Program-made: the position numbers and the translations under genes
The notes under the pieces: generated by a model
Databases searched by the model: none
Told to the model about the DNA's origin: nothing
Seen by the model: the letters and a program-made list of their open reading frames with translations, nothing else
Part shown: positions 1 to 64,000 of the stretch, in pieces
How the letters are laid out: every line of letters starts with the position of its first letter
Numbering within the stretch: position 1 is the first letter of the stretch
NCBI RefSeq assembly: GCF_020509005.1
Contig: NC_063021.1
Coordinates: 186,001 to 250,000, forward strand
Direction: 5' to 3'
Length of the DNA: 64,000 nt
Source of the DNA: Fulvia fulva
Taxonomy: Eukaryota; Ascomycota; Dothideomycetes; Mycosphaerellales; Mycosphaerellaceae

Positions 1-203
1 AGGGCAAGCCTATAATACTAGCGTACCCTTAATAAGGGAAATATAAGACGATAACGAGAGGGAAAAGATAGGCGGGAAGGAGGAGGGGTTTTTACTAATA
101 CGGTTTCCCCTCTATATATACAAAAACAAGATAGTATAGCTATATAGGCCAAAGGGCACTATAACAGCTTAATGAAATATCTATCTATCTATATAGATAT
201 AAG
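1..203 (+). mobile_element. 3' end of a Tad-like LINE (LINE-4), RIP-mutated
   Basis: This stretch is essentially the same as 26170-26372 and as the reverse complement of the end of the element at 40146 onward. It is the 3' untranslated part of a non-LTR retrotransposon and finishes in a short TATC-type tetranucleotide tail, as the other LINE copies here do. Only the tail end of the element is in the window, so any coding part would lie to the left. The junction with the following copia sequence is at about 203. Confidence 0.75.
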
Positions 204-2624
204 ATCCTGACCTTAATAGATAAGAAGTGACAAGCTAATAAATAGGGATAAAGAAGTAGTGTTTATTAGGTATATTAAAAATATAGCTAAAGCCTAGCTC
301 TTTTAGGAACTAGACATAAGAGCTGTTAAATAACATATATATATAGACTTCTTTAAGAACTAGCCTAGAGGTGATATAGGTCTCAATGTTCTACTATTGA
401 ATCTACTAAGCAGTACACTAGCTAGGAAGCCCTTAGGAAGGCCGAGGAACAACGTATCCTTAGGACAATCTACCTACTATTTAGGCGTCTATTAGAGCAC
501 CCCCGAAATAGATCAGCTAATTGAGAGCCCTAAAGTCGCTCAGCCGAGAAAGCTGTTTATATAACTTCCCTAACCTCGGGAGAACGTAGGGGAATTTCAG
601 AAAATCGATTAGCTAATTAAGAGAAGCTCCCTAGATCCCTAGGAAATAGACGTTACTAGGTTATAGGTAACAGTCCCTAAATTATCTCTTAGAAAGAGAA
701 GGGCTAACTATAATGTTAAGAGCTATAATATAAAACAGAAAGCCCTAAAATCTATAGTCCCTAAGCCCGAACTAACTACTAAAGTAGAAGAAGTAATAGA
801 GCTCTTAGAGAACCTTACTACTTTTTACTAAGCTTTCTTTATAGCTATATAATTAGTAGACAGTTCAATACTATAGGATAGCGAATGCCTAGAAGAAGTT
901 AAGGAAATATCCTTTGTAGTAACTATAGAAGCTATTATGTAGAAGTAAGAGATCCTAATTCCAAAATCCTATAAGGATACTATAAATAACAAGAAATGGG
1001 GACATCTTTAGAAGGAAGTAATCTAAAAGGAACTAGATGCTCTATAGAGTAATAATACCTAGAAAAATTCTGTTCTACTAAAAGGAGCAAATCTAGTTAT
1101 ATCAAGATAGGTCTTTAATATTAAGAGAAGTATTAGTAGAGCTATTGAAAAGTTCAAGGCTAGAATAGTTATAAGGGGCTTCTTATAGAAGTTTAGTTTT
1201 GACTTTATTAGAGACATTTATACCTATAGTAAGATAGGACACCCTTAGGGTGTTTATAGCTATTGTATATAAGAAGGATCTTCATCTTTACTAAGTAGAT
1301 ATGAACAATGCATTCATAGAAAGCACCCTCTATAAAGACATCTCTATGTTACTACTACTAGGAGTTGAGCTTCTACTAAATATAGTGTTTAAAATCCTTA
1401 AAAGCTTATATAGACTTAAGCAAGTAACTAGAGATTAGAATCAACTCTATATATTAAAGCTTAAAGAGATTGGATCTATATAGTCTAAAGTAGATCTATA
1501 TCTACTTGTCTAAAAGAAGAGGGAGATCATAATCCTTATATATATATAGATAACATTCTCATTAGTATACTAAAGTTAATAGATATTCTCTAGTTCAAAA
1601 GAGAACTTAGTAAGATCTTTAAAATCAAAGATTTAGATAAACCTAAAAAGATCCTTAGTATAAGAGTCATAAGGGACAGGAAGAGAGGAATCCTAAAACT
1701 TAACTAAGGACACTTTATTAGGGATAGCCTAGCTAAGATAGGAATGAACTATAAGAAGGCAGTACCTATACACTTACCTATAGACAGCTATAAGGCCCTT
1801 AAACCTTCAAGCTATATAGATAAGAGGTGTAATAAGGCAGAGTACTAGAGTATTAATAGTACTTAGATAGAGCTAGTAATAATTATAAGGCTAGACATTG
1901 CTTTTGCCCTAGGAAGGATAAGCTCATTTATAAGTGACCTATTCACCTACTTTATAAAGGCTTTAAAGAAGATCACTAGGTACCTAACATTATACCCTGA
2001 TCTAGGACTTTAGTTCTTAAAGTCTAGAAAAGGACACCTTATTAGATACTATAATTCTGATTATACTATAGATAAAGTAGACAGAGTCTCACTCCTTAGG
2101 TATATCTTCTTCCTCTATAGGGCACTAGTTTCTTAAATAAGTAAGAAGCAAAAGTCTGTAGCAACATCTATAATAGAGGCTAAATATATAGCTATAAATG
2201 TATATACGAAGCAGTCCTAATTCCTAGCTTCACTACTAAGAGAAATAGATTGTCTAGAGTTAGTAGGAGACTGTTCCTATTAACCAAGAATCACTAGAAA
2301 CTAGGAGACTATATTAAATTTGAGACTAGTCCAATTAAGAGGCGACAATTATGCTACCCTTACCTTAGTGAAAGATATACATATTTATAACAAGTCGAAG
2401 CGTATCGACATTACCTATAACGCTATTAGGAAACTTTAGTAGAGGAGGCTTATTACTATTAAGTATACCCTAACCTCTAAGATAGTTATAGACGGGTTTC
2501 TAAAACAAAAGACTAGTCTATACTTCTAGAGGTTTATAAGCTAGCTTAACCTATTATAGAAAGGTCTAAGTACTATTAATAGGAAGTGAGTAGACTGTAA
2601 CCTCCTATACGAGATAAGTAGGAG
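204..2624 (+). pseudogene. copia-3 pol remnant (reverse transcriptase and RNase H), 3' half
   Basis: This is a degraded Ty1/copia polyprotein read on the plus strand with many TAG stops. Around 1105-1260 the sequence AIEKFKAR followed by a GF-Q motif is recognisable as the start of copia reverse transcriptase. Around 1920-2230 the RNase H region is visible (IEAKYIAI and a KQS motif near 2160-2220). The 5' half (gag, protease, integrase) is absent here, but a reverse-oriented 5' half of the same family lies at 28171-31175. The element ends in an LTR at 2625. The frame is destroyed by C-to-T changes at CpA on both strands, and no functional product is expected. Confidence 0.7.
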
Positions 2625-2859
2625 TGTTAAGATGTAGCATCTTAAAGGGATTCAACAATTAGGAAGTGATCTAGTAGCCTAAGGCATCTATAATAACTTA
2701 GCTTATAGGGAGATACCTTCTCTGCCCTTTAGCTTAGATAGACATCTAGTATAATCAACATATTAGTTCCTAATATATTACTATATGCTCGTGCTATTAG
2801 TTAGTTAAAGATTGATCTCTTACTCTACTCTACTACTATCAATGCGTACCTATCTAATA
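2625..2859 (+). repeat. copia-3 3' LTR (235 bp)
   Basis: The LTR begins TGTTAAGATG directly after a purine-rich tract (GATAAGTAGGAG) and ends CTAATA, where the last base pair of the canonical CA has been changed by RIP. The same 235-bp sequence is found reversed at 30941-31175 and 47904-48138, which fixes both borders. Confidence 0.8.
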
Positions 2860-2881
2860 TTATAGGTTGTTTTTTAAGTTA

Positions 2882-4014
2882 ACGTGCTCTACTACCGAGC
2901 GGGCTATACTACCTAGCGGGCTATACTACCGAGCGGGCCACTTTAGCTAAGAACTGTACCAATTCTATAGATATAGCTATATAACTACTATTATAGCGTA
3001 TATTGTCTTCAAACTAGGCCAAACTGACCTTAGCTGTCTAGGCCACGAAACGCGACGCGACAATCACGAATCGACTTACTATAAAGATATACGACGCGTC
3101 TCGAACTACACTAGGGTATTGATTGAATAGACGACCTCCTCGGGGTGACTACGAGCCTAATTCGAAGAAGCTTATAGAGCTAGAAGAGAGGGTAATACTT
3201 GAGTATATACACGAGCTAGATCTTAGAGGTTTCCCGCTATTAAAGGCTAGTATACGAGCAGTAGCCGATTTATTACTATAAGAGAAGAGTCTTAAGCCTG
3301 CTAGTCTTAATTAGATAGACAGGTTCATTACGCGGTATCGTGAGCTAAAGGTTCGTATAACACGTAGATACGATCGTTAGCGAGCCTAAATAGAAGATCT
3401 AGACGTTATCGAGAGGTAGTTCTTACTTATATATAATATAAAGGAGAAGTATAGTATCCTTAACTAGGACACCTATAACTTCGACGAGATAGGGTTTATA
3501 AAAGGTGTCATTACGTCTAAGAGCGTCGTTACGGGTTTAGAAAGGCGTAGTGGAAAGAGGAAGGACGTTTAATAGGGCAATAGAGAGGGAGTAGAGAGAT
3601 AGCGTATTAGATAGCTCTTATACGAAGCGAGATTAGTAAGCTACGTAAGTCTAACGAGGCCTTTATATAGCGGAAAGCACGAAAGCGCAAGTATATTCAG
3701 TCTAGAGGGTCTCTAACCTTCGATAAGGCGTCGTAATTAATACCTCTAGAGGATACTAGGAGGTAGGAAGTAAGTAGAGAGTCGCTAGATAGTGTTCGGC
3801 TAGTACTAAGGCTACGACGCTATAAGCGATATAGCGAGTCGGGGCATAACGTACGTACCTATTAAGTAGACTTACTAGATAGCGAAGAATCTGAAGAGGA
3901 ATTGTCCTCCTAGTAACGATTCTATAGGATGTCGTCGTATTAAGATACCGTCGTAATTAAAGTAGAAGTAGTATAGTTCTTAGTAAAAGTAGCCCGCTCG
4001 GTAGTAAAGCACGT
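2882..4014 (+). mobile_element. Internally deleted Fot1/pogo-type DNA transposon, copy 1 (1133 bp)
   Basis: The element is bounded by inverted repeats (ACGTGCTCTACTACCGAGCG at the left, its near-complement at the right) and by TA target duplications at 2880-2881 and 4015-4016. The sub-terminal left end repeats the unit ACCGAGCGGGCTATACT. Inside, a RIP-broken frame resembles pogo-family transposases: an N-terminal CENP-B-like helix-turn-helix region at about 3130-3420, then the block YNFDETGF (about 3475-3500), which carries the first catalytic Asp. It then jumps directly to the C-terminal tail (about 3590-3960). The rest of the DDE domain is missing. Copies at 31229-32361 and 54213-55345 have the same length and junction, so this is an amplified deletion derivative and not a chance truncation. 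Confidence 0.85.
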
Positions 4015-4016
4015 TA

Positions 4017-4306
4017 TATTATATTAAACTTTATATTTTTATAATATTAGATATATTCTATATCTATATTAATATATATAGAGTATACTACCGTAATAGC
4101 GTCTTAACCGTATTAGAGTATATAATAACCCTATATTACAATTTAACTCGTATTTTACGGAGGATATTAATTAATTAATCAATTATTCTATTAATATACT
4201 ATTTAAGTCCTAGACTATATAACACGGGTCGTATCTACGACTAAGTTCAAAATTTTTGTTACGAGGCTATAGTAAACGAGTATAGTAGTAGTTTATTAAC
4301 GAAGTC
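4017..4306. other. AT-rich RIPped remnant interrupted by copia-1, probably gypsy LTR
   Basis: No gene is visible. The last five bases, AAGTC, are duplicated at 9843-9847 on the far side of copia-1, so this stretch and 9843 onward were once contiguous. Together they lead into a gypsy-like end at about 10005, so this is probably part of an old gypsy LTR. No independent match supports that. Confidence 0.4.
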
Positions 4307-4540
4307 TGTTAAATAGGTACGAGTTACGTAGTAGTAGAAGACGGCGGATCACATAAAAGACGAAGAAGGACCTAATGGGATAGCGTGTATCTACATATAG
4401 TATCGCCGGTGTTAGTGTAGGTAGATGCTAGGTGTCCGGATGTTTGCCAGCCTATAGGCTAGCAAACCCTAGTCACGTGATCTAATCACATAACACACCC
4501 ACACCTACATGCTTGTCCTACGGCCTGTATGTTCTCAACA
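4307..4540 (-). repeat. copia-1 copy 1, 3' LTR
   Basis: It aligns along its length with 9609-9842, 10424-10657 (reversed), 15721-15960 (reversed) and 47665-47898. It contains a palindrome around AGCCTATAGGCT and a CACGTGA motif. It is followed on the element side by CTCCCACTC, the complement of the purine-rich primer for plus-strand synthesis. Confidence 0.9.
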
Positions 4541-4559
4541 CTCCCACTCAGGCCACATG

Positions 4560-7500
4560 GTCTCCTACAATCCCTTTACGCAAGCTGGAGCTGCCTCACA
4601 AAGTTTTAGAACTGCTAGCTATTGAGGGGCTTTGTTAACCTATTAGCAGCCATGTCCTTTGTATAGCAGTAGTCCACTACAATCTTCTTCTGCTACTAGA
4701 GATGTCTGACATAGTTATATGCAACATCAATATGCTTTGACCTTTCATACATAAGGGCATCTTTGACAAGTGTCAAAGCGGCTTGGTTGTTACCTATGAG
4801 CTTGACTAGCCTTAGCTCGTCAACAGTGCCCTTGCTTGCCCTTACACTCGGCTAGAAAGAGCTCTTTCCCACCAGTTCTGGGCACCCCATTTCCCTGAGG
4901 ACAGCAGCAAGAAATTGTGACTGCTTTGCGGCTGCGTTCATAGCTATGAACTTAGCTTCTATTGTTGATGTTGTAACAGACTTCTACTTCCTACTCATCT
5001 AGGACACAGGTGATCCACAAAGGAACCACACGTATCCCAGAATTGAGACTCTATCCACTTTGTCTATAGCGTAGTCAGAGTCCGAGTATCCCTAGAGATT
5101 GCCCCCTCCCTTTCTATATATAAGACCTAGGTCTGGGTACGACCGCAGGTATCGGGAGAGCTTCTTCAAAGCCTTTATATACTGCTGCGAGGGATCAGCA
5201 ACAAATGAGCTAATTCTTCTAAGGGGGAATGCTAAGTCTGGCCTTGTCATTGTCATCGGCCACATCTAGGTACCATTGTGGCTCTGGTAATCCTGTTTGT
5301 TGCACCTCTCATCTATAGGTGCCGTAGGCACTAAATGCTCGTAGCTCTCTATAGGTGAGTAGGTTGGCGTAGCCTTCTCTCTAGCCATGTTCATCTTGGC
5401 TAAGTTAGCGTGGACATAGTGTCCTTGATCAAGCTTCAAAGTGCCTTAGGACCTGTCTCTTGTAATCCTTATTCTAAGGATCTTCGTAGGTTCACCAAGA
5501 TCTTTAATCTTAAACACTTTTCCAAGCTTAGCCTTAAACCACTGAACATCTGACAGCTTCGGAGCTGCAATGGGTATGTCATCTATATAGGTAAGGACCA
5601 TAAGGTCTCTATCCGTATAGATAAGTAGGCATGGATCTACCTAGGACTAGGTAAATCCAATCTTCTCTAGCTTCGTAACACAGAGCTTGTTCTAGTCTCT
5701 AGCTGCTTACTTAAGCCCATAAAGGCTTCGTAGGACCTTGAACACCATGTTTGGAGGTGCTTCAACTCCTAGGGGTGGGATCATATAGATGTCTTTAAGA
5801 AGGCTGCTTTGGGTAAAAGCATTATTCATATCCACTAGGTGCATCTCGAGATCTCTCTCACATACTACTGCTATAAATACTCGGAGAGTATCATGTCTAA
5901 CAGTAGGTGCAAAGGTCTCTTCGAAGTCAACCCTATATTTCTGTGCAAACCCTCTTGCAACTAGTCTTGCCTTGAACTTCTCAATGGCTCCACTAATCAT
6001 TCTTTTCACATCAAAGACCTACCTAGAAGTAATTAGATTCGTACCCTTTGGCGGTACAACTGCTTCCTAGGTATTGTTACTTACTAAGGCAATAAGTTCG
6101 TTCTCGATTGCCTCTCTCTATATATGTCCCTATTCGGGGTCTCCTACGGCTGCCTTATAGGACTTTGGGATTGGCACTTCCTACTGATAGGCTATGGCCT
6201 ACCTAACAGCAGCAAATGTATGTTCTTCCACGTCGTTCAGAATCTCCTCTACCTAGCTCATTGTAGGGTCTAGATGGAACATCTAGGCGATAAGAGCCTT
6301 ATAGTGTTTAGCCTTATGCTCTTTAGAGTTATCATCTCCGTCCCCCCTTGACCTCTTGTTGCCTGCAACCTAAGGTAGCGCTAGGTGTTCGGATGGGTCG
6401 AACTGAACGACATCTTCTTTTTCTTTTATTAGAGTACCCTGATCTCCAAACTTCTGGTATTCCCCAATGTCCTTTAGGGGAGGGGGAAGTTGCACAAATA
6501 GCGGTTGCTGTGGTGTTGATGACTTGGGTAGGTTCTGTATAGATCCACCGTTATCGGCCTTCGACAGTGTTAAAACCGCCTCAATATTTTCTCCTAGCCT
6601 TCGTAACGGTGTCTCTGATAATCCCCTATCGGAAAATTTCGCCCTAAAGGGCTTCCTCCTAATAGGATTGCGCTGTGGCGCTCGACTCGGCTAGTTAGTG
6701 AAGGTGATACCAAGATCTATATCTCCCCCCTTCTCATTCTCAAACCAGTCGACGTGACTATACGCTTTTATTGCTTTTATGTCGGGATCCCAGAACAGCT
6801 ATTGTTTTGTGGTGTTTTCTGAGTAGCCCACAAACACGGCTTCTTTTCCTCGGTTCATCAACTTGTCTCTCCTCAAGCCTTGAGGTTGGGCTCTTAGGTC
6901 TATATAGACCACAGCTTTGCATCCCTAGACGCGGAAATGGTCGACTGACGGTACTTAGCTAGTAAAGGCTTCTTCTGGTGAAAGAGCAATACTATCAATG
7001 ATCGGACCATTAGGCAGTCTGTTTCTGATCACAGTCTGTGCTTATAAAGCTTCTGGCTAGAACTCAACTAGTATGCTAGAGTCTTTAAGCATAGCCCGGA
7101 CTGTGTTCTTAGAGGCTTGAATTGACCTTTCTACAGGTCCATTTTGAAGAGAGTTGTAGGCATCAGTTGTGTCCATCTGAGTGCCAAACTCCTTCTCCTA
7201 CTCTTTTAGCAAGGCGAGAATTTCCTTTGCACTATCACTACGGATCGCAGATAGAAAGCACCTTGACTGCCGTTCTGCCTAGACCTTCTAATCCCGTAGG
7301 GCTGTAGGAGCGTCGCTCCTGGCCTTCAAAGGGATTACCTACTTCTTCCTAGAGAAGTTGTCTACAATCTCAAGCTAATATTTGTATCCTAGCCTAGAGA
7401 CTGCGCCCTGAAAAGGCCCACAGATGTCAATGGAGATAAGGGCCAGCCTCTCCCCTTTCCTCTCTGTGGCAGGTCCTTTGAACTTCCTTATGTTTGCAAG

Positions 7501-9101
7501 GGAGCAGACCTTGCAATTCTAGTGTTCAGAAGGAACAGGAATGGGATCTTTCTTGTTAGTGACTCTATACAGGTTTCCTAGTAGTCCCTTGCCAAGGTGT
7601 GCACATCTTCTATGCTATAGCTCCTACTGATCTTCGGACTTAGTGTTAGCTATAGCGGTACCGTCACGTTCTTAAGAGAGTATACCAGCATACTATGGCT
7701 CAAGAATTTTCGAGATCGAGTAGATAAACGGTACTCCTCCTCGAAGTTTGGTCTGGACAACGGGTTTACTAGACAAGGATTTTAGGGTGAAACTGGGTAG
7801 TTAGATAGCAAACTGTTGGCTGAACTGATTCCACGAAACAAGACTAACTCTAAGGCTAGGAACAAACAGGACATTTTCTAAGACAATTTGCTTTCTAGAA
7901 GGACCACCCATTACTGCACTTCCTATATGTGTAGCTTGTAGATAGCCACCCCCAACCTTGATCCACTTCCTCTTTTGAAGAGGCTTCAGTGTCCTGAATA
8001 GTGAATCTTAGTCAGTCATATATGATGATGCACAAGAGTCAAGCAACCACTCGGACGAGGGGTACTTGCCTTTGGCTTCCACAGTGGAATGGGCAACCTC
8101 ATCAACATCATCATCTTCTGATGGTATCTCAGGGTCTGATACGTCTTCCTGGGTCGCATGGGCCCTTGCAGGCTTACTAGAGGAGGCCTTTGGCTTGCGG
8201 CTCTCCTTCATCTGCTTTGCAAGGTCCGTCATTACCTTGAGGACATCACGAAGGTTTGGTGATAATGACCTCCTACGAGGTGGTGACGGTTGTCTCTTAG
8301 CAGGGTAGGTAACCCTAGGTAGTTTGTCCTTGTTCCTAACAGCCTGCTAAGCTGTAGAAAGGTGTGGGCACTTGCTCATAAAATGGTCACCACCGTAGAG
8401 ATGGCACGTGAGCTTGCCCTAGAAACCCTTCTTAGCGAACATGGCTGTCCCTTAATGAATCATTGATTCTTGCTTCTCCCTAAGAATTGCAAGAATGTCT
8501 TGTGGTGAGAGATTCACCTAGGCATCAATTACATCGCGAATTGAGCCAAATGAGTCTAGCAGAGCTGCTAAGAGTTGCTGGATCTTTCTGTCCTTAGTCT
8601 TGATGTCTTGGAACTGAGGCGAGATTGAAACAGCCCTCCTTACAATTGAGCTAAGCTCCTGCCAGGCGTCATCTATAGACTGGTCTTCTGTCATCACGAA
8701 ATTGGTGTATTGCTGAAGCAAACTTCTTCCAGTAGCGAGAAGTCTTCTCTTATATTTAGCTTCAGCCCATTTCTATAACTCCTTCGTATACCGGATCTCG
8801 TATGTCATCTCTTAGTCATCTGTCGACAGACGATGTACATCTTATACAGGGCCGTTGCATTGTGCCGTCTGTACGATGCCTTCCTTATCGCTTGATCCAA
8901 AGGAAGGGATGACTCCGATGATGTAGAGGGTGTCGCTATAGATAGGGTTGTAGCGGGAATGTCCGTGATGATGTCTTCGAGGACCTAGTCAACCTGCTTT
9001 GATACCAGGTGTATTCTCATTAGCTTGAACTATGTTTCGTAGTTCTCTCTTGTCAGAAGAGGTGCTGCTCTCTTTCTTATAAACCTAGTCTCGTTCTCCA
9101 T
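4560..9101 (-). pseudogene. copia-1 copy 1 gag-pol polyprotein, broken by RIP
   Basis: A single copia polyprotein is read from ATG at 9101 (MENETRF) towards 4600. Gag of the UBN2-like type is at about 9101-8330, with a degenerate zinc knuckle near 8400-8360 (the CHLYGGDHFMSKC segment). The aspartic protease block LLDSCASSYMTD is near 8010-8050. Integrase is at about 7370-6790 (DNFSRKKW near 7350). Reverse transcriptase is at about 6020-5380 with the catalytic block YIDDIPI near 5570-5590. RNase H is at about 5080-4600 (IEAKFIAMNAAAKQSQ near 4920-4965). Numerous in-frame TAG codons sit at Gln or Trp positions. Short uninterrupted pieces survive at 5707-6009, 8008-8232 and 8518-8721. The protease active-site triplet reads D-S-C where D-S/T-G is usual. 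Confidence 0.9.
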
Positions 9102-9592
9102 TTTTTGTAAGTTGAGGGACAGGTTGGCTGCCCTTAGGTAAAAGGATGTATTCGGTCGTACGCGATCGGATCGAAATGGGATAAACCGAACGCGAGGTTA
9201 ATAGCGGAGAGGATGGCTATCCGCCGGGAAGAGGAGGAAAGTCGGTCGGTAAGGATCGTGTTAGTGCTAAGACACTATAGCGTAACTCTCTTAGTAGAGG
9301 GGGTTTCTAAGACACTACGGCTCTCTCAGAATGAACAGTTAGTCGATACGAACGCGATGTCCGGAGAGCGACTCTTCTTAGTAAGCTCGCCTACTTGTCT
9401 AAGGTATTAGTACAGGCTCCCTGACTCGGAGTCTGACAGTGCCTTACTAGGCTCTTTCACGTCTTATATGCACCTATAGCGCGGCTGTAGCTTCCTATAC
9501 AATGCGGGTGCGGCCTCTAGTCTGCCTTCCTTTTGTTCTAAAGAGGAATAACTCCAATACGACTTTGTCGAGGGTAAAACACCGAGTTGCTA

Positions 9593-9608
9593 ACTCGGGC
9601 TTATAACC
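9593..9608 (-). other. copia-1 copy 1 primer-binding site (half-tRNA type)
   Basis: Directly inside the 5' LTR the plus strand reads ACTCGGGCTTATAACC. It has the form of the 3' end of a tRNA 5' half, cut in the anticodon stem-loop. If the TAT is a RIP product of CAT, the loop becomes CUCAUAA, as in methionine (initiator) tRNA. Copia elements are known to prime with a half of initiator tRNA-Met. The RIP reversal is inference. Confidence 0.55.
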
Positions 9609-9842
9609 TATTAAACAGGTACGAGTTGCGTAGTAGTAGAAGACGGCGGATCACACAAAAGACGAAGAAGGACCTTATAGGATAGCGTGTATCTATATAT
9701 AGTATCGCCGGTATTGGTGTAGGTAGATGCTAGGTGTCCGGATGTTTACTAGCCTATAGGCTAGCAAACCCCAGTCACGTGATCTAATCACATGACACAC
9801 CTATACCTACATGCTTGTCCTGCGGCCTATATGTTCTTAACA
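9609..9842 (-). repeat. copia-1 copy 1, 5' LTR
   Basis: It is 234 bp, paired with 4307-4540. It contains the 16-bp perfect palindrome CTAGCCTATAGGCTAG at 9749-9764 and a nearby CACGTGA motif. It is followed by the target duplication AAGTC. The two LTRs differ mainly by transitions, as expected from RIP after insertion. Confidence 0.9.
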
Positions 9843-10423
9843 AAGTCGATAGCTAAAGAGAGAAGGTAGTTCTAAGAGAAGAGCGAGAGGGCTTCTTAAG
9901 AGAAGCCGAGGTCGCGCTCGGACCGAGCTTAGTCATTGGTCTTACGTAATCACGAGTCACGTGACCCGATTCGAATCCTTTACTTACGGGGCTACCGTAA
10001 TACTACCCCCGTTAAGACACCTTCATCTCGAAGTATATATCCTTTAACCTTTCTTAATACGTATATAAAGGCTTTATTATTCTCTTTATCCGTCGTATTG
10101 TCTAGTAGCTTAACTATATAAGCTTACGTTATTAAATCTAGTCCTCCGCTATAGCTAATTTAGCCTATACGAGCGTATAAAGGTATAGCCGAGCTAGTAT
10201 TCTTGCTTAGACAACTACTAGAAGTAGGTACTAGTATAACCTCTCTATTATAGCCTATAGTAATATTATAAGGCGCTATATTATATATATCTACTTCGGC
10301 TAAGTATCTATTAAGGTCGCGTAGCGTCTCGTTTAGTACCTAGTCTTATAGCGGACAGAAGTTAACTAGTATAGACTTGTCTTAGTTATTATACTTCAAA
10401 TTACGACTACCTTCGGTATATCC
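9843..10423 (-). mobile_element. Gypsy-like 3' end and LTR remnant
   Basis: A GTAATACTA/CCCCC junction at about 10005 matches the LTR/polypurine-tract junctions of the other two gypsy elements (33389 and, in the other orientation, 51836). This places an LTR piece to its left and the last part of the internal region to its right. Reading the minus strand from 10423 to about 10020 gives a mostly open frame interrupted by TAG that I cannot assign to a domain. It lies between two copia-1 copies of opposite orientation. The plus-strand open frame at 9936-10121 is a shadow. Confidence 0.45.
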
Positions 10424-10657
10424 TATTAAGAACATATAGGCCGTAGGATAAGTATATAGGTATAGGTATGTTATGTAACTAGATCACGTGACTAGGGTTT
10501 ACTAGCCTATAGGCTAGTAAATATCCGGACACCTAGCATCTACCTACACTAACACTAGCGATTCTATATATAGATATACGCTATCCTATTAGGTCCTTCT
10601 TTATCTTTTATATAATCCGCCGTCTTCTACTACTACGTGACTCGTACCTGTTTGATA
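10424..10657 (+). repeat. copia-1 copy 2, 5' LTR
   Basis: It is the reverse complement of 4307-4540 and 9609-9842 apart from transitions. It starts TATTAAGAACATA and ends TTTGATA, where TG..CA has been converted to TA..TA by RIP. Confidence 0.88.
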
Positions 10658-10673
10658 GGTTATAAGCCCGAGT
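10658..10673 (+). other. copia-1 copy 2 primer-binding site
   Basis: GGTTATAAGCCCGAGT follows the 5' LTR immediately. It is the same site as in copy 1, with the same half-tRNA interpretation. Copia-3 (30924-30940) and copia-4 (53981-53993) have closely similar sites, which supports a shared primer tRNA. Confidence 0.55.
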
Positions 10674-11158
10674 TAGTAACTCGGTGTTTCACCCTCGATA
10701 AAGTCGTATTAGAGTTATTCCTCTTTAGAATAAAGGGAAGGCAGACTAGAGGCCGTACCCGCCTTATATAGGAAGCTATAGCCGTGCTATAGGTGTATAT
10801 AAGACGTAAAAGAGCCTAGTAAGGCACTATTAGACTCCGAGTTAGGGAGCCTATACTAATACCTTAGACAAGTAGGCGAGCTTACTAAGAAGAGTCGATC
10901 TCCGGACATTACGTTCGTATCGACTAACTATTTATTCTAAGAGAGCCGTAGTGTCTTAGAAACCCCCTCTACTAAGAGAGTTACGCTATAGTGTCTTAGT
11001 ACTAATACGATCCTTCGACTTTCCTCCCCTTCCCGGCGGATAGCTATCCTCTCCGCTATTAACCTCGCGTTCGTTTTATCCTATTTCGATCCGATCGCGT
11101 ACGACCGAATATATCCTTTTACCTAAGGGTAGCCAACCTGTCCCTTAACTTACAAAAA

Positions 11159-14100
11159 ATAGAGAACGAGACTAGGTTTATAAGAAAGAGAGCAGCACCT
11201 CTTCTAATAAGAGAGAACTACGAAACATAGTTCAAGCTAATAATAATACACCTAGTATTAAAGTAGGTTGACTAGGTCCTCGAAGACATTATTACGGACA
11301 TTCCCGCTATAACCCTATCTATAGCGACACCCTCTACATTATCGGAGTCATCCCTTCCTTTAGATCAAGCGATAAGGAAGGCATTGTATAGACGGCATAA
11401 TATAATGGCCCTATATAAGATGTATATCTGTCTGTTGACAGATGACTAAGAGATAATATACGAGATCCGGTATATAAAGTAGTTATAGGAATAGGCTAAA
11501 GCTAAATATAAGAGAAGACATCTCGCTACTAGAAGAAGTTTGCTTTAGCAATACACTAATTTCGTGATGACAGAGGACTAGTTAATAGATGACGCCTAGT
11601 AGGAGCTTAGCTTAATTATAAGGAGGGCTGTTTTAATCTCGCCTTAGTTCTAAGACATTAAGACTAAGGACAGAAAGATCTAGTAACTCTTAGTAGCTCT
11701 ACTAGACTCATTTGGCTCAATTCGCGATACAATTGATACCTAGGTGAATCTCTTACTACAAGACATTCTTTTAATTCTTAGAGAGAAGTAAGAATCAATG
11801 ATTTATTAAGGGACAGCTATGTTCGCTAAGAAGGGTTTCTAGGGCAAGCTTACGTACTATCTCTACGGTAGTGACCATTTTATAAGCAAGTGCCTATACC
11901 TTTCTATAGCTTAGTAGGCTATTAGGAACAAGGAAAAACTAGCTAGGGTTACCTACCCTACTAAGAGATAACCGTCACTACCTCGTAGGAGGTTATTATT
12001 ACTAAACCTTCGTAATGTCCTTAAGGTAATAAGGGACCTTATAAAGTAGATAAAGGAGAGCCGCAAGCTAAAGGCCTCCTCTAGTAAGCCTATAAGGGCC
12101 TATACGACCTAGGAAGACGTATTAGACTCTAAGATACTATTAGAAGATGATGATATTAATAAGGTTGCCTATTCTACTATAGAAGCTAAAGGTAAGTACC
12201 CCTTGTCCGAGTGGTTGCTTAACTCTTATACATTATTATATATAACTAACTAAGATTTACTATTTAGGACACTAAAGCCTCTTTAAATGAGGAAGTGGAT
12301 CAAGGTTAGGGGTGGCTATCTATAAGCTATATATATAGGAAGTGTAGTAATAGGTAGTCCTTCTAGAAAGTAAATTGTCTTAGAAAATGTCCCGTTTGTT
12401 CCTAGCCTTAGAGTTGGTCTTGTTTCGTAGAATCAGTTTAGCTAACAGTTTGCTATCTAACTACCTAGTTTCACCCTAAAATCCTTGTCTAGTAAACCCG
12501 TTGTCTAGACTAAACTTCGAGGAGGAGTACCGTTTATCTACTCGATCTCGGAAATTCTTAAGCTATAGTATACTAACATACTCTCTTAAGAACGTAACGG
12601 TACCGCTATAGCTAATACTAAGTCCGAAGATCAGTAGGAGCTATAGTATAGAAGATATACACACCTTAGCAAGGGACTACTAAGAAACCTATATAGAGTT
12701 ACTAATAAGAAAGATCCTATTCCTATTCCTTCTAAATACTAGAATTGTAAGGTCTGCTCCCTTATAAATATAAGGAAGTTCAAAGGACCTGCTATAGAGA
12801 GGAAAGGGGAGAGGCTGGCCCTCATCTCTATTGACATCTATAGGCCTTTTTAGGGCGTAGTCTCTAGGCTAGGATACAAATATTAGCTTGAGATTATAGA
12901 CAACTTCTCTAGGAAGAAGTGGGTAATCCCTTTGAAGGCTAGGAGCGACGCTCCTACAGCCCTACGGGATTAGAAGGTCTAGGCAGAACGGTAGTCAAGG
13001 TGCTTTCTGTCTACGATCCGTAGTGATAGTACAAAGGAAATTCTCGCCTTACTAAAAGAGTAGGAGAAGGAGTTTAGTACTTAGATAGACACAACTAATG
13101 CCTACAACTCTCTTTAAAATAGACCTATAGAAAGGTCAATTCAAGCCTCTAAGAACATAGTCCGGGCTATGCTTAAAGACTCTAGTATACTAGTTAAGTT
13201 CTAGCTAGAAGCTTTATAAGTATAGACTATGATCAGAAACAGACTGCCTAATAGTCCGATCATTAATAGTATTGCTCTTTTACTAGAAGAAGCCTTTACT
13301 AGCTAAGTACCGTTAGTCGACTATTTCCGCGTCTAGGGATACAAAGCTATAGTCTATATAGACCTAAGAGCCCAACCTTAAGGCTTAAGGAGAGACAAGT
13401 TGATAAACCGAGGAAAAGAAGCCGTGTTTATAGGCCACTCAGAAAACACTATAAAACAATAGCTGTTCTAGGATCCCGACATAAAAGCAATAAAAGCGTA
13501 TAGTCACGTCGACTAGTTTAAGAATAAGAAGGGGGGAGATATAGATCTTAGTATCACCTTTACTAACTAGCCGAGTCGAGCGCTATAGCGCAATCCTGTT
13601 AGGAGGAAGCCCTTTAGGGCGAAATTTTCCGATAGGGGATTATTAGAGACACCGTTACGAAGGCTAGGAGAAAATATTAAGGCGGTTTCAACACTATCGA
13701 AGGCCGATAACGGTGGATCTATACAGAACCTACCTAAGTCATCAACACTATAGTAACCGCTATTTGTGTAACTTCCCCCTCCCCTAAAGGACATTAGGGA
13801 ATACTAGAAGTTTAGAGATTAGGGTACTCTAATAAAAGAAAAAGAAGATGTCGTTCAGTTCGACCCATCCGAACACCTAGCGCCACCTCAGGTTGCAGGC
13901 AACAAGAGGTTAAGGGGGGACGGAGATGATAACTCTAAAGAGTATAAGGCTAAACACTATAAGGCTCTTATCGCCTAGATGTTCTATCTAGACCCTATAA
14001 TAAGCTAGGTAGAGGAGATTCTAAACGACGTAGAAGAATATATATTTACTACTATTAGGTAGGCTATAGCCTATTAGTAGGAAGTGCTAATCCCAAAGTC

Positions 14101-15660
14101 CTATAAGGTAGCCGTAGGAGACCCCTAGTAGGGACATAGATAGAGAGAGGCAATCGAGAACGAACTTATTACCTTAGTAAGCAACAATACCTAGGAAGCA
14201 GTTGTACCGCCAAAGGGTGGGAATCTAATTACTTCTAGGTAGGTCTTTAATATAAAAAGAATGATTAGTAGAGCTATTAAGAAGTTTAAGGCAAGACTAG
14301 TTATAAGAGGGTTTTTATAGAAATATAGGGTTGACTTCGAAGAGACCTTTTTACCTACTATTAGACATAATACTCTCCGAGTGTTTATAGTAGTAGTGTA
14401 TAAGAGAGATCTCGAGATGCACCTAGTAGATGTGAATAATGCTTTTACCTAAAGTAGCCTTCTTAAAGACATCTATATAATCCAACCCCTAGGAGTTAAA
14501 GTACCTCTAAACATAGTGTTTAAGGTCCTACGAAGCCTTTATAGGCTTATATAAGTAGCTAGAGACTAGAACAAGCTCTATGTTATAAAGCTAGAGAAGA
14601 TTAGATTTACCTAGTCCTAGGTAGATCTATGCCTACTTATCTATACGGATAGAGACCTTATAGTCCTTACCTATATAGATGACATACCTATTCTAGCTCC
14701 GAAGCTATTAGATGTTTAGTAGTTTAAGGCTAAGCTTGGAAAAGTGTTTAAGATTAAAGATCTTAGTAAACCTACGAAGATCCTTAGAATAAGGATTATA
14801 AGAGATAGGTCCTAAGGCACTTTAAAGCTTAATTAAGGACACTATGTCTACGCTAACTTAGCTAAGATGAACATGGCTAGAGAGAAGGCTACGCTAACCT
14901 ACTCACCTATAGAGAGCTACGAGTATTTAGTACCTACGGCTCCTATAGATAAGAGGTATAACAAACAGGATTACTAGAGCTATAATAGTCCCTAGATATA
15001 GCTAATAACAATAACAAGGCTAGACTTAGCATTCCCCCTTAGAAGAATTAGCTTATATGTTACTAATCCCTCGTAGTAGTATATAAAGGCTTTAAAGAAG
15101 CTCTCCTAATACCTACGGTCGTACCTAGACCTAGGACTTATATATAGAAAGGGAGGGGGCAATCTCTAGGGATACTCGGACTCTAACTACGCTATAGACA
15201 AAGTGGATAGAGTCTTAATTCTAGGATACGTACAGTTCATTTATAGATCACCTATGTCCTAGATAAGTAGGAAGTAGAAGTCTATTATAACATTAATAAT
15301 AGAAGCTAAGTTTATAGCTATAAACGTAGCCGTAAAGTAGTCACAATTTCTTGCTACTTTTCTGAGGGAAATAGGGTGCCTAGAACTAGTAGGAAAGAGC
15401 TCTTTCTAGCCGAGTATAAGGGTAAGCAAGGGCACTGTTAACGAGCTAAGGCTAGTCAAGCTTATAGGTAATAACTAAGCCGCTTTAACACTTATTAAAG
15501 ATGCCTATATACATAAAAGGTTAAAACATATTAATGTTATATATAACTATATTAGACATCTCTAGTAGTAGAAGAAGATTGTAGTGGACTACTACTATAT
15601 AAAGGACATAGCTACTAATAGGTTAATAAAGCCCCTTAAAAGCTAGTAGTTCTAAAACTT
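11159..15660 (+). pseudogene. copia-1 copy 2 gag-pol polyprotein, inactivated by RIP
   Basis: It is colinear with the copy 1 polyprotein. The start codon itself is mutated: the position equivalent to ATG at 9101 reads ATA at 11159-11161. The protease block that reads LLDSCASS in copy 1 is changed to LLNSYTLL near 12215. Integrase (about 12890-13450), reverse transcriptase (about 14230-14800) and RNase H (about 15120-15620) are recognisable through TAG stops. Catalytic YIDD is preserved near 14675-14690. The plus-to-minus open frame at 13567-13794 recurs in all three copies, but only because it is antisense to a conserved segment. Confidence 0.88.
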
Positions 15661-15720
15661 TATAAGGTAGCTCTAGCTTATATAAAGGGATTATAGGAAA
15701 CTATATAGCCTAAGTAGGAG

Positions 15721-15960
15721 TGTTAAGAACATATAGGCCGTAGGACAAGTATATAGGTATAGGTATGTTATATAACTAGATCACGTGACTAGGGTTTACT
15801 AGCCTATAGGCTAGTAAACATCCGGATACCTAGTATCTACCTACACCTATACTAATACTAGCGATACTATATATAGATATACGCTATCCTATTAGGTCCT
15901 TCTTCGTCTTTTGTATAATCCGCCGTCTTCTACTACTACGTAACTTATACCTATTTTATA
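15721..15960 (+). repeat. copia-1 copy 2, 3' LTR
   Basis: It is preceded by the purine-rich TAAGTAGGAG (15711-15720) and starts TGTTAAGAACATA. It ends at the junction with copia-2 integrase, with no matching target duplication. Confidence 0.85.
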
Positions 15961-17203
15961 GATAACTTCTTAAGAGAGAAGTAGGTGATCCCGCTTAAGA
16001 ATAAATCCGACGTACCGTAAGTACTACGACAATAGCGGCTAACTATAGAGAAAGTATCTAAATACTACGTAAGAGTAGTACGGAGTAACAATATACCTAA
16101 GCTACTAATAGTTCTAAAAGAATAGGAGAAAGAATCGGGTATTTAGTACGATACAATAGATACTTATAACTCTATACAAATGGGAGTAGTAGAAAGGTTA
16201 ATCTAGGTATCGGAGAACGCGATCCGCGTAATACTCGAGGAGTCGGGGATATCGGTAGAATTCTAGCCTAAAGCGCTAGAGGTATAGGCGGCTATACGTA
16301 ACCTACTACCGAACGGACCGTTACTTAACGGTATCTAACTTTCGCCGGAAGAAGTATTTACTAGCAAAGTACCGACGGTAGATCACCTAAGAGTATAGGG
16401 TTATAGAGTAGTAGTTTATATAGAACCGAAATGATATCTAAAAGGGCTACGATAGGATAAGTTAATAAACCCGGGTAAGGAAGCTATTTTCGTTAGATAC
16501 GGTTAATCGACTAAGCGATAGTTATTCTAGGAGCTAGATATACGAGCTATTAGGTAGTATAGCTAAGTAGATTAGTTCGAAAACGAGAAGGGGGAAGATC
16601 TAGATTTAGGTATCCCCTTTACGAACTAACCTAGTAAGATACCCGAACGAAGGCTAGTCGGTCGACTACCGGCGGTCTCGCGACTACTACTAGTTTAGCG
16701 ACTAGTGGATACCCTAATAGCAATCTTACGATCCTCGGGTAGTATACCTAGGCCCGATAAGAGTAACGTAAGCGAGATAGGGTATAAAATACCCTAACTT
16801 TCTACTACTAAAGTAGCCGAGTCCTCTATAGAAGAACCGACCTAGCTAATCCCCGCTCCCTACGTAGAGACCGAACCCGCTACGGCTAAGGATAAAGGAC
16901 TAACTGTCTTAAGACCGCTCTATGTCTAACTTCCCGGTAGACTAGATAATATCGCGGACTATAAGAAGATCGAGGAAACCCCGGAGCTACCGGAACTAAT
17001 CGTCTAGAGGAAAAGGACTAGGGATCCCGACGATAACTACGGCTAGGACTAGGACTATAAGGCTAAGTACTATAAAGCTATAATAGCTTTGTTCTACTAA
17101 CTACTATAGGTAAATATACCGACGAACGTATATTTATAGCTACGGTAGAGGAACTATTCGACGAAGTCTAAGAATACGCCTTTACTATATTCGGACCCGA
17201 GAG
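15961..17203 (+). pseudogene. copia-2 integrase region, 5'-truncated, RIPped
   Basis: Read with TAG treated as a former Gln or Trp codon, the frame opens with a DNFLREKWVIPLK-like block. This is homologous to the copia-1 integrase block near 12900 but clearly diverged, so it is a separate copia family. It runs through the integrase C-terminal part (about 16200-16640) and the variable linker towards the reverse transcriptase. At about 17203 it is interrupted by LINE-3, and the frame resumes at about 22183. Gag, protease and the 5' LTR are missing, replaced at the left by copia-1 copy 2. Confidence 0.8.
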
Positions 17204-17329
17204 CGAGTATAGGGAATCATCGATCTCTACGCCAAAACACGACACATTCGAAAGCTCTTATCAAGGCTATTCTAACGATATATAAAGCAGGCCACTGCCC
17301 CTAGGACTAAGGGAGTTCTACCTTATTTA

Positions 17330-18690
17330 ATCTAGATAGCTTAAAGCTCTCTTCACCCTATTTCTTTAGCTCTAAACGCCGCGGAGGTGCCTAGCTACAT
17401 TAGGCAACTCCTAGGCAATAGTAGCCTAGGCTACGGTACTAACGGCGCCTACGGCCCTATAGGCGAAGCCCCTCTAAGACAACTAGTAGCAACTTATAGA
17501 GGACGTAAAAAGTATAGAAACTAACGATTAGCTCCCTTACCGGTCTCTATAGGTAATGATCACTTAGCTACGCACGGCGCTTATACTATCGTATTACCGA
17601 GGGCAATAAGAAATAAGGACGACGTCCTAGGCGATTAGTAAGGCTACCCGGGATTAACACCCCTATAGCTAGGCATCGGTCGCGGTATCGATACTAGGTC
17701 CCCGCCTAACGTACGATATAGTTACGATCCGTATTATAGTAAAGGAAGACTAGGCCGAAGTTACGAAGCTATCGAACAAGGAGCTCGTCTAACGAATTAA
17801 CTAACTAGGGGTAGTCGTAGTGAACTAATAGTCTAACGGCACTCTATAGATCTAGACTAGCTCTACTACTACTAGGAGGCACCTAGAGGCATAGCTATAG
17901 TAGGCATCTAAGGTTACGGTATTAGCGAAGGTCTTAACAAAACAATTTACGATACTAGTCCACGATATACCTAAGGAGTTTGACCTAACTAACTAGGGTC
18001 ACCTACGCGCTCTCTAAGAGGACAACCCGGTCACTCTTAACTCTCTAATCTAGAAGGCGACTTGGCTCTATAGGAAATGGCTAGAAGGCAAGAAGGCCTC
18101 GGCGCTAATAGTATAGCTATAAGACGCGAAAGCGGCGGATCTAGCGATAGAACAAGGCCTAGTCTAGTAATATAGCCTTAAGATAGTAGAAAAGCACTCC
18201 TTATCCTTTCGTGTCCTCTAATGCTTCAAATGCTAATAGTATAGACACTAAACCTATACGTATATAAACAAGTAGGCCTGCTCAAACTATATAGGAGACT
18301 ATATATCTAGGGACTATATATCGACTACGAGACGGTACGCGAACTGTCCGGGGTACTACCTATCGTATAGTACGGAATGCCTATAGCGGAAACTAGCGAA
18401 AAACAAGGCAATTACAAACAGAACCGTCGCCCTAAGATTCTACGGCGACCGTAAGGCTAGCCTATACCGGAACTAACTAGCGGCGGTCGGGCATAAGCGC
18501 CCTAGGGCCGAGAACGATATAAAGGATACGTAACCTAGGGCGTACGGGAGGCCACGTACTCTACTAGCTACGGCGAGGGAATCTAACTAGGCCCGGCTCC
18601 CCTTTATTATATAGCCGATAGGCGTAGACTAGGACGTATAGGGTAGTAGGACATAGGACGATATAGAGGAAATGATTGTTAATACCGATA
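17330..18690 (+). pseudogene. LINE-3 ORF1 (gag-like, zinc knuckles), RIPped
   Basis: This is the first coding region of the LINE. It has many TAG stops and a Cys/His-rich C-terminal part at about 18215-18370, where CFKC is followed by several former Cys-x2-Cys and His positions, typical of the zinc knuckles of Tad-clade ORF1 proteins. ORF1 proteins bind the element RNA in the particle. The start codon cannot be fixed. Confidence 0.65.
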
Positions 18691-18699
18691 ACTAGCCTC

Positions 18700-21600
18700 G
18701 ACACGCTTAGCATTACCTAGTATAACGTTAACTATAGCAAGGATATAGTCTAGAACCATTTCCTATACGAGGCGGACCCGCGCGTCCACTACGTCCTTAT
18801 AATCTAGGAGCTATAGATTAACCCGTACTATAAGAGACTAACGACCTACAAGTCACTAGGCTATACGACATGCCTACGAGGCGACGGCAGACCCCGTACG
18901 TGCTTCTATATTAGTAAGGACATACTAGAATCCGACTGGGAGGTAGTATACTACGTAGACGAAGAAGGCGGGGGCGATATTACCTCCCTCTACGTAGGTA
19001 GCACCTAGATATACAACCTATATATACAACTACTAGCCTCGAGGTCTAGCCGCGACCTAGGGGTCTATAGACACCTAGACAGTACGCTTAAGAGACAAGG
19101 GTGCTACATCGTAGTAGGAGACTTTAATATATACCACCCTTCCTAGGAAAGCCTTATATAGCCGTACCCTATAGCCGACGAAGTACTCGACTTAATAGCG
19201 AGTAACGTAATTGCCCTTAATACCTCGAAGGACCTAGGTACCTAGAAGAGAGGGGGACTCTAAGGCACGATCGACCTCTCCTAGATCTTAGATAGCTACT
19301 ACTACACGGTAACCTACTATAGGATCGAATATAAACTCGAGGCGTCGTTAGACTATATACTAGTTAGGACCTCTATTACGATATAGATATAACGTATACT
19401 AGTAAGAACCCCTAAGCTAAACTAGGAAAAGGCCTACTAGGCTAATATCTAGGCGTACCTCGATGACTCTAAGAGGCTAGTCTAGATCGCGTAGTAGCAA
19501 TATAATAGTAAAGACGAGATAGACGAAGCAGTCTAGGGGTTAATAGACGAAATAAGAAAAGCGACCTTACTTTACGTTCCGCTTACCTAACTAACGACAT
19601 AGTCTAAACTATACTAGACGCCGGAGTACACTACGGTAGTAAGAGAAGTAAGGAGAGCCCGCCGGGTATAGACGAGTAGCTATAGCGAGGAGGCCTAGAA
19701 CGTATATAGGGAGGCATACTAATAGAAGAAAGCTATAATACGGAGGGAGAAAGCAGTCGGCTAGAGGGCTATAGTAGAAGAAATCGCCGGCAAGCTAGAG
19801 AGGATGTGGAAGCTAGCGAAATAGGCCCGACAGGACCCTATATAGGGCCCCTCCTTCTCTATCCTAGCGCTATAATCCCCTAGTAGCCCGGTTAGCGACC
19901 CCGAGGCTAAGGCGCGTCTACTAGCTAGTAAGTTCTTCCCGCCCCTAGTCGAGGCTAATCTAAGCGATATAAACAGCTCTACTCCCCTAGCCCCTAGTAT
20001 CGCGGTCTAATAGGAGGTGTCCGAGGGAGAAGTTGCCGCTATACTAAGGAAGTTGCCGGCGAAGAAAGCCCCGGGGCCGGATAGGATCCTAAACGAGCTA
20101 CTAAAGAAGTGTAGAGATCAACTAGCCCTAGTAGTTATAGCGATGTTTAACGCCTGCCTATAGACCGGATTCTACCCGATAGCTTTTAAACAATCGACGA
20201 TAGTAGTCCTACGTAAGCCGTAGAAGGAAGACTATATATAGGTAAAGTCGTACCGCCTAATTGCGCTCCTTAATACTCTTAGGAAGGCGCTTAAGAAGCT
20301 AGTTATAACGAGACTCTCCGAGGCGGTAGAGGAACACTCCCTCCTCCCGGACACCTAGATAGGTACGCGCCTATAGCGATCGACGCTATCCGCGATAGAA
20401 CTTATTACCTCTTAGGTAAAGGCTATCTAGTATAAGAATAGGGACAAGGTAGCTTCCTTACTTAGCCTAGACATATCGGGAGCCTTCGACTACGTATTAT
20501 ACCCGCGGCTACTCTATATCCTAAAGTCGAAAGGACTCCCTAAGTGGCTTATTAACTTCGTACGGTCCTACCTCTAAAACTATAGTACGTCGATCCTAGT
20601 CGGCTAGTATAGAAGCCTATTTCAAGTAGTCTATACTAGAATCCCGTAAGGCTTAACGCTAGTACCTATTCTGTTCCTCTTCTTTATAGCGACGCTACTC
20701 CTAGCCCTAGAATCCTAGAACACCGCTACGAGCGGCTTCGTAGACGACATAAACATCCTAGCGTAGTCTTCCTTAACTAAGGAGAACTATAGGCTACTAG
20801 AAGAGAAGCATAAGATCTACGACGACTAGGCTAGGAGGTACGGGGCCCGGTTTGCCCTAGAAAAGTACAATCTAATACACTTTACGCGCCGGCTACGGTT
20901 CTATAATATACAAGCTTCTACCTAGATATAGGGGTATACGACTAACCCGGCAAATCAGCTTAGGATCCTCGGACTATAGGTAGACCCGGCGCTACGGTAG
21001 AGGAAGTACGTATAGGCGATATTATATAAAGCTAAACAGAATATAGCATTATACTAGAGGCTTACTACGTCTATATAGGGGGCGGACTTCCGGTAGTTAC
21101 GACTTCTATATACGGCTATTATACGGCTAGTCCTTACCTATAGTAGCTAAGTATAGTCCTTAGGCGAGAGGGCCTACCTATCGAAGGGACTCGTTACGCC
21201 GCTAGCGAAGATCTAAAACTAATGCCTAAGGAAGGTCACCGGGGTATATAAGTCGATACTAACGAGGATACTTAAGTACGAGACCGCTATACCGCCGATC
21301 GACCTATATATCTAGGGACTACGGACCTCCTACTTAGGTAAGTCGGCATAGTACCTAGTATAGAAGGTCATCGCTAGTACAGTCGTAAGGGCCCGCGAAT
21401 TAGTACTAGTATATAAGGGCATTCGACCCGGAAACGAGCCGAACTACCGGACAAGGGACGAATAGCTAGCAATATAATAGGAAGGTAAGAAATCGTTTAT
21501 AGAGCAACTATAGAAAGAGAGGTAGAACAACTAGGTTGTAGGGCATAGTAGACGCCCTTAGCTAGCGGGACAACCTAAGGAATAGTTAGCTACAAAATCC

Positions 21601-22010
21601 GCGGTTAAGCACCCCTCGAAGCTTATCTACTACCGCCTTACGAGGGTATAGAGTAGTATAGTAACCTAACTACAAAGCGAACACATCGGCCTCTAGGGGT
21701 ACCTATTATAGAGGAAGGTTCTAGGATATACGAATACTAGCTGCCCCTACGGCTATCGCTCCTAGAACGTACGGTACGTACTCCTCGTCTATCCGAGGTA
21801 GTCGCTAGGAAGGGGGGAGTAGATAGTAAAGGCGAGGAACCGGACGATTAGGGCACTTCTTAATAACGCTAAGGACCTACGGCGTATTACGAACTAGATA
21901 CTAGAGAAGGGCTAGCTAGAATAGTACCGCCTAGTAGGAGTAGTATAGGAAGAGAGGACACGACGTAGCGCGACGAGACCGGCTAGGAGCGGGGGCTAAC
22001 GGGGTAGTGA
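18700..22010 (+). pseudogene. LINE-3 ORF2 (endonuclease and reverse transcriptase), RIPped
   Basis: This is the second coding region. The AP-like endonuclease is at about 18720-19400, with the GDFN catalytic block followed by a Tyr-His-Pro segment near 19115-19140. Reverse transcriptase is at about 20030-21000: AKKAPGPDR-like block near 20060, LDISGAFD near 20465-20490, and an intact catalytic GFVDDINIL at about 20734-20760. A C-terminal region with a former Cys/His cluster lies near 21740-21790. No RNase H block was recognised. In-frame TAG codons occur throughout, so it is inactive. The Asp-Asp pair survives because GACGAC is not a good CpA target. Confidence 0.85.
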
Positions 22011-22182
22011 TATAGACTACGTACGTTTAGGGGGGAAGCTAATCTAGATAAGGAGAAGTCGGGGGCGGGAAGAGTTTTCACCTATTCGGGTTTCCCTTTA
22101 TATATAATAATAGATATATACCTATATAGGCCGGATAGGGTCCTAGAATAGGGGAATAACAAATCTATCTATCTATATTTAG

Positions 22183-23848
22183 ACCCGGTATTGCCTACTA
22201 ATAGGAAGTACCTATCCCGAAGATATATAAGGCTACGGTAGGGGATCCTAAATAGGGCTACTTATAGAAGGACGCTATCGATACCGAGCTACTCTTGTTA
22301 TTAAGGAATAATACCTAGGAAACGGCTATCGCTCTAAGGGGGGCGAATATAGTTACCTCTAAGTAGGTCTTCGACGTAAAGAGACTTATTAGCGGAGTAA
22401 TCGAGAAGTTCAAGGCAAGACTTGTCGTAAGAGGGTTTTTATAGAAGTTAGGTATTAACTTCGAAGAGACATCCGTACCTATAGTACGCTATAACACCCT
22501 AGGGATCTTTATAGTAGTAGTTTACGAGCGGGATCTCGATATATACTAGGTCGACGTTAATAATACGTTTATACAAAGCTACCTAGCCGAAGACATCTAT
22601 ATAAAACCCCTACTAGGAGTCGAAACCCTACCGAATATAGTCCTTAAGGTACTCCGGAGTCTCTACGGCTTAAAGTAGGTAGCTAGAGACTAGAACAAGC
22701 TCTATATCACTACGTTAGTTAAAATAGGATTCTACTAGTCCGAGGTAGACCTATGTCTCCTAACTTATACTAAGAGACACATTATACTACTTATCTATAT
22801 AGACGATATACCTATTATAGTACTAAGGTTAGCCGATATCTAATAATTTAAGAAGCAGTTCGCGTAATACTTTAAGATTAAGGATCTTAGGGGAGCGGAG
22901 AAACTACTAGGACTAAAGATCACCCGCGATAGGCGTAACGGTACCCTAAAACTCGACTAGGGCTATTATATCTATAAGGCCCTTACTAAAATAGACATAG
23001 CAAAAGAAAAGACAAGCCTAACACTCTCGCTAATAGATAGTTACGATAATCTCCGTCCTATAGCCCCGAACGACGAGAGGTATAGTAAGGATGACTACTA
23101 GAGCGATAATAGGACCTAGATATAGCTAATAACTATAACGAGACCGGACCTAGCCTTCCTACTCGGGAGAACTAGTATATATGTCGCGGATCTAACAAAG
23201 CGGTATATAAAAGTACTAAAGAAGGTCTCGAGATACCTAAGGTCGTTCCCCGACCTAGGGTTAATATTTAGACGTAGTAGCGGTGCCCTAACCGGATACT
23301 TAGACTCTAACTACGCGATAGATCGAGTAGATAGGGTCTTAATTCTAGGACATATCTACCTAGTATATAGTACGCCTATATCCTAGATAAGTAAGAAGCA
23401 AAAGTCTATAGTAACCTCTACTATAGAGGTAGAATTTATAGCAATAAACGCCGCCGCGAAACAATCCTAGTTCCTAGCGGCTATCCTCCGAGAGATGAAC
23501 TACCCGGGACTAGTAGGAGACTACTCTTTCTAACTAATAGTCCTAGCCGATAAGAGTACCGTCGACGAACTAAGACTAGTACGCCTTATAGGGGATAACT
23601 AGGCGGCTCTAACCTTAGTTAAGGACGCCTATATCTACGAAAGATCTAAGTACATTAATGTTACCTATAACTATATTAGGCACCTCTAGTAGTAGAGGAA
23701 GATCAAAGTAAAGTACTGCTATACTAAGGAGATAGTAGTAGATAGTTTGACTAAACCGCTAGCCGGTCCCTAGTTCTAGACCTTCGTACGATAGCTATAG
23801 CTAGTATAGTAGGAACAATCGTTCCTTACCTTACGACCTAAGTAGGAG
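22183..23848 (+). pseudogene. copia-2 reverse transcriptase and RNase H, continuation after LINE-3
   Basis: It continues the frame broken at 17203. Reverse transcriptase is at about 22370-22930, with VIEKFKARLVVRGF near 22400-22440 and catalytic YIDDIPI near 22795-22815. RNase H is at about 23230-23780, including INAAAKQSQFLAA near 23450-23480 and an LTKPLAGPQF end near 23745-23780. Stops are almost all TAG. From about 23172 onward the sequence has an inverted duplicate ending at 43342. Confidence 0.85.
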
Positions 23849-24256
23849 TGTTACGAATATAGGTTAGTAGGTATATCGTACGGTACTAAGACTAACTTAG
23901 TATATACTAAGTTAGTCGAGACAATAGTATAGCAATACTATCGCGACACCGTACGAATAGTAGGAGCGACTTAGAGGACCTATAGTCGCTTAGCTAGTTA
24001 GTACGAGACTGTCGGAGGAACTGTCGTCGTAGGATAAGATATAGGTAAAACCGATAAGGCGTAGTAAAATAGAACTAGGACTAGAGTAAGATCCCTCTAT
24101 ATAGGTATAAGAGACGTAGTCTCTATACTAATAGTAGAGATACCTTTAGTACTAAACACTGTTCTACTATATACCTTTATATACTATATTAGTCCTTCCT
24201 CCTTCCCTATTACGCGTCCTAACTTCCGTATATATATATACTATACCCTTTTAATA
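23849..24256 (+). repeat. copia-2 3' LTR (408 bp)
   Basis: It starts TGTTACGAATATAGG after the purine-rich AAGTAGGAG. It ends TTTTAATA at the boundary with LINE-4. The inverted duplicate has the same 408-bp LTR at 42257-42664. It contains the inverted repeat ACTAACTTAGTATATACTAAGTTAG around 23891-23915, visible as two arms flanking TATA. Confidence 0.75.
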
Positions 24257-26372
24257 CCGAGCCTTATAAACCTATTTACCGTATACCTACGGCTAGGGTA
24301 TTACCCGAAGCCGTATAGAGAGTCTATAATAGTAGTGCTACGTAAGCTATAGAAGGAGGACTATACTTAGCCCAAATCGTATAGGCTAATCGTGCTTCTA
24401 AATATAAAAGGGAAGATCTTAGAGAAGATAGTAGCCTAGAGACTTACGAAGCTAGCCGAGGACAACTACGTACTCCTAGTAACATAGATAGGGGGAAGAA
24501 GCTAGCGATCGATACTAATAGTAATAGAGCTAATTACGGAGCAAATTCAGACCCTCTAGTACTACGGTAGGAACCGAGCGGCGTCCTTACTATCTCTCGA
24601 TATCGTAGGAGCCTTTAATAACGTCTTATACTAAAGGCTAATATATATCCTATAATAGAAAGGCATCCCCTAGTAGGCAACAAAGTTCGTCTACTCCTTT
24701 CTCTAGGAACGGACAACATACCTAGTCCTAGGGAGGTATACGTCCGACCCGGTAAAGGTAGAGGCTAGAATACCTTAGGGATCTACTCTCTCCCCTATCC
24801 TATTTCTAATATTTATATATAATCTAATCCCCCTACTTACCTCTCTATAAACCTTAGTATCGGGATTCGTAGACGATATAAACATTCTAGCCTAGTTAGA
24901 CTCGATAGAGGAGAACTGTTACCTTCTTAAAGATAGGTATAAGAAGTACGAGGAGTAGGTAAAGAAGTATAGTGCCCGGTTCGCCCCTAAAAAGTACTAA
25001 CTTATATACTTTAGTAAAGCGAGAATATACTATAATATAAAGGCGGCGGTAAGAATCTTAGGCTACGACACTAAGCTATTAGCGGAGCTACGAGTACTAG
25101 GGATCTAGCTCGACCCGAAGCTAAGCCAGAACGTATAGATTAAGAAAGCCTAGAGTCGAGCGTAAGTTAACAAAGCCTCGATAAAGAGGCTTACGGCGTC
25201 TATATAGGGAGTAATATTCGATAAGGTAAGGGTAATATATAAGGCGATCGTTAGACTAGCTATATTATACGGGGCATAGATTTAGAGAATAGGAGGCGTA
25301 GGCAAGCCGATCTCGAAACAGATAGAGCAACCCCTAAATAGGATATAGGTAGGTAACCTACGTAGGATACTAGGCGTATATAAGATAACGTTAATAAGCA
25401 CGGTAGAAATAGAGACGGGAACACTACTAATCGGCTAATATATCCGGGGAATAAGAATTTAATATACGGTAAAGACGATAGATTACCTAGTATAAACTAC
25501 GATCTAGGAGGTAAAGAATAAGATAGAAAACCGCTACCGGAGAGGGGCTAGACATAGGACAAGCTAAAAAGAGGAAGACCTTACTACCTTTACGGCCGTA
25601 TAGACAAGCACCGAATAGCTAGCACGAAAAGAGGAGGAGCGTAGGACTCGCTAGGCCGGCGGGAGCAAGGCTAAGACCTAAAGCCTAGCGGAATAGATAG
25701 CGAGCTACCTATAGGAGTAGGACTAGAAAAGGAAGCCCCCTAAGACAATAGGCCCGATAGTACTCCGAGCCTTCTAGAGACATAATTACTAGCTATATAG
25801 GGACCTAATAAGGGCCGAAGCAAGTATAGCGATCCAAATTAGGTCCGAATATATTAGATTAAGGGCCTACCTATTTAGGAGACGCGTACTAGACATCTAA
25901 AGCCTAGCCTACTAGTATAGCTACCTATCCTAAAACCTAGAACATATACTACTACGATGGCCGTAGTAGGCGAGAGGTAGGGGAAATTAGAAGCACTAAG
26001 CGGGAAGGAGAGACTATAAGTCAATTACTAGGGACAAAGGTAATATTCGCCGAATCTCTAGGTAGATACTATAGTAGGGATACCTCTAGTAGTTTGGCCT
26101 CGCTAGCGAGACGGAGGAGTAGATAGATAAGAGGCGGAAGCTAGGGGGGTTATAGATAGGGTAGTTATTAGGGCAAGCCTATAATACTAGCGTACCCTTA
26201 ATAAGGGAAATATAAGACGATAACGAGAGGGAAAAGATAGGCGGGAAGGAGGAGGGGTTTTTACTAATACGGTTTCCCCTCTATATATACAAAAACAAGA
26301 TAGTATAGCTATATAGGCCAAAGGGCACTATAACAGCTTAATGAAATATCTATCTATCTATATATCCTCGGG
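24257..26372 (+). mobile_element. 5'-truncated LINE-4, RIPped
   Basis: It starts inside the reverse transcriptase domain directly at the copia-2 LTR edge and ends in the tetranucleotide tail ATCTATCTATCTATATA. Coding sequence runs to about 26160 and is broken by TAG codons. It includes LDIVGAFNN near 24597, PQGSTLSPILFL near 24772-24810 and an intact GFVDDINIL near 24863-24890. The 3' untranslated part, about 26170-26372, equals 1-203. The same truncation point and LTR neighbour recur inverted at 40146-42256. Confidence 0.82.
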
Positions 26373-28170
26373 ATAACGCCTCGTTTGCCCGCGATTACGG
26401 TATAGTATCTCCGGTTATTATAAGTAGCTAGGAGTCCTACGTATAAGTTGATCTATAGTTCCTATACCGTAATAACGTAGTACCGTAGCGGGTCTAGCTC
26501 TTATAGAAAGTAGCGCTAGACCTTGTCTCTACTTTTGTTTACGTTATACTATACGATAGTAATGTCGTCGTATAGTATTATTCGTTATCCGTAAGGTCTA
26601 TTTCTATACTAGCCTACTATATCTCCTAAGCCTATATCCCGCTATTCGGCTAGCCCTAGGGCCGCTAGGGCGCCCTAAAGATTCGTATTTAGCCTAGTTT
26701 ATTAGTAGCCCGGTTAAGGTGTCGAGGCCTATCGGGAGGTAGATATATTTAGGGTTAGGTTCCCTTATTCGTCTCTTCTACCCTCTTCCTCTTACTCGGC
26801 TCGAAGCCCTTATATACGGTAGGTCCCTCCTACTATTATTAGGGGTACCTAGCTAGTATAGAGATCCTTACTTGTCTCGCTCGTTCTTATACTACTATTC
26901 TAGCTAGGTATTAGTTTAAATACGCTAGGTACCTTCTACCGTAGTATATATACCTACTCTCCTTTTTTAGGCATTCCCTTCCTTAGTATATACCTACGTA
27001 GTAAGGGTACCTTAGGGTCTTCTCCCCGTATTTTAGGGCTATATAACCGTACTATTAGTATTAGAAGTATTATAGTACCCTATAGCTACTCTAATAGATC
27101 TCCGTATCTATTCTCTCGTAGTTCTAGAATAGCCTATTATCTAGTATCTAGTTAGCTTGTTCCGCTATCTCTACCTAGATAATAAGCAATAAATACGTCT
27201 TCTCTCGGTCTACTGTCTTCTATAACTACGCCGCCTTCGCTAGTCGTATTCCTAGGGATATATTCTAGTTCTATACTTAGAGTTAGGGAAGGTCTTCGAC
27301 CTTAAATGTCCTAGGGACCCCGTAGGCGATAACGGTATACTATTAGTAGGAGACTCGCGCCGACTTCGCGACTTTAGTAGTCCGCTCCTTATAGGTCTCT
27401 AGTTTTTGTCTATTAGACTCTTATACGGTAAAGAGTCTTACTACGCCTATTGCCTCTACCTTTGCTCCGACTACCTCCTTTTAACCGATTCTATCGACAA
27501 TCTCTTTGCTTATTAGGGCTACAATTTCCTGTTTCTCCGCCGGATTAGTAATATATAGGCGTACCGTATTACTTACCTTCGTAGAGGGACAATTCTTACT
27601 TACTACTACTATTACCTATATAGTTAGTCTCTAGGCTACCTTCTATATTACTTATTAGATTGTCTTCGGCATTTAGTAAAATAGCGCTTTTAGCGCTCCT
27701 AGTAGCTATACTATAGTATACTTATATACCCGGGCTAGGCATTCGTTATCCTCTAGTAAGTTTTCCGCCTCCGTATATAGGGTCGTCTACGCTATATTGT
27801 TTATCGTTAGCCTCGTAAGGCTATAGCTCTCGTTAGTTACTATCCTTCGCTACTATTCGGGGTGAGGTCGCGCTTCCTAATTAGGTAGTTATCCTCCGTA
27901 ACTCCGTAACTCTAGAGTCTACCGTTAGGGGAACGGAACCTTAGTTTTAGGGTTCTTTATACTACGATTACGCTACCGCTAGCGTAGGCGGGTCGCTACT
28001 ACTTAAGTAGATTGCTCGTCTTAATAAGGGCTGTCGAATAGATAGTCCTCGTCGATAGTAGCGATTAGTTCTAATCTTAATAGGAGCTCGTAAGCTATAT
28101 AAGTAGGTATATAATGCCTACTCGATATTAATAAGTACGATATTATAAGCAGGTATAAGTACGTAGTCGG
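26373..28170 (-). mobile_element. 5' half of a LINE in reverse: leader, ORF1 and start of ORF2, RIPped
   Basis: On the minus strand a frame near 26630-26380 reads ITIVQYNVNKSRDKVQ and a following VQEP block when TAG is read through. This is the start of a LINE ORF2 endonuclease, similar to LINE-3 at 18720. Upstream on that strand (about 27900-26640) is an ORF1-like region, and beyond it a GC-richer leader to about 28170. The element is cut at 26372 by the LINE-4 tail and at about 28170 by copia-3. Borders are approximate. Confidence 0.6.
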
Positions 28171-30923
28171 ATAAGGTATAAGTCAAATAGATCGATTAGA
28201 TATATACCCTTATATCTATATAGACAATAGCTTTATATCCCTAAACTTTTAAATAGTTAATAGTCGGTTGAATACTATCAAAAGTCTTATCTAGTGAAAC
28301 CTTAAACCTATTATAATCTAGGCTATCTAGTAGTTTGTTCCCTATATAAGTTTAGGCCTCTAGTACTTTAGGCCAAAATTGAACCGGCATTTTAGCCTCT
28401 TTAAGCATTGCCCTTATAGAGTCCTCTAAGGTTTGTATTGACCTCTTAACTAGTCTATTATATAGAGAGTTATATACCTTAGTAGGCTCGAGCCTAATCC
28501 CTAAATCCCTCTCCTACTACTTTACTAATATAATAAGTTCTTTTGTATTATTAAGCCTTACTACTTTTAGCTACGCTAATGATTTCCTCTCTACTTTGAT
28601 CTTCTAGTTCTAGAGAGCAACTAGAGTATCTTCTCTTTTCCTAAGAGGAAAGGTCCACTTCTTCCTAGAGAAGTTGTTAACAATCTTAAGCTAGTATTTA
28701 AATCCTAGTCTTAAGATTAGTAGTAGGCTATATATATTAATAGATATAAGGGCAAGTCTTTTAGGTCTTCTCTCTATAGCTTTGCCTTTATACTTCTTTA
28801 TCTTTGGTATTGAACATACTCTATACTATACAAAGCTATCTTTAGGGATAGGAATAGGTTCTTTTAAGTCTATTACCTTATAAAGATTTTAGAGCAAATT
28901 CTTCCTAAAGTATACAAATCTTCTATACTAAAGCTCCTACTACTTTAGGTCGGTCTCTAGTTAAGTAGTTACAAAGGCATTCTCTATTAGTAGTACACAT
29001 AATAAGCAATATACTAGTTCTTATAGGAGAGAAGAAATCTTATTAATAAATAGAACCCCCCTAAGGAGCTTTGTCTAGATAACTATCTTACTAGAGGGGG
29101 AAATAAGAGAAATGATAGAGGTTAAACACTAAACTGCTTACTAAACTAGTTCTATAAAACTAGGTTTACTCCTAGCTTAGGTATAAGTAGGACATCTTCT
29201 AAAACAACTTTTCTACTAGCTCTCCTACTCATCTCTACATTCCTAAAATAGGTGGCTAATAAAAACCTACCTCCTACTTTGATCCATTTCTTCCTTATTA
29301 AGGGAGTTATAGATCTAAAGAGGTAGCTTTAGTTAGTTATATAGGATAAAGTATAGGAGTTAAGTAACTACTCTAACGAGGGGAACTTGCCTTAGACTTC
29401 TATCGTTAAGTAAGCCACTTTATTATACTCATTATTATTAGACATTGTCTCTAGGGATGAGCTATATAAGTCACGTGACTCTTAGGCGGAAAAACTTTTT
29501 CTAGTCTTCTTTACTTTAGAGGTATAAGACTAGGCCTAGTTCTTCTAGAGTGACAGTATGTCAGAGCTAAGTTTCTTCACTATTTTCTTAAGTTCTTCTA
29601 TAGAGGACTTCTCTTTTAGTGTCCTCCTTAAAGTGGGTAGTAGAGTTCTCTTCTTCTTAATATATATCATACTCTAGGAAGATAGTAGTTAGAAATGAGA
29701 TCTAAGGACCTTTCTTACCTTAGGTAGACTAGGGCAGTCCTTAATTAGATGATCCTTCTTATAGAGAAGGTAGGAGAGTAGTCTTACTAGACCTAGGGGC
29801 TTGACCTAGGTAGCTACTATACTATACTTAGCCTTAGAGAGATCTAACCTAGCTTCTTAAGCTTTAAGGATCCTTAAGGTCCTTTTATAATCTATCTTTA
29901 GCTAAGCTATAATAGTATCCCTAGCTATATAGTAGTTAGGTAGTAGTGAGCTTAAGAGCTAGGTCATCCTTATATTAGCTTTCCTATAATACTAACCCTC
30001 TAGGTCAACATTAGTAATCCTTTTTCTAAGAGAAACTAGGTGTGTCTATATAGATCTAATAGTGAACTCTTTCCTTATCATAAAGGTCACAAATTGCTTT
30101 GTAAGCTTATATATATAGGTTAGTAGCACCTAGCTATACTTGTTCTAGAGATATACCTACTTCTTAGCAGCTCTTCTAGATTTATATAAGCCCTTAAGCT
30201 CAAATTCATCTTCTTCTATAATCCTACTAAGGATACTGAAGTTGTATACTACATTATGTCTTGTCTATATTAACGTATTAAGGATCTCTTTAGTTATAGC
30301 CTCTTCTTAGAGTTTTAGAGTCTTGCCCTTGATGTTGTTAAAAGACACTTCTATAAGGTCATTAATTACAAAGAATGCTAATTGGCTCTCTATCTTATAT
30401 CTCTAAAGGTTGAACTATCTCTTCTAACTGTCCCTCCTAAGAATTAGGATTTTGCCTCCCTTCTCCTCTATCTTCTTTTAGTATAAATCTATAATAGATT
30501 AGATATGATAAAACAAGGTGTGTATATTCTAAAGTAGTGGCTTAGATCCTACTAAGGCTTCTAGTATAGAATAGGAAAGTTCGTAGGTATAGATACTAAG
30601 GCCTACTTAGTAAAGTAAAGAAGGAGCGGTATAAGGTCTCGGGGCTAGGACATAGGTCTATCTCTTCTAGTAGAGCTTCAAATGACTTACTTAAAGTCCT
30701 TCTTAATAGTATCTCGATGTAGTTCTGCCTATAGAGTATCTTTAAGATATTAGCTTTAAGTAAGCCGTATAGAGTCCTTGTCTAGGTTACCTATTACTTA
30801 GTATCGAACTAAGCTCCTTAATAGGATAGACGGGGTAGGCTTCTAATTCCTAGATGTTTTCTGCTACGATAGTAAGGGATATAAGTAACCTATACTAATA
30901 TAGGTTACTCTTATTCCTATATA
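28171..30923 (-). pseudogene. copia-3 gag, protease and integrase (5' half), RIPped
   Basis: On the minus strand, gag is at about 30620-29700, with a degenerate zinc knuckle near 29775-29730 (the HLIKDCP end is readable). The protease region is near 29400-29330, and integrase at about 28690-28180 (former NFSRKKW block near 28660). It is the counterpart of the 3' half at 204-2624 and is homologous to, but distinct from, copia-1. The left end joins LINE leader sequence without reverse transcriptase, so the element is truncated. All frames carry stops. Confidence 0.7.
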
Positions 30924-30940
30924 GACCCGGACTTATAACC
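30924..30940 (-). other. copia-3 primer-binding site
   Basis: GACCCGGACTTATAACC lies just inside the 5' LTR. It shares ACTTATAACC or GCTTATAACC with copia-1 and copia-4. This is consistent with a shared half-tRNA primer in which CAT became TAT through RIP. Confidence 0.5.
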
Positions 30941-31175
30941 TATTAAACAGGTACGGATTAATAGTAGCGGAGTAGAGTAAGAGATCAATCTTTGACTAAC
31001 TAATAGTACGAGTAAATAGTAATATATTAGGAACTAATATATTAATTGTATTAGATGTCTATCTAAGCTAAAGGGGAGAGAAGGTATCTCCCTATAAGCT
31101 AAGTTATCGTAGATACCTTAGGCTACTAGATCACTTCCTAATTATTGACTTGCTTTAAGATGCTATATCTTAATA
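30941..31175 (-). repeat. copia-3 5' LTR (235 bp)
   Basis: It has the same length and sequence as 2625-2859 (reversed) and 47904-48138, apart from transitions. Its outer edge touches the tail of a reverse-oriented LINE-3 at 31176. Confidence 0.8.
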
Positions 31176-33190
31176 GATAGATTTGTTATTCCCCTATTTT
31201 AGGACCCTATTCGGCCTATATAGGTATAACGTGCGTTACTACTAAGCGGGCTATACTACCGAGCGGGCTACTTTTACTAAGAACTATACTACTTCTACTT
31301 TAACTACGACGGTATCTTAATACGACGACATCCTATAGAATCGTTACTAGGAGGACAATTCCTCTTTAGATTCTTCGCTATCTAGTAAGTCTACTTAATA
31401 GGTACGTACGTTATGCCCCGACTCGCTATATCGCTTATAGCGTCGTAGCCTTAGTACTAGCCGAACACTATCTAGCGACTCTCTACTCACTTCCTACCTC
31501 CTAGTATCCTCTAGAGGTATTAATTACGACGCCTTATCGAAGGTTAGAGACCCTCTAGACTGAATATACTTGCGCTTTCGTGCTTTCCGCTATATAAAGG
31601 CCTCGTTAGACTTACGTAGCTTACTAATCTCGCTTCGTATAAGAGCTATCTAATACGCTATCTCTCTACTCCCTCTCTATTGCCCTATTAAACGTCCTTC
31701 CTCTTTCCACTACGCCTTTCTAAACCCGTAACGACGCTCTAAGACGTAATGACACCTATTATAAACCCTGTCTCGTCGAAGTTGTAGGTGTCCTAGTTAA
31801 GGATACTATACTTCTCCTTTATATTACGTATAAGTAAGAACTACTTCTCGATAACGTCTAGATCTTCTATTAGGGCTCGCTAACGATCGTATCTACGTGT
31901 TATACGTACCTTTAGCTCACGATACCGCCTAATAAACCTGTCTGTCTAATTAAGACTAGCGGGCTTAAGACCCTTCTCTTATAGTAACAAATCAGCTATT
32001 ACCCGTATACTAGCCTTTAATAGCGGGAAACCTCTAAGATCTAGCTCGTATATATACTCAAGTATCACCCTCTCTTCTAGCTCTATAAGCTTCTTCGAAC
32101 TAGGCTTATAGTTATCCCGAGGAGGTCGTCTATTCAATCGATACCCTAGTGTAGTTCGAGACGCGTCGTATACCTTTATAGTAAGTCGATTCGTGATTAT
32201 CGCGTCGCGTTTCGTAGCCTGGATAGCTAAGGTCAGTTTGGCCTAGTTTAAAGACAATATACGCTATAATAGTAGTTATATAGCTATATCTATAGAAGTA
32301 GTACAGTTCTTAGCAAAAGTAGCCCGCTCGGTAGTATAGCCCGCTCGGTAGTAAAGCACGTTATATCTATTATTCTATATAAAGGGAAACCCGAATAGGT
32401 GAAAACTCTTCCCGCCCCCGACTTCTCCTTATCTAGATTAGCTTCCCCTCTAAACGTACGTAGTCTATATTACTACCCCGTTAGCCTCCGCTCCTAGCCG
32501 GTCTCGTCGCGCTACGCCGTGTCCTCTCTTCCTATACTACTCCTACTAGGCGGTATTGTTCTAGCTAGCCCTTCTCTAGTATCTAGTTCGTAATACGCCG
32601 TAGGTCCTTAACGTTATTAAGAAGTGCCCTAATCGTTAGGTTCCTCGCCTTTACTATCTACTCTCCCCTTTCTAGCGACTACCTCGGATAGATAAGGAGT
32701 ACGTACCGTATATTCTAGGAGTAATAGCCGTAGGGATAGCTAGTATTCGTATATTCTAGAACCTTCCTCTATAATAGGTACCCCTAGAGGCCGATATATT
32801 CGCTTTGTAGGTAGGTTACTATACTACTCTATACCCTCGTAAGGCGGTAGTAGATAAGCTTTAGGGGGTACTTAACCGCGGATTTCGTAGCTAACTATTC
32901 CTTAGGTTGTCCCGCTAGCTAAGGGCGTCTACTATACCCTATAACCTAGTTACTCTACCTCTCTTTCTATAGTTACTCTATAAACAATTTCTTACCTTCC
33001 TATTATATTACTAGCTATTCGTCTCTTACCCGGTAGTTCGGCTCGTTTCCGGGTCGAATACCCTTATACGCTAGTACTAATTTGCGGGCCCTTACGACTA
33101 TACTAGCGATAACCTTCTATACTAGGTACTATACTGACTTACCTAAGTAGGAGGTCCGTAGCCCCTAGATATATAGGTCGATCGGCGGTA
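31176..33190 (-). mobile_element. LINE-3 3' end in reverse, split by a Fot derivative
   Basis: The tail complement GATAGATTTGTTATTCCCC at 31176 and the sequence from 32364 to about 33190 are the reverse complement of about 21280-22180. It contains the 3' untranslated region and the C-terminal end of ORF2, is 5'-truncated, and carries TAG stops. The 1133-bp Fot element at 31229-32361 inserted into its 3' untranslated region at a TA. This gives a clear order of events: LINE first, then Fot. Confidence 0.82.
31229..32361 (-). mobile_element. Internally deleted Fot1/pogo transposon, copy 2 (1133 bp)
   Basis: It is flanked by TA at 31227-31228 and 32362-32363. Its length is identical to copies 1 and 3, and it has the same fusion of the FDETGF segment to the transposase C-terminal tail (near 31690). 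The doubled sub-terminal unit CCGCTCGGTAGTATAGC is at the right end. The transposase frame is broken. Confidence 0.85.
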
Positions 33191-33389
33191 TTAATACGGA
33201 TAAGGCGTAAGATAGGACGTAAACGTATTAATACCTTAGAATCGAATAAGTTCTACGAAGAAGAGGAGATAAGAAAGTCGCGAAGCTACGATAAAGTAAG
33301 CGTCGAGGTTAGGGTCTAGGGTCTAGGCGCGCTAGCGTACTAGGTTACGTAATACTAAGTATAGTCTTACGAGGTGAACCGTAATACTA
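33191..33389 (-). repeat. Probable gypsy-1 3' LTR piece
   Basis: It ends with GTAATACTA directly before the pyrimidine run CCCCCCCTCTT (33390-33400), the complement of a polypurine tract. The outer border is set only by where LINE-3 sequence stops. No second LTR of this element is in the window. Confidence 0.45.
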
Positions 33390-33400
33390 CCCCCCCTCTT

Positions 33401-34195
33401 AAACCGCCGTACACCCTCGTACGCGGAAATATATCGCCGCGGGGTATATCTATAAGGAAGAACCGTACTATTAGGAAGCGCTAGCTTACGTCGGGTTAAC
33501 CGTAGAGAGACTATATATCTTACCGTAGTAAGCCTTAAGTCGAGTCTATATTATACCGTAGTATACCTTAGATAAGCTAACTATATATTAAGCCTTAGCT
33601 TACCTTAAGTTATATCTATATTACGCGGGCGTCGTAGGGTCGACTATTGGTAACGATGTCTAGGTCGTCTAATATCTAACCTTTAGGCTTACGCTATCTA
33701 GGTAGTAGACCGGCCGCTAATAGGTTCTTAAAATAATAATATGCTATCGCTTCCTCGGCACTACCTTTTAATTTGCTATAAGGCACTTCTATAATAGTAC
33801 TACCTTCCTAACGGACGGTATACTTTATATATATCTTAGCTCTACTAGTCTATCTACTATCTATAATCGCCTTCACCGCGTATTTATCTAGCTCCTCGCT
33901 ATTGCCTTTAGAGGCCTCGATAAGTAGTTAACCTTAGCTTTAATTAGGGAATAGGTCGTCGTTTACTAGGCGTAGTACGCTAGTATAGAACCTCGGGTAT
34001 ATACGTATACTTTCCTATAGGTCGAGCTCGTACACGTCTACATTAATCTTACGGGTAATTATAAAGGGACCTATATTCTTATAGTCAAGTTTCTTATAGG
34101 GCCGTCGAGTACGGATGTTTCTAGTATCTAGCTAAACCTTATCGCCGATCGCGTATCTTAATATAGACTTACGCTTGTTCGCTATTAACGTACTT
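33401..34195 (-). pseudogene. Gypsy-1 (chromovirus) integrase C-terminus and chromodomain, RIPped
   Basis: Read on the minus strand from 34195, the frame gives an IGDKVQLDTRNI-like block (about 34160), then [13 protein letters not shown] and [10 protein letters not shown] (about 34100-34030). This is the GPY/F module that ends Ty3/gypsy integrases. It is followed by a chromodomain-like segment (about 33900-33740, IDSRQTSRAKIYI). Chromodomains direct integration of chromoviruses towards marked heterochromatin. About 250 bp of non-coding sequence separates the end of the frame from the polypurine tract. The upstream part of the element is cut off by the Fot insertion at 34196-34197. Confidence 0.8.
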
Positions 34196-34197
34196 TA

Positions 34198-35369
34198 CTA
34201 ACGAGCGGGCTATACTACCGAGCGGGCCACTTTTGCTAAGAACTATACCACTTCTATAGATATAGCTATATAACTACTATTATAGCGTATATTGTCTTTA
34301 AACGAGGCCAAACTGACCTTAGCTATCTAGGCTACGAAACGCGACGCGATAATCACGAATCGACTTACTATAAAGGTATACGACGCGTCTCGAACTATAC
34401 TAGGGTATCGATTGAATAGACGACCTCCTCGGGATAACTATAAGCCTAGTTCGAAGAAGCTTATAGAGCTAGAAGAGAGGGTGATACTTGAGTATATACG
34501 AGCTAGATCTTAGAGGTTTCCCGCTATTAAAGGCTAGTATACGGGTAATAGCTGATTTGTTACTATAAGAGAAGGGTCTTAAGCCCGCTAGTCTTAATTA
34601 GACAGACAGGTTTATTAGGCGGTATCGTGAGCTAAAGGTACGTATAACACGTAGATACGATCATTAGCGAGCCCTAATAGAAGATCTAGACGTTATCGAG
34701 AAGTAGTTCTTACTTATACGTAATATAAAGGAGAAGTATATATCCTTAACTAGGACACCTATAACTTCGGCGAGATAGGGTTTATAATAGGTATTATTAC
34801 GTCTTAGAGCGTCGTTACGGGTTTAGAAAGGCGTAGTAGAAAGAGGAAGGTCGTTTAATAGGGTAATAAAGACTAGGTAATAGTGATTAAGACTATCTAT
34901 ATAGACGGAATAGCGCTCCTACTCTACGTTATCCTTATAGGTAAATAGCACATTAGTACCTAGTACTAAGACGGCAACTTGGGTCTAGACTAGATAATCG
35001 GGCTAATAGAGAACGGCTAGACTAATAATAAGTTCGGTATACGGTAGCTAGAGCATTTTTAGAAGTATACTATAGCTCGTACGACTAGGGCATAGAGACT
35101 ACTTATTATTAGTGGCTACGAGAGCTATAACTCGAAGGCATTCTAGAATCTATATAAGGAATATAAGATCTTGGCCCTATATATACTATCGTACGTATTG
35201 TACTTACTCTAGCTATTAGATAAAGGTTGCTATTTGCCTTTAAAGAAGGTATACGGTACTTAGCTCTCGGGCTTAGCACGCTAGCATATTACTTATATCG
35301 ATAAAGTAGAGTTTCTACGCGCCTTCCGGGTAGCCTATAACGCTATATTTAGACAGGAGAACATCCTAT
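34198..35369 (+). mobile_element. Long Fot1/pogo transposon, 5' part (before LTR-element insertion)
   Basis: The left inverted repeat starts ACGTACTTTACTAACGAGCG after TA at 34196-34197. Unlike the 1133-bp copies it keeps the central DDE region: the YNFDETGF-type block (here FGETGF, near 34770), GNKDW-like near 34870, and then an extended catalytic-domain sequence including an ENGW block near 35010 and a DKVEFLRAFRVAYNA-like block near 35300-35345. It therefore represents the parent from which about 0.74 kb was deleted to give the short copies. TAG and other lesions show it is inactive. It is interrupted at the CCTAT target (35365-35369) by the LTR element. Confidence 0.82.
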
Positions 35370-35724
35370 TGTTACGGATCGGTTTGGGGAAGCTCCAGCC
35401 AACCAATCGATGCCTAGACACTAGTGGGAGAATCCGAAACTGATCAGCTCAGAGACCTTGGCAACTGAGCGCTCAGTCTGATCAGTATGACTCAGTGATC
35501 AGTCTGATCAGTATGCTCAGTGATCAGTCTGATCAGTTTGATCAGTTACGCCAAGACACGGCACTATATAGACGACGCTCTTTTGCAAGTAGATAGGAGC
35601 CTCGTGCTCAACTCATTTTAAGTATACACCATATACTGTTTGGGACCACTACCTTCTCAACGAGTCAGAGACATCATTGCAAAGATCCAAGCCCGGTTGG
35701 GATAACGTACAGCGGTTCCTAACA
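35370..35724 (+). repeat. 5' LTR of the gag-only element (355 bp)
   Basis: It begins TGTTACGGATCGG and ends GTTCCTAACA, with terminal TGTTA/TAACA inverted repeats. It contains a tandem array of TGATCAG/TCTGATCAGT units at about 35441-35548 and a TATATA stretch near 35565. No evident classical primer-binding site (TGG start) follows at 35725, so the primer is not identified. Confidence 0.93.
35441..35548. repeat. Tandem TGATCAG-containing repeats inside the LTR
   Basis: The palindromic core TGATCA recurs about every 10-20 bp (CTGATCAGCTCAG, TCTGATCAGTATG, GTGATCAGTCTGATCAG). A larger unit, CTCAGTGATCAGTCTGATCA, is present at least twice. The same array occurs in the other LTR at about 37605-37712. 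Arrays like this can be binding sites for a dimeric protein, but none is known to me for this sequence. Confidence 0.8.
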
Positions 35725-35756
35725 ACTTTGAGCACCACCACCAGGGCCCTTTGCAT

Positions 35757-36755
35757 ATGTCTGGGAGAGACGCTACCCGGAGTCCGTCAAGACAAGGAAC
35801 GCCACAGTCAACTGGCATCACGGAACGAATGAGCGAAATGTCGATTACTGGAAGCGGAAAACGATCAACACCCTCTGCAAGCTCGAACAGCATGCACGAG
35901 TTCACCAAGGCACCTAAGGTGTCACCACCGGAGACGTTCGATGGGACACAAGGGAAGCTGGAGGCTTTTCAGCTGCAGGTTCAGCTGTACCTCTACTTCA
36001 ACGCCCAACAGTTTAATGGCGAGGCCTCTAAGGTCTTGTACGCCGCATCCTTCCTAAGGGGCAGGGCAGCCCGGGGATTCAGACCATACCTCAAAGACTG
36101 GCTCAACAACCAGGACGAAGGAGACAACCCGAAGACAGAAACCCGGAAGATATTTGCCGACTACGATGAGTTCGAGATCAAGCTGAATGATCTCTACGGG
36201 ATACCTAACGAGGAGGTTCATGCCGACCGACATATCCGACAACTCCGACAAAACACCTCAGTCGCCGTATACGCCTCTGAGTTCCAAGGATATGCCGCCG
36301 ACCTCGAGTGGAACGACGCAGCGTTTCGTTCCCAGTTCTACCTAGGCTTGAAGGACAACGTCAAAGCCGAATTATCTCGAAACTCCAGTCTCACCAGCTT
36401 GGCCGCGATGGTCAAGGCTGCAAAGGAAATCGACGAGAGACTCCAGGAATTGAAGTACGACCGATTCGTACAGCCTGGATTCCAGAGACCCGCGAGAGGC
36501 GGAAGAGGGGGCTTCAAGGCCAGAAGTCACGACCCTGATTATGGAGATCCAATGGAACTCGACGCCACGGAAAGGCGCGGACGAAGCAAGCAGTTAACAA
36601 GAGATCTAACTTGCTATGCATGTGGAAAGAAAGGCCACTATGCTAGAGACTGTCCAAAGAAGAATGTTGTCAGCCGCGAGTTCAATGCGATGGATCGGGC
36701 GACAGCGACAAAGACGTACCAGGAATGCGAGGATTTCTTCTCGAAATCTGCCTAG
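35757..36755 (+). CDS. Gag protein of the LTR element (Ty3/gypsy type)
   Basis: The frame encodes 332 residues from the ATG at 35757. It is also open for two codons upstream (a TTG at 35751), but ATG is the likelier start, 32 bp after the LTR. The N-terminal 50 residues are Ser/Thr/Pro-rich. The central part (about residues 55-230) fits a retrotransposon capsid domain: PPETFDGTQGKLEAFQLQV near residue 57, LRGRAARGF near 104 and QFYLGLKDNVK near 193. A basic linker rich in Arg and Gly follows. A CCHC zinc knuckle C-x2-C-x4-H-x4-C (CYACGKKGHYARDC) lies at residues 286-299 and ends the nucleocapsid. The product should form the particle and bind element RNA. The stop TAG at 36753 has no pol frame after it. 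The coding sequence shows no RIP stops, unlike its surroundings. Confidence 0.93.
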   Translation: MSGRDATRSPSRQGTPQSTGITERMSEMSITGSGKRSTPSASSNSMHEFTKAPKVSPPETFDGTQGKLEAFQLQVQLYLYFNAQQFNGEASKVLYAASFLRGRAARGFRPYLKDWLNNQDEGDNPKTETRKIFADYDEFEIKLNDLYGIPNEEVHADRHIRQLRQNTSVAVYASEFQGYAADLEWNDAAFRSQFYLGLKDNVKAELSRNSSLTSLAAMVKAAKEIDERLQELKYDRFVQPGFQRPARGGRGGFKARSHDPDYGDPMELDATERRGRSKQLTRDLTCYACGKKGHYARDCPKKNVVSREFNAMDRATATKTYQECEDFFSKSA

Positions 36756-36862
36756 CAGAAACGACCTGACGACAAAGGCATCAAACAGCGGCTTCTTGAT
36801 TTGATGACCTAGGACACAGAAGTCAACAACAGCAACGGATAAAAGACTACTGGAACAATAAC

Positions 36863-37453
36863 TTACGACGATGAGGCCAGAGGAGGCACGACCCAAGGAA
36901 AAGAAGGATCGCACAGCTGGTTCCAATCCTGGACCGACATCTGCCAAGGATCGAATTCCTTGTACGACGACGCGGTCTCCACCCCAGCAGACTCCTCCAC
37001 TTCTTCCTCCTCCGCCGCCTCGAGATCTTCGAGCTCCTTCGCTACGGCGTCGTCGGCCTTGCCGGACGCGAGGCGAAGCTGTTTGCGAAGACGGATCTTC
37101 TTCGCCTTTTGGCGAATAATGCGCTGAGCGAGCTCGGCCTGCTGATGGAGAAGCTCCACCTCCTTCTCCTCCGCACGCTCGAGGTCTCGCTGGAGGCCAT
37201 CACGAACGTCGCGAAACTTCGTCCACTCGGGTGCGGATAAGGTCACGTCGCAATCAGAGTAACCCTTCCTCACACACTCCGAGCATTTTCCCGACCGGGG
37301 CGAAACGACACATTTTGGGCGCTGCTCGGTGGCAGCGACTCGAGCGGACCGACAGTGATGGCAGGGGGCCATCTCGATACCGGATCGTTGTATGTCGACA
37401 GCAAGGGCTTGTCGACGGAGGGAACTTTTGGAAGAAATGGAAGGAGGAGACAT
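36863..37453 (-). CDS. Antisense open frame in the LTR element: six-cysteine cluster and coiled-coil protein
   Basis: The frame encodes 196 residues from ATG at 37453 and is opposite in direction to gag. Residues 31-68 hold six cysteines spaced C-x2-C-x13-C-x8-C-x2-C-x7-C. This recalls the fungal Zn2Cys6 binuclear cluster, but the first loop is x13 instead of the usual x6. Residues about 85-135 are charged and heptad-like, predicted coiled coil (LERAEEKEVELLHQQAELAQ). Residues 140-158 are strongly acidic, and a Trp/Pro-rich end follows. There are no stops, introns or RIP scars. Its start lies 80 bp inside the 3' LTR border, so an antisense promoter in or near that LTR would be needed. I do not recognise the family. 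A captured host regulatory gene is possible but not shown. Confidence 0.7.
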   Translation of the reverse strand: MSPPSISSKSSLRRQALAVDIQRSGIEMAPCHHCRSARVAATEQRPKCVVSPRSGKCSECVRKGYSDCDVTLSAPEWTKFRDVRDGLQRDLERAEEKEVELLHQQAELAQRIIRQKAKKIRLRKQLRLASGKADDAVAKELEDLEAAEEEEVEESAGVETASSYKEFDPWQMSVQDWNQLCDPSFPWVVPPLASSS

Positions 37454-37519
37454 TGCGATGCCCAGGCAAACGATGAAGAACAGCGGGCTTATGTGAGAAG
37501 TTCCGGGACGGAACTAAGC

Positions 37520-37533
37520 TAGAAGGGGGATGG
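37520..37533 (+). other. Polypurine tract of the gag-only element
   Basis: TAGAAGGGGGATGG stands directly before the 3' LTR. It is the expected primer for plus-strand DNA synthesis. Its presence next to identical LTRs supports recent mobility. Confidence 0.8.
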
Positions 37534-37888
37534 TGTTACGGATCGGTTTGGGGAAGCTCCAGCCAACCAATCGATGCCTAGACACTAGTGGGAGAATCCG
37601 AAACTGATCAGCTCAGAGACCTTGGCAACTGAGCGCTCAGTCTGATCAGTATGACTCAGTGATCAGTCTGATCAGTATGCTCAGTGATCAGTCTGATCAG
37701 TTTGATCAGTTACGCCAAGACACGGCACTATATAGACGACGCTCTTTTGCAAGTAGATAGGAGCCTCGTGCTCAACTCATTTTAAGTATACACCATATAC
37801 TGTTTGGGACCACTACCTTCTCAACGAGTCAGAGACATCATTGCAAAGATCCAAGCCCGGTTGGGATAACGTACAGCGGTTCCTAACA
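37534..37888 (+). repeat. 3' LTR of the gag-only element (355 bp)
   Basis: It is the same length as 35370-35724 and I find no differing base by eye. It is followed by the target duplication CCTAT. Confidence 0.93.
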
Positions 37889-38272
37889 CCTATCGAGCTT
37901 TAGAGGCGCTAGTTTAGTTCTATTTAATCTATAGGTAGTAATAGATAAGCTTAATATCAAGCTACGTACGCTAACCCCTCTAGCTCCGGACTCTACCCCT
38001 TAGAAGTCGAAGATACTACAAACTATAAAAGAATTCGACTCTTAATCGACACTAGTAACGAACAAAATGCGTGCCCGGGCAGGTTTATCGCTAAACTCGT
38101 TATAGGAAGGGGTACATTAGCTTACAAAAGGGAGTAGAGAGACAGCGTATTAGATAGCTCTTATATAAAGCGAGATTGGTAAGCTACGTAAGTCTAACGA
38201 GGCCTTTATATAGCGGAAAGTACGAAAGCGTAAGTATATTTAGTCTAGAGGGTCTCTAACCTTCGATAAGGC
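37889..38272 (+). mobile_element. Long Fot1/pogo transposon, 3' part, right end lost
   Basis: It continues the transposase frame interrupted at 35369, starting in the C-terminal third. From about 38131 (GGGAGTAGAGAGACAGCG) it coincides with the tail kept in the 1133-bp copies. It breaks off at about 38272 (TTCGATAAGGCG) where LINE-2 begins, so the right inverted repeat is missing. Confidence 0.78.
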
Positions 38273-39951
38273 GCCTAGGGTCCTTTAAAGCCCCGTAGAC
38301 CCCAATTACGAACACGGGCATCCTATAGGGCTCTACACTCTCCCCAATTCTGTTCCTCCTCTTTATAGCCGACCTGACCCTACTCCTAGAAATAGTAAAC
38401 ACCTTAGTATCGGGGTTCGTAGATAACACAAATATCCTAGCGTAGTCGGGGTCTATAGAGGGAAACTACGTACTCCTAGAGGAGAGATATAGATAATACG
38501 AAAAGTAGGTAAGAGAGTATAGGGCAAAATTTGTACTAGACAAGTACTAACTTATCTATTTTAGTAAGGTAAAGACAAAACACAACTTAGTAGTACTAGT
38601 AAAAATCTAGGGGTTCGAGACCTATTCTATAAGGGAACTTAGAGTCCTTAGGATATAGCTAGACCCAAAACTTAGCTAGGGACTATAAGTAAAGAAGGCG
38701 TAAGCGAGAGCGGACACTAATAGACAATTAATCGAGAGACTTACTACGTTAACCTAGGGGGCGACCTTCATAAAGGCCTAGACTATATACAAGGCTATTA
38801 TCAAGCCCGTAATGCTATATAGAGTAGCAATTTAGGCAGCGGAAAAACACATCCCGAAGAGAATTGAGGACCCCCTTAATAGAGCGTAGGCAGCCTGCCT
38901 AAAGAGAGTACTAGGGGTATACAAGTCAACCTCTTATAGGACAATAGAAATGGAATCAGGTATAGCCCCTATTAGGGAGTACCTCTAGGGCATAAGGTGT
39001 TGATACGTAGAGAAGACATTAGTATACCTAGCCTAGGGAACTATCTAAGTAGCTACTTAAAGGATAAGAACCTAGTAGGAGAGGAGGAGAAGACCTAACC
39101 GGCTATATATAATCCTATAGAAGGAAGTAGACCTAAAAACATTATAGGAAATCCTAGTAGCCCTTAAATAGAGAGAAGCTCTAAGGGAGCAAGCTAACAT
39201 AGGGGACAAAGGGAAAAAGAAGCAAAGCTAAGTAGAAAGGATCGTAGGTCACCTATAGGAAACGCGTTAGAACCAAAAACCGGTGAGGCTAGAAGCCCTA
39301 CTAGCGGCTAGGACCTTCGGGAGGTATAACTACCTTATCTATAAAGACCTAAAGAGGGCGGAAGCAAGTATAGCTATCTAGATTCGCTCTAAGCACATTA
39401 GGCTAAGAGCATACTTGTACTAAAGAAGAGTCCTAGGATACGATTCTAAACGTTACCCCTATAGCTACCTATCCTAAAACCCGGAGCATATAGTACTAAA
39501 CTATACTAAGTAGGTAAAATGGAGAAGCTAGTAGAGAGCGAAGGTAAGAGATAGGCAATACCAGGCCATTATCTAGAACAGACAAGATATAAGGAGAGTG
39601 ACAAGATAGATCCTTAACGAGGACTACCTAGAGTAATTCTCCCTAGTAGTAGAAACGGAAAGGTAGATAGAGAGGAGGGAGAGAGAGAGAAGAGCCGGGG
39701 AAACAGAAGGGAGAAAGGGAATCGAGAGGAGGACATTACTAGGGTTACGGGCAAGGTAGTTATAGGGTAACAACTATGACACTAGCGTACCCTAAAGGAA
39801 GGAGAACGAAAGGACAAGATAGGAAAGAACGAGGAGGGCAAAGACGAGGAGGTTTTTATCCGTTAATCGGGTTTCCTACCTACATAAATAGACCTAAATA
39901 GCGAGAGACCTACATAGGCTATAGGGCACTAAAACAGGCGAATGAATAATC
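38273..39951 (+). mobile_element. 5'-truncated LINE-2 with RIPped reverse transcriptase
   Basis: It starts inside the reverse transcriptase (a GIPQGSTLSPILFLLF-like block near 38322-38365). The catalytic block near 38408-38440 reads GFVDNTNIL, so one of the two catalytic Asp residues is changed to Asn by G-to-A. A C-terminal region runs to about 39740. The 3' untranslated part ends with GCGAATGAATAATC. A less mutated copy of this 3' end is present at 60262-60757. Many TAG stops are present. Confidence 0.8.
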
Positions 39952-40145
39952 ATTAAATACGCTCGAACTAGCGACCTTAACGCCTATATTATTTCTTAAT
40001 ACTTTACGCTTACCTTACCTCTTAAGTAAGGGTAAAAAGAGATAGATAGGGTACGCTCGAACTACTAGCCTTTACGATAGTAATAATAGTAGTAACCTTC
40101 TAGAGTATAGAAAGTAAGGTACCCTAAAGGTACCTTTATAACTTT
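39952..40145. other. RIPped spacer without recognisable content
   Basis: This is AT-rich sequence between the end of LINE-2 and the tail of the reverse LINE-4. GATAGATAGATAGATA at about 40151-40166 marks the LINE-4 tail that follows. I see no gene. Confidence 0.5.
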
Positions 40146-42256
40146 CCCTTGATAGATAGATAGATATTTTATTAAGCTGTTATAGTGCCCTTTAGCCTAT
40201 ATAGCTATACTATCTTGTTTTCGTATATATAGAGGGGAAACGGTATTAGTAAAAACCCCTCCTCCTTTCCGCCTATCTTTTTCCCCTCGTTCTCGTCTTA
40301 GATTTTCCTTATTAAGAGTACGCTAGTATTATAGGCCTACCCTAATAACTACCCTATATATAACCCCTCTAACTTTCGCCTCTTATCTATCTACTCCTCC
40401 GTCTTACTAGCTAGGCTAAACTACTAGAGATATCTCTACTATAGTATCTACTAAGCGATTCGGCGAATGTTACCTTTATTTCTAATAATTAACTTATAGT
40501 CTCTCCTTCCCGCTTAGTACCTCTAATTTCCCCTACTACTCGCCTACTACGGGTATCGTAGTAGTATATATTCTAGGTTTTACAATAGGTAGCTATACTA
40601 GTAGGCTAGGTTTTAGATATCTAATACGCGTCTCCTTAATAGGTAGGCCCTTAATCTAATATATATAGACCTAATTTAGATCGCTATACTTACTTCGGTG
40701 CTTATTAGGTCTCTATATAGCTAGTAATTATAACTCTAGAAGGCTCGGAGTACTATCGGGCCTATTGTCTTTAGGGGCTTCCTTTTCTAGTCCTACTTCT
40801 ATAGGTAGCTCGCTATCTATTCTACTAGACTTTAGGTCTTAGTCTTACTCCCGCCGGCCTAGCGAGTCCTACGCTCCTCCTCTTTTCGTGCTAGCTATTC
40901 GGTGCTTGTCTATACGGCCGTAAAGGTAGTAAGGTCTTCCTCTTTTTAGCTTGTCCTATGTCTAGCCCCTCTCCGGTAGCGGTTTTCTATCTTATTCTTT
41001 ACCTCCTAGATCGTAGTTTATACTAGGTAATCTATCGTCTTTACCGTATATTAAATTCTTATTCCCCGGATATATTAGCCGATTAGTAGTGTTCCCGTCT
41101 CTATTTCTACCGTGCTTATTAACGTTATCTTATATACGCCTAGTATCCTACGTAGGTTACCTACCTATATCCTATTTAGGGGTTGCTCTATCTGTTTCGA
41201 GATCGGCTTGCCTACGCCTCCTATTCTCTAAATCTATGCCCCGTATAATATAGCTAGTCTAACGATCGCCTTATATATTACCCTTACCTTATCGAATATT
41301 ACTCCCTATATAGACGCCGTAAGCCTCTTTATCGAGGCTTTGTTAACTTACGCTCGACTCTAGGCTTTCTTAATCTATACGTTCTGGCTTAGCTTCGGGT
41401 CGAGCTAGATCCCTAGTACTCGTAGCTCCGCTAATAGCTTAGTGTCGTAGCCTAAGATTCTTACCGCCGCCTTTATATTATAGTATATTCTCGCTTTACT
41501 AAAGTATATAAGTTAGTACTTTTTAGGGGCGAACCGGGCACTATACTTCTTTACCTACTCCTCGTACTTCTTATACCTATCTTTAAGAAGGTAACAGTTC
41601 TCCTCTATCGAGTCTAACTAGGCTAGAATGTTTATATCGTCTACGAATCCCGATACTAAGGTTTACGGAGAGGTAAGTAGGGGGATTAGATCATATATAA
41701 ATATTAGAAATAGGACAGCGGAGAGAGTAGATCCCTAAGGTATTCTAGCCTCTACCTTTACCGGGTCGGACGTATACCTCCCTAGGACTAGGTATGTCGT
41801 CCGTTCCTAGAGAAAGGAGTAGACGAACTTTGTTGCCTACTAGGGGATGCCTTTCTATTATAGGATATATATTAGCCTTTAGTATAAGACGTTATTGAAG
41901 GCTCCTACGATATCGAGAGATAGTAAGGACGCCGCTCGGTTCCTACCGTAGTACTAGAGGGTCTGAATTTGCTCCGTAATTAGCTCTATTACTATTAGTA
42001 TCGATCGCTAGCTTCTTCCCCCTATCTATGTTACTAGGAGTACGTAGTTGTCCTCGGCTAGCTTCGTAAGTCTCTAGGCTACTATCTTCTCTAAGATCTT
42101 CCCTTTTATATTTAGAAGCACGATTAGCCTATACGATTTGGGCTAAGTATAGTCCTCCTTCTATAGCTTACGTAGCACTACTATTATAGACTCTCTATAC
42201 GGCTTCGGGTAATACCCTAGCCGTAGGTATACGGTAAATAGGTTTATCAGGCTCGG
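40146..42256 (-). mobile_element. LINE-4 in reverse, inverted duplicate of 24257-26372
   Basis: It is the reverse complement of 24257-26372 with the same 5' truncation against the copia-2 LTR. The two differ by scattered transitions, more frequent towards the 3' untranslated end (around 40321-40440). The reverse transcriptase FVDD site is at about 41635-41660. Coding sequence is broken by RIP stops. Confidence 0.85.
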
Positions 42257-42664
42257 TATTAAAAGGGTATAGTATATATATATACGGAAGTTAGGACGCG
42301 TAATAGGGAAGGAGGAAGGACTAATATAGTATATAAAGGTATATAGTAGAACAGTGTTTAGTACTAAAGGTATCTCTACTATTAGTATAGAGACTACGTC
42401 TCTTATACCTATATAGAGGGATCTTACTCTAGTCCTAGTTCTATTTTACTACGCCTTATCGGTTTTACCTATATCTTATCCTACGACGACAGTTCCTCCG
42501 ACAGTCTCGTACTAACTAGCTAAGCGACTATAGGTCCTCTAAGTCGCTCCTACTATTCGTACGGTATCGCGGTAGTATTGCTATACTATTGTCTCGACTA
42601 ACTTAGTATATACTAAGTTAGTCTTAGTACCGTACGATATACCTACTAACCTATATTCGTAACA
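42257..42664 (-). repeat. copia-2 3' LTR, inverted duplicate
   Basis: It is 408 bp, matching 23849-24256 in reverse. It starts TATTAAAAGGG and ends CGTAACA next to CTCCTACTT, the complement of the purine tract. Confidence 0.8.
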
Positions 42665-43342
42665 CTCCTACTTAGGTCGTAAGGTAAGGAACGATTGTTC
42701 CTACTATACTAGCTATAGCTATCGTACGAAGGTCTAGAACTAGGGACCGGCTAGCGGTTTAGTCAAACTATCTACTACTATCTCCTTAGTATAGCAGTAC
42801 TTTACTTTGATCTTCCTCTACTACTAGAGGTGCCTAATATAGTTATAGGTAACATTAATATACTTAGATCTTTCGTTGATATAGGCGTCCTTAACTAAGG
42901 TTAGAGCCGCCTAGTTATCCCCTATAAGGCGTACTAGTCTTAGTTCGTCGACGGTACTCTTATCGGCTAGGACTATTAGTTAGAAAGAGTAGTCTCCTAC
43001 TAGTCCCGGGTAGTTCATCTCTCGGAGGATAGCCGCTAGGAACTAGGATTGTTTCGCGGCGGCGTTTATTGCTATAAATTCTGCCTCTATAGTAGAGGTT
43101 ACTATAGACTTTTGCTTCTTACTTATCTAGGATATAGGCGTACTATATACTAGGTAGATATGTCCTAGAATTAAGACCCTATCTACTCGATCTATCGCGT
43201 AGTTAGAGTCTAAGTATCCGGTTAGGGCACCGCTACTACGTCTAAATATTAACCCTAGGTCGGGGAACGACCTTAGGTATCTCGAGACCTTCTTTAGTAC
43301 TTTTATATACCGCTTTGTTAGATCCGCGACATATATACTAGT
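42665..43342 (-). pseudogene. copia-2 RNase H end, inverted duplicate
   Basis: It is the reverse complement of about 23172-23848. It holds the RNase H and C-terminal end of copia-2 with the same stops. It stops at about 43342, inside ...ATATATACTAGT, where copia-1 copy 3 sequence begins. Confidence 0.8.
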
Positions 43343-46300
43343 ATACGTTGACCTTTTATATATATAGGCATCTTTAATAAGTGTTAAAGCGGCTTAGTTA
43401 TTACCTATAAGCTTGACTAGCCTTAGCTCGTTAATAGTGCCCTTGCTTACCCTTATACTCGGCTAGAAAGAGCTCTTTCCTACTAGTTCTAGGCACCCTA
43501 TTTCCCTTAGAATAGTAGCAAGAAATTGTGACTACTTTACGGCTACGTTTATAGCTATAAACTTAGCTTCTATTATTAATGTTATAATAGACTTCTACTT
43601 CCTACTTATCTAGGACATAGGTAATCTATAAAGGAACTATACGTATCCTAGAATTAAGACTCTTTCCACTTTGTCTATAGCGTAGTTAGAGTCCGAGTGT
43701 CCCTAGAGATTGCCCCCTCCCTTTCTATATATAAGACCTAGGTCTAGGTACGACCGTAGGTATCGGGAGAGCTTCTTTAAAGCCTTTATATACTACTACG
43801 AGGGATTAGTAACATATAAGCTAATTCTTCTAAGGGGGAATGCCAAGTCTAGCCTTGTTATTGTTATTAGCTATATCTAGGGACTATTATAGCTCTAGTA
43901 ATCCTGTTTGTTATACCTCTTATCTATAGGAGCCGTAGGTACTAAATACTCGTAGCTCTCTATAGGTGAGTAGGTTAGCGTAGCCTTCTCTCTAGCCATG
44001 TTTATCTTAGCTAAGTTAGCGTAGACATAGTGTCCTTAATTAAGCTTCAAAGTGCCGTAGGACCTGTCTCTTATAATCCTTATTCTAAGGATCTTCGTAG
44101 GTTTACTAAGATCTACTACTTCCTAGGTATTGTTGCTTACTAAGGCAATAAGTTCGGTCTCGATTACCTCTCTCTATATATGTCCCTATTCGGGGTCTCC
44201 TATAGCTACCCTAGAGGACTTTAGGATTAGCACTTCCTACTAATAGGCTATAGCCTACCTAATAGCAGCAAATGTATATTCTTCTACGTCGTTCAGAATC
44301 TCCTCTACCTAGCTCATTATAGGGTCTAGATAGATTATCTAGGCGATAAGAGCCTTATAGTGTTTAGCCTTATACTCTTTAGAGTTATCATCTCCGTCCC
44401 CCCTTAACCTCTTGTTGCCTATAACCTAAGGTGGCGCTAGGTGTTCGGATAGGTCGAACTAAACGACATCTTCTTTTTCTTTTATTAGAGTACCCTAATC
44501 TCTAAACTTCTAGTATTCCCTAATGTCCTTTAGGGGAGGGGGAAGTTACACAAATAGCGGTTACTATAGTGTTAATGACTTAGGTAGGTTCTGTATAGAT
44601 CCACCGTTATCGGCCTTCGATAGTGTTGAAACCGCCGTAATATTTTCTCCTAGCCTTCGTAACGGTGTCTCTAATAATCCCCTATCGGAAAATTTCGCCC
44701 TAAAGGGCTTCCTCCTAACAGGATTGCGCTATAGCGCTCGACTCGGCTAGTTAGTAAAGGTGATACTAAGATCTATATCTCCCCCCTTCTTATTCTCAAA
44801 CTAGTCGACGTGACTATACGCTTTTATTACTTTTATGTCGGGATCCTAGAACAGCTATTGTTTTATAGTGTTTTCTGAGTAGCCTATAAACACGGCTTCT
44901 TTTCCTCGGTTTATCAACTTGTCTCTCCTCAAGCCTTAAGGTTGGGCTCTTAGGTCTATATAGACTATAGCTTTATATCCCTAGACGCGGAAATAGTCGA
45001 CTAACGGTACTTAGCTAGTAAAGGCTTCTTCTAGTAAAAGAGCAATACTATTAATGATCGGACTATTAGGCAGTCTGTTTCTGATCATAGTCTATACTTA
45101 TAAAGCTTCTAGCTAGAACTTAACTAGTATACTAGAGTCTTTAAGCATAGCCCGGACTATGTTCTTAGAGGCTTGAATTGACCTTTCTATAGGTCTATTT
45201 TGAAGAGAGTTGTAGGCATTAGTTGTGTCTATCTAAGTGCCAAACTCCTTCTCCTACTCTTTTAGTCAGGCGAGAATTTCCTTTATACTATTACTACGGA
45301 TCGTAGACAGAAAGCACCTTGACTACCGTTCTGCCTAGACCTTCTAATCCCGTAGGGCTGTAGGAGCGTCGCTCCTAGCCTTTAAAGGGATTACCCACTT
45401 CTTCCTAGAGAAGTTATCTATAATCTTAAGCTAATATTTATATCCTAGCCTAGAGACTACGCCCTAAAAAGGCCTATAGATGTCAATAGAGATAAGGGCC
45501 AGCCTCTCTCCTTTCCTCTCTATAGTAGGTCCTTTGAACTTCCTTATGTTTATAAGGGAGCAGACCTTATAATTCTGGTATTTAGAAGGAATAGGAATAG
45601 GATATTTCTTATTAGTAACTCTATATCGGTTTCTTAGCAGTCCCTTGCTAAGGTGTATACATCTTCTATACTATAGCTCCTACTGATCTTCGGACTTAGT
45701 ATTAGCTATAGCGGTACCGTCACGTTCTTAGGAGAGTATACTAGTATACTATAGCTTAAGAATTTCCGAGATCGAGTAGATAAACGGTACTCCTCCTCGA
45801 AGTTTAGTCTAGACAACGGGTTTACTAGACAAGGATTTTAGGGTAAAACTAGGTAGTTAGATAGCAAACTGTTAGCTAAACTAATTCCACGAAACAAGAC
45901 TAACTCTAAGGCTAGGAACAAACGGGACATTTTCTAAGACAATTTACTTTCTAGAAGGACTACCTATTACTACACTTCCTATATATATAGCTTGTAGATA
46001 GCCACCCCTAACCGTAATCTACTTCCTCTTTTAAAGAGGCTTTAGTGTCCTAAATAGTGAATATTAGTTAGTCATATATAATAATGTATAAGAGTTAAGT
46101 AACTACTCGTACGAGGGGTACTTACCTTTAGCTTCTATAGTAGAATAGGCAACCTCATTAACATCATTATCTTCTAATAGTATCTTAGGGTCTGATACGT
46201 CTTCCTAGGTTATATAGGCCCTTATAGGCTTACTAGAGGAGGCCTTTGGCTTGCGGCTCTCCTTTATCTACTTTATAAGGTCCGTTATTACCTTAAGGAC

Positions 46301-47160
46301 ATCACGAAGGTTTAGTATTAATGACCTCCTACGAGGTGGTAACGGTTGTCTCTTAGTAGGGTAGGTAACCCTAGCTAGTTTTTCCTTGTTCCTAACAGCC
46401 TACTAAGCTATAGAAAGGTATAGGCACTTACTTATAAAATAGTCACTACCGTAGAGATGGCACGTGAGCTTGCCCTAGAAACCCTTCTTAGCGAACATGG
46501 CTGTCCCTTAATAAATCATTGATTCTTGCTTCTCCCTTAGAATTGCAAGAATGTCTTGTGGTGAGAGATTCACCTAGGCATCAATTACATCGCCAATTAA
46601 GCTAAATGAGTCTAGTAGAGCTACTAAGAGTTGCTAGATCTTTCTGTCCTTAGTCTTGATGTCTTAGAACTAAGGCGAGATTGAAATAGCCCTCCTTATA
46701 ATTAAGCTAAGCTCCTACTAGGCGTCATCTATAGACTAGTCCTCTGTTATTACGAAATTAGTGTATTGCTAAAGCAAACTTCTTCTAGTAGCGAGAAGTC
46801 TTCTCTTATATTTAGCTTTAGCCTATTCCTATAACTCCTTCGTATACCGGATCTCGTATATTATCTCTTAGTTATCTATCGACAGATAGATATACATCTT
46901 ATATAGGGCCGTTACATTATACCGTCTATATAATGCCTTCCTTATCGCTTAATCTAAAGGAAGGGATGACTCCGATGATATAGAGGGTGTCGCTATAGAT
47001 AGGGTTATAGCGGGAATGTCCGTAATAATGTCTTCGATGACCTAGTTAACCTGCTTTAATACTAGGTATACTCTTATCAGCTTGAACTATATTTTGTAGT
47101 TCTCTCTTATTAGAAGAGGTGCTACTCTCTTTCTTATAAACCTAGTCTCGTTCTCTATTC
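43343..47160 (-). pseudogene. copia-1 copy 3 gag-pol remnant with reverse-transcriptase deletion
   Basis: RNase H is at 43343-43960, residual reverse transcriptase at 43960-44300 across the deletion, integrase at about 45400-44830, the protease site near 46080-46120 (mutated), and gag at about 47160-46400. The start codon is mutated to ATA as in copy 2. TAG stops lie throughout. The plus-strand open frame at 44523-44750 is antisense to the integrase/reverse transcriptase linker. Confidence 0.82.
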
Positions 47161-47664
47161 TTTTAAGTTAAGGGACAGGTTAGCTACCCTTAGGTAAAAG
47201 GATATATTCGGTCGTAGGCGATCGGATCGAAGTGGGATAAACCGAACGCGAGGTTGATAGCGGAGAGGATAGCTATCCGCCGGGAAGAGGAGGAAAGTCG
47301 GTCGGTAAGGATCGTATTAGTACTAAGACACTATAGCGTAACTCTCTTAGTAGAGGGGGTTTCTAAGACACTACGGCTCTCTTAGAATGAACAGTTAGTC
47401 GATACGAACGCGATGTCCGGAGAGCGACTCTTCTTAGTAAGCTCGCCTACTTGTCTAAGGTATTAGTATAGGCTCCCTAACTCGGAGTCTAATAGTACCT
47501 TACTAGGCTCTTTTACGTCTTATATATACCTATAGTACGGCTATAGCTTCCTATATAATGCGGGTGCGGCCTCTAGTCTGCCTTCCTTTTGTTCTAAAGA
47601 GGAATAACTCTAATACGACTTTGTCGAGAGTAAAACACCGAGTTACTAACCCGGGCTTATAACC

Positions 47665-47898
47665 TATTAAATAGGTACGAGTTACGTAGTAGTAGAAGAC
47701 GGCGGATTATATAAAAGACGAAGAAGGACCTAATAGGATAGCGTGTATCTATATATAGTATCGCCGGTGTTAGTATAGGTAGATACTAGGTGTCCGGATG
47801 TTTACTAGCCTATAGGCTAGCAAACCCTAGTCACGTGATCTAGTCACATGACATACCCACACCTATATACCTGGCCTACGGCCTATATATTTTCAACA
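47665..47898 (-). repeat. copia-1 copy 3, 5' LTR (234 bp)
   Basis: It starts TATTAAATAGG and ends TTTTCAACA. It is preceded by the primer-binding site CCGGGCTTATAACC (47651-47664). Confidence 0.85.
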
Positions 47899-47903
47899 AT
47901 ATA

Positions 47904-48138
47904 TATTAAATAGGTACGGGTAGATAGTAGCGGAGTAGAGTAAGAGATCAATCTTTAACCGACTAATAGTACGAGTATATAGCAATATATTAGGAACGAA
48001 TATATCAATTATATTAGATGTCTATCTAAGCTAAAAGGGAGAGAAGGTATCTCCCTATAAGCTAAGTCATCGTAGATGCCTTAGGCTACTAGATTACTTC
48101 CTAATTATTAACTCCCTTTAAGATACTATATCTTAATA
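47904..48138 (-). repeat. Solo LTR of copia-3 with target-site duplication
   Basis: It is a 235-bp LTR matching 2625-2859 and 30941-31175. It is flanked on both sides by ATATA (47899-47903 and 48139-48143), with no internal copia-3 sequence next to it. This is the usual product of recombination between the two LTRs of one insertion. Confidence 0.8.
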
Positions 48139-48143
48139 ATATA

Positions 48144-51100
48144 GATGTTTAACCCGAAAGAAAATCCTAATAAGCAAGTCGCGCGAGACCTACTATCCGC
48201 GTATATACTAAAGGTTTTCGGTATAAGAGCAAAGCTAGTACTAGGAGGTAGCGCGGCGATATTAGTAGATACTAATACTTAAGAAAATATAGATAGATAG
48301 GAGGAGCCCCGGGGTGACTATACCTAGCGGCAACTTAACGCCTCTACTATATTAGCTAACGACTATTAACGTTTTATAAACGGTAAGGACAAAGACTAGG
48401 ATCCTATCCCTTTGTTACTGGTAGAGTTTAGGGAAATAGCTAGGCTGTTAAGCCGTAAGGAAGTAGATAAGGTCCTACCGCGACGGCCTAGCGTAGACTA
48501 TAAGATCAAGCTAAAGAATAGTTAGACACCGCTATTCCGAAGACTATACTCCTTCTCTATATAAGAGAACGAGGTGATTAAGAAGTAGATCGACTACTAA
48601 CTTAAGAAAGGTTTTATTTAGAGAAGTGTATCACTAGTAGTAGCACCTGTTCTAATAGTTAAAAAGCCGGGTAGAGGGCTACAAGTATACGTAGACTATA
48701 GAGCTCTAAACGCGCTTACGACGAAGAGTCGCTACCCTATTCTAATATTTTAAGAGACCTTAGATCGTATTACTAGCGCGTAATAGTTTACTAAACTAGA
48801 TGTTATCGCTACGTTCAATCGTATCCGTATTATAGTAGGAGACGAGTAGGAAACGGCCTTTACTACTAGATATAGGCAGTTTAAGTACGTAGTTATACCT
48901 TTTAGACTATATAATATACTAGGAACGTTTTAGTTATTTATAAACGATATACTAAGGGAGTTTCTAGATGACTTCGTGTTATATTACCTTAATAACGTAC
49001 TTGTCTTTAGTAAGACAAGAGAAGAGTATATCTAATATGTCCTAAAGGTTCTACGAAAGCTAGATACCGCCGGGCTCTAGTTAGATATTAACAAATACGA
49101 GTTCTTTAGATACGAGACTACTTATCTAGGTGTTATTATCACAAATGAGGGTATTAAGATAGACCTAGCTAAGATTAAATGCGTTAAGAATTGGCCTATA
49201 CCCGCGAATATTACCGACATCTTGTCGTTTATAGGGATTACTATCTTCTACCGTAGGTTTATTAAGGATTTTAGTAAGATCTACTTGCCTATAACGAAGC
49301 TTACGAGGAAGAATGTCCTATAGGACTAGTCTCTAGCGTATTAATAGGCGTTCGAGGCATTAAAGTCAGCATTTATCAATACGCCTACCTTAAAACACTT
49401 CTACCTAGGGCGAGAGACTATTCTAGAAACAGATGCCTTAGATTACGTAATAGTAGTAGTACTCTTATAACGTAACGAGCGAGGAGTATTATATCCTATT
49501 GCTTATATATCTAAGAAGATAGATCCCTAGTAATATAACTACGATATCTACGATAAGGAGCTCCTAGCTATTATATAAGCTTTCGAGGAATAGCGACCGG
49601 AGCTAACTATTAACGAATACGGTACCGACGATTATAAGAATCTACTAGACCCGGAATCTAAGGACAAGCCAACGCTTATATACTCCGATTATAAGAACCT
49701 CGAATAGTTTATAAGTACGAAGCAATTGAACCGTAGACAAGCTCGCTAGGCCGAGTTTCTCTCGTAGTTCTTCTTTAAGATCGTCTATAGGCTAGGAGTT
49801 TAAGGTACTAAGCTAGATAGCTTAACCCGAAGTTTATAGGACTTGCCGAAGCCTAGAGACCTAGATGACCTACGAAACTAATAGTAGTATTAGGTATTAC
49901 TAGGCCTAGATCGTATCCTGAACCTATAATCTACTAGAGTGTTATCGGTATATAATAATAACGTTATAACCCCGCTTACGACCGCTATTCGAGGACTCTA
50001 TACGTAACTAGAGGCTAAGGAAGCCGTTTAATAGCTAGGACGAGATGATCTATATACATTACTAAGGAAGTACCGTATCGATAACCGTTATATAGTCCTA
50101 GTCGGAGGTATAATATATATTAAGAATGTATATAACTAGTAGTTATAGCCTATTCGTTCCTCTAGAGTTAGAAGACAATCTAGATAAAGGTATAATCCTA
50201 GTACGTACTCGTATCATATAGGCTTTCTACGACTATATAGTAGCTAGTTACTTAGGGGACGAGAAGACGTATAAATTAGTAGCTCGTAACTATACCTAGC
50301 TAGGTATCGCACGATTTATTAAGAGCTATATACGTGCCTACCGCGCTTACCGTACGAATAAGAACACTAACATCTAGTACCTAGGGCTATTAAGACCGCT
50401 ACTAGTACTATTTAGCGCTTATTAGGATATCTCTATTAACTTTATAGTCAAACTACCGAAGGGAATAAGCGTAGTCGACGGACAAACGTACGAGAATATT
50501 ATAACCGTTATATACCGCTTAACTAAGGAGCGATATATTATTCCTATTACCTTAATAATAGTAGAGTATTACGTACTAGTATTCCTTAAGTACGTATTTA
50601 GTAGACATAGGCTCCCGAAGTCTATTGTCTCGGATCGTAGTACGTAATAGGTTTCCGTATTCTAGCGTAGGATATACGCGCTACTTAGTATTAGTCGAAA
50701 GCTATCTTCGTCGTTCTACCTAGAAATAGATAGAAAGTCGGAGAACACGAACAAAGTAATAGAGCAATACCTACGTATCTTTATTAACTATACCTAGGAC
50801 GACTAGCTAGATTAGACTCTATTAGCTAAGTTTATAGTAAATGATATAGTGTCCGTAATAATAGGCGTCTTACCGTTCTATACTAATACTAGGCGTAATC
50901 TAAGGTTCCCTAAGTTCGACTTAGACTTACCTATACTACTAATGCTATATAAATAGCGACTAGACGCCGAGTCCGCGGACAAGTTTACGGCTAAGATATA
51001 AGAGATATACTAATCCTTACGATAGTAGATAGCCTTAGTATAAGTAGTCTAAGCTAAGTACGTAAACTAGACGCGTATACCTATACTATAGTACGCCGAA

Positions 51101-51600
51101 GGCGACGAAGTATAGGTAAGCACTAAGAACTAGACGATAGAGAGACCTTCTCGTAAGATAGACGTAAAGTAGTCTAGACCGTACGTAATTACGGAGGTAC
51201 TACTAGGCAATACTTATAAAGTAGAGCTCCTACCTACTTTAAATATCGACAATTGCTTCTACCTATACCTTCTTATACTAGTTCATCCGCCGGTTATAGG
51301 ATAGACACAACCCGTACTACTACCGATCCGAATTGTCGACGACGAACAATACGAAACCGATCCCGCCGAACCCGATTAATAGGAAGTTAAGCAAATTCTA
51401 GACTATAAGAAGAGATAGCCGCGAGGACTAATACCGGTAGGAGGTAAGCAGCTATATTAGGAAAACTTAGTGAAATATATTAGATATAATAAGCTATTCT
51501 ATAAAGCTACGGACTAGGTGATCGAGACCGCCGCCGCCTCCGTAGCCGACTTTTACTATAACTACCCGAGAGCGACTAAGCCACCTAGTTTTTAACTACC
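48144..51600 (+). pseudogene. Gypsy-2 (chromovirus) pol, RIPped
   Basis: Reading through TAG gives a Ty3/gypsy pol. A protease/linker region precedes 48430. Reverse transcriptase is at about 48560-49080 ([12 protein letters not shown] near 48640, YVDYRALNA near 48695). The catalytic block near 48985-49005 reads YYLNNVLVF, both Asp residues having become Asn. RNase H is at about 49380-49560 (ETDALDYV), integrase at about 50430-51000 (a DFIVKLPKG block near 50440), then a GPY/F-like module, and a chromodomain-like end at about 51380-51560. It is inactive. Gag and the 5' LTR are not seen. Confidence 0.85.
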
Positions 51601-51822
51601 TATAGACTAGATACCGAATAAGAATGCTATAGGTATACGTATAGCGCGCTAACTAGTAAAAGTAGTAATGACTCTAATACCGGTAGAACGAGGCCTCCGG
51701 GCTTATAAGAAAGAGAGCGATACGTATAGTCCAATAGATAATAAGGTGTTTACGAAGGTAATAGGAGATGTAATAGATACGAACGATATAAGAGGAGAGG
51801 AGAGTACTCCGGAGCGTACTCT

Positions 51823-52079
51823 AAGAGGGGGGGGGTAGTATTACCGTACCGGCGTATATTTACTTAAACCCGCGGGTACGTACCTAGACCTCGCGCCCGC
51901 TGACTAATCCGACTCGCGGCTTAGCGCCCGTATATAACTCTCGCGCCCTCCGCGCCTCCCTTAGATAGAACATCTATTCGACTTATACCTTACCCGACTA
52001 CGTACTTATACCTACTTATAACACGTAGCTATACCTTTAGTACCCCTAGTACTATTTATAACTACGAGAACGGTACGGT
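51823..52079 (+). repeat. Gypsy-2 polypurine tract and start of the 3' LTR
   Basis: AAGAGGGGGGGGGG (about 51822-51835) precedes TAGTATTACCGTACC, the mutated LTR start, matching the junctions at 33389 and 10005. The outer end of the LTR cannot be fixed because no second copy of this end is in the window. Confidence 0.6.
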
Positions 52080-53980
52080 TACTATCCTCTTAAGTAGTTA
52101 GCGATACTACGCTATTAGTAGGTTTATCGCTGATATTTATACCCCTACTAATAGTACTAATAAAGTGCGCATTACGTATCTTTTTAGTAACCTTCGGTAG
52201 TACTAGGCCCTCTTTTATAGGCTATTAGTAAATGATAGGTAACTTAAGTAGTATAACTCTCTTAAAGAAAGGGATTATACTAGTAGAGCGGTATAGGTCT
52301 ATTAATTTAGTATCGTTATACTATATTGAATTACTACGTCTATACTACTAGAGTCCGGCTATTTCTATATATATATAAGAGATAACGTTTATATAAGAGC
52401 CTAGGTAGTAAGCTATATCTAGTAAGGTGAATAAATGGCCCCTAATTAATATATAAACACGCCCTAATGCTATAATTAGAAAGGTAGTTATTCTTGCCTA
52501 GATTTCTAAGGTAGTAAGGCGCTCTATAATAAACTCTATACCCTCCTAGCTATAATAATTGATTATATAAGTGTCTAAACAGTTATTATACACCTAGTAA
52601 TCCCTAAAGTTAACGCTCAACTTACTAATTAAGCTAGAAAGAACAGTAAGGCTAATAAAGCCCTTATTGCTTAGTAATACCTTCTTCGTATTAGTAATAG
52701 CCTTGTTACGTTCCTAGTCCTTACGATTGTTACGATTTAATACGCTAAGTAGACGCTCGCCGTCGTCGCTTAAGTAGTAGTTAATAAAGTTCCTCTAGTA
52801 CTTCTTCTACTACTCTAAGCGCTAATCCTTTACTAGGCGCTTATTAGGGTTGATCATATAGTATAAGAATAGGCCCTTATAATAGGTGTCCTTAGGCTCG
52901 CCGGTAATATTCTAGTAGCCGCTTAGCCTATTATTATCCTTATCTTTGTTCTTATTGCCGCGGCTACTACTACGACCCTTATTACTACGGCTATTACTAC
53001 GGTTATTACTACGGCTACTACTACGGTTACCCTCCTTTTAACTAGTACCTATAGATACTGTTTCATCCTCTACTAATGTTTCTCCGGAGAAGGTTATAAA
53101 GACTAATCGAACGTTAGTTATTACTAGTACGGTATCGCGTATCTATTCGAGGTAACGCTTAGTAAGCTTTTATAGTAACATTTTGTTCCGCTTCTACTCG
53201 TTATATAGAGAAGTACCGTAGGCTAGAGCCTACTTCTACTAAATAGTAAGTAGGAAGTGTCTACTAAGGTCGTCGTACTCGGCGTAGTTATACTTAAGTA
53301 TCTTAGTCTATAAAACTAACTAGTCTAAGTACTAGTTATTAGTTCTACGTACGCTAGCCTTCTAACGCCTAGATAGCTTAAGCGTAAGCTACCGCTTACG
53401 TAGTATATTATCTAGACTATACAAATTCTTAAGAGCCTAGTATTTCGCTCTAAGGGTATTCTAGCCGTATATTAGCTCTTACCCTAGCTCTATTGTCGTA
53501 CGGATAAGGTAGGTAATAAGCTTTAATTACGTAATAGTAAAGATGTTGTATATCCGTTACTTTCGGTCTACGTCTATTTATCGTAGCTTAATAAGGTCTC
53601 TTAATATAGCGTCTCCTACCGTATACGCTTATTAGATTTCCTTAAACATTAAGTAAGTAGGCTCTATTAGCTCGTTACTTAGTTAGTAAGGATCTATATA
53701 CTTCTAGATATTTAAAGACTCTACGTAGAGCTCTAGCTAACGGTCAAACTTGTCCTATTAGTTATAGCTCTTTAGAACTACGGTACTCTAAGGTAGTACT
53801 AGTAGTTACCGGGGTCTCGGTAGTAGCTATAACTATAAAATAGATTATAGGCTAGTAAAAGTTCTACGCGGGTTTACTAGGCCTAGGGGGTACTACTATT
53901 CTAGTTATAGCAGTAGTGCTATTACGATATAAACTCTACTTTAGGGCTTCCTTATCGTAGTAAATATTAGTAAGCGATAA
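52080..53980 (-). pseudogene. copia-4 gag and protease region, RIPped
   Basis: On the minus strand from about 53980 there is a UBN2-like gag (DKFDRQLELYVESLN near 53720, MFKEIQQAYT near 53640). A run of Arg, Ser and Asn codons follows (about 53030-52950), and after it a segment NNCLDTYIIN near 52600-52570 that fits a copia protease with former D-x-C-A-D-T-H. The frame ends at about 52080, with no integrase or reverse transcriptase. Stops are mostly TAG. It is a fourth copia family, 5' part only. Confidence 0.55.
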
Positions 53981-54210
53981 CCGGGCTTATAACTATTACG
54001 TTAGAAGTATAGGAAGTAATTGTACGTACTTATATAGGGTGTTTTCAAAGTAGGTTATGTATTATATATGTCTATCTAGAATAGACAAGTGTTGCTCTTA
54101 AAGAGGCTATAGGTAACTAATTAGTTACCTAATTCTTAGCGTGCGTGGCCTTAAGTTTTAATGATAGGATGTTACTTATATATACGCTCGGATCGCGACA
54201 CTACTATCTA
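53981..54210 (-). repeat. copia-4 primer-binding site and 5' LTR
   Basis: CCGGGCTTATAAC (53981-53993) is the same type of primer-binding site as in copia-1 and copia-3. It is followed by TATTACGTTAG, the mutated LTR start. The LTR runs to at least 54210, where a Fot derivative has inserted at TA. Its outer end is not certain. Confidence 0.55.
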
Positions 54211-54212
54211 TA

Positions 54213-55345
54213 ACGTGCTTTACTACCGAGCGGGCTGTACTACTAAGCGGGCTACTTTTGCTAAGAACTATACTACTTCTACTTTAATTACGACGGTATC
54301 TTAATACGACGACATCCTATAGAACCGTTACTAGGAGAATAATTCCTCTTTAGATTCTTCGCTATATAGCGAGTCTACTTAATAGGTACGTACGTTATGC
54401 CCTGACTCGCTATATCGCTTATAGCGTCGTAGCCTTAGTACTAGCCGAACACTATCTAGCGACTCTCTACTCACTTCCTACCTCCTAGTATCCTCTAGAG
54501 GTATTAATTACGACGCCTTATCGAAGGTTAGAGACCCTCTAGACTGAATGTACTTGCGCTTTCGTGCTTTCCGCTATATAAGGGCCTCGTTAGACTTACG
54601 TAGCTTACTAATCTCGCTTTATATAAGAGCTATCTAATACGCTATCTCTCTACTCCCTCTCTATTGCCCTATTAAACGACCTTCCTCTTTCTACTACGCC
54701 TTTCTAAATCCGTAACGACGCTCTAAGACGTAATGATACCTATTATGAACCCTGTCTCGTCGAAGTTATAGGTGTCCTAGTTAAGGATGCTATACTTCTC
54801 CTTTATATTACGTATAAGTAAGAACTACTTCTCGATAACGTCTAGATCTTCTATTAGGGCTCGCTAACGATCGTATCTACGTGTTATACAAACCTTTAGC
54901 TCACGATGCTGCCTAATAAACCTGTCTGTCCAATTGAGACTAGCGGGCTTAAGACCCTTCTCTTATAGCAATAAATTGGCCATTACTCGTACACTAGCCT
55001 TTAATAGCGGGAAACCTCTAAGATCTAGCTCGAGTATGTACTTAAGTATCACCCTCTCTTCTAGCTCTATAAGCTTCTTCGAATTAGGCTCGTAGTCACC
55101 CCGAGGAGGTCGTCTATTCAATCGATACCCTAGTATAGTTCGAGACGCGTCGTATACCTTTATAGCAAGTCGATTCGTGATTGTCGCGTCGCGTTTCGTA
55201 GCCTAGACAGCTAAGGTCAGTTTGGCCTCGTTTGAAGACAATATACGCTATAATAGTGGTTGTATAGCTATATCTATAGAAGTAGTACAGTTCTTAGCAA
55301 AAGTGGCCCGCTCGGTAGTGTAGCCCGCTCGGTAGTGAAGCACGT
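54213..55345 (-). mobile_element. Internally deleted Fot1/pogo transposon, copy 3 (1133 bp), lightly RIPped
   Basis: It is flanked by TA at 54211-54212 and 55346-55347. It has the same 1133 bp and the same internal fusion as copies 1 and 2. It retains more CpA and TpG than they do (for example GTGAAGCACGTT at its right end), so it is probably the most recent. It forms the left border of the genic island. Confidence 0.87.
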
Positions 55346-55662
55346 TATTGCTAAGGCGGAGCACTACCTACTATATACGCAATCTATATTCACCTTCGTA
55401 CGCTATATATATACTTCTAAGGCAACGCAATTAGTATTCGAATGCCTGTAATTATCGCTCGGCAGCCCCTACACTTAGCCGCCTATCGTGGCCCTACGCA
55501 AGCTCCGGGACGACGGCGACTTCGTTTCGGGTGCCTTCGCTCAATAAAGTAAACACTCGTCAAGACACAGCATGCGACTGCTCATCCGGAGCTGGCTTCA
55601 CAGCTATTGTGGCAATAGAGGGTATAACAGTAGGAAACGCGTCGAACCAGCATTACAACTCC
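55346..55662. other. Transition from RIPped DNA to the genic island; 3' flank of the transporter gene
   Basis: Up to about 55450 the composition is RIP-like. After that it is normal, with frequent CA and TG. No gene is seen. The stretch should contain the 3' untranslated region and terminator of the transporter. An AATAAA-type signal on the minus strand is not evident. Confidence 0.5.
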
Positions 55663-57602
55663 TCAAGCCATCTTCGTAATCTCAGAGTGCTCCGCTGCCA
55701 GCCCATCCTTATGCTGCGACACCACACTCCCATCCAGCGTCTCGCCAAAGACATCGACCTCCGTAGAAGCGAACTTGCGCGCAGACACCCTGCGCTCGAA
55801 TAACAGATCCATTTCCGCGAAAGTCCTGCCCTTCGGCTCTGGTACACGGAAGTATGTATAAATACAGCATAAGAAGGCCAGCCCGGCCCAGAAGAACCCA
55901 GCGAACGAGCCCCAGTCCCAAGCTGTCGGGTTGATCATGTAAGGCGTAATAGTCGAGCAAATGATAGCAGCGACGATGTAGAGGTTGCGACCTAGCACTA
56001 CCGTCTTGATCTGCAGGCGACGGGAGGAGATCTCGGCCACGAGGGAGTAGCATACTGTCCCGACAGTGAGCTGGTAGGTGAGAGCCCAGATGATCATGAT
56101 GCTTCCAGTCGCGAGTCCAGCAGTGTCTCTATCGTCGACAAGGCCCATGAATCCGATGATGAGCAGGAGAAGGGTAAGACCGCACAGACCGTATAGGTAC
56201 AGCGTCCGGCGACCGAAACCGAGAGACATGAGGCCCCAGGCCCCGAAGACACCGACCATGTTGATAGCGTACTGGCCCATGGCGAAGTCGTAGGAGTTTT
56301 CGGGACTGACGCCGGCTTGTTGGAGGAAGTATGTTGAGTAGTTGGAGAAGGAGTTGCCTGCGAGATTCTGGATCGCCCAGCACATACAGACGATTTCTGT
56401 GCGGCGGAGATCGGCGCCTTTGAAGCAATCGAGGTAGGATGCGCCGGAGGTGGTGGACATTTCGAGTTGGGTCGTGTGTGCCATCATGGCGATGGTTTCG
56501 TCTGCGTTGAAGTCGGTCTCGCGGTTCGTGGATGTGAGACGTAGGAGAGACTTCTTTGCGTCCTCAAGGCGTCCCTTTCTGACGAGCCACCTGTGGTTGT
56601 TAGAAACATTCAATGAATGCCATCAGTGTCTAACATACCATGGGCTTTCCGGAGCGAAGGCAACTCCAATGATGAGAGGTACAGGCCACATCCACTGCAG
56701 GGCGTATGGGATGCGGTAAGCCCATTGATCTGTGCGATTGAACTGGGACCGGATGACGCCAATTGCGATCAATTGGCCCAGTCCCCAACAGCAGTTGACA
56801 TAAGTGGTCAGGTATCCTCGCAGTGCGATCGGGCATACTTCCGAAGCGTAGGTGATGGTGATGGTCTGGAACACTCCCCATGGCATGCCTGGTCGAAGGT
56901 CAGTGTCTATCGTCCTACAAAGACGGCGTGGAATGCATCGCTCCATACTGACCGCACAAGATCTCGCCAATCAGGAGTGTCTCAATGTTTGGCGCAGTGA
57001 AGAAGATTGTAATGAACGCAATGATGAGTGCAAGACACGTCATCACGGTCTTGCGGTATCCAAATCGTTCAGATGCCCCTGCAGAAAAGGGTCAGTTTAT
57101 GTACTCATGAGTCAGTCCTGGGATAAATGCGCACATCCATTGATAAAGAGACCAATGAACTGGCCCACAAGAGCACCATTCGAAAGCCCAGCTTGCCACG
57201 GCGCCGACACCTTCGCACAAACATCAGCATCCAATCCACCTGACCAAATGTCTCGCCACCCACCTGATAAGGCGTCTCCGGATCCCCCGTCGGCTCGCCA
57301 TACTTCTCATTAAACGGCGCAAAGCCATAAAAGTTATTGACCAAAGCGAGCTGATACCCCTCCATCGCAATACAGGTAGAGATCAAAACACTCCACGCAA
57401 TCGCCTTGGGATAAAGTCTGACACCCTGGAGAAGTGTCATCTTCTGCTCCTCATCGGAGGCCTTCTTCGCATCGAGGACAGTCTGCCGTTTCGATTCCGT
57501 CATGTTAAGATCGTCGCCGTGGGACAGGTGGAGAGGACGTCCAGCTGCCTCGACTTCTGCTTTCTTCTCGCGGATGACGGAGGCCTGGCGGGGGTCTGCC
57601 AT
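55663..57602 (-). CDS. Major-facilitator sugar transporter, probably alpha-glucoside:H+ symporter
   Basis: Five exons on the minus strand: 57602-57264, 57210-57135, 57078-56953, 56888-56639 and 56590-55663. All introns are GT..AG, of 53, 56, 64 and 48 bp, and together the exons encode 572 residues. The protein has the sugar-porter layout of about 12 membrane segments with cytoplasmic ends. Signatures are NGWASERFGYRKT in the loop between segments 2 and 3, PESPWWLVRKGR after segment 6 (residues about 260-271), GRRT in the loop between segments 8 and 9 (about 390) and PEPKGRTFAEMD after segment 12 (514-525). RRTEIVCMCWAIQ is typical of fungal maltose/alpha-glucoside permeases. Expected role: proton-coupled uptake of maltose-like sugars at the plasma membrane. 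The substrate is inferred from family resemblance only. It shows no RIP stop although transposons flank it. Confidence 0.92.
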
Positions 57603-57786
57603 GTTGACTGTCGTGGCTTTGGCAGCTTACAATACGCGAGGTGAAGTGAGGTCGAGAAACAACGAGAGCTCCAGAAAAGGTTGCAGAGCTTTTAGCATTC
57701 CACGCTAGGGTGCCACGAGACCGCTCGCGTACGCCACGAGGGTGCACGATGCCGATGCTAGGAAAGTAACCGCGCTTCAAGTACAT

Positions 57787-57804
57787 GGATGGAACAATCC
57801 ATCC
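57787..57804. promoter_or_regulatory. Perfect inverted repeat in the transporter promoter
   Basis: GGATGG-N6-CCATCC lies about 185 bp upstream of the ATG and overlaps a CCCCGC motif. Its position and symmetry suit a dimeric regulator, but the match is short and could be chance. Confidence 0.3.
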
Positions 57805-58384
57805 CCCGCTCTGCTGGCGGCATGACCATATCTGGTACCTGTGATTGGAGCAGCGGCATCTCATGGAATAAGTATGCACCCTAGCGCTAACATGTACTCC
57901 GCACTTCCCCAGATGGGGAAACGAGGCGGGCACAAGTACCTCCAGCACCGAGAGCAGAGGCCGATGGGACTTGGCTTGAGATGTGATTGGAGGAGAGAGA
58001 CTGGGCTAGATCTGAAGCAGAAAGCCGGAGCTGGGATTCGGGCTGGGTATAGCGATGGCAAGGCCGAGACTTCACGACAGTCGCCTACTATATGTACCTC
58101 TGGAAAAATTGTGCTGCGAGGCGGCGGAGCCAAGCCTCGTATCTGTGCGCCGAAGGCACTCTCACTGTCGCTGGCCTTCCTGTTGTTGACCGCACTGTCG
58201 TTGGCCTTACTATCGCCGCCCTTCGCATGTCGCTGCCTTTCGTTAAGCGTAGCGACCGAGCGCTAGCCACACCGGAGTACGAGCTTGCGAGTACGTAGGT
58301 AAGGCGTCAGCGAGGGAGTGAAGCTCTATACCAGCCCTCAACTAGCCTTGGCGCCCGCTCTGATTGGTCAACTTTCAAGTTTTA

Positions 58385-58398
58385 GGGTCACGTGACCC
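58385..58398. promoter_or_regulatory. 14-bp palindrome GGGTCACGTGACCC at the edge of the genic island
   Basis: It is a perfect palindrome with a CACGTG core, the binding motif of basic helix-loop-helix proteins. It lies just before composition switches back to RIP-like at about 58420. Copia-1 LTRs carry a related TCACGTGA motif. Confidence 0.4.
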
Positions 58399-58420
58399 AC
58401 TGCACTGTGCCTATTAGCGA

Positions 58421-58805
58421 ACTCGCAAATATATACTCGTCGCTAACGCCTATATCGTCGTATAATAAGTGCTATACGTCGGGTAGCGGTAGCGTAGATC
58501 GTACGCTACTTTATAGTCTAGAAGGGTTAGTAGAGAGCTCTACTCTACTACGCTTACCTTTAGAGGTTTATAACCGCTAATAGTACATTTTTCTAGTAAG
58601 GACGAAGATTATCTTACGAGATTTAGGATATATAACTAAGACTCCTATTTAAGTCTAGCGTTAAATTTCTAGAGCCTAAGATAGTATAGGCCTACTACGT
58701 TAATATACGACTTCTTATATAAATAACTCCCTATATCTCTACTACTAATACTACGTATTCGGTGTCCTAGAGTCTATATAATATATAAGTCTTCCCCGTA
58801 ACTTA
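58421..58805. other. RIPped spacer without a recognised element
   Basis: This is TpA-rich sequence between the genic island and the next Fot copy. Open stretches such as 58392-58580 are short and cross the composition boundary. No domain is seen. Confidence 0.5.
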
Positions 58806-58807
58806 TA

Positions 58808-59184
58808 ACGTACTTTACTACCGGGCGGGCTATACTACTAAGCGGGCTACTTTTGCTAAGAACTATACTACTTCTACTTTAATTACGACGGTATCTTAAT
58901 ACGACGACATCCTATAGAATCGTTACTAGGAGAATAATTCCTCTTTAGATTCTTCGCTATATAGCGAGTCTACTTAATAGGTACGTACGTTATGCCCCGA
59001 CTTGCTATATCGCTTATAGCGTCGTAGCCTTAGTACTAGCCGAACACTATCTAGCGACTCTCTACTCACTTCCTACCTCCTAGTATCCTCTAGAGGTATT
59101 AATTACGACGCCTTATCGGAGGTTAGAGACCCTCTAGACTGAATATACTTGCGCTTTCGTGCTTTCCGCTATATAAGGGCCTCG
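58808..59184 (-). mobile_element. Fot1/pogo deletion derivative, copy 4, left part
   Basis: It starts after TA (58806-58807) with ACGTACTTTACTACCGGGCG and follows copies 2 and 3 until GGGCCTCG at 59184. There a LINE-derived insert begins. The sequence resumes at 60772. Confidence 0.85.
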
Positions 59185-60757
59185 GTCGACGACGAGAATT
59201 ACCTATACGTAGTGTCGGCTACGAACCTCTCGTCTAGCTACGAGAGAGCCAAGTATTCTCACGCTAGAGCGTCGTGCGCGCGACGGGCGCGTAACGTAGG
59301 CGAAGCCGCGGCGAATAGAGGACTACTAGCAAAACGGGTATAAAAACTATCCGACGAGCGTGTACTCGTGTCGGGAGCGAGTCCCTCTTCTTTCTACGTA
59401 TAAGAAGGGCGCGGAACCGTGGCCTATACGCTCGACAGGACACCTCTAGTATAAGTACAGAATTTTTACCTCCGGAGACCGTAAACCGAGCGGGCTAAGC
59501 GACGAACATTAGACGAGCGGACTATAGAACAACAACTGAGCGGACTATATAACGGCGTCGAGCGGACTACGAAACAATCTAGTGTTTGCTAGCGGGCAAT
59601 ACGGTGGGTAGGTGGACACATAACGAAGCCTATAAGGGCCTATTAAACACCCGGTATAGGAACGAGGGTTTTGCCTAAGGCACTACCTGTCCCGCTACAC
59701 GACGCACCTAGTCTAATATAGTAGATTGCGACGAGGAAAAGACGATAGCCTGAGCAAGGAAAAGACGGCTATTAGGACGGGGAAAAGACGTATAATACAA
59801 GTGGATTAGTTCTGTAATCGGGGAGGATCGAGGGTAGGGTAATAAGGAACTTTATATTAGTTAGTAGGTAGAAACGCAAGGAGTACGCTGCCCGGCGTGG
59901 TGTGTGCCCCGAGCAAACCTGCGAGGTATAGACGGCCGCTTTCTAGAGATAGGCTGCGGTAACGCGAAGGGCGTCAAAACCTAGGGCGTAGTGTACACTA
60001 GTAGCGACGGCTAACACTGTCTATATAGCCCGAGAGGACGGATGCGTATGTCGGTCAATAGAGAGCACTAAAGGGCTTAGGCCTATAGAGGTAGATATTG
60101 GCTTAAGGAGCAAATAGGGAGGGAGGGCGTAGAGGGAAGCTTTTGCTCCGGGCTAACCTCTCGAAACGAGGCTATACGGTAGTACTAGATAAGTGGGAAA
60201 GCGCGGTTAAGACTTGTCACCTTATCTCGTAGCTAGCTTACTAAATACGATTCCTTCCTTGCCCAAAACCCGGAGCACATAGTACTGAACTATACTAAGT
60301 AGGTAAAAGGGAGAAGCTAGTAGAGGGCGAAGGCAAGAGACAGGCAATACTAGGCCATTATCTAGGACAGACAAGATATAAGGAGAGTGACAAGATAGAT
60401 CCTTAACGAGGACTACCTAGAGCAATTCTCCCTAGCAGTAGAAACGGAAAGGTAGATAGAGAGGAGGGAGAGAGAGAGAAGAGCCGGGGAAACAGAAGGG
60501 AGAAAGGGAATCGAGAGGAGGACATCACTAGGGTTACGGGCAAGGTAGTTATAGGGTAACAACTATGACACTAGCGTACCCTGAAGGAAGGAGAACGAAA
60601 GGACAAGATAGGAAAGAACGAGGAGGGCAAAGACGAGGAGGTTTTCATCCGTTAATCGGGTTTCCTACCTACACAAATAGACCTAAATAGCGAGAGACCT
60701 ACATAGGCTATAGGGCACTAAAACAGGCGAATGAATAATCTATCTATCTATCTATCT
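59185..60757 (+). mobile_element. LINE-derived, internally deleted insertion (5' leader joined to LINE-2 3' end)
   Basis: It is a 1.57-kb insertion bounded by a long target-site duplication: CTATATAAGGGCCTCG at 59169-59184 and 60756-60771, the first bases overlapping the tail. The 3' part, from about 60262, is the LINE-2 C-terminal end plus 3' untranslated region and a TATC tail. The 5' 1.07 kb is GC-richer, non-coding, and has repeated motifs (GAGCGGACTA three times near 59514-59572, GGAAAAGACG three times near 59734-59790), like a LINE promoter leader. There is no reverse transcriptase. It is best read as a non-autonomous LINE derivative lacking nearly all coding sequence. Confidence 0.65.
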
Positions 60758-60771
60758 ATATAAGGGCCTCG

Positions 60772-61447
60772 TTAGACTTACGTAGCTTACTAATCTCGCT
60801 CTATATAAGAGCTATCTAATACGCTATCTCTCTACTCCCTCTCTATTGCCCTATTAAACGACCTTCCTCTTTCTACTACGCCTTTCTAAATCCGTAACGA
60901 CGCTCTAAGACGTAATGATACCTATTATAAACCCTATCTCGTCGAAGTTATAGGTGTCCTAGTTAAGGATACTATACTTCTCCTTTATATTACGTATAAG
61001 TAAGAACTACTTCTCGATAACGTCTAGATCTTCTATTAGGGCTCGCTAACGATCGTATCTACGTGTTATATAAACCTTTAGCTTACAATACCGCCTAATA
61101 AACCTGTCTGTCTAATTAAGACTAGCGGGCTTAAGACCCTTCTCTTATAGTAATGAATCGGCTGTTACTTATAGACTAGCCTTTAATAGCGGGAAACCTC
61201 TAAGATCTAGCCCGAGTATATACTTAAGTATCACCCTCTCTTCTAGCTCTATAAGCTTCTTCGAATTAGGCTCGTAGTCATCCCGAGGAGGTCGTCTATT
61301 CAATCGATACCCTAGTATAGTTCGAGACGCGTCGTATACCTTTATAGTAAGTCGATTCGTAATTATCGCGTCGCGTTTCGTAGCCTAGATAGCTAAGGTC
61401 AGTTTGGCCTCGTTTAAAGACAATATACGCTATAATAGTAGTTATAT
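60772..61447 (-). mobile_element. Fot1/pogo deletion derivative, copy 4, right part, cut by LINE-1
   Basis: It continues the short Fot copy from TTAGACTTACG through the deletion junction near 60860 and the helix-turn-helix region. It stops at GTTATATA (61447), where the tail of LINE-1 begins. The right inverted repeat is therefore expected beyond the window, on the other side of LINE-1. Confidence 0.85.
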
Positions 61448-64000
61448 AGATAGATAGATGATTCATTTACCCGTTGTGGTGCCCTCCGGCCTATACGGGT
61501 TTATGTCTATATATGTTACTACATAAGGTAGGAAACCTATTCCTAGGTAAAAACCTCCTCTCCTTCTCTAATAGCTTCCTTGCCATGAGTTCTCAGTTTT
61601 CCTTCCATTAGGGTGCACTAGTGTCATGGTGGTTAGCCTCTGACTACCTTGTCTGCAACCCTAGAGTTGTCCCCCTCTTCCTGCTCTCCTCCTCCTTCTT
61701 TCTCTCCTCAATCCATCTCTCTGTTTCCCTAGTAAGAGAGAACTGCTCCAAAAATCCTTGGTGGATGATCCACCTTGTAATTCTCTGGAGGTCTCCCTTA
61801 TTGCTGATCATGGCTTGGAAGTTTCTGTTCCTTGCCCTTGCCCTCCATTCACCTCTCCCTGTACTCCATTCTTTGCAAACCAGAAGTCTATGTTCGACAT
61901 TCTGGGACAGGTAGCCGCATGGGCAACTCTTGTCTTCGATACCTGGGACTTTTCTCTGATGCAGGTATGCCCTGACTCCGATGTGTTCAGAGCGGATTTG
62001 TATTGCTATGCTTGCTTCTGACCTGGTCAGGTCTGAGTACAGTAGGTAGTTGTGGCTACCAAACTGTTGGAGTGCCTTTGGGGTTCCTGGCCTCTGTGGG
62101 GCTCTTGTCCATTCAGTCTTCCAGAGGAGTCCTGCCATCCTTTCAGCTAGAGACTGTTGCTTCTTCCCTTGGCTGGCTGCTGATCCTCTCCCTTGAGCCC
62201 TTCTGTCCTGTTCCTGCTGGGCTAGGTGCAGCTGTTCTGTTAGTTCTTTGAACTTCTGCAGGTCCTGCTGCTTCTGTGGGGCTGGATTGGGTCTTGCTTG
62301 TCTGTGCCTTCTTGTGCACTGGCTCCTGATTTTGTTGACTGCCTTCTGGATTACTAGCTAGGCTGGGTATGCAGACGTCTTTCCTGCATACTGGTATCTC
62401 AACCCTTGAAGGTAGAGCTTGGCTGGTGGGGAGCCAGACTCCATTTCGACCACCCTTGTTGGAGTTGACTTGTATGCTCCAAGCACCTTTTTCAGACAGG
62501 AGGCTTGGGCTCTGCTGATGGGATCTGCAATTCTCTTTGGGATCTTGTCTTGGGCTGACCAGATCTGGGCTCCATATAGCATGGCTGGCTTCACAATGGC
62601 CTTGTACATAACCTTTGCTTTCGCAAATGTGGCTCCCCATGTGGAGGCTGTAAGCCTGTCAATTGATTGCCTGTTGTTGTCTGCTCTTGCCTGTGCTTTC
62701 TTGACCTGTGGTCCCCAGCTGAGCTTTGGATCCATCCATATTCCTAGCACCCTTAATTCACTTGAGGGTTCTGTTGTGTGTCCCTGAATAGTGATTGGGG
62801 CTTGCATATTGTGTCTGTTTCTGGCTCTACTGAAGTGGATGAGTTGATACTTCTCTGGGGCAAATCTGGCTCCATGTTTCCTGGCCCATTCCTCACATTC
62901 CTTATGTTTCTTCTGCAAGATTCTGCAGTTCTCTTCTGTGCTGTCTGACCAGGCTAGGATGTTTGTGTCATCTACAAACCCTGAGGCTGATGTGTTTCTG
63001 GAGTTTAGCTTTGCTGGCAGGTCTGCCATAAAGAGGAGAAACAGGATTGGAGACATTGTTGATCCCTGTGGGATTCCTGTCTCTGTAGGCATGCTGTCAG
63101 ATTTGTATCTGCCCAGTCTTAGTCTTGTGGTTCTGCCTCTGAGGAAGGACTGGATAAACTGGACTGTCCAGTTAGGGATAGCCTTCTGTTTCAGGATGTG
63201 GATCAGCCTCTGGTGTGAGACATTGTCAAAGGCTCCTGATATGTCTAGTGAGAGGAGTGTGGCTGCTTTGTTGTTCCCAAAGTGCCATAGGGTCTTGATC
63301 TGCTCTGTGATAAGTTCCACAGCTGTTAGTGTTGATCTTTGTTTCCTGCCCCCCATCTGTTCTTCAGGAAGGATTCCATGTTCTTCAGCTAGGTTTGTCA
63401 GCCTTTCTGCTATGATCTTTTCCAGGAGTTTGCCTAGTGTGTTGAGCAAGGCAATAGGTCTGTATGCCTTTAGCTTTGTGTAGTCCTCTTTCTGTGGTTT
63501 TCTCAAGACCACAGTCAGTGACTCCTTGAAGTGTTTAGGGCAGTGTCCTTGGGCCATGCACTGTGAAAAGATGTTTGACAGTGCAGGGGAGATCTGGTCC
63601 TTGCATGTCTTAATGAACAAGTTTGGAATCCCATCTGGTCCTGGGGCCTTGTTTCCTGAGAGTCTCTTAATGATGCTCTTGATCTCTCGCTCTCCCACTA
63701 TGCAGGATTGCTCTAGTGGTGTTGGATACACACTGCCCTCCAGATCCTGCAGGTCAGCTTCTACCTGTGTGCCAAAGAAATGTTTCCACAATGCCTGTGC
63801 CTTTCCTGGGAGAGTGTGTTGGATTACTCCTTCCTGGTCTTCAATGTTTGGAAACTGGGGCAGCATGTTTCTGTCCTGTGTGGGTTGTCTTGCCCACTTT
63901 GCTAGTTTCCACATCTTCTCAGGATTCTGGGTAATGGATCCAACTGTTGACCTCCACTCCAGCATCTTGTCCCTCTTGATCTGGGCCTTCTTGTCTCTGG
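61448..64000 (-). mobile_element. LINE-1: almost unmutated Tad-like non-LTR retrotransposon, 3' part
   Basis: It lies on the minus strand. The tail (complement GATAGATAGATGATTC) begins at 61448, the 3' untranslated region runs to 61643, and ORF2 covers 61644 to the window edge. Composition is ordinary, with abundant CA and TG, so it escaped most RIP and is recent. It is related to, but distinct from, LINE-2. The 5' half with endonuclease and ORF1 lies outside the window. Confidence 0.9.
61644..64000 (-). pseudogene. LINE-1 ORF2: reverse transcriptase with one in-frame TAG, 5' end beyond window
   Basis: The frame is open from the window edge to a single TAG at 62358-62360, then open again in the same frame to the stop at 61644. 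Counting from the Met at 63965, reverse-transcriptase blocks are GNKAPGPDG (104-112), LDISGAFDN (240-248), GIPQGSTMSP (297-306) and the catalytic FVDD (330-333). A thumb and connection region continue to about residue 535. After the TAG, about 240 further codons include a Gln-rich linker and a C-P-C-G..H..C cluster (about 61870-61830) typical of LINE C-termini. The TAG probably derives from CAG by one C-to-T at CpA. The product may be truncated but still holds the reverse-transcriptase core. No RNase H domain is seen. Confidence 0.88.

What the first reader, a model, noticed from the sequence alone, without database searches (positions are those of the whole stretch)
35370..37888. Young gag-only LTR retrotransposon with a second gene in antisense
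Seen: two 355-bp LTRs with no difference found by eye, a perfect CCTAT target duplication, a polypurine tract, an open gag with a zinc knuckle, no pol, and an open 196-codon frame on the opposite strand. Known: gag-only (TR-GAG) elements are described in plants, and antisense genes are known in a few LTR elements. Inference: this is a mobile, non-autonomous fungal element carrying an antisense passenger that may help or regulate it. It sits, unmutated, inside RIP-destroyed DNA, so it arrived after the main RIP activity or was present in too few copies to be targeted.
Basis: partly seen in the sequence, partly recalled or inferred. Interest (0 to 1): 0.8.

Follow-up and report, generated by a model that had tools for sequence, protein, structure and literature searches.

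The report
Gag-only retrotransposon with antisense zinc-cluster gene
A short jumping element in a fungal genome, apparently unable to copy itself alone, carries a gene on its opposite strand that looks like a small fungal gene switch, and that gene seems to be traded between element families together with the stretch of promoter it may control.

Summary
In detail: two identical 355-bp LTRs, CCTAT target duplication, intact gag with zinc knuckle, no pol, intact 196-codon antisense frame, inside RIP-degraded DNA. It is not a lone locus: at least 23 near-identical copies, two sister gag-only families (10 and 19 places) and pol-bearing relatives (one read whole, with chromodomain integrase).

The antisense frame is no passenger. 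In all seven families examined a relative sits antisense before the 3' LTR: six cysteines (invariant in 28 of 28 aligned proteins; exact Gal4-type Zn2Cys6 spacing in 81 of 134 homologues, but not in this element, whose first loop is longer), then a long coiled coil and an acidic tail. The only PDB matches to the model of a pol-bearing relative's version are two DNA-bound Pho7 chains (weak, E 0.2-0.4); Pfam Zn_clus stays below cut-off.

R-U5 is 90-99% alike within three groups of families while U3 and antisense gene differ, so these two appear to be exchanged together; five of seven U3s carry repeat arrays. Best reading: a trans-mobilised gag-only element whose antisense gene encodes a transcription factor for its own U3. 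Antisense genes are known (brtn of Boty). Unexplained: 13 of 13 variable antisense-gene sites are A-to-G on the genomic-RNA strand.

The parts
35365..35369 (.). target site duplication CCTAT (5' copy)
35370..35724 (+). 5' LTR, 355 bp, TGTTACGG...TAACA
35370..35547 (+). upstream U3, the block that differs between sister families; array of TGATCA palindromes (over 35370-35564: 7 TGATCA; CTGATC or its complement 11 times, 0 of 500 shuffles)
35565..35572 (+). TATA-like core promoter TATATAGA; from here R-U5 is 97-99% shared with sister families A2 and B
35604..35611 (+). GTGCTCAA, proposed 5' end of the RNA and self-primer (complementary to the PBS)
35725..35735 (+). primer binding site ACTTTGAGCAC; not a tRNA-type TGG; pairs with R over 8 nt
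35757..36755 (+). gag, 332 aa: Retrotrans_gag domain and CCHC zinc knuckle
36863..37453 (-). antisense gene, 196 aa: six-cysteine zinc-cluster-like head (C31-C68), coiled coil (about 74-152), acidic tail with conserved W177
36804..36868 (.). 3'-side mosaic break: DNA identity to A2 ends at 36804 and to B at 36868, between the gag stop and the end of the antisense gene
37499..37515 (+). stem-loop AGTTCCG-GGA-CGGAACT before the polypurine tract; inverted repeat at the same place in all seven families, stems differing (weak in B)
37522..37533 (+). polypurine tract GAAGGGGGATGG
37534..37888 (+). 3' LTR, identical to the 5' LTR; its U3 lies directly upstream of the antisense gene, so it could drive both directions (inference)
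37889..37893 (.). target site duplication CCTAT (3' copy)

Best explanation
A young, non-autonomous Ty3/gypsy-type LTR retrotransposon that makes its own Gag but borrows protease, reverse transcriptase and integrase from pol-bearing relatives in the same genome. It probably self-primes in the Tf1 manner: the 5' end of its RNA pairs with the PBS. The antisense gene, probably driven backwards from the U3 of the 3' LTR, encodes a small zinc-cluster-like (Zn2Cys6/Gal4-like) coiled-coil protein with an acidic tail that binds the repeat array in U3 and regulates LTR transcription, more likely as an activator. Antisense gene and upstream U3 form one cassette (factor plus operator), contiguous at the 3' end of the genomic RNA, that has been exchanged between families by template switching. 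SHOWN: anatomy, copy number, TSDs, antisense gene in all seven families examined with conserved cysteines, mosaic blocks, U3 repeat arrays in five of seven families, PBS/R complementarity with two covarying positions. INFERRED: borrowing of enzymes, RNA start, binding of U3 by the protein, sign of regulation, antisense promoter, template switching.
For: Mobility without pol: at least 23 copies at 99-100%, 16 of 23 with perfect TSDs, no pol domain; gag dN/dS 0.26 (A/A2), 0.20 (A/B), 0.23 (A2/B), so Gag is kept functional. Helper candidate: FL1 has RVP, RT, RNase H, integrase and chromodomain in an open frame; FL1, FL2 and FL3 have the same LTR start and near-identical ends and tract. Zinc cluster: six Cys invariant in 28 of 28; 81 of 134 homologues with exact canonical spacing; two named homologues (Cercospora kikuchii, Elsinoe australis) carry the source label 'Zn(2)-C6 fungal-type domain'; profile comparison with 20 of this genome's 103 Zn_clus matches: FL1-type E 1.9e-5, probability 78, six Cys in register, coiled-coil control probability 0.1; Foldseek of the FL1-version model gives two PDB chains only, both Pho7-DNA, probability 0.84 and 0.77. 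Cassette: R-U5 is 97-99% alike among A, A2, B; 92% FL1/D1; 90% FL2/FL3; U3 in the same pairs only 37-48%, and the antisense proteins differ too (A/A2 44%, FL2/FL3 42%; D1 is 56% like A). U3 arrays reach 0 of 500 shuffles in A, B, FL1, FL2, D1. Self-priming: TTGAGCAC pairs GTGCTCAA in A, A2, B; TTGAACGCC pairs GGCGTTCAA in FL1, FL2 and is present in FL3 and D1; where measured the R site starts 35-39 nt after the TATA start.
Against: Pfam Zn_clus is below cut-off in every antisense protein scanned (2 of 92 at best E 0.064). In this element's own protein the first loop is 13 residues, not 6, and its profile aligns to host Zn_clus with probability only 59 and with the third Cys out of register. 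Its own model found no zinc-cluster match. The Pho7 matches are weak (E 0.21, 0.37). Two of seven families (A2, FL3) have no significant U3 array. A and FL1 share TGATCA repeats although their antisense proteins are only 27-32% identical, while A and A2 (44-49%) do not, so motif and protein kinship do not match simply. Joint exchange may mean only that the two parts are neighbours. dN/dS of the antisense gene could not be judged well: saturated or undefined (FL1/FL2 0.17, FL1/FL3 0.23, FL2/FL3 0.37; A/A2 undefined). 7 of 23 copies carry missense changes, three hitting invariant C68, so it looks dispensable in cis. No RNA data; intact helpers not counted.
Confidence: 0.58

Rival explanations
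1. The antisense protein is a repressor or copy-number controller of the element (in effect like Ty1 p22 or HTLV HBZ, recalled), not an activator; antisense RNA may add silencing of the sense RNA.
For: Antisense position, overlap with the sense RNA, and missense copies that are nonetheless integrated. The review PMC7264820 (passages) proposes regulatory protein and/or dsRNA roles for such genes.
Against: The acidic tail with conserved W fits an activator better. A trans-acting repressor gives no advantage to a copy that loses it.
Confidence: 0.27
2. The antisense protein is a structural or nucleic-acid-binding accessory (particle assembly, nuclear import, integration targeting) and the link with U3 is only one of map position.
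For: A Cys-rich head plus long coiled coil also fits assembly or RNA binding; Pfam does not call Zn_clus; adjacent blocks travel together under template switching anyway.
Against: Canonical Zn2Cys6 spacing in 81 of 134 homologues, profile match, Pho7 as the only PDB matches of the FL1-version model.
Confidence: 0.25
3. The antisense frame is a chance open frame without function.
For: 7 of 23 copies have missense changes, including loss of invariant C68 in three.
Against: 236 homologues at E<=1e-3, six invariant cysteines in 28 of 28, no stop in 23 of 23 copies, same place in pol-bearing families.
Confidence: 0.02
4. The element is a decaying deletion derivative of one pol-bearing family, amplified once and doomed.
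For: Gag-only elements usually arise by internal deletion (recalled).
Against: The closest gag in a long-frame element here is only 43% identical; gag-length relatives at 49-76% identity occur in other samples, one named Hortaea werneckii, in a supported clade of 28 rows (98/98); dN/dS 0.20-0.26. Caveat: that search admits only proteins of 183-581 aa, and FL1, the only long-frame gag in the tree, is on a long branch.
Confidence: 0.1

Closest known systems
TR-GAG (terminal-repeat retrotransposons with GAG, plants)
   Same: Two LTRs, intact gag, no pol; transposition of one Arabidopsis TR-GAG detected, proteins presumed to come from a relative (PMC8704663, passages)
   Different: Here a second conserved gene lies in antisense, the host is a fungus, and no resident pol-bearing element with a close gag was found
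Boty of Botrytis cinerea with antisense gene brtn (Zhao et al. 2011, not held)
   Same: Fungal LTR element with gag-pol, chromodomain and an additional antisense gene (PMC7264820, PMC8365987, PMC4227169, passages)
   Different: Boty carries pol.
Grande gene23, RIRE2, Retand, PvRetro13 antisense aORFs (plants)
   Same: Antisense gene between pol and 3' LTR, function unknown, nuclear in Grande (PMC7264820, passages)
   Different: No zinc cluster mentioned in those passages; PvRetro13 ORF2 is said to hold an SMC domain
Tf1/Tj1 self-primed elements
   Same: PBS complementary to the 5' end of the element's own RNA (PMC4600332, passages)
   Different: 8-9 nt complementarity here, predicted only
Gal4-type Zn2Cys6 transcription factors (Pho7, LAC9, LEU3)
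   Same: C-x2-C-x6-C-xn-C-x2-C-x6-C in most homologues, coiled coil behind it
   Different: Below Pfam cut-off; loop 1 enlarged in this element; only about 170-220 aa, no large regulatory domain
HTLV HBZ (recalled)
   Same: Antisense-encoded coiled-coil regulator read from the 3' LTR
   Different: bZIP, unrelated sequence; analogy only

Membership tests
TR-GAG / gag-only LTR element | two LTRs, TSD, PPT | tested here: met
TR-GAG / gag-only LTR element | intact gag, no pol | tested here: met
TR-GAG / gag-only LTR element | gag is the single ORF | tested here: not met
   second conserved antisense gene
Ty3/gypsy | RT-RNaseH before integrase in pol | not testable with these tools
   element has no pol; met for its relative FL1
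Ty3/gypsy | Gag of Retrotrans_gag/Ty3_capsid type | tested here: met
   PF03732 E 2.4e-10 above cut-off; PF19259 Ty3_capsid E 5e-4 below its cut-off
Tf1-type self-priming | PBS complementary to 5' end of own RNA | tested here: inconclusive
   8-9 nt match with two covarying positions; RNA 5' end not mapped
brtn of Boty | antisense gene upstream of the 3' LTR of a fungal LTR element | tested here: met
brtn of Boty | sequence homology to BRTN | not tested
   BRTN sequence not at hand; source paper not held
Zn2Cys6 zinc cluster | six Cys as C-x2-C-x6-C-x5-12-C-x2-C-x6-8-C (pattern recalled) | tested here: not met
   this element: loop 1 is 13; met in B, FL1, FL2, FL3 and in 81 of 134 homologues
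Zn2Cys6 zinc cluster | Pfam PF00172 above cut-off | tested here: not met
Zn2Cys6 zinc cluster | fold of a zinc-cluster domain | tested here: inconclusive
   FL1-version model: two Pho7-DNA chains the only PDB matches, E 0.21 and 0.37; own model none listed
Zn2Cys6 zinc cluster | zinc binding and sequence-specific DNA binding | not testable with these tools
   needs bench work

The most novel reading that the evidence does not exclude
A lineage of fungal LTR elements carries its own Gal4-type transcription factor in antisense, facing an operator array in U3 that can fire both ways; the factor-operator cassette is swapped as a unit between autonomous and gag-only families, giving element families their own transcriptional switches. 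Where sense and antisense RNAs overlap, the genomic RNA suffers strand-specific A-to-G changes before reverse transcription, a dsRNA-editing-like signature in a kingdom without known ADARs (recalled).
Probability: 0.33. Interest if true: 0.82.

Novelty: new variant of a known kind. Interest (0 to 1): 0.62.

Why it matters
The function of antisense genes in LTR retrotransposons is stated as unknown in the review seen here (PMC7264820, passages). This lineage gives a concrete, cheap test: does the zinc-cluster-like protein bind the repeat array of its own U3 and not that of a sister family? If so, transposon families own transcription switches that they trade by recombination. It also suggests that gag-only elements in fungi can form an old lineage with a selected Gag rather than dead ends.

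Tried and rejected
Chance ORF: rejected by homologues and invariant cysteines. Single-locus element: rejected. tRNA priming: the PBS does not start with TGG and pairs with R instead. RIP as source of the A/G sites: rejected; G-to-A by RIP on this strand needs a preceding T and only 2 of 13 sites have one (contexts), the three RIP-degraded relatives have A at all 13, and one site lies in the codon of invariant C68. Sequencing error tied to a chromosome strand: unlikely, affected copies lie on both contig strands. Hairpin-directed editing: the local fold of 37150-37300 is no stronger than shuffles (z 0.16). A-to-G as a general feature of the lineage: not supported. Family B (11 of 19 copies read, mostly the more divergent ones): 2 A-to-G among 13 variable antisense sites, 10 RIP-type, 1 G-to-T. 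A2 (8 loci of 6 copies): 2 sites, neither A-to-G, both at the end of one match. FL2 (3 copies): one C-to-T, one G-to-A. Relatives in viral contigs: one scan, none confirmed. Structure searches with this element's own antisense model: no zinc-cluster match listed, only unrelated or coiled-coil rows; viral library with the FL1-version model, nothing at E below 6. PDB profile search: LAC9 E 0.12 and LEU3 E 1 among mostly unrelated or coiled-coil hits with the A2 alignment, none with A1 or FL1 alone; not used as proof. Papers (open-licence PMC only): searches joining antisense, gypsy, Zn2Cys6, zinc finger or brtn found nothing on a zinc-cluster antisense gene (none; one Morchella genome paper, listing only; one Monilinia paper, one brtn passage seen); TR-GAG search, ten papers, all on plants by title or abstract start; fungal A-to-G hypermutation, one Rhizoctonia paper, listing only. 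Zhao 2011 and the first TR-GAG paper were not held.
Full report
OBSERVATION. The element stands at 35370-37888 as described: identical 355-bp LTRs, TSD CCTAT, polypurine tract, gag 35757-36755 (332 aa) with Retrotrans_gag and zinc knuckle, no pol domain, antisense ORF 36863-37453 of 196 aa. Flanking DNA shows RIP (TA/AT about 2), the element does not (0.69).

COPIES. A DNA search of the host genome (67 Mb, 14 contigs) with the internal part gave 23 places at 99-100% over the full length (40 of 57 candidates scored, so a lower bound). All 23 were read (L009-L031): 16 have a perfect 5-bp TSD; of the other seven, four form one tandem array on C1 sharing LTRs, with matching outer flanks; one (L013) lies in a triplet spaced 29,780 bp on C11 and has the left flank of one neighbour and the right flank of the other, as unequal crossing-over would give; two lack a perfect TSD for reasons not followed up (L015, L031). 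LTR pairs: 16 of 23 identical, 6 with one difference, 1 with six, all C-to-T or G-to-A (L025). Three further copies at 86-88% are RIP-wrecked. The family was thus RIPped before and has since amplified. A search with the upstream U3 alone (178 bp; 40 of 51 candidates scored) found only family-A places.

SISTER AND HELPER FAMILIES. The gag search (121 of 585 candidates scored) shows two more gag-only families: A2 (10 places, 96-98% protein identity) and B (19 places, 77-79%). Apart from RIP-wrecked copies and fragments (identity up to 80%), the next gags are 36-43% identical and lie in frames of 668-798 codons; I group them by frame length and identity as FL1 (5 places), FL2 (13) and FL3 (15, one with a TGA). 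Ten more places at 29-30% in 430-codon frames were not examined. One FL1 copy was read whole: LTRs 372 bp, gag frame, then an open pol frame with protease, RT, RNase H, integrase and chromodomain. For FL2 and FL3 only the ends were read; pol is inferred from the 4.6 kb between gag and antisense gene. The genome search with the FL1 pol did not complete, so intact helpers were not counted. Gag-only and pol-bearing families share the LTR start TGTTACGG and, with one exception, the end TAACA (one FL3 5' LTR ends TAATA), and a GGGGATGG-type tract.

ANTISENSE GENE. The protein search in this genome hits 78 places: all 23 of family A, 9 of 10 A2 (the tenth, L037, is truncated or interrupted), 5 of 5 FL1, 15 of 15 FL3, 7 of 13 FL2, and RIP-wrecked ones. 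B was not hit but has a 167-aa antisense gene of the same kind, whose DNA is present at 19 full-length places. Outside this genome: 46 homologues with one sequence, 236 with the alignment (120 listed, 7991 candidates scored). Six cysteines are invariant in 28 of 28 aligned. Of 134 retrieved homologues 81 have the exact Zn2Cys6 spacing, 42 have the six Cys with another spacing (41 of them with a first loop of 10-14 residues, as here), and 11 lack the full motif. Against 20 Zn_clus domains taken from 103 matches in this genome the profile comparison gives E 1.9e-5, probability 78, for the FL1-type, with six Cys in register, and 9.2e-5, probability 59, for this element's type, with the third Cys out of register; a coiled-coil control gives 0.1. 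AlphaFold models: this protein pLDDT 87, one helix from 74 to 152, no zinc-cluster match listed; the FL1 version pLDDT 83, whose only two PDB matches are Pho7-DNA complexes; that Pho7 is a Zn2Cys6 factor is recalled. Against: Pfam Zn_clus stays below cut-off in all scanned. I call it zinc-cluster-like.

MOSAIC. From the TATA box through R, U5, PBS and the first part of gag, A, A2 and B are 88-100% identical in 40- or 60-base steps; A and A2 stay at 77-100% through gag while B ranges from 57 to 93%; then identity collapses in the antisense gene and the upstream U3, apart from the stretch around the polypurine tract. The same is seen in two other groups: R-U5 is 92% alike in FL1 and D1 and 90% in FL2 and FL3, while their U3s are 44% and 48% alike, no better than between groups. 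D1, a RIP-wrecked element with FL1's PBS, has an antisense gene 56% identical to A's, and an A-like repeat array in U3 by eye. In genomic RNA order (R-U5-gag-antisense-U3-R) the changed part is one contiguous block, so template switching in reverse transcription is the simplest route. L031 carries a gag tract shared with A2 copy L036, a further sign of recombination. U3 arrays: A 11, B 5, FL1 6, FL2 8, D1 5 copies of the top 6-mer, none reached in 500 shuffles; A2 and FL3 not significant (101 and 112 of 500); R-U5 is never significant. A and FL1 share TGATCA, so the arrays are not all private. The U3 of the 3' LTR lies between the antisense gene and the sense core promoter and could serve both (inference).

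PRIMING AND 3' HAIRPIN. Directly inside the 5' LTR, TTGAGCAC (A, A2, B) is complementary to GTGCTCAA in R, and TTGAACGCC (FL1, FL2) to GGCGTTCAA; two positions covary, and the R site starts 35-39 nt after the TATA start. The FL-type pair is also present in FL3 and in the 5' end of D1. Self-priming as in Tf1 is likely but needs RNA ends. Before the polypurine tract all seven families have an inverted repeat 27-30 nt from the LTR with differing stems; in five of seven at most 42 of 2000 single-base shuffles reach it, FL2 101 and B 363.

AGE OF THE LINEAGE. Gag dN/dS is 0.20-0.26 among A, A2 and B; for the antisense gene the estimates are saturated or undefined. A search with gag found 32 proteins, one at 70% named from Hortaea werneckii; a tree puts A, A2, B and 25 of them in one clade (98/98), with FL1 outside but on a long branch. 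The search admits only 183-581 aa, so long gag-pol frames could not appear; that the clade is gag-only elsewhere is suggested by protein and contig lengths, not shown.

A-TO-G. All 13 variable sites in the antisense gene of family A are A-to-G on the sense strand, in 7 of 23 copies, clustered; 9 of 13 change the protein. Invariant C68 becomes R in three copies, nearly invariant W77 becomes R in three. Sites shared among copies mean fewer independent events than 13. Elsewhere the picture is mixed: of 19 variable gag sites, 10 are seen only in L031 and 3 only in L009/L010 (recombinant tracts), and of the remaining six three are A-to-G; of two sites between antisense ATG and 3' LTR one is A-to-G and one G-to-A. 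RIP cannot explain the antisense sites. The genome shows one A_deamin match, which would fit tRNA deaminase Tad1 (recalled). The B, A2 and FL2 copies read do not show the pattern. I leave it as real but unexplained; dsRNA-dependent deamination of the genomic RNA where it overlaps the antisense RNA would fit.

HOST. Unnamed; named homologues (Cladosporium, Cercospora, Elsinoe, Cryoendolithus, Hortaea; also weak Fusarium and Rhodosporidiobolus hits) suggest a dothideomycete, inference only.

VERDICT. The anatomy is certain and of a known kind; gag-only elements and antisense genes each have precedents. What I found in no held paper is the combination, the zinc-cluster-like nature of the antisense protein and its exchange together with U3, which makes the function of this kind of gene directly testable.

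Noticed in passing
36863-37453 across L009-L031: 13 of 13 variable sites are A-to-G on the sense strand, clustered in 7 of 23 copies; not RIP, source unknown.
   Followed up: partly
37499-37515 and the same place in L036, L069-L073: Stem-loop with differing stems, mostly around a GGA loop, 27-30 nt before the 3' LTR in all seven families examined.
   Followed up: partly
G000 C1:11152315-11161314: Four internal parts sharing five LTRs in a tandem array with a 2161-bp period and matching outer flanks.
   Followed up: partly
G000 C11:1743371-1805446: Three copies at 29,780-bp spacing; the middle one has hybrid flanks, as from element-mediated unequal crossing-over (or an assembly artefact).
   Followed up: partly
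G000 FL2 family: Only 7 of 13 FL2 gag places have an antisense hit at the expected distance, so the others may carry a different antisense gene.
   Followed up: no
62358-63965 (-): 535-codon open frame with a reverse transcriptase domain (RVT_1, E 6e-38) at the right end of the window.
   Followed up: no
55663-56613 (-): Open frame with a sugar transporter domain (Sugar_tr, E 2e-44), near the less RIP-affected right end of the window.
   Followed up: no
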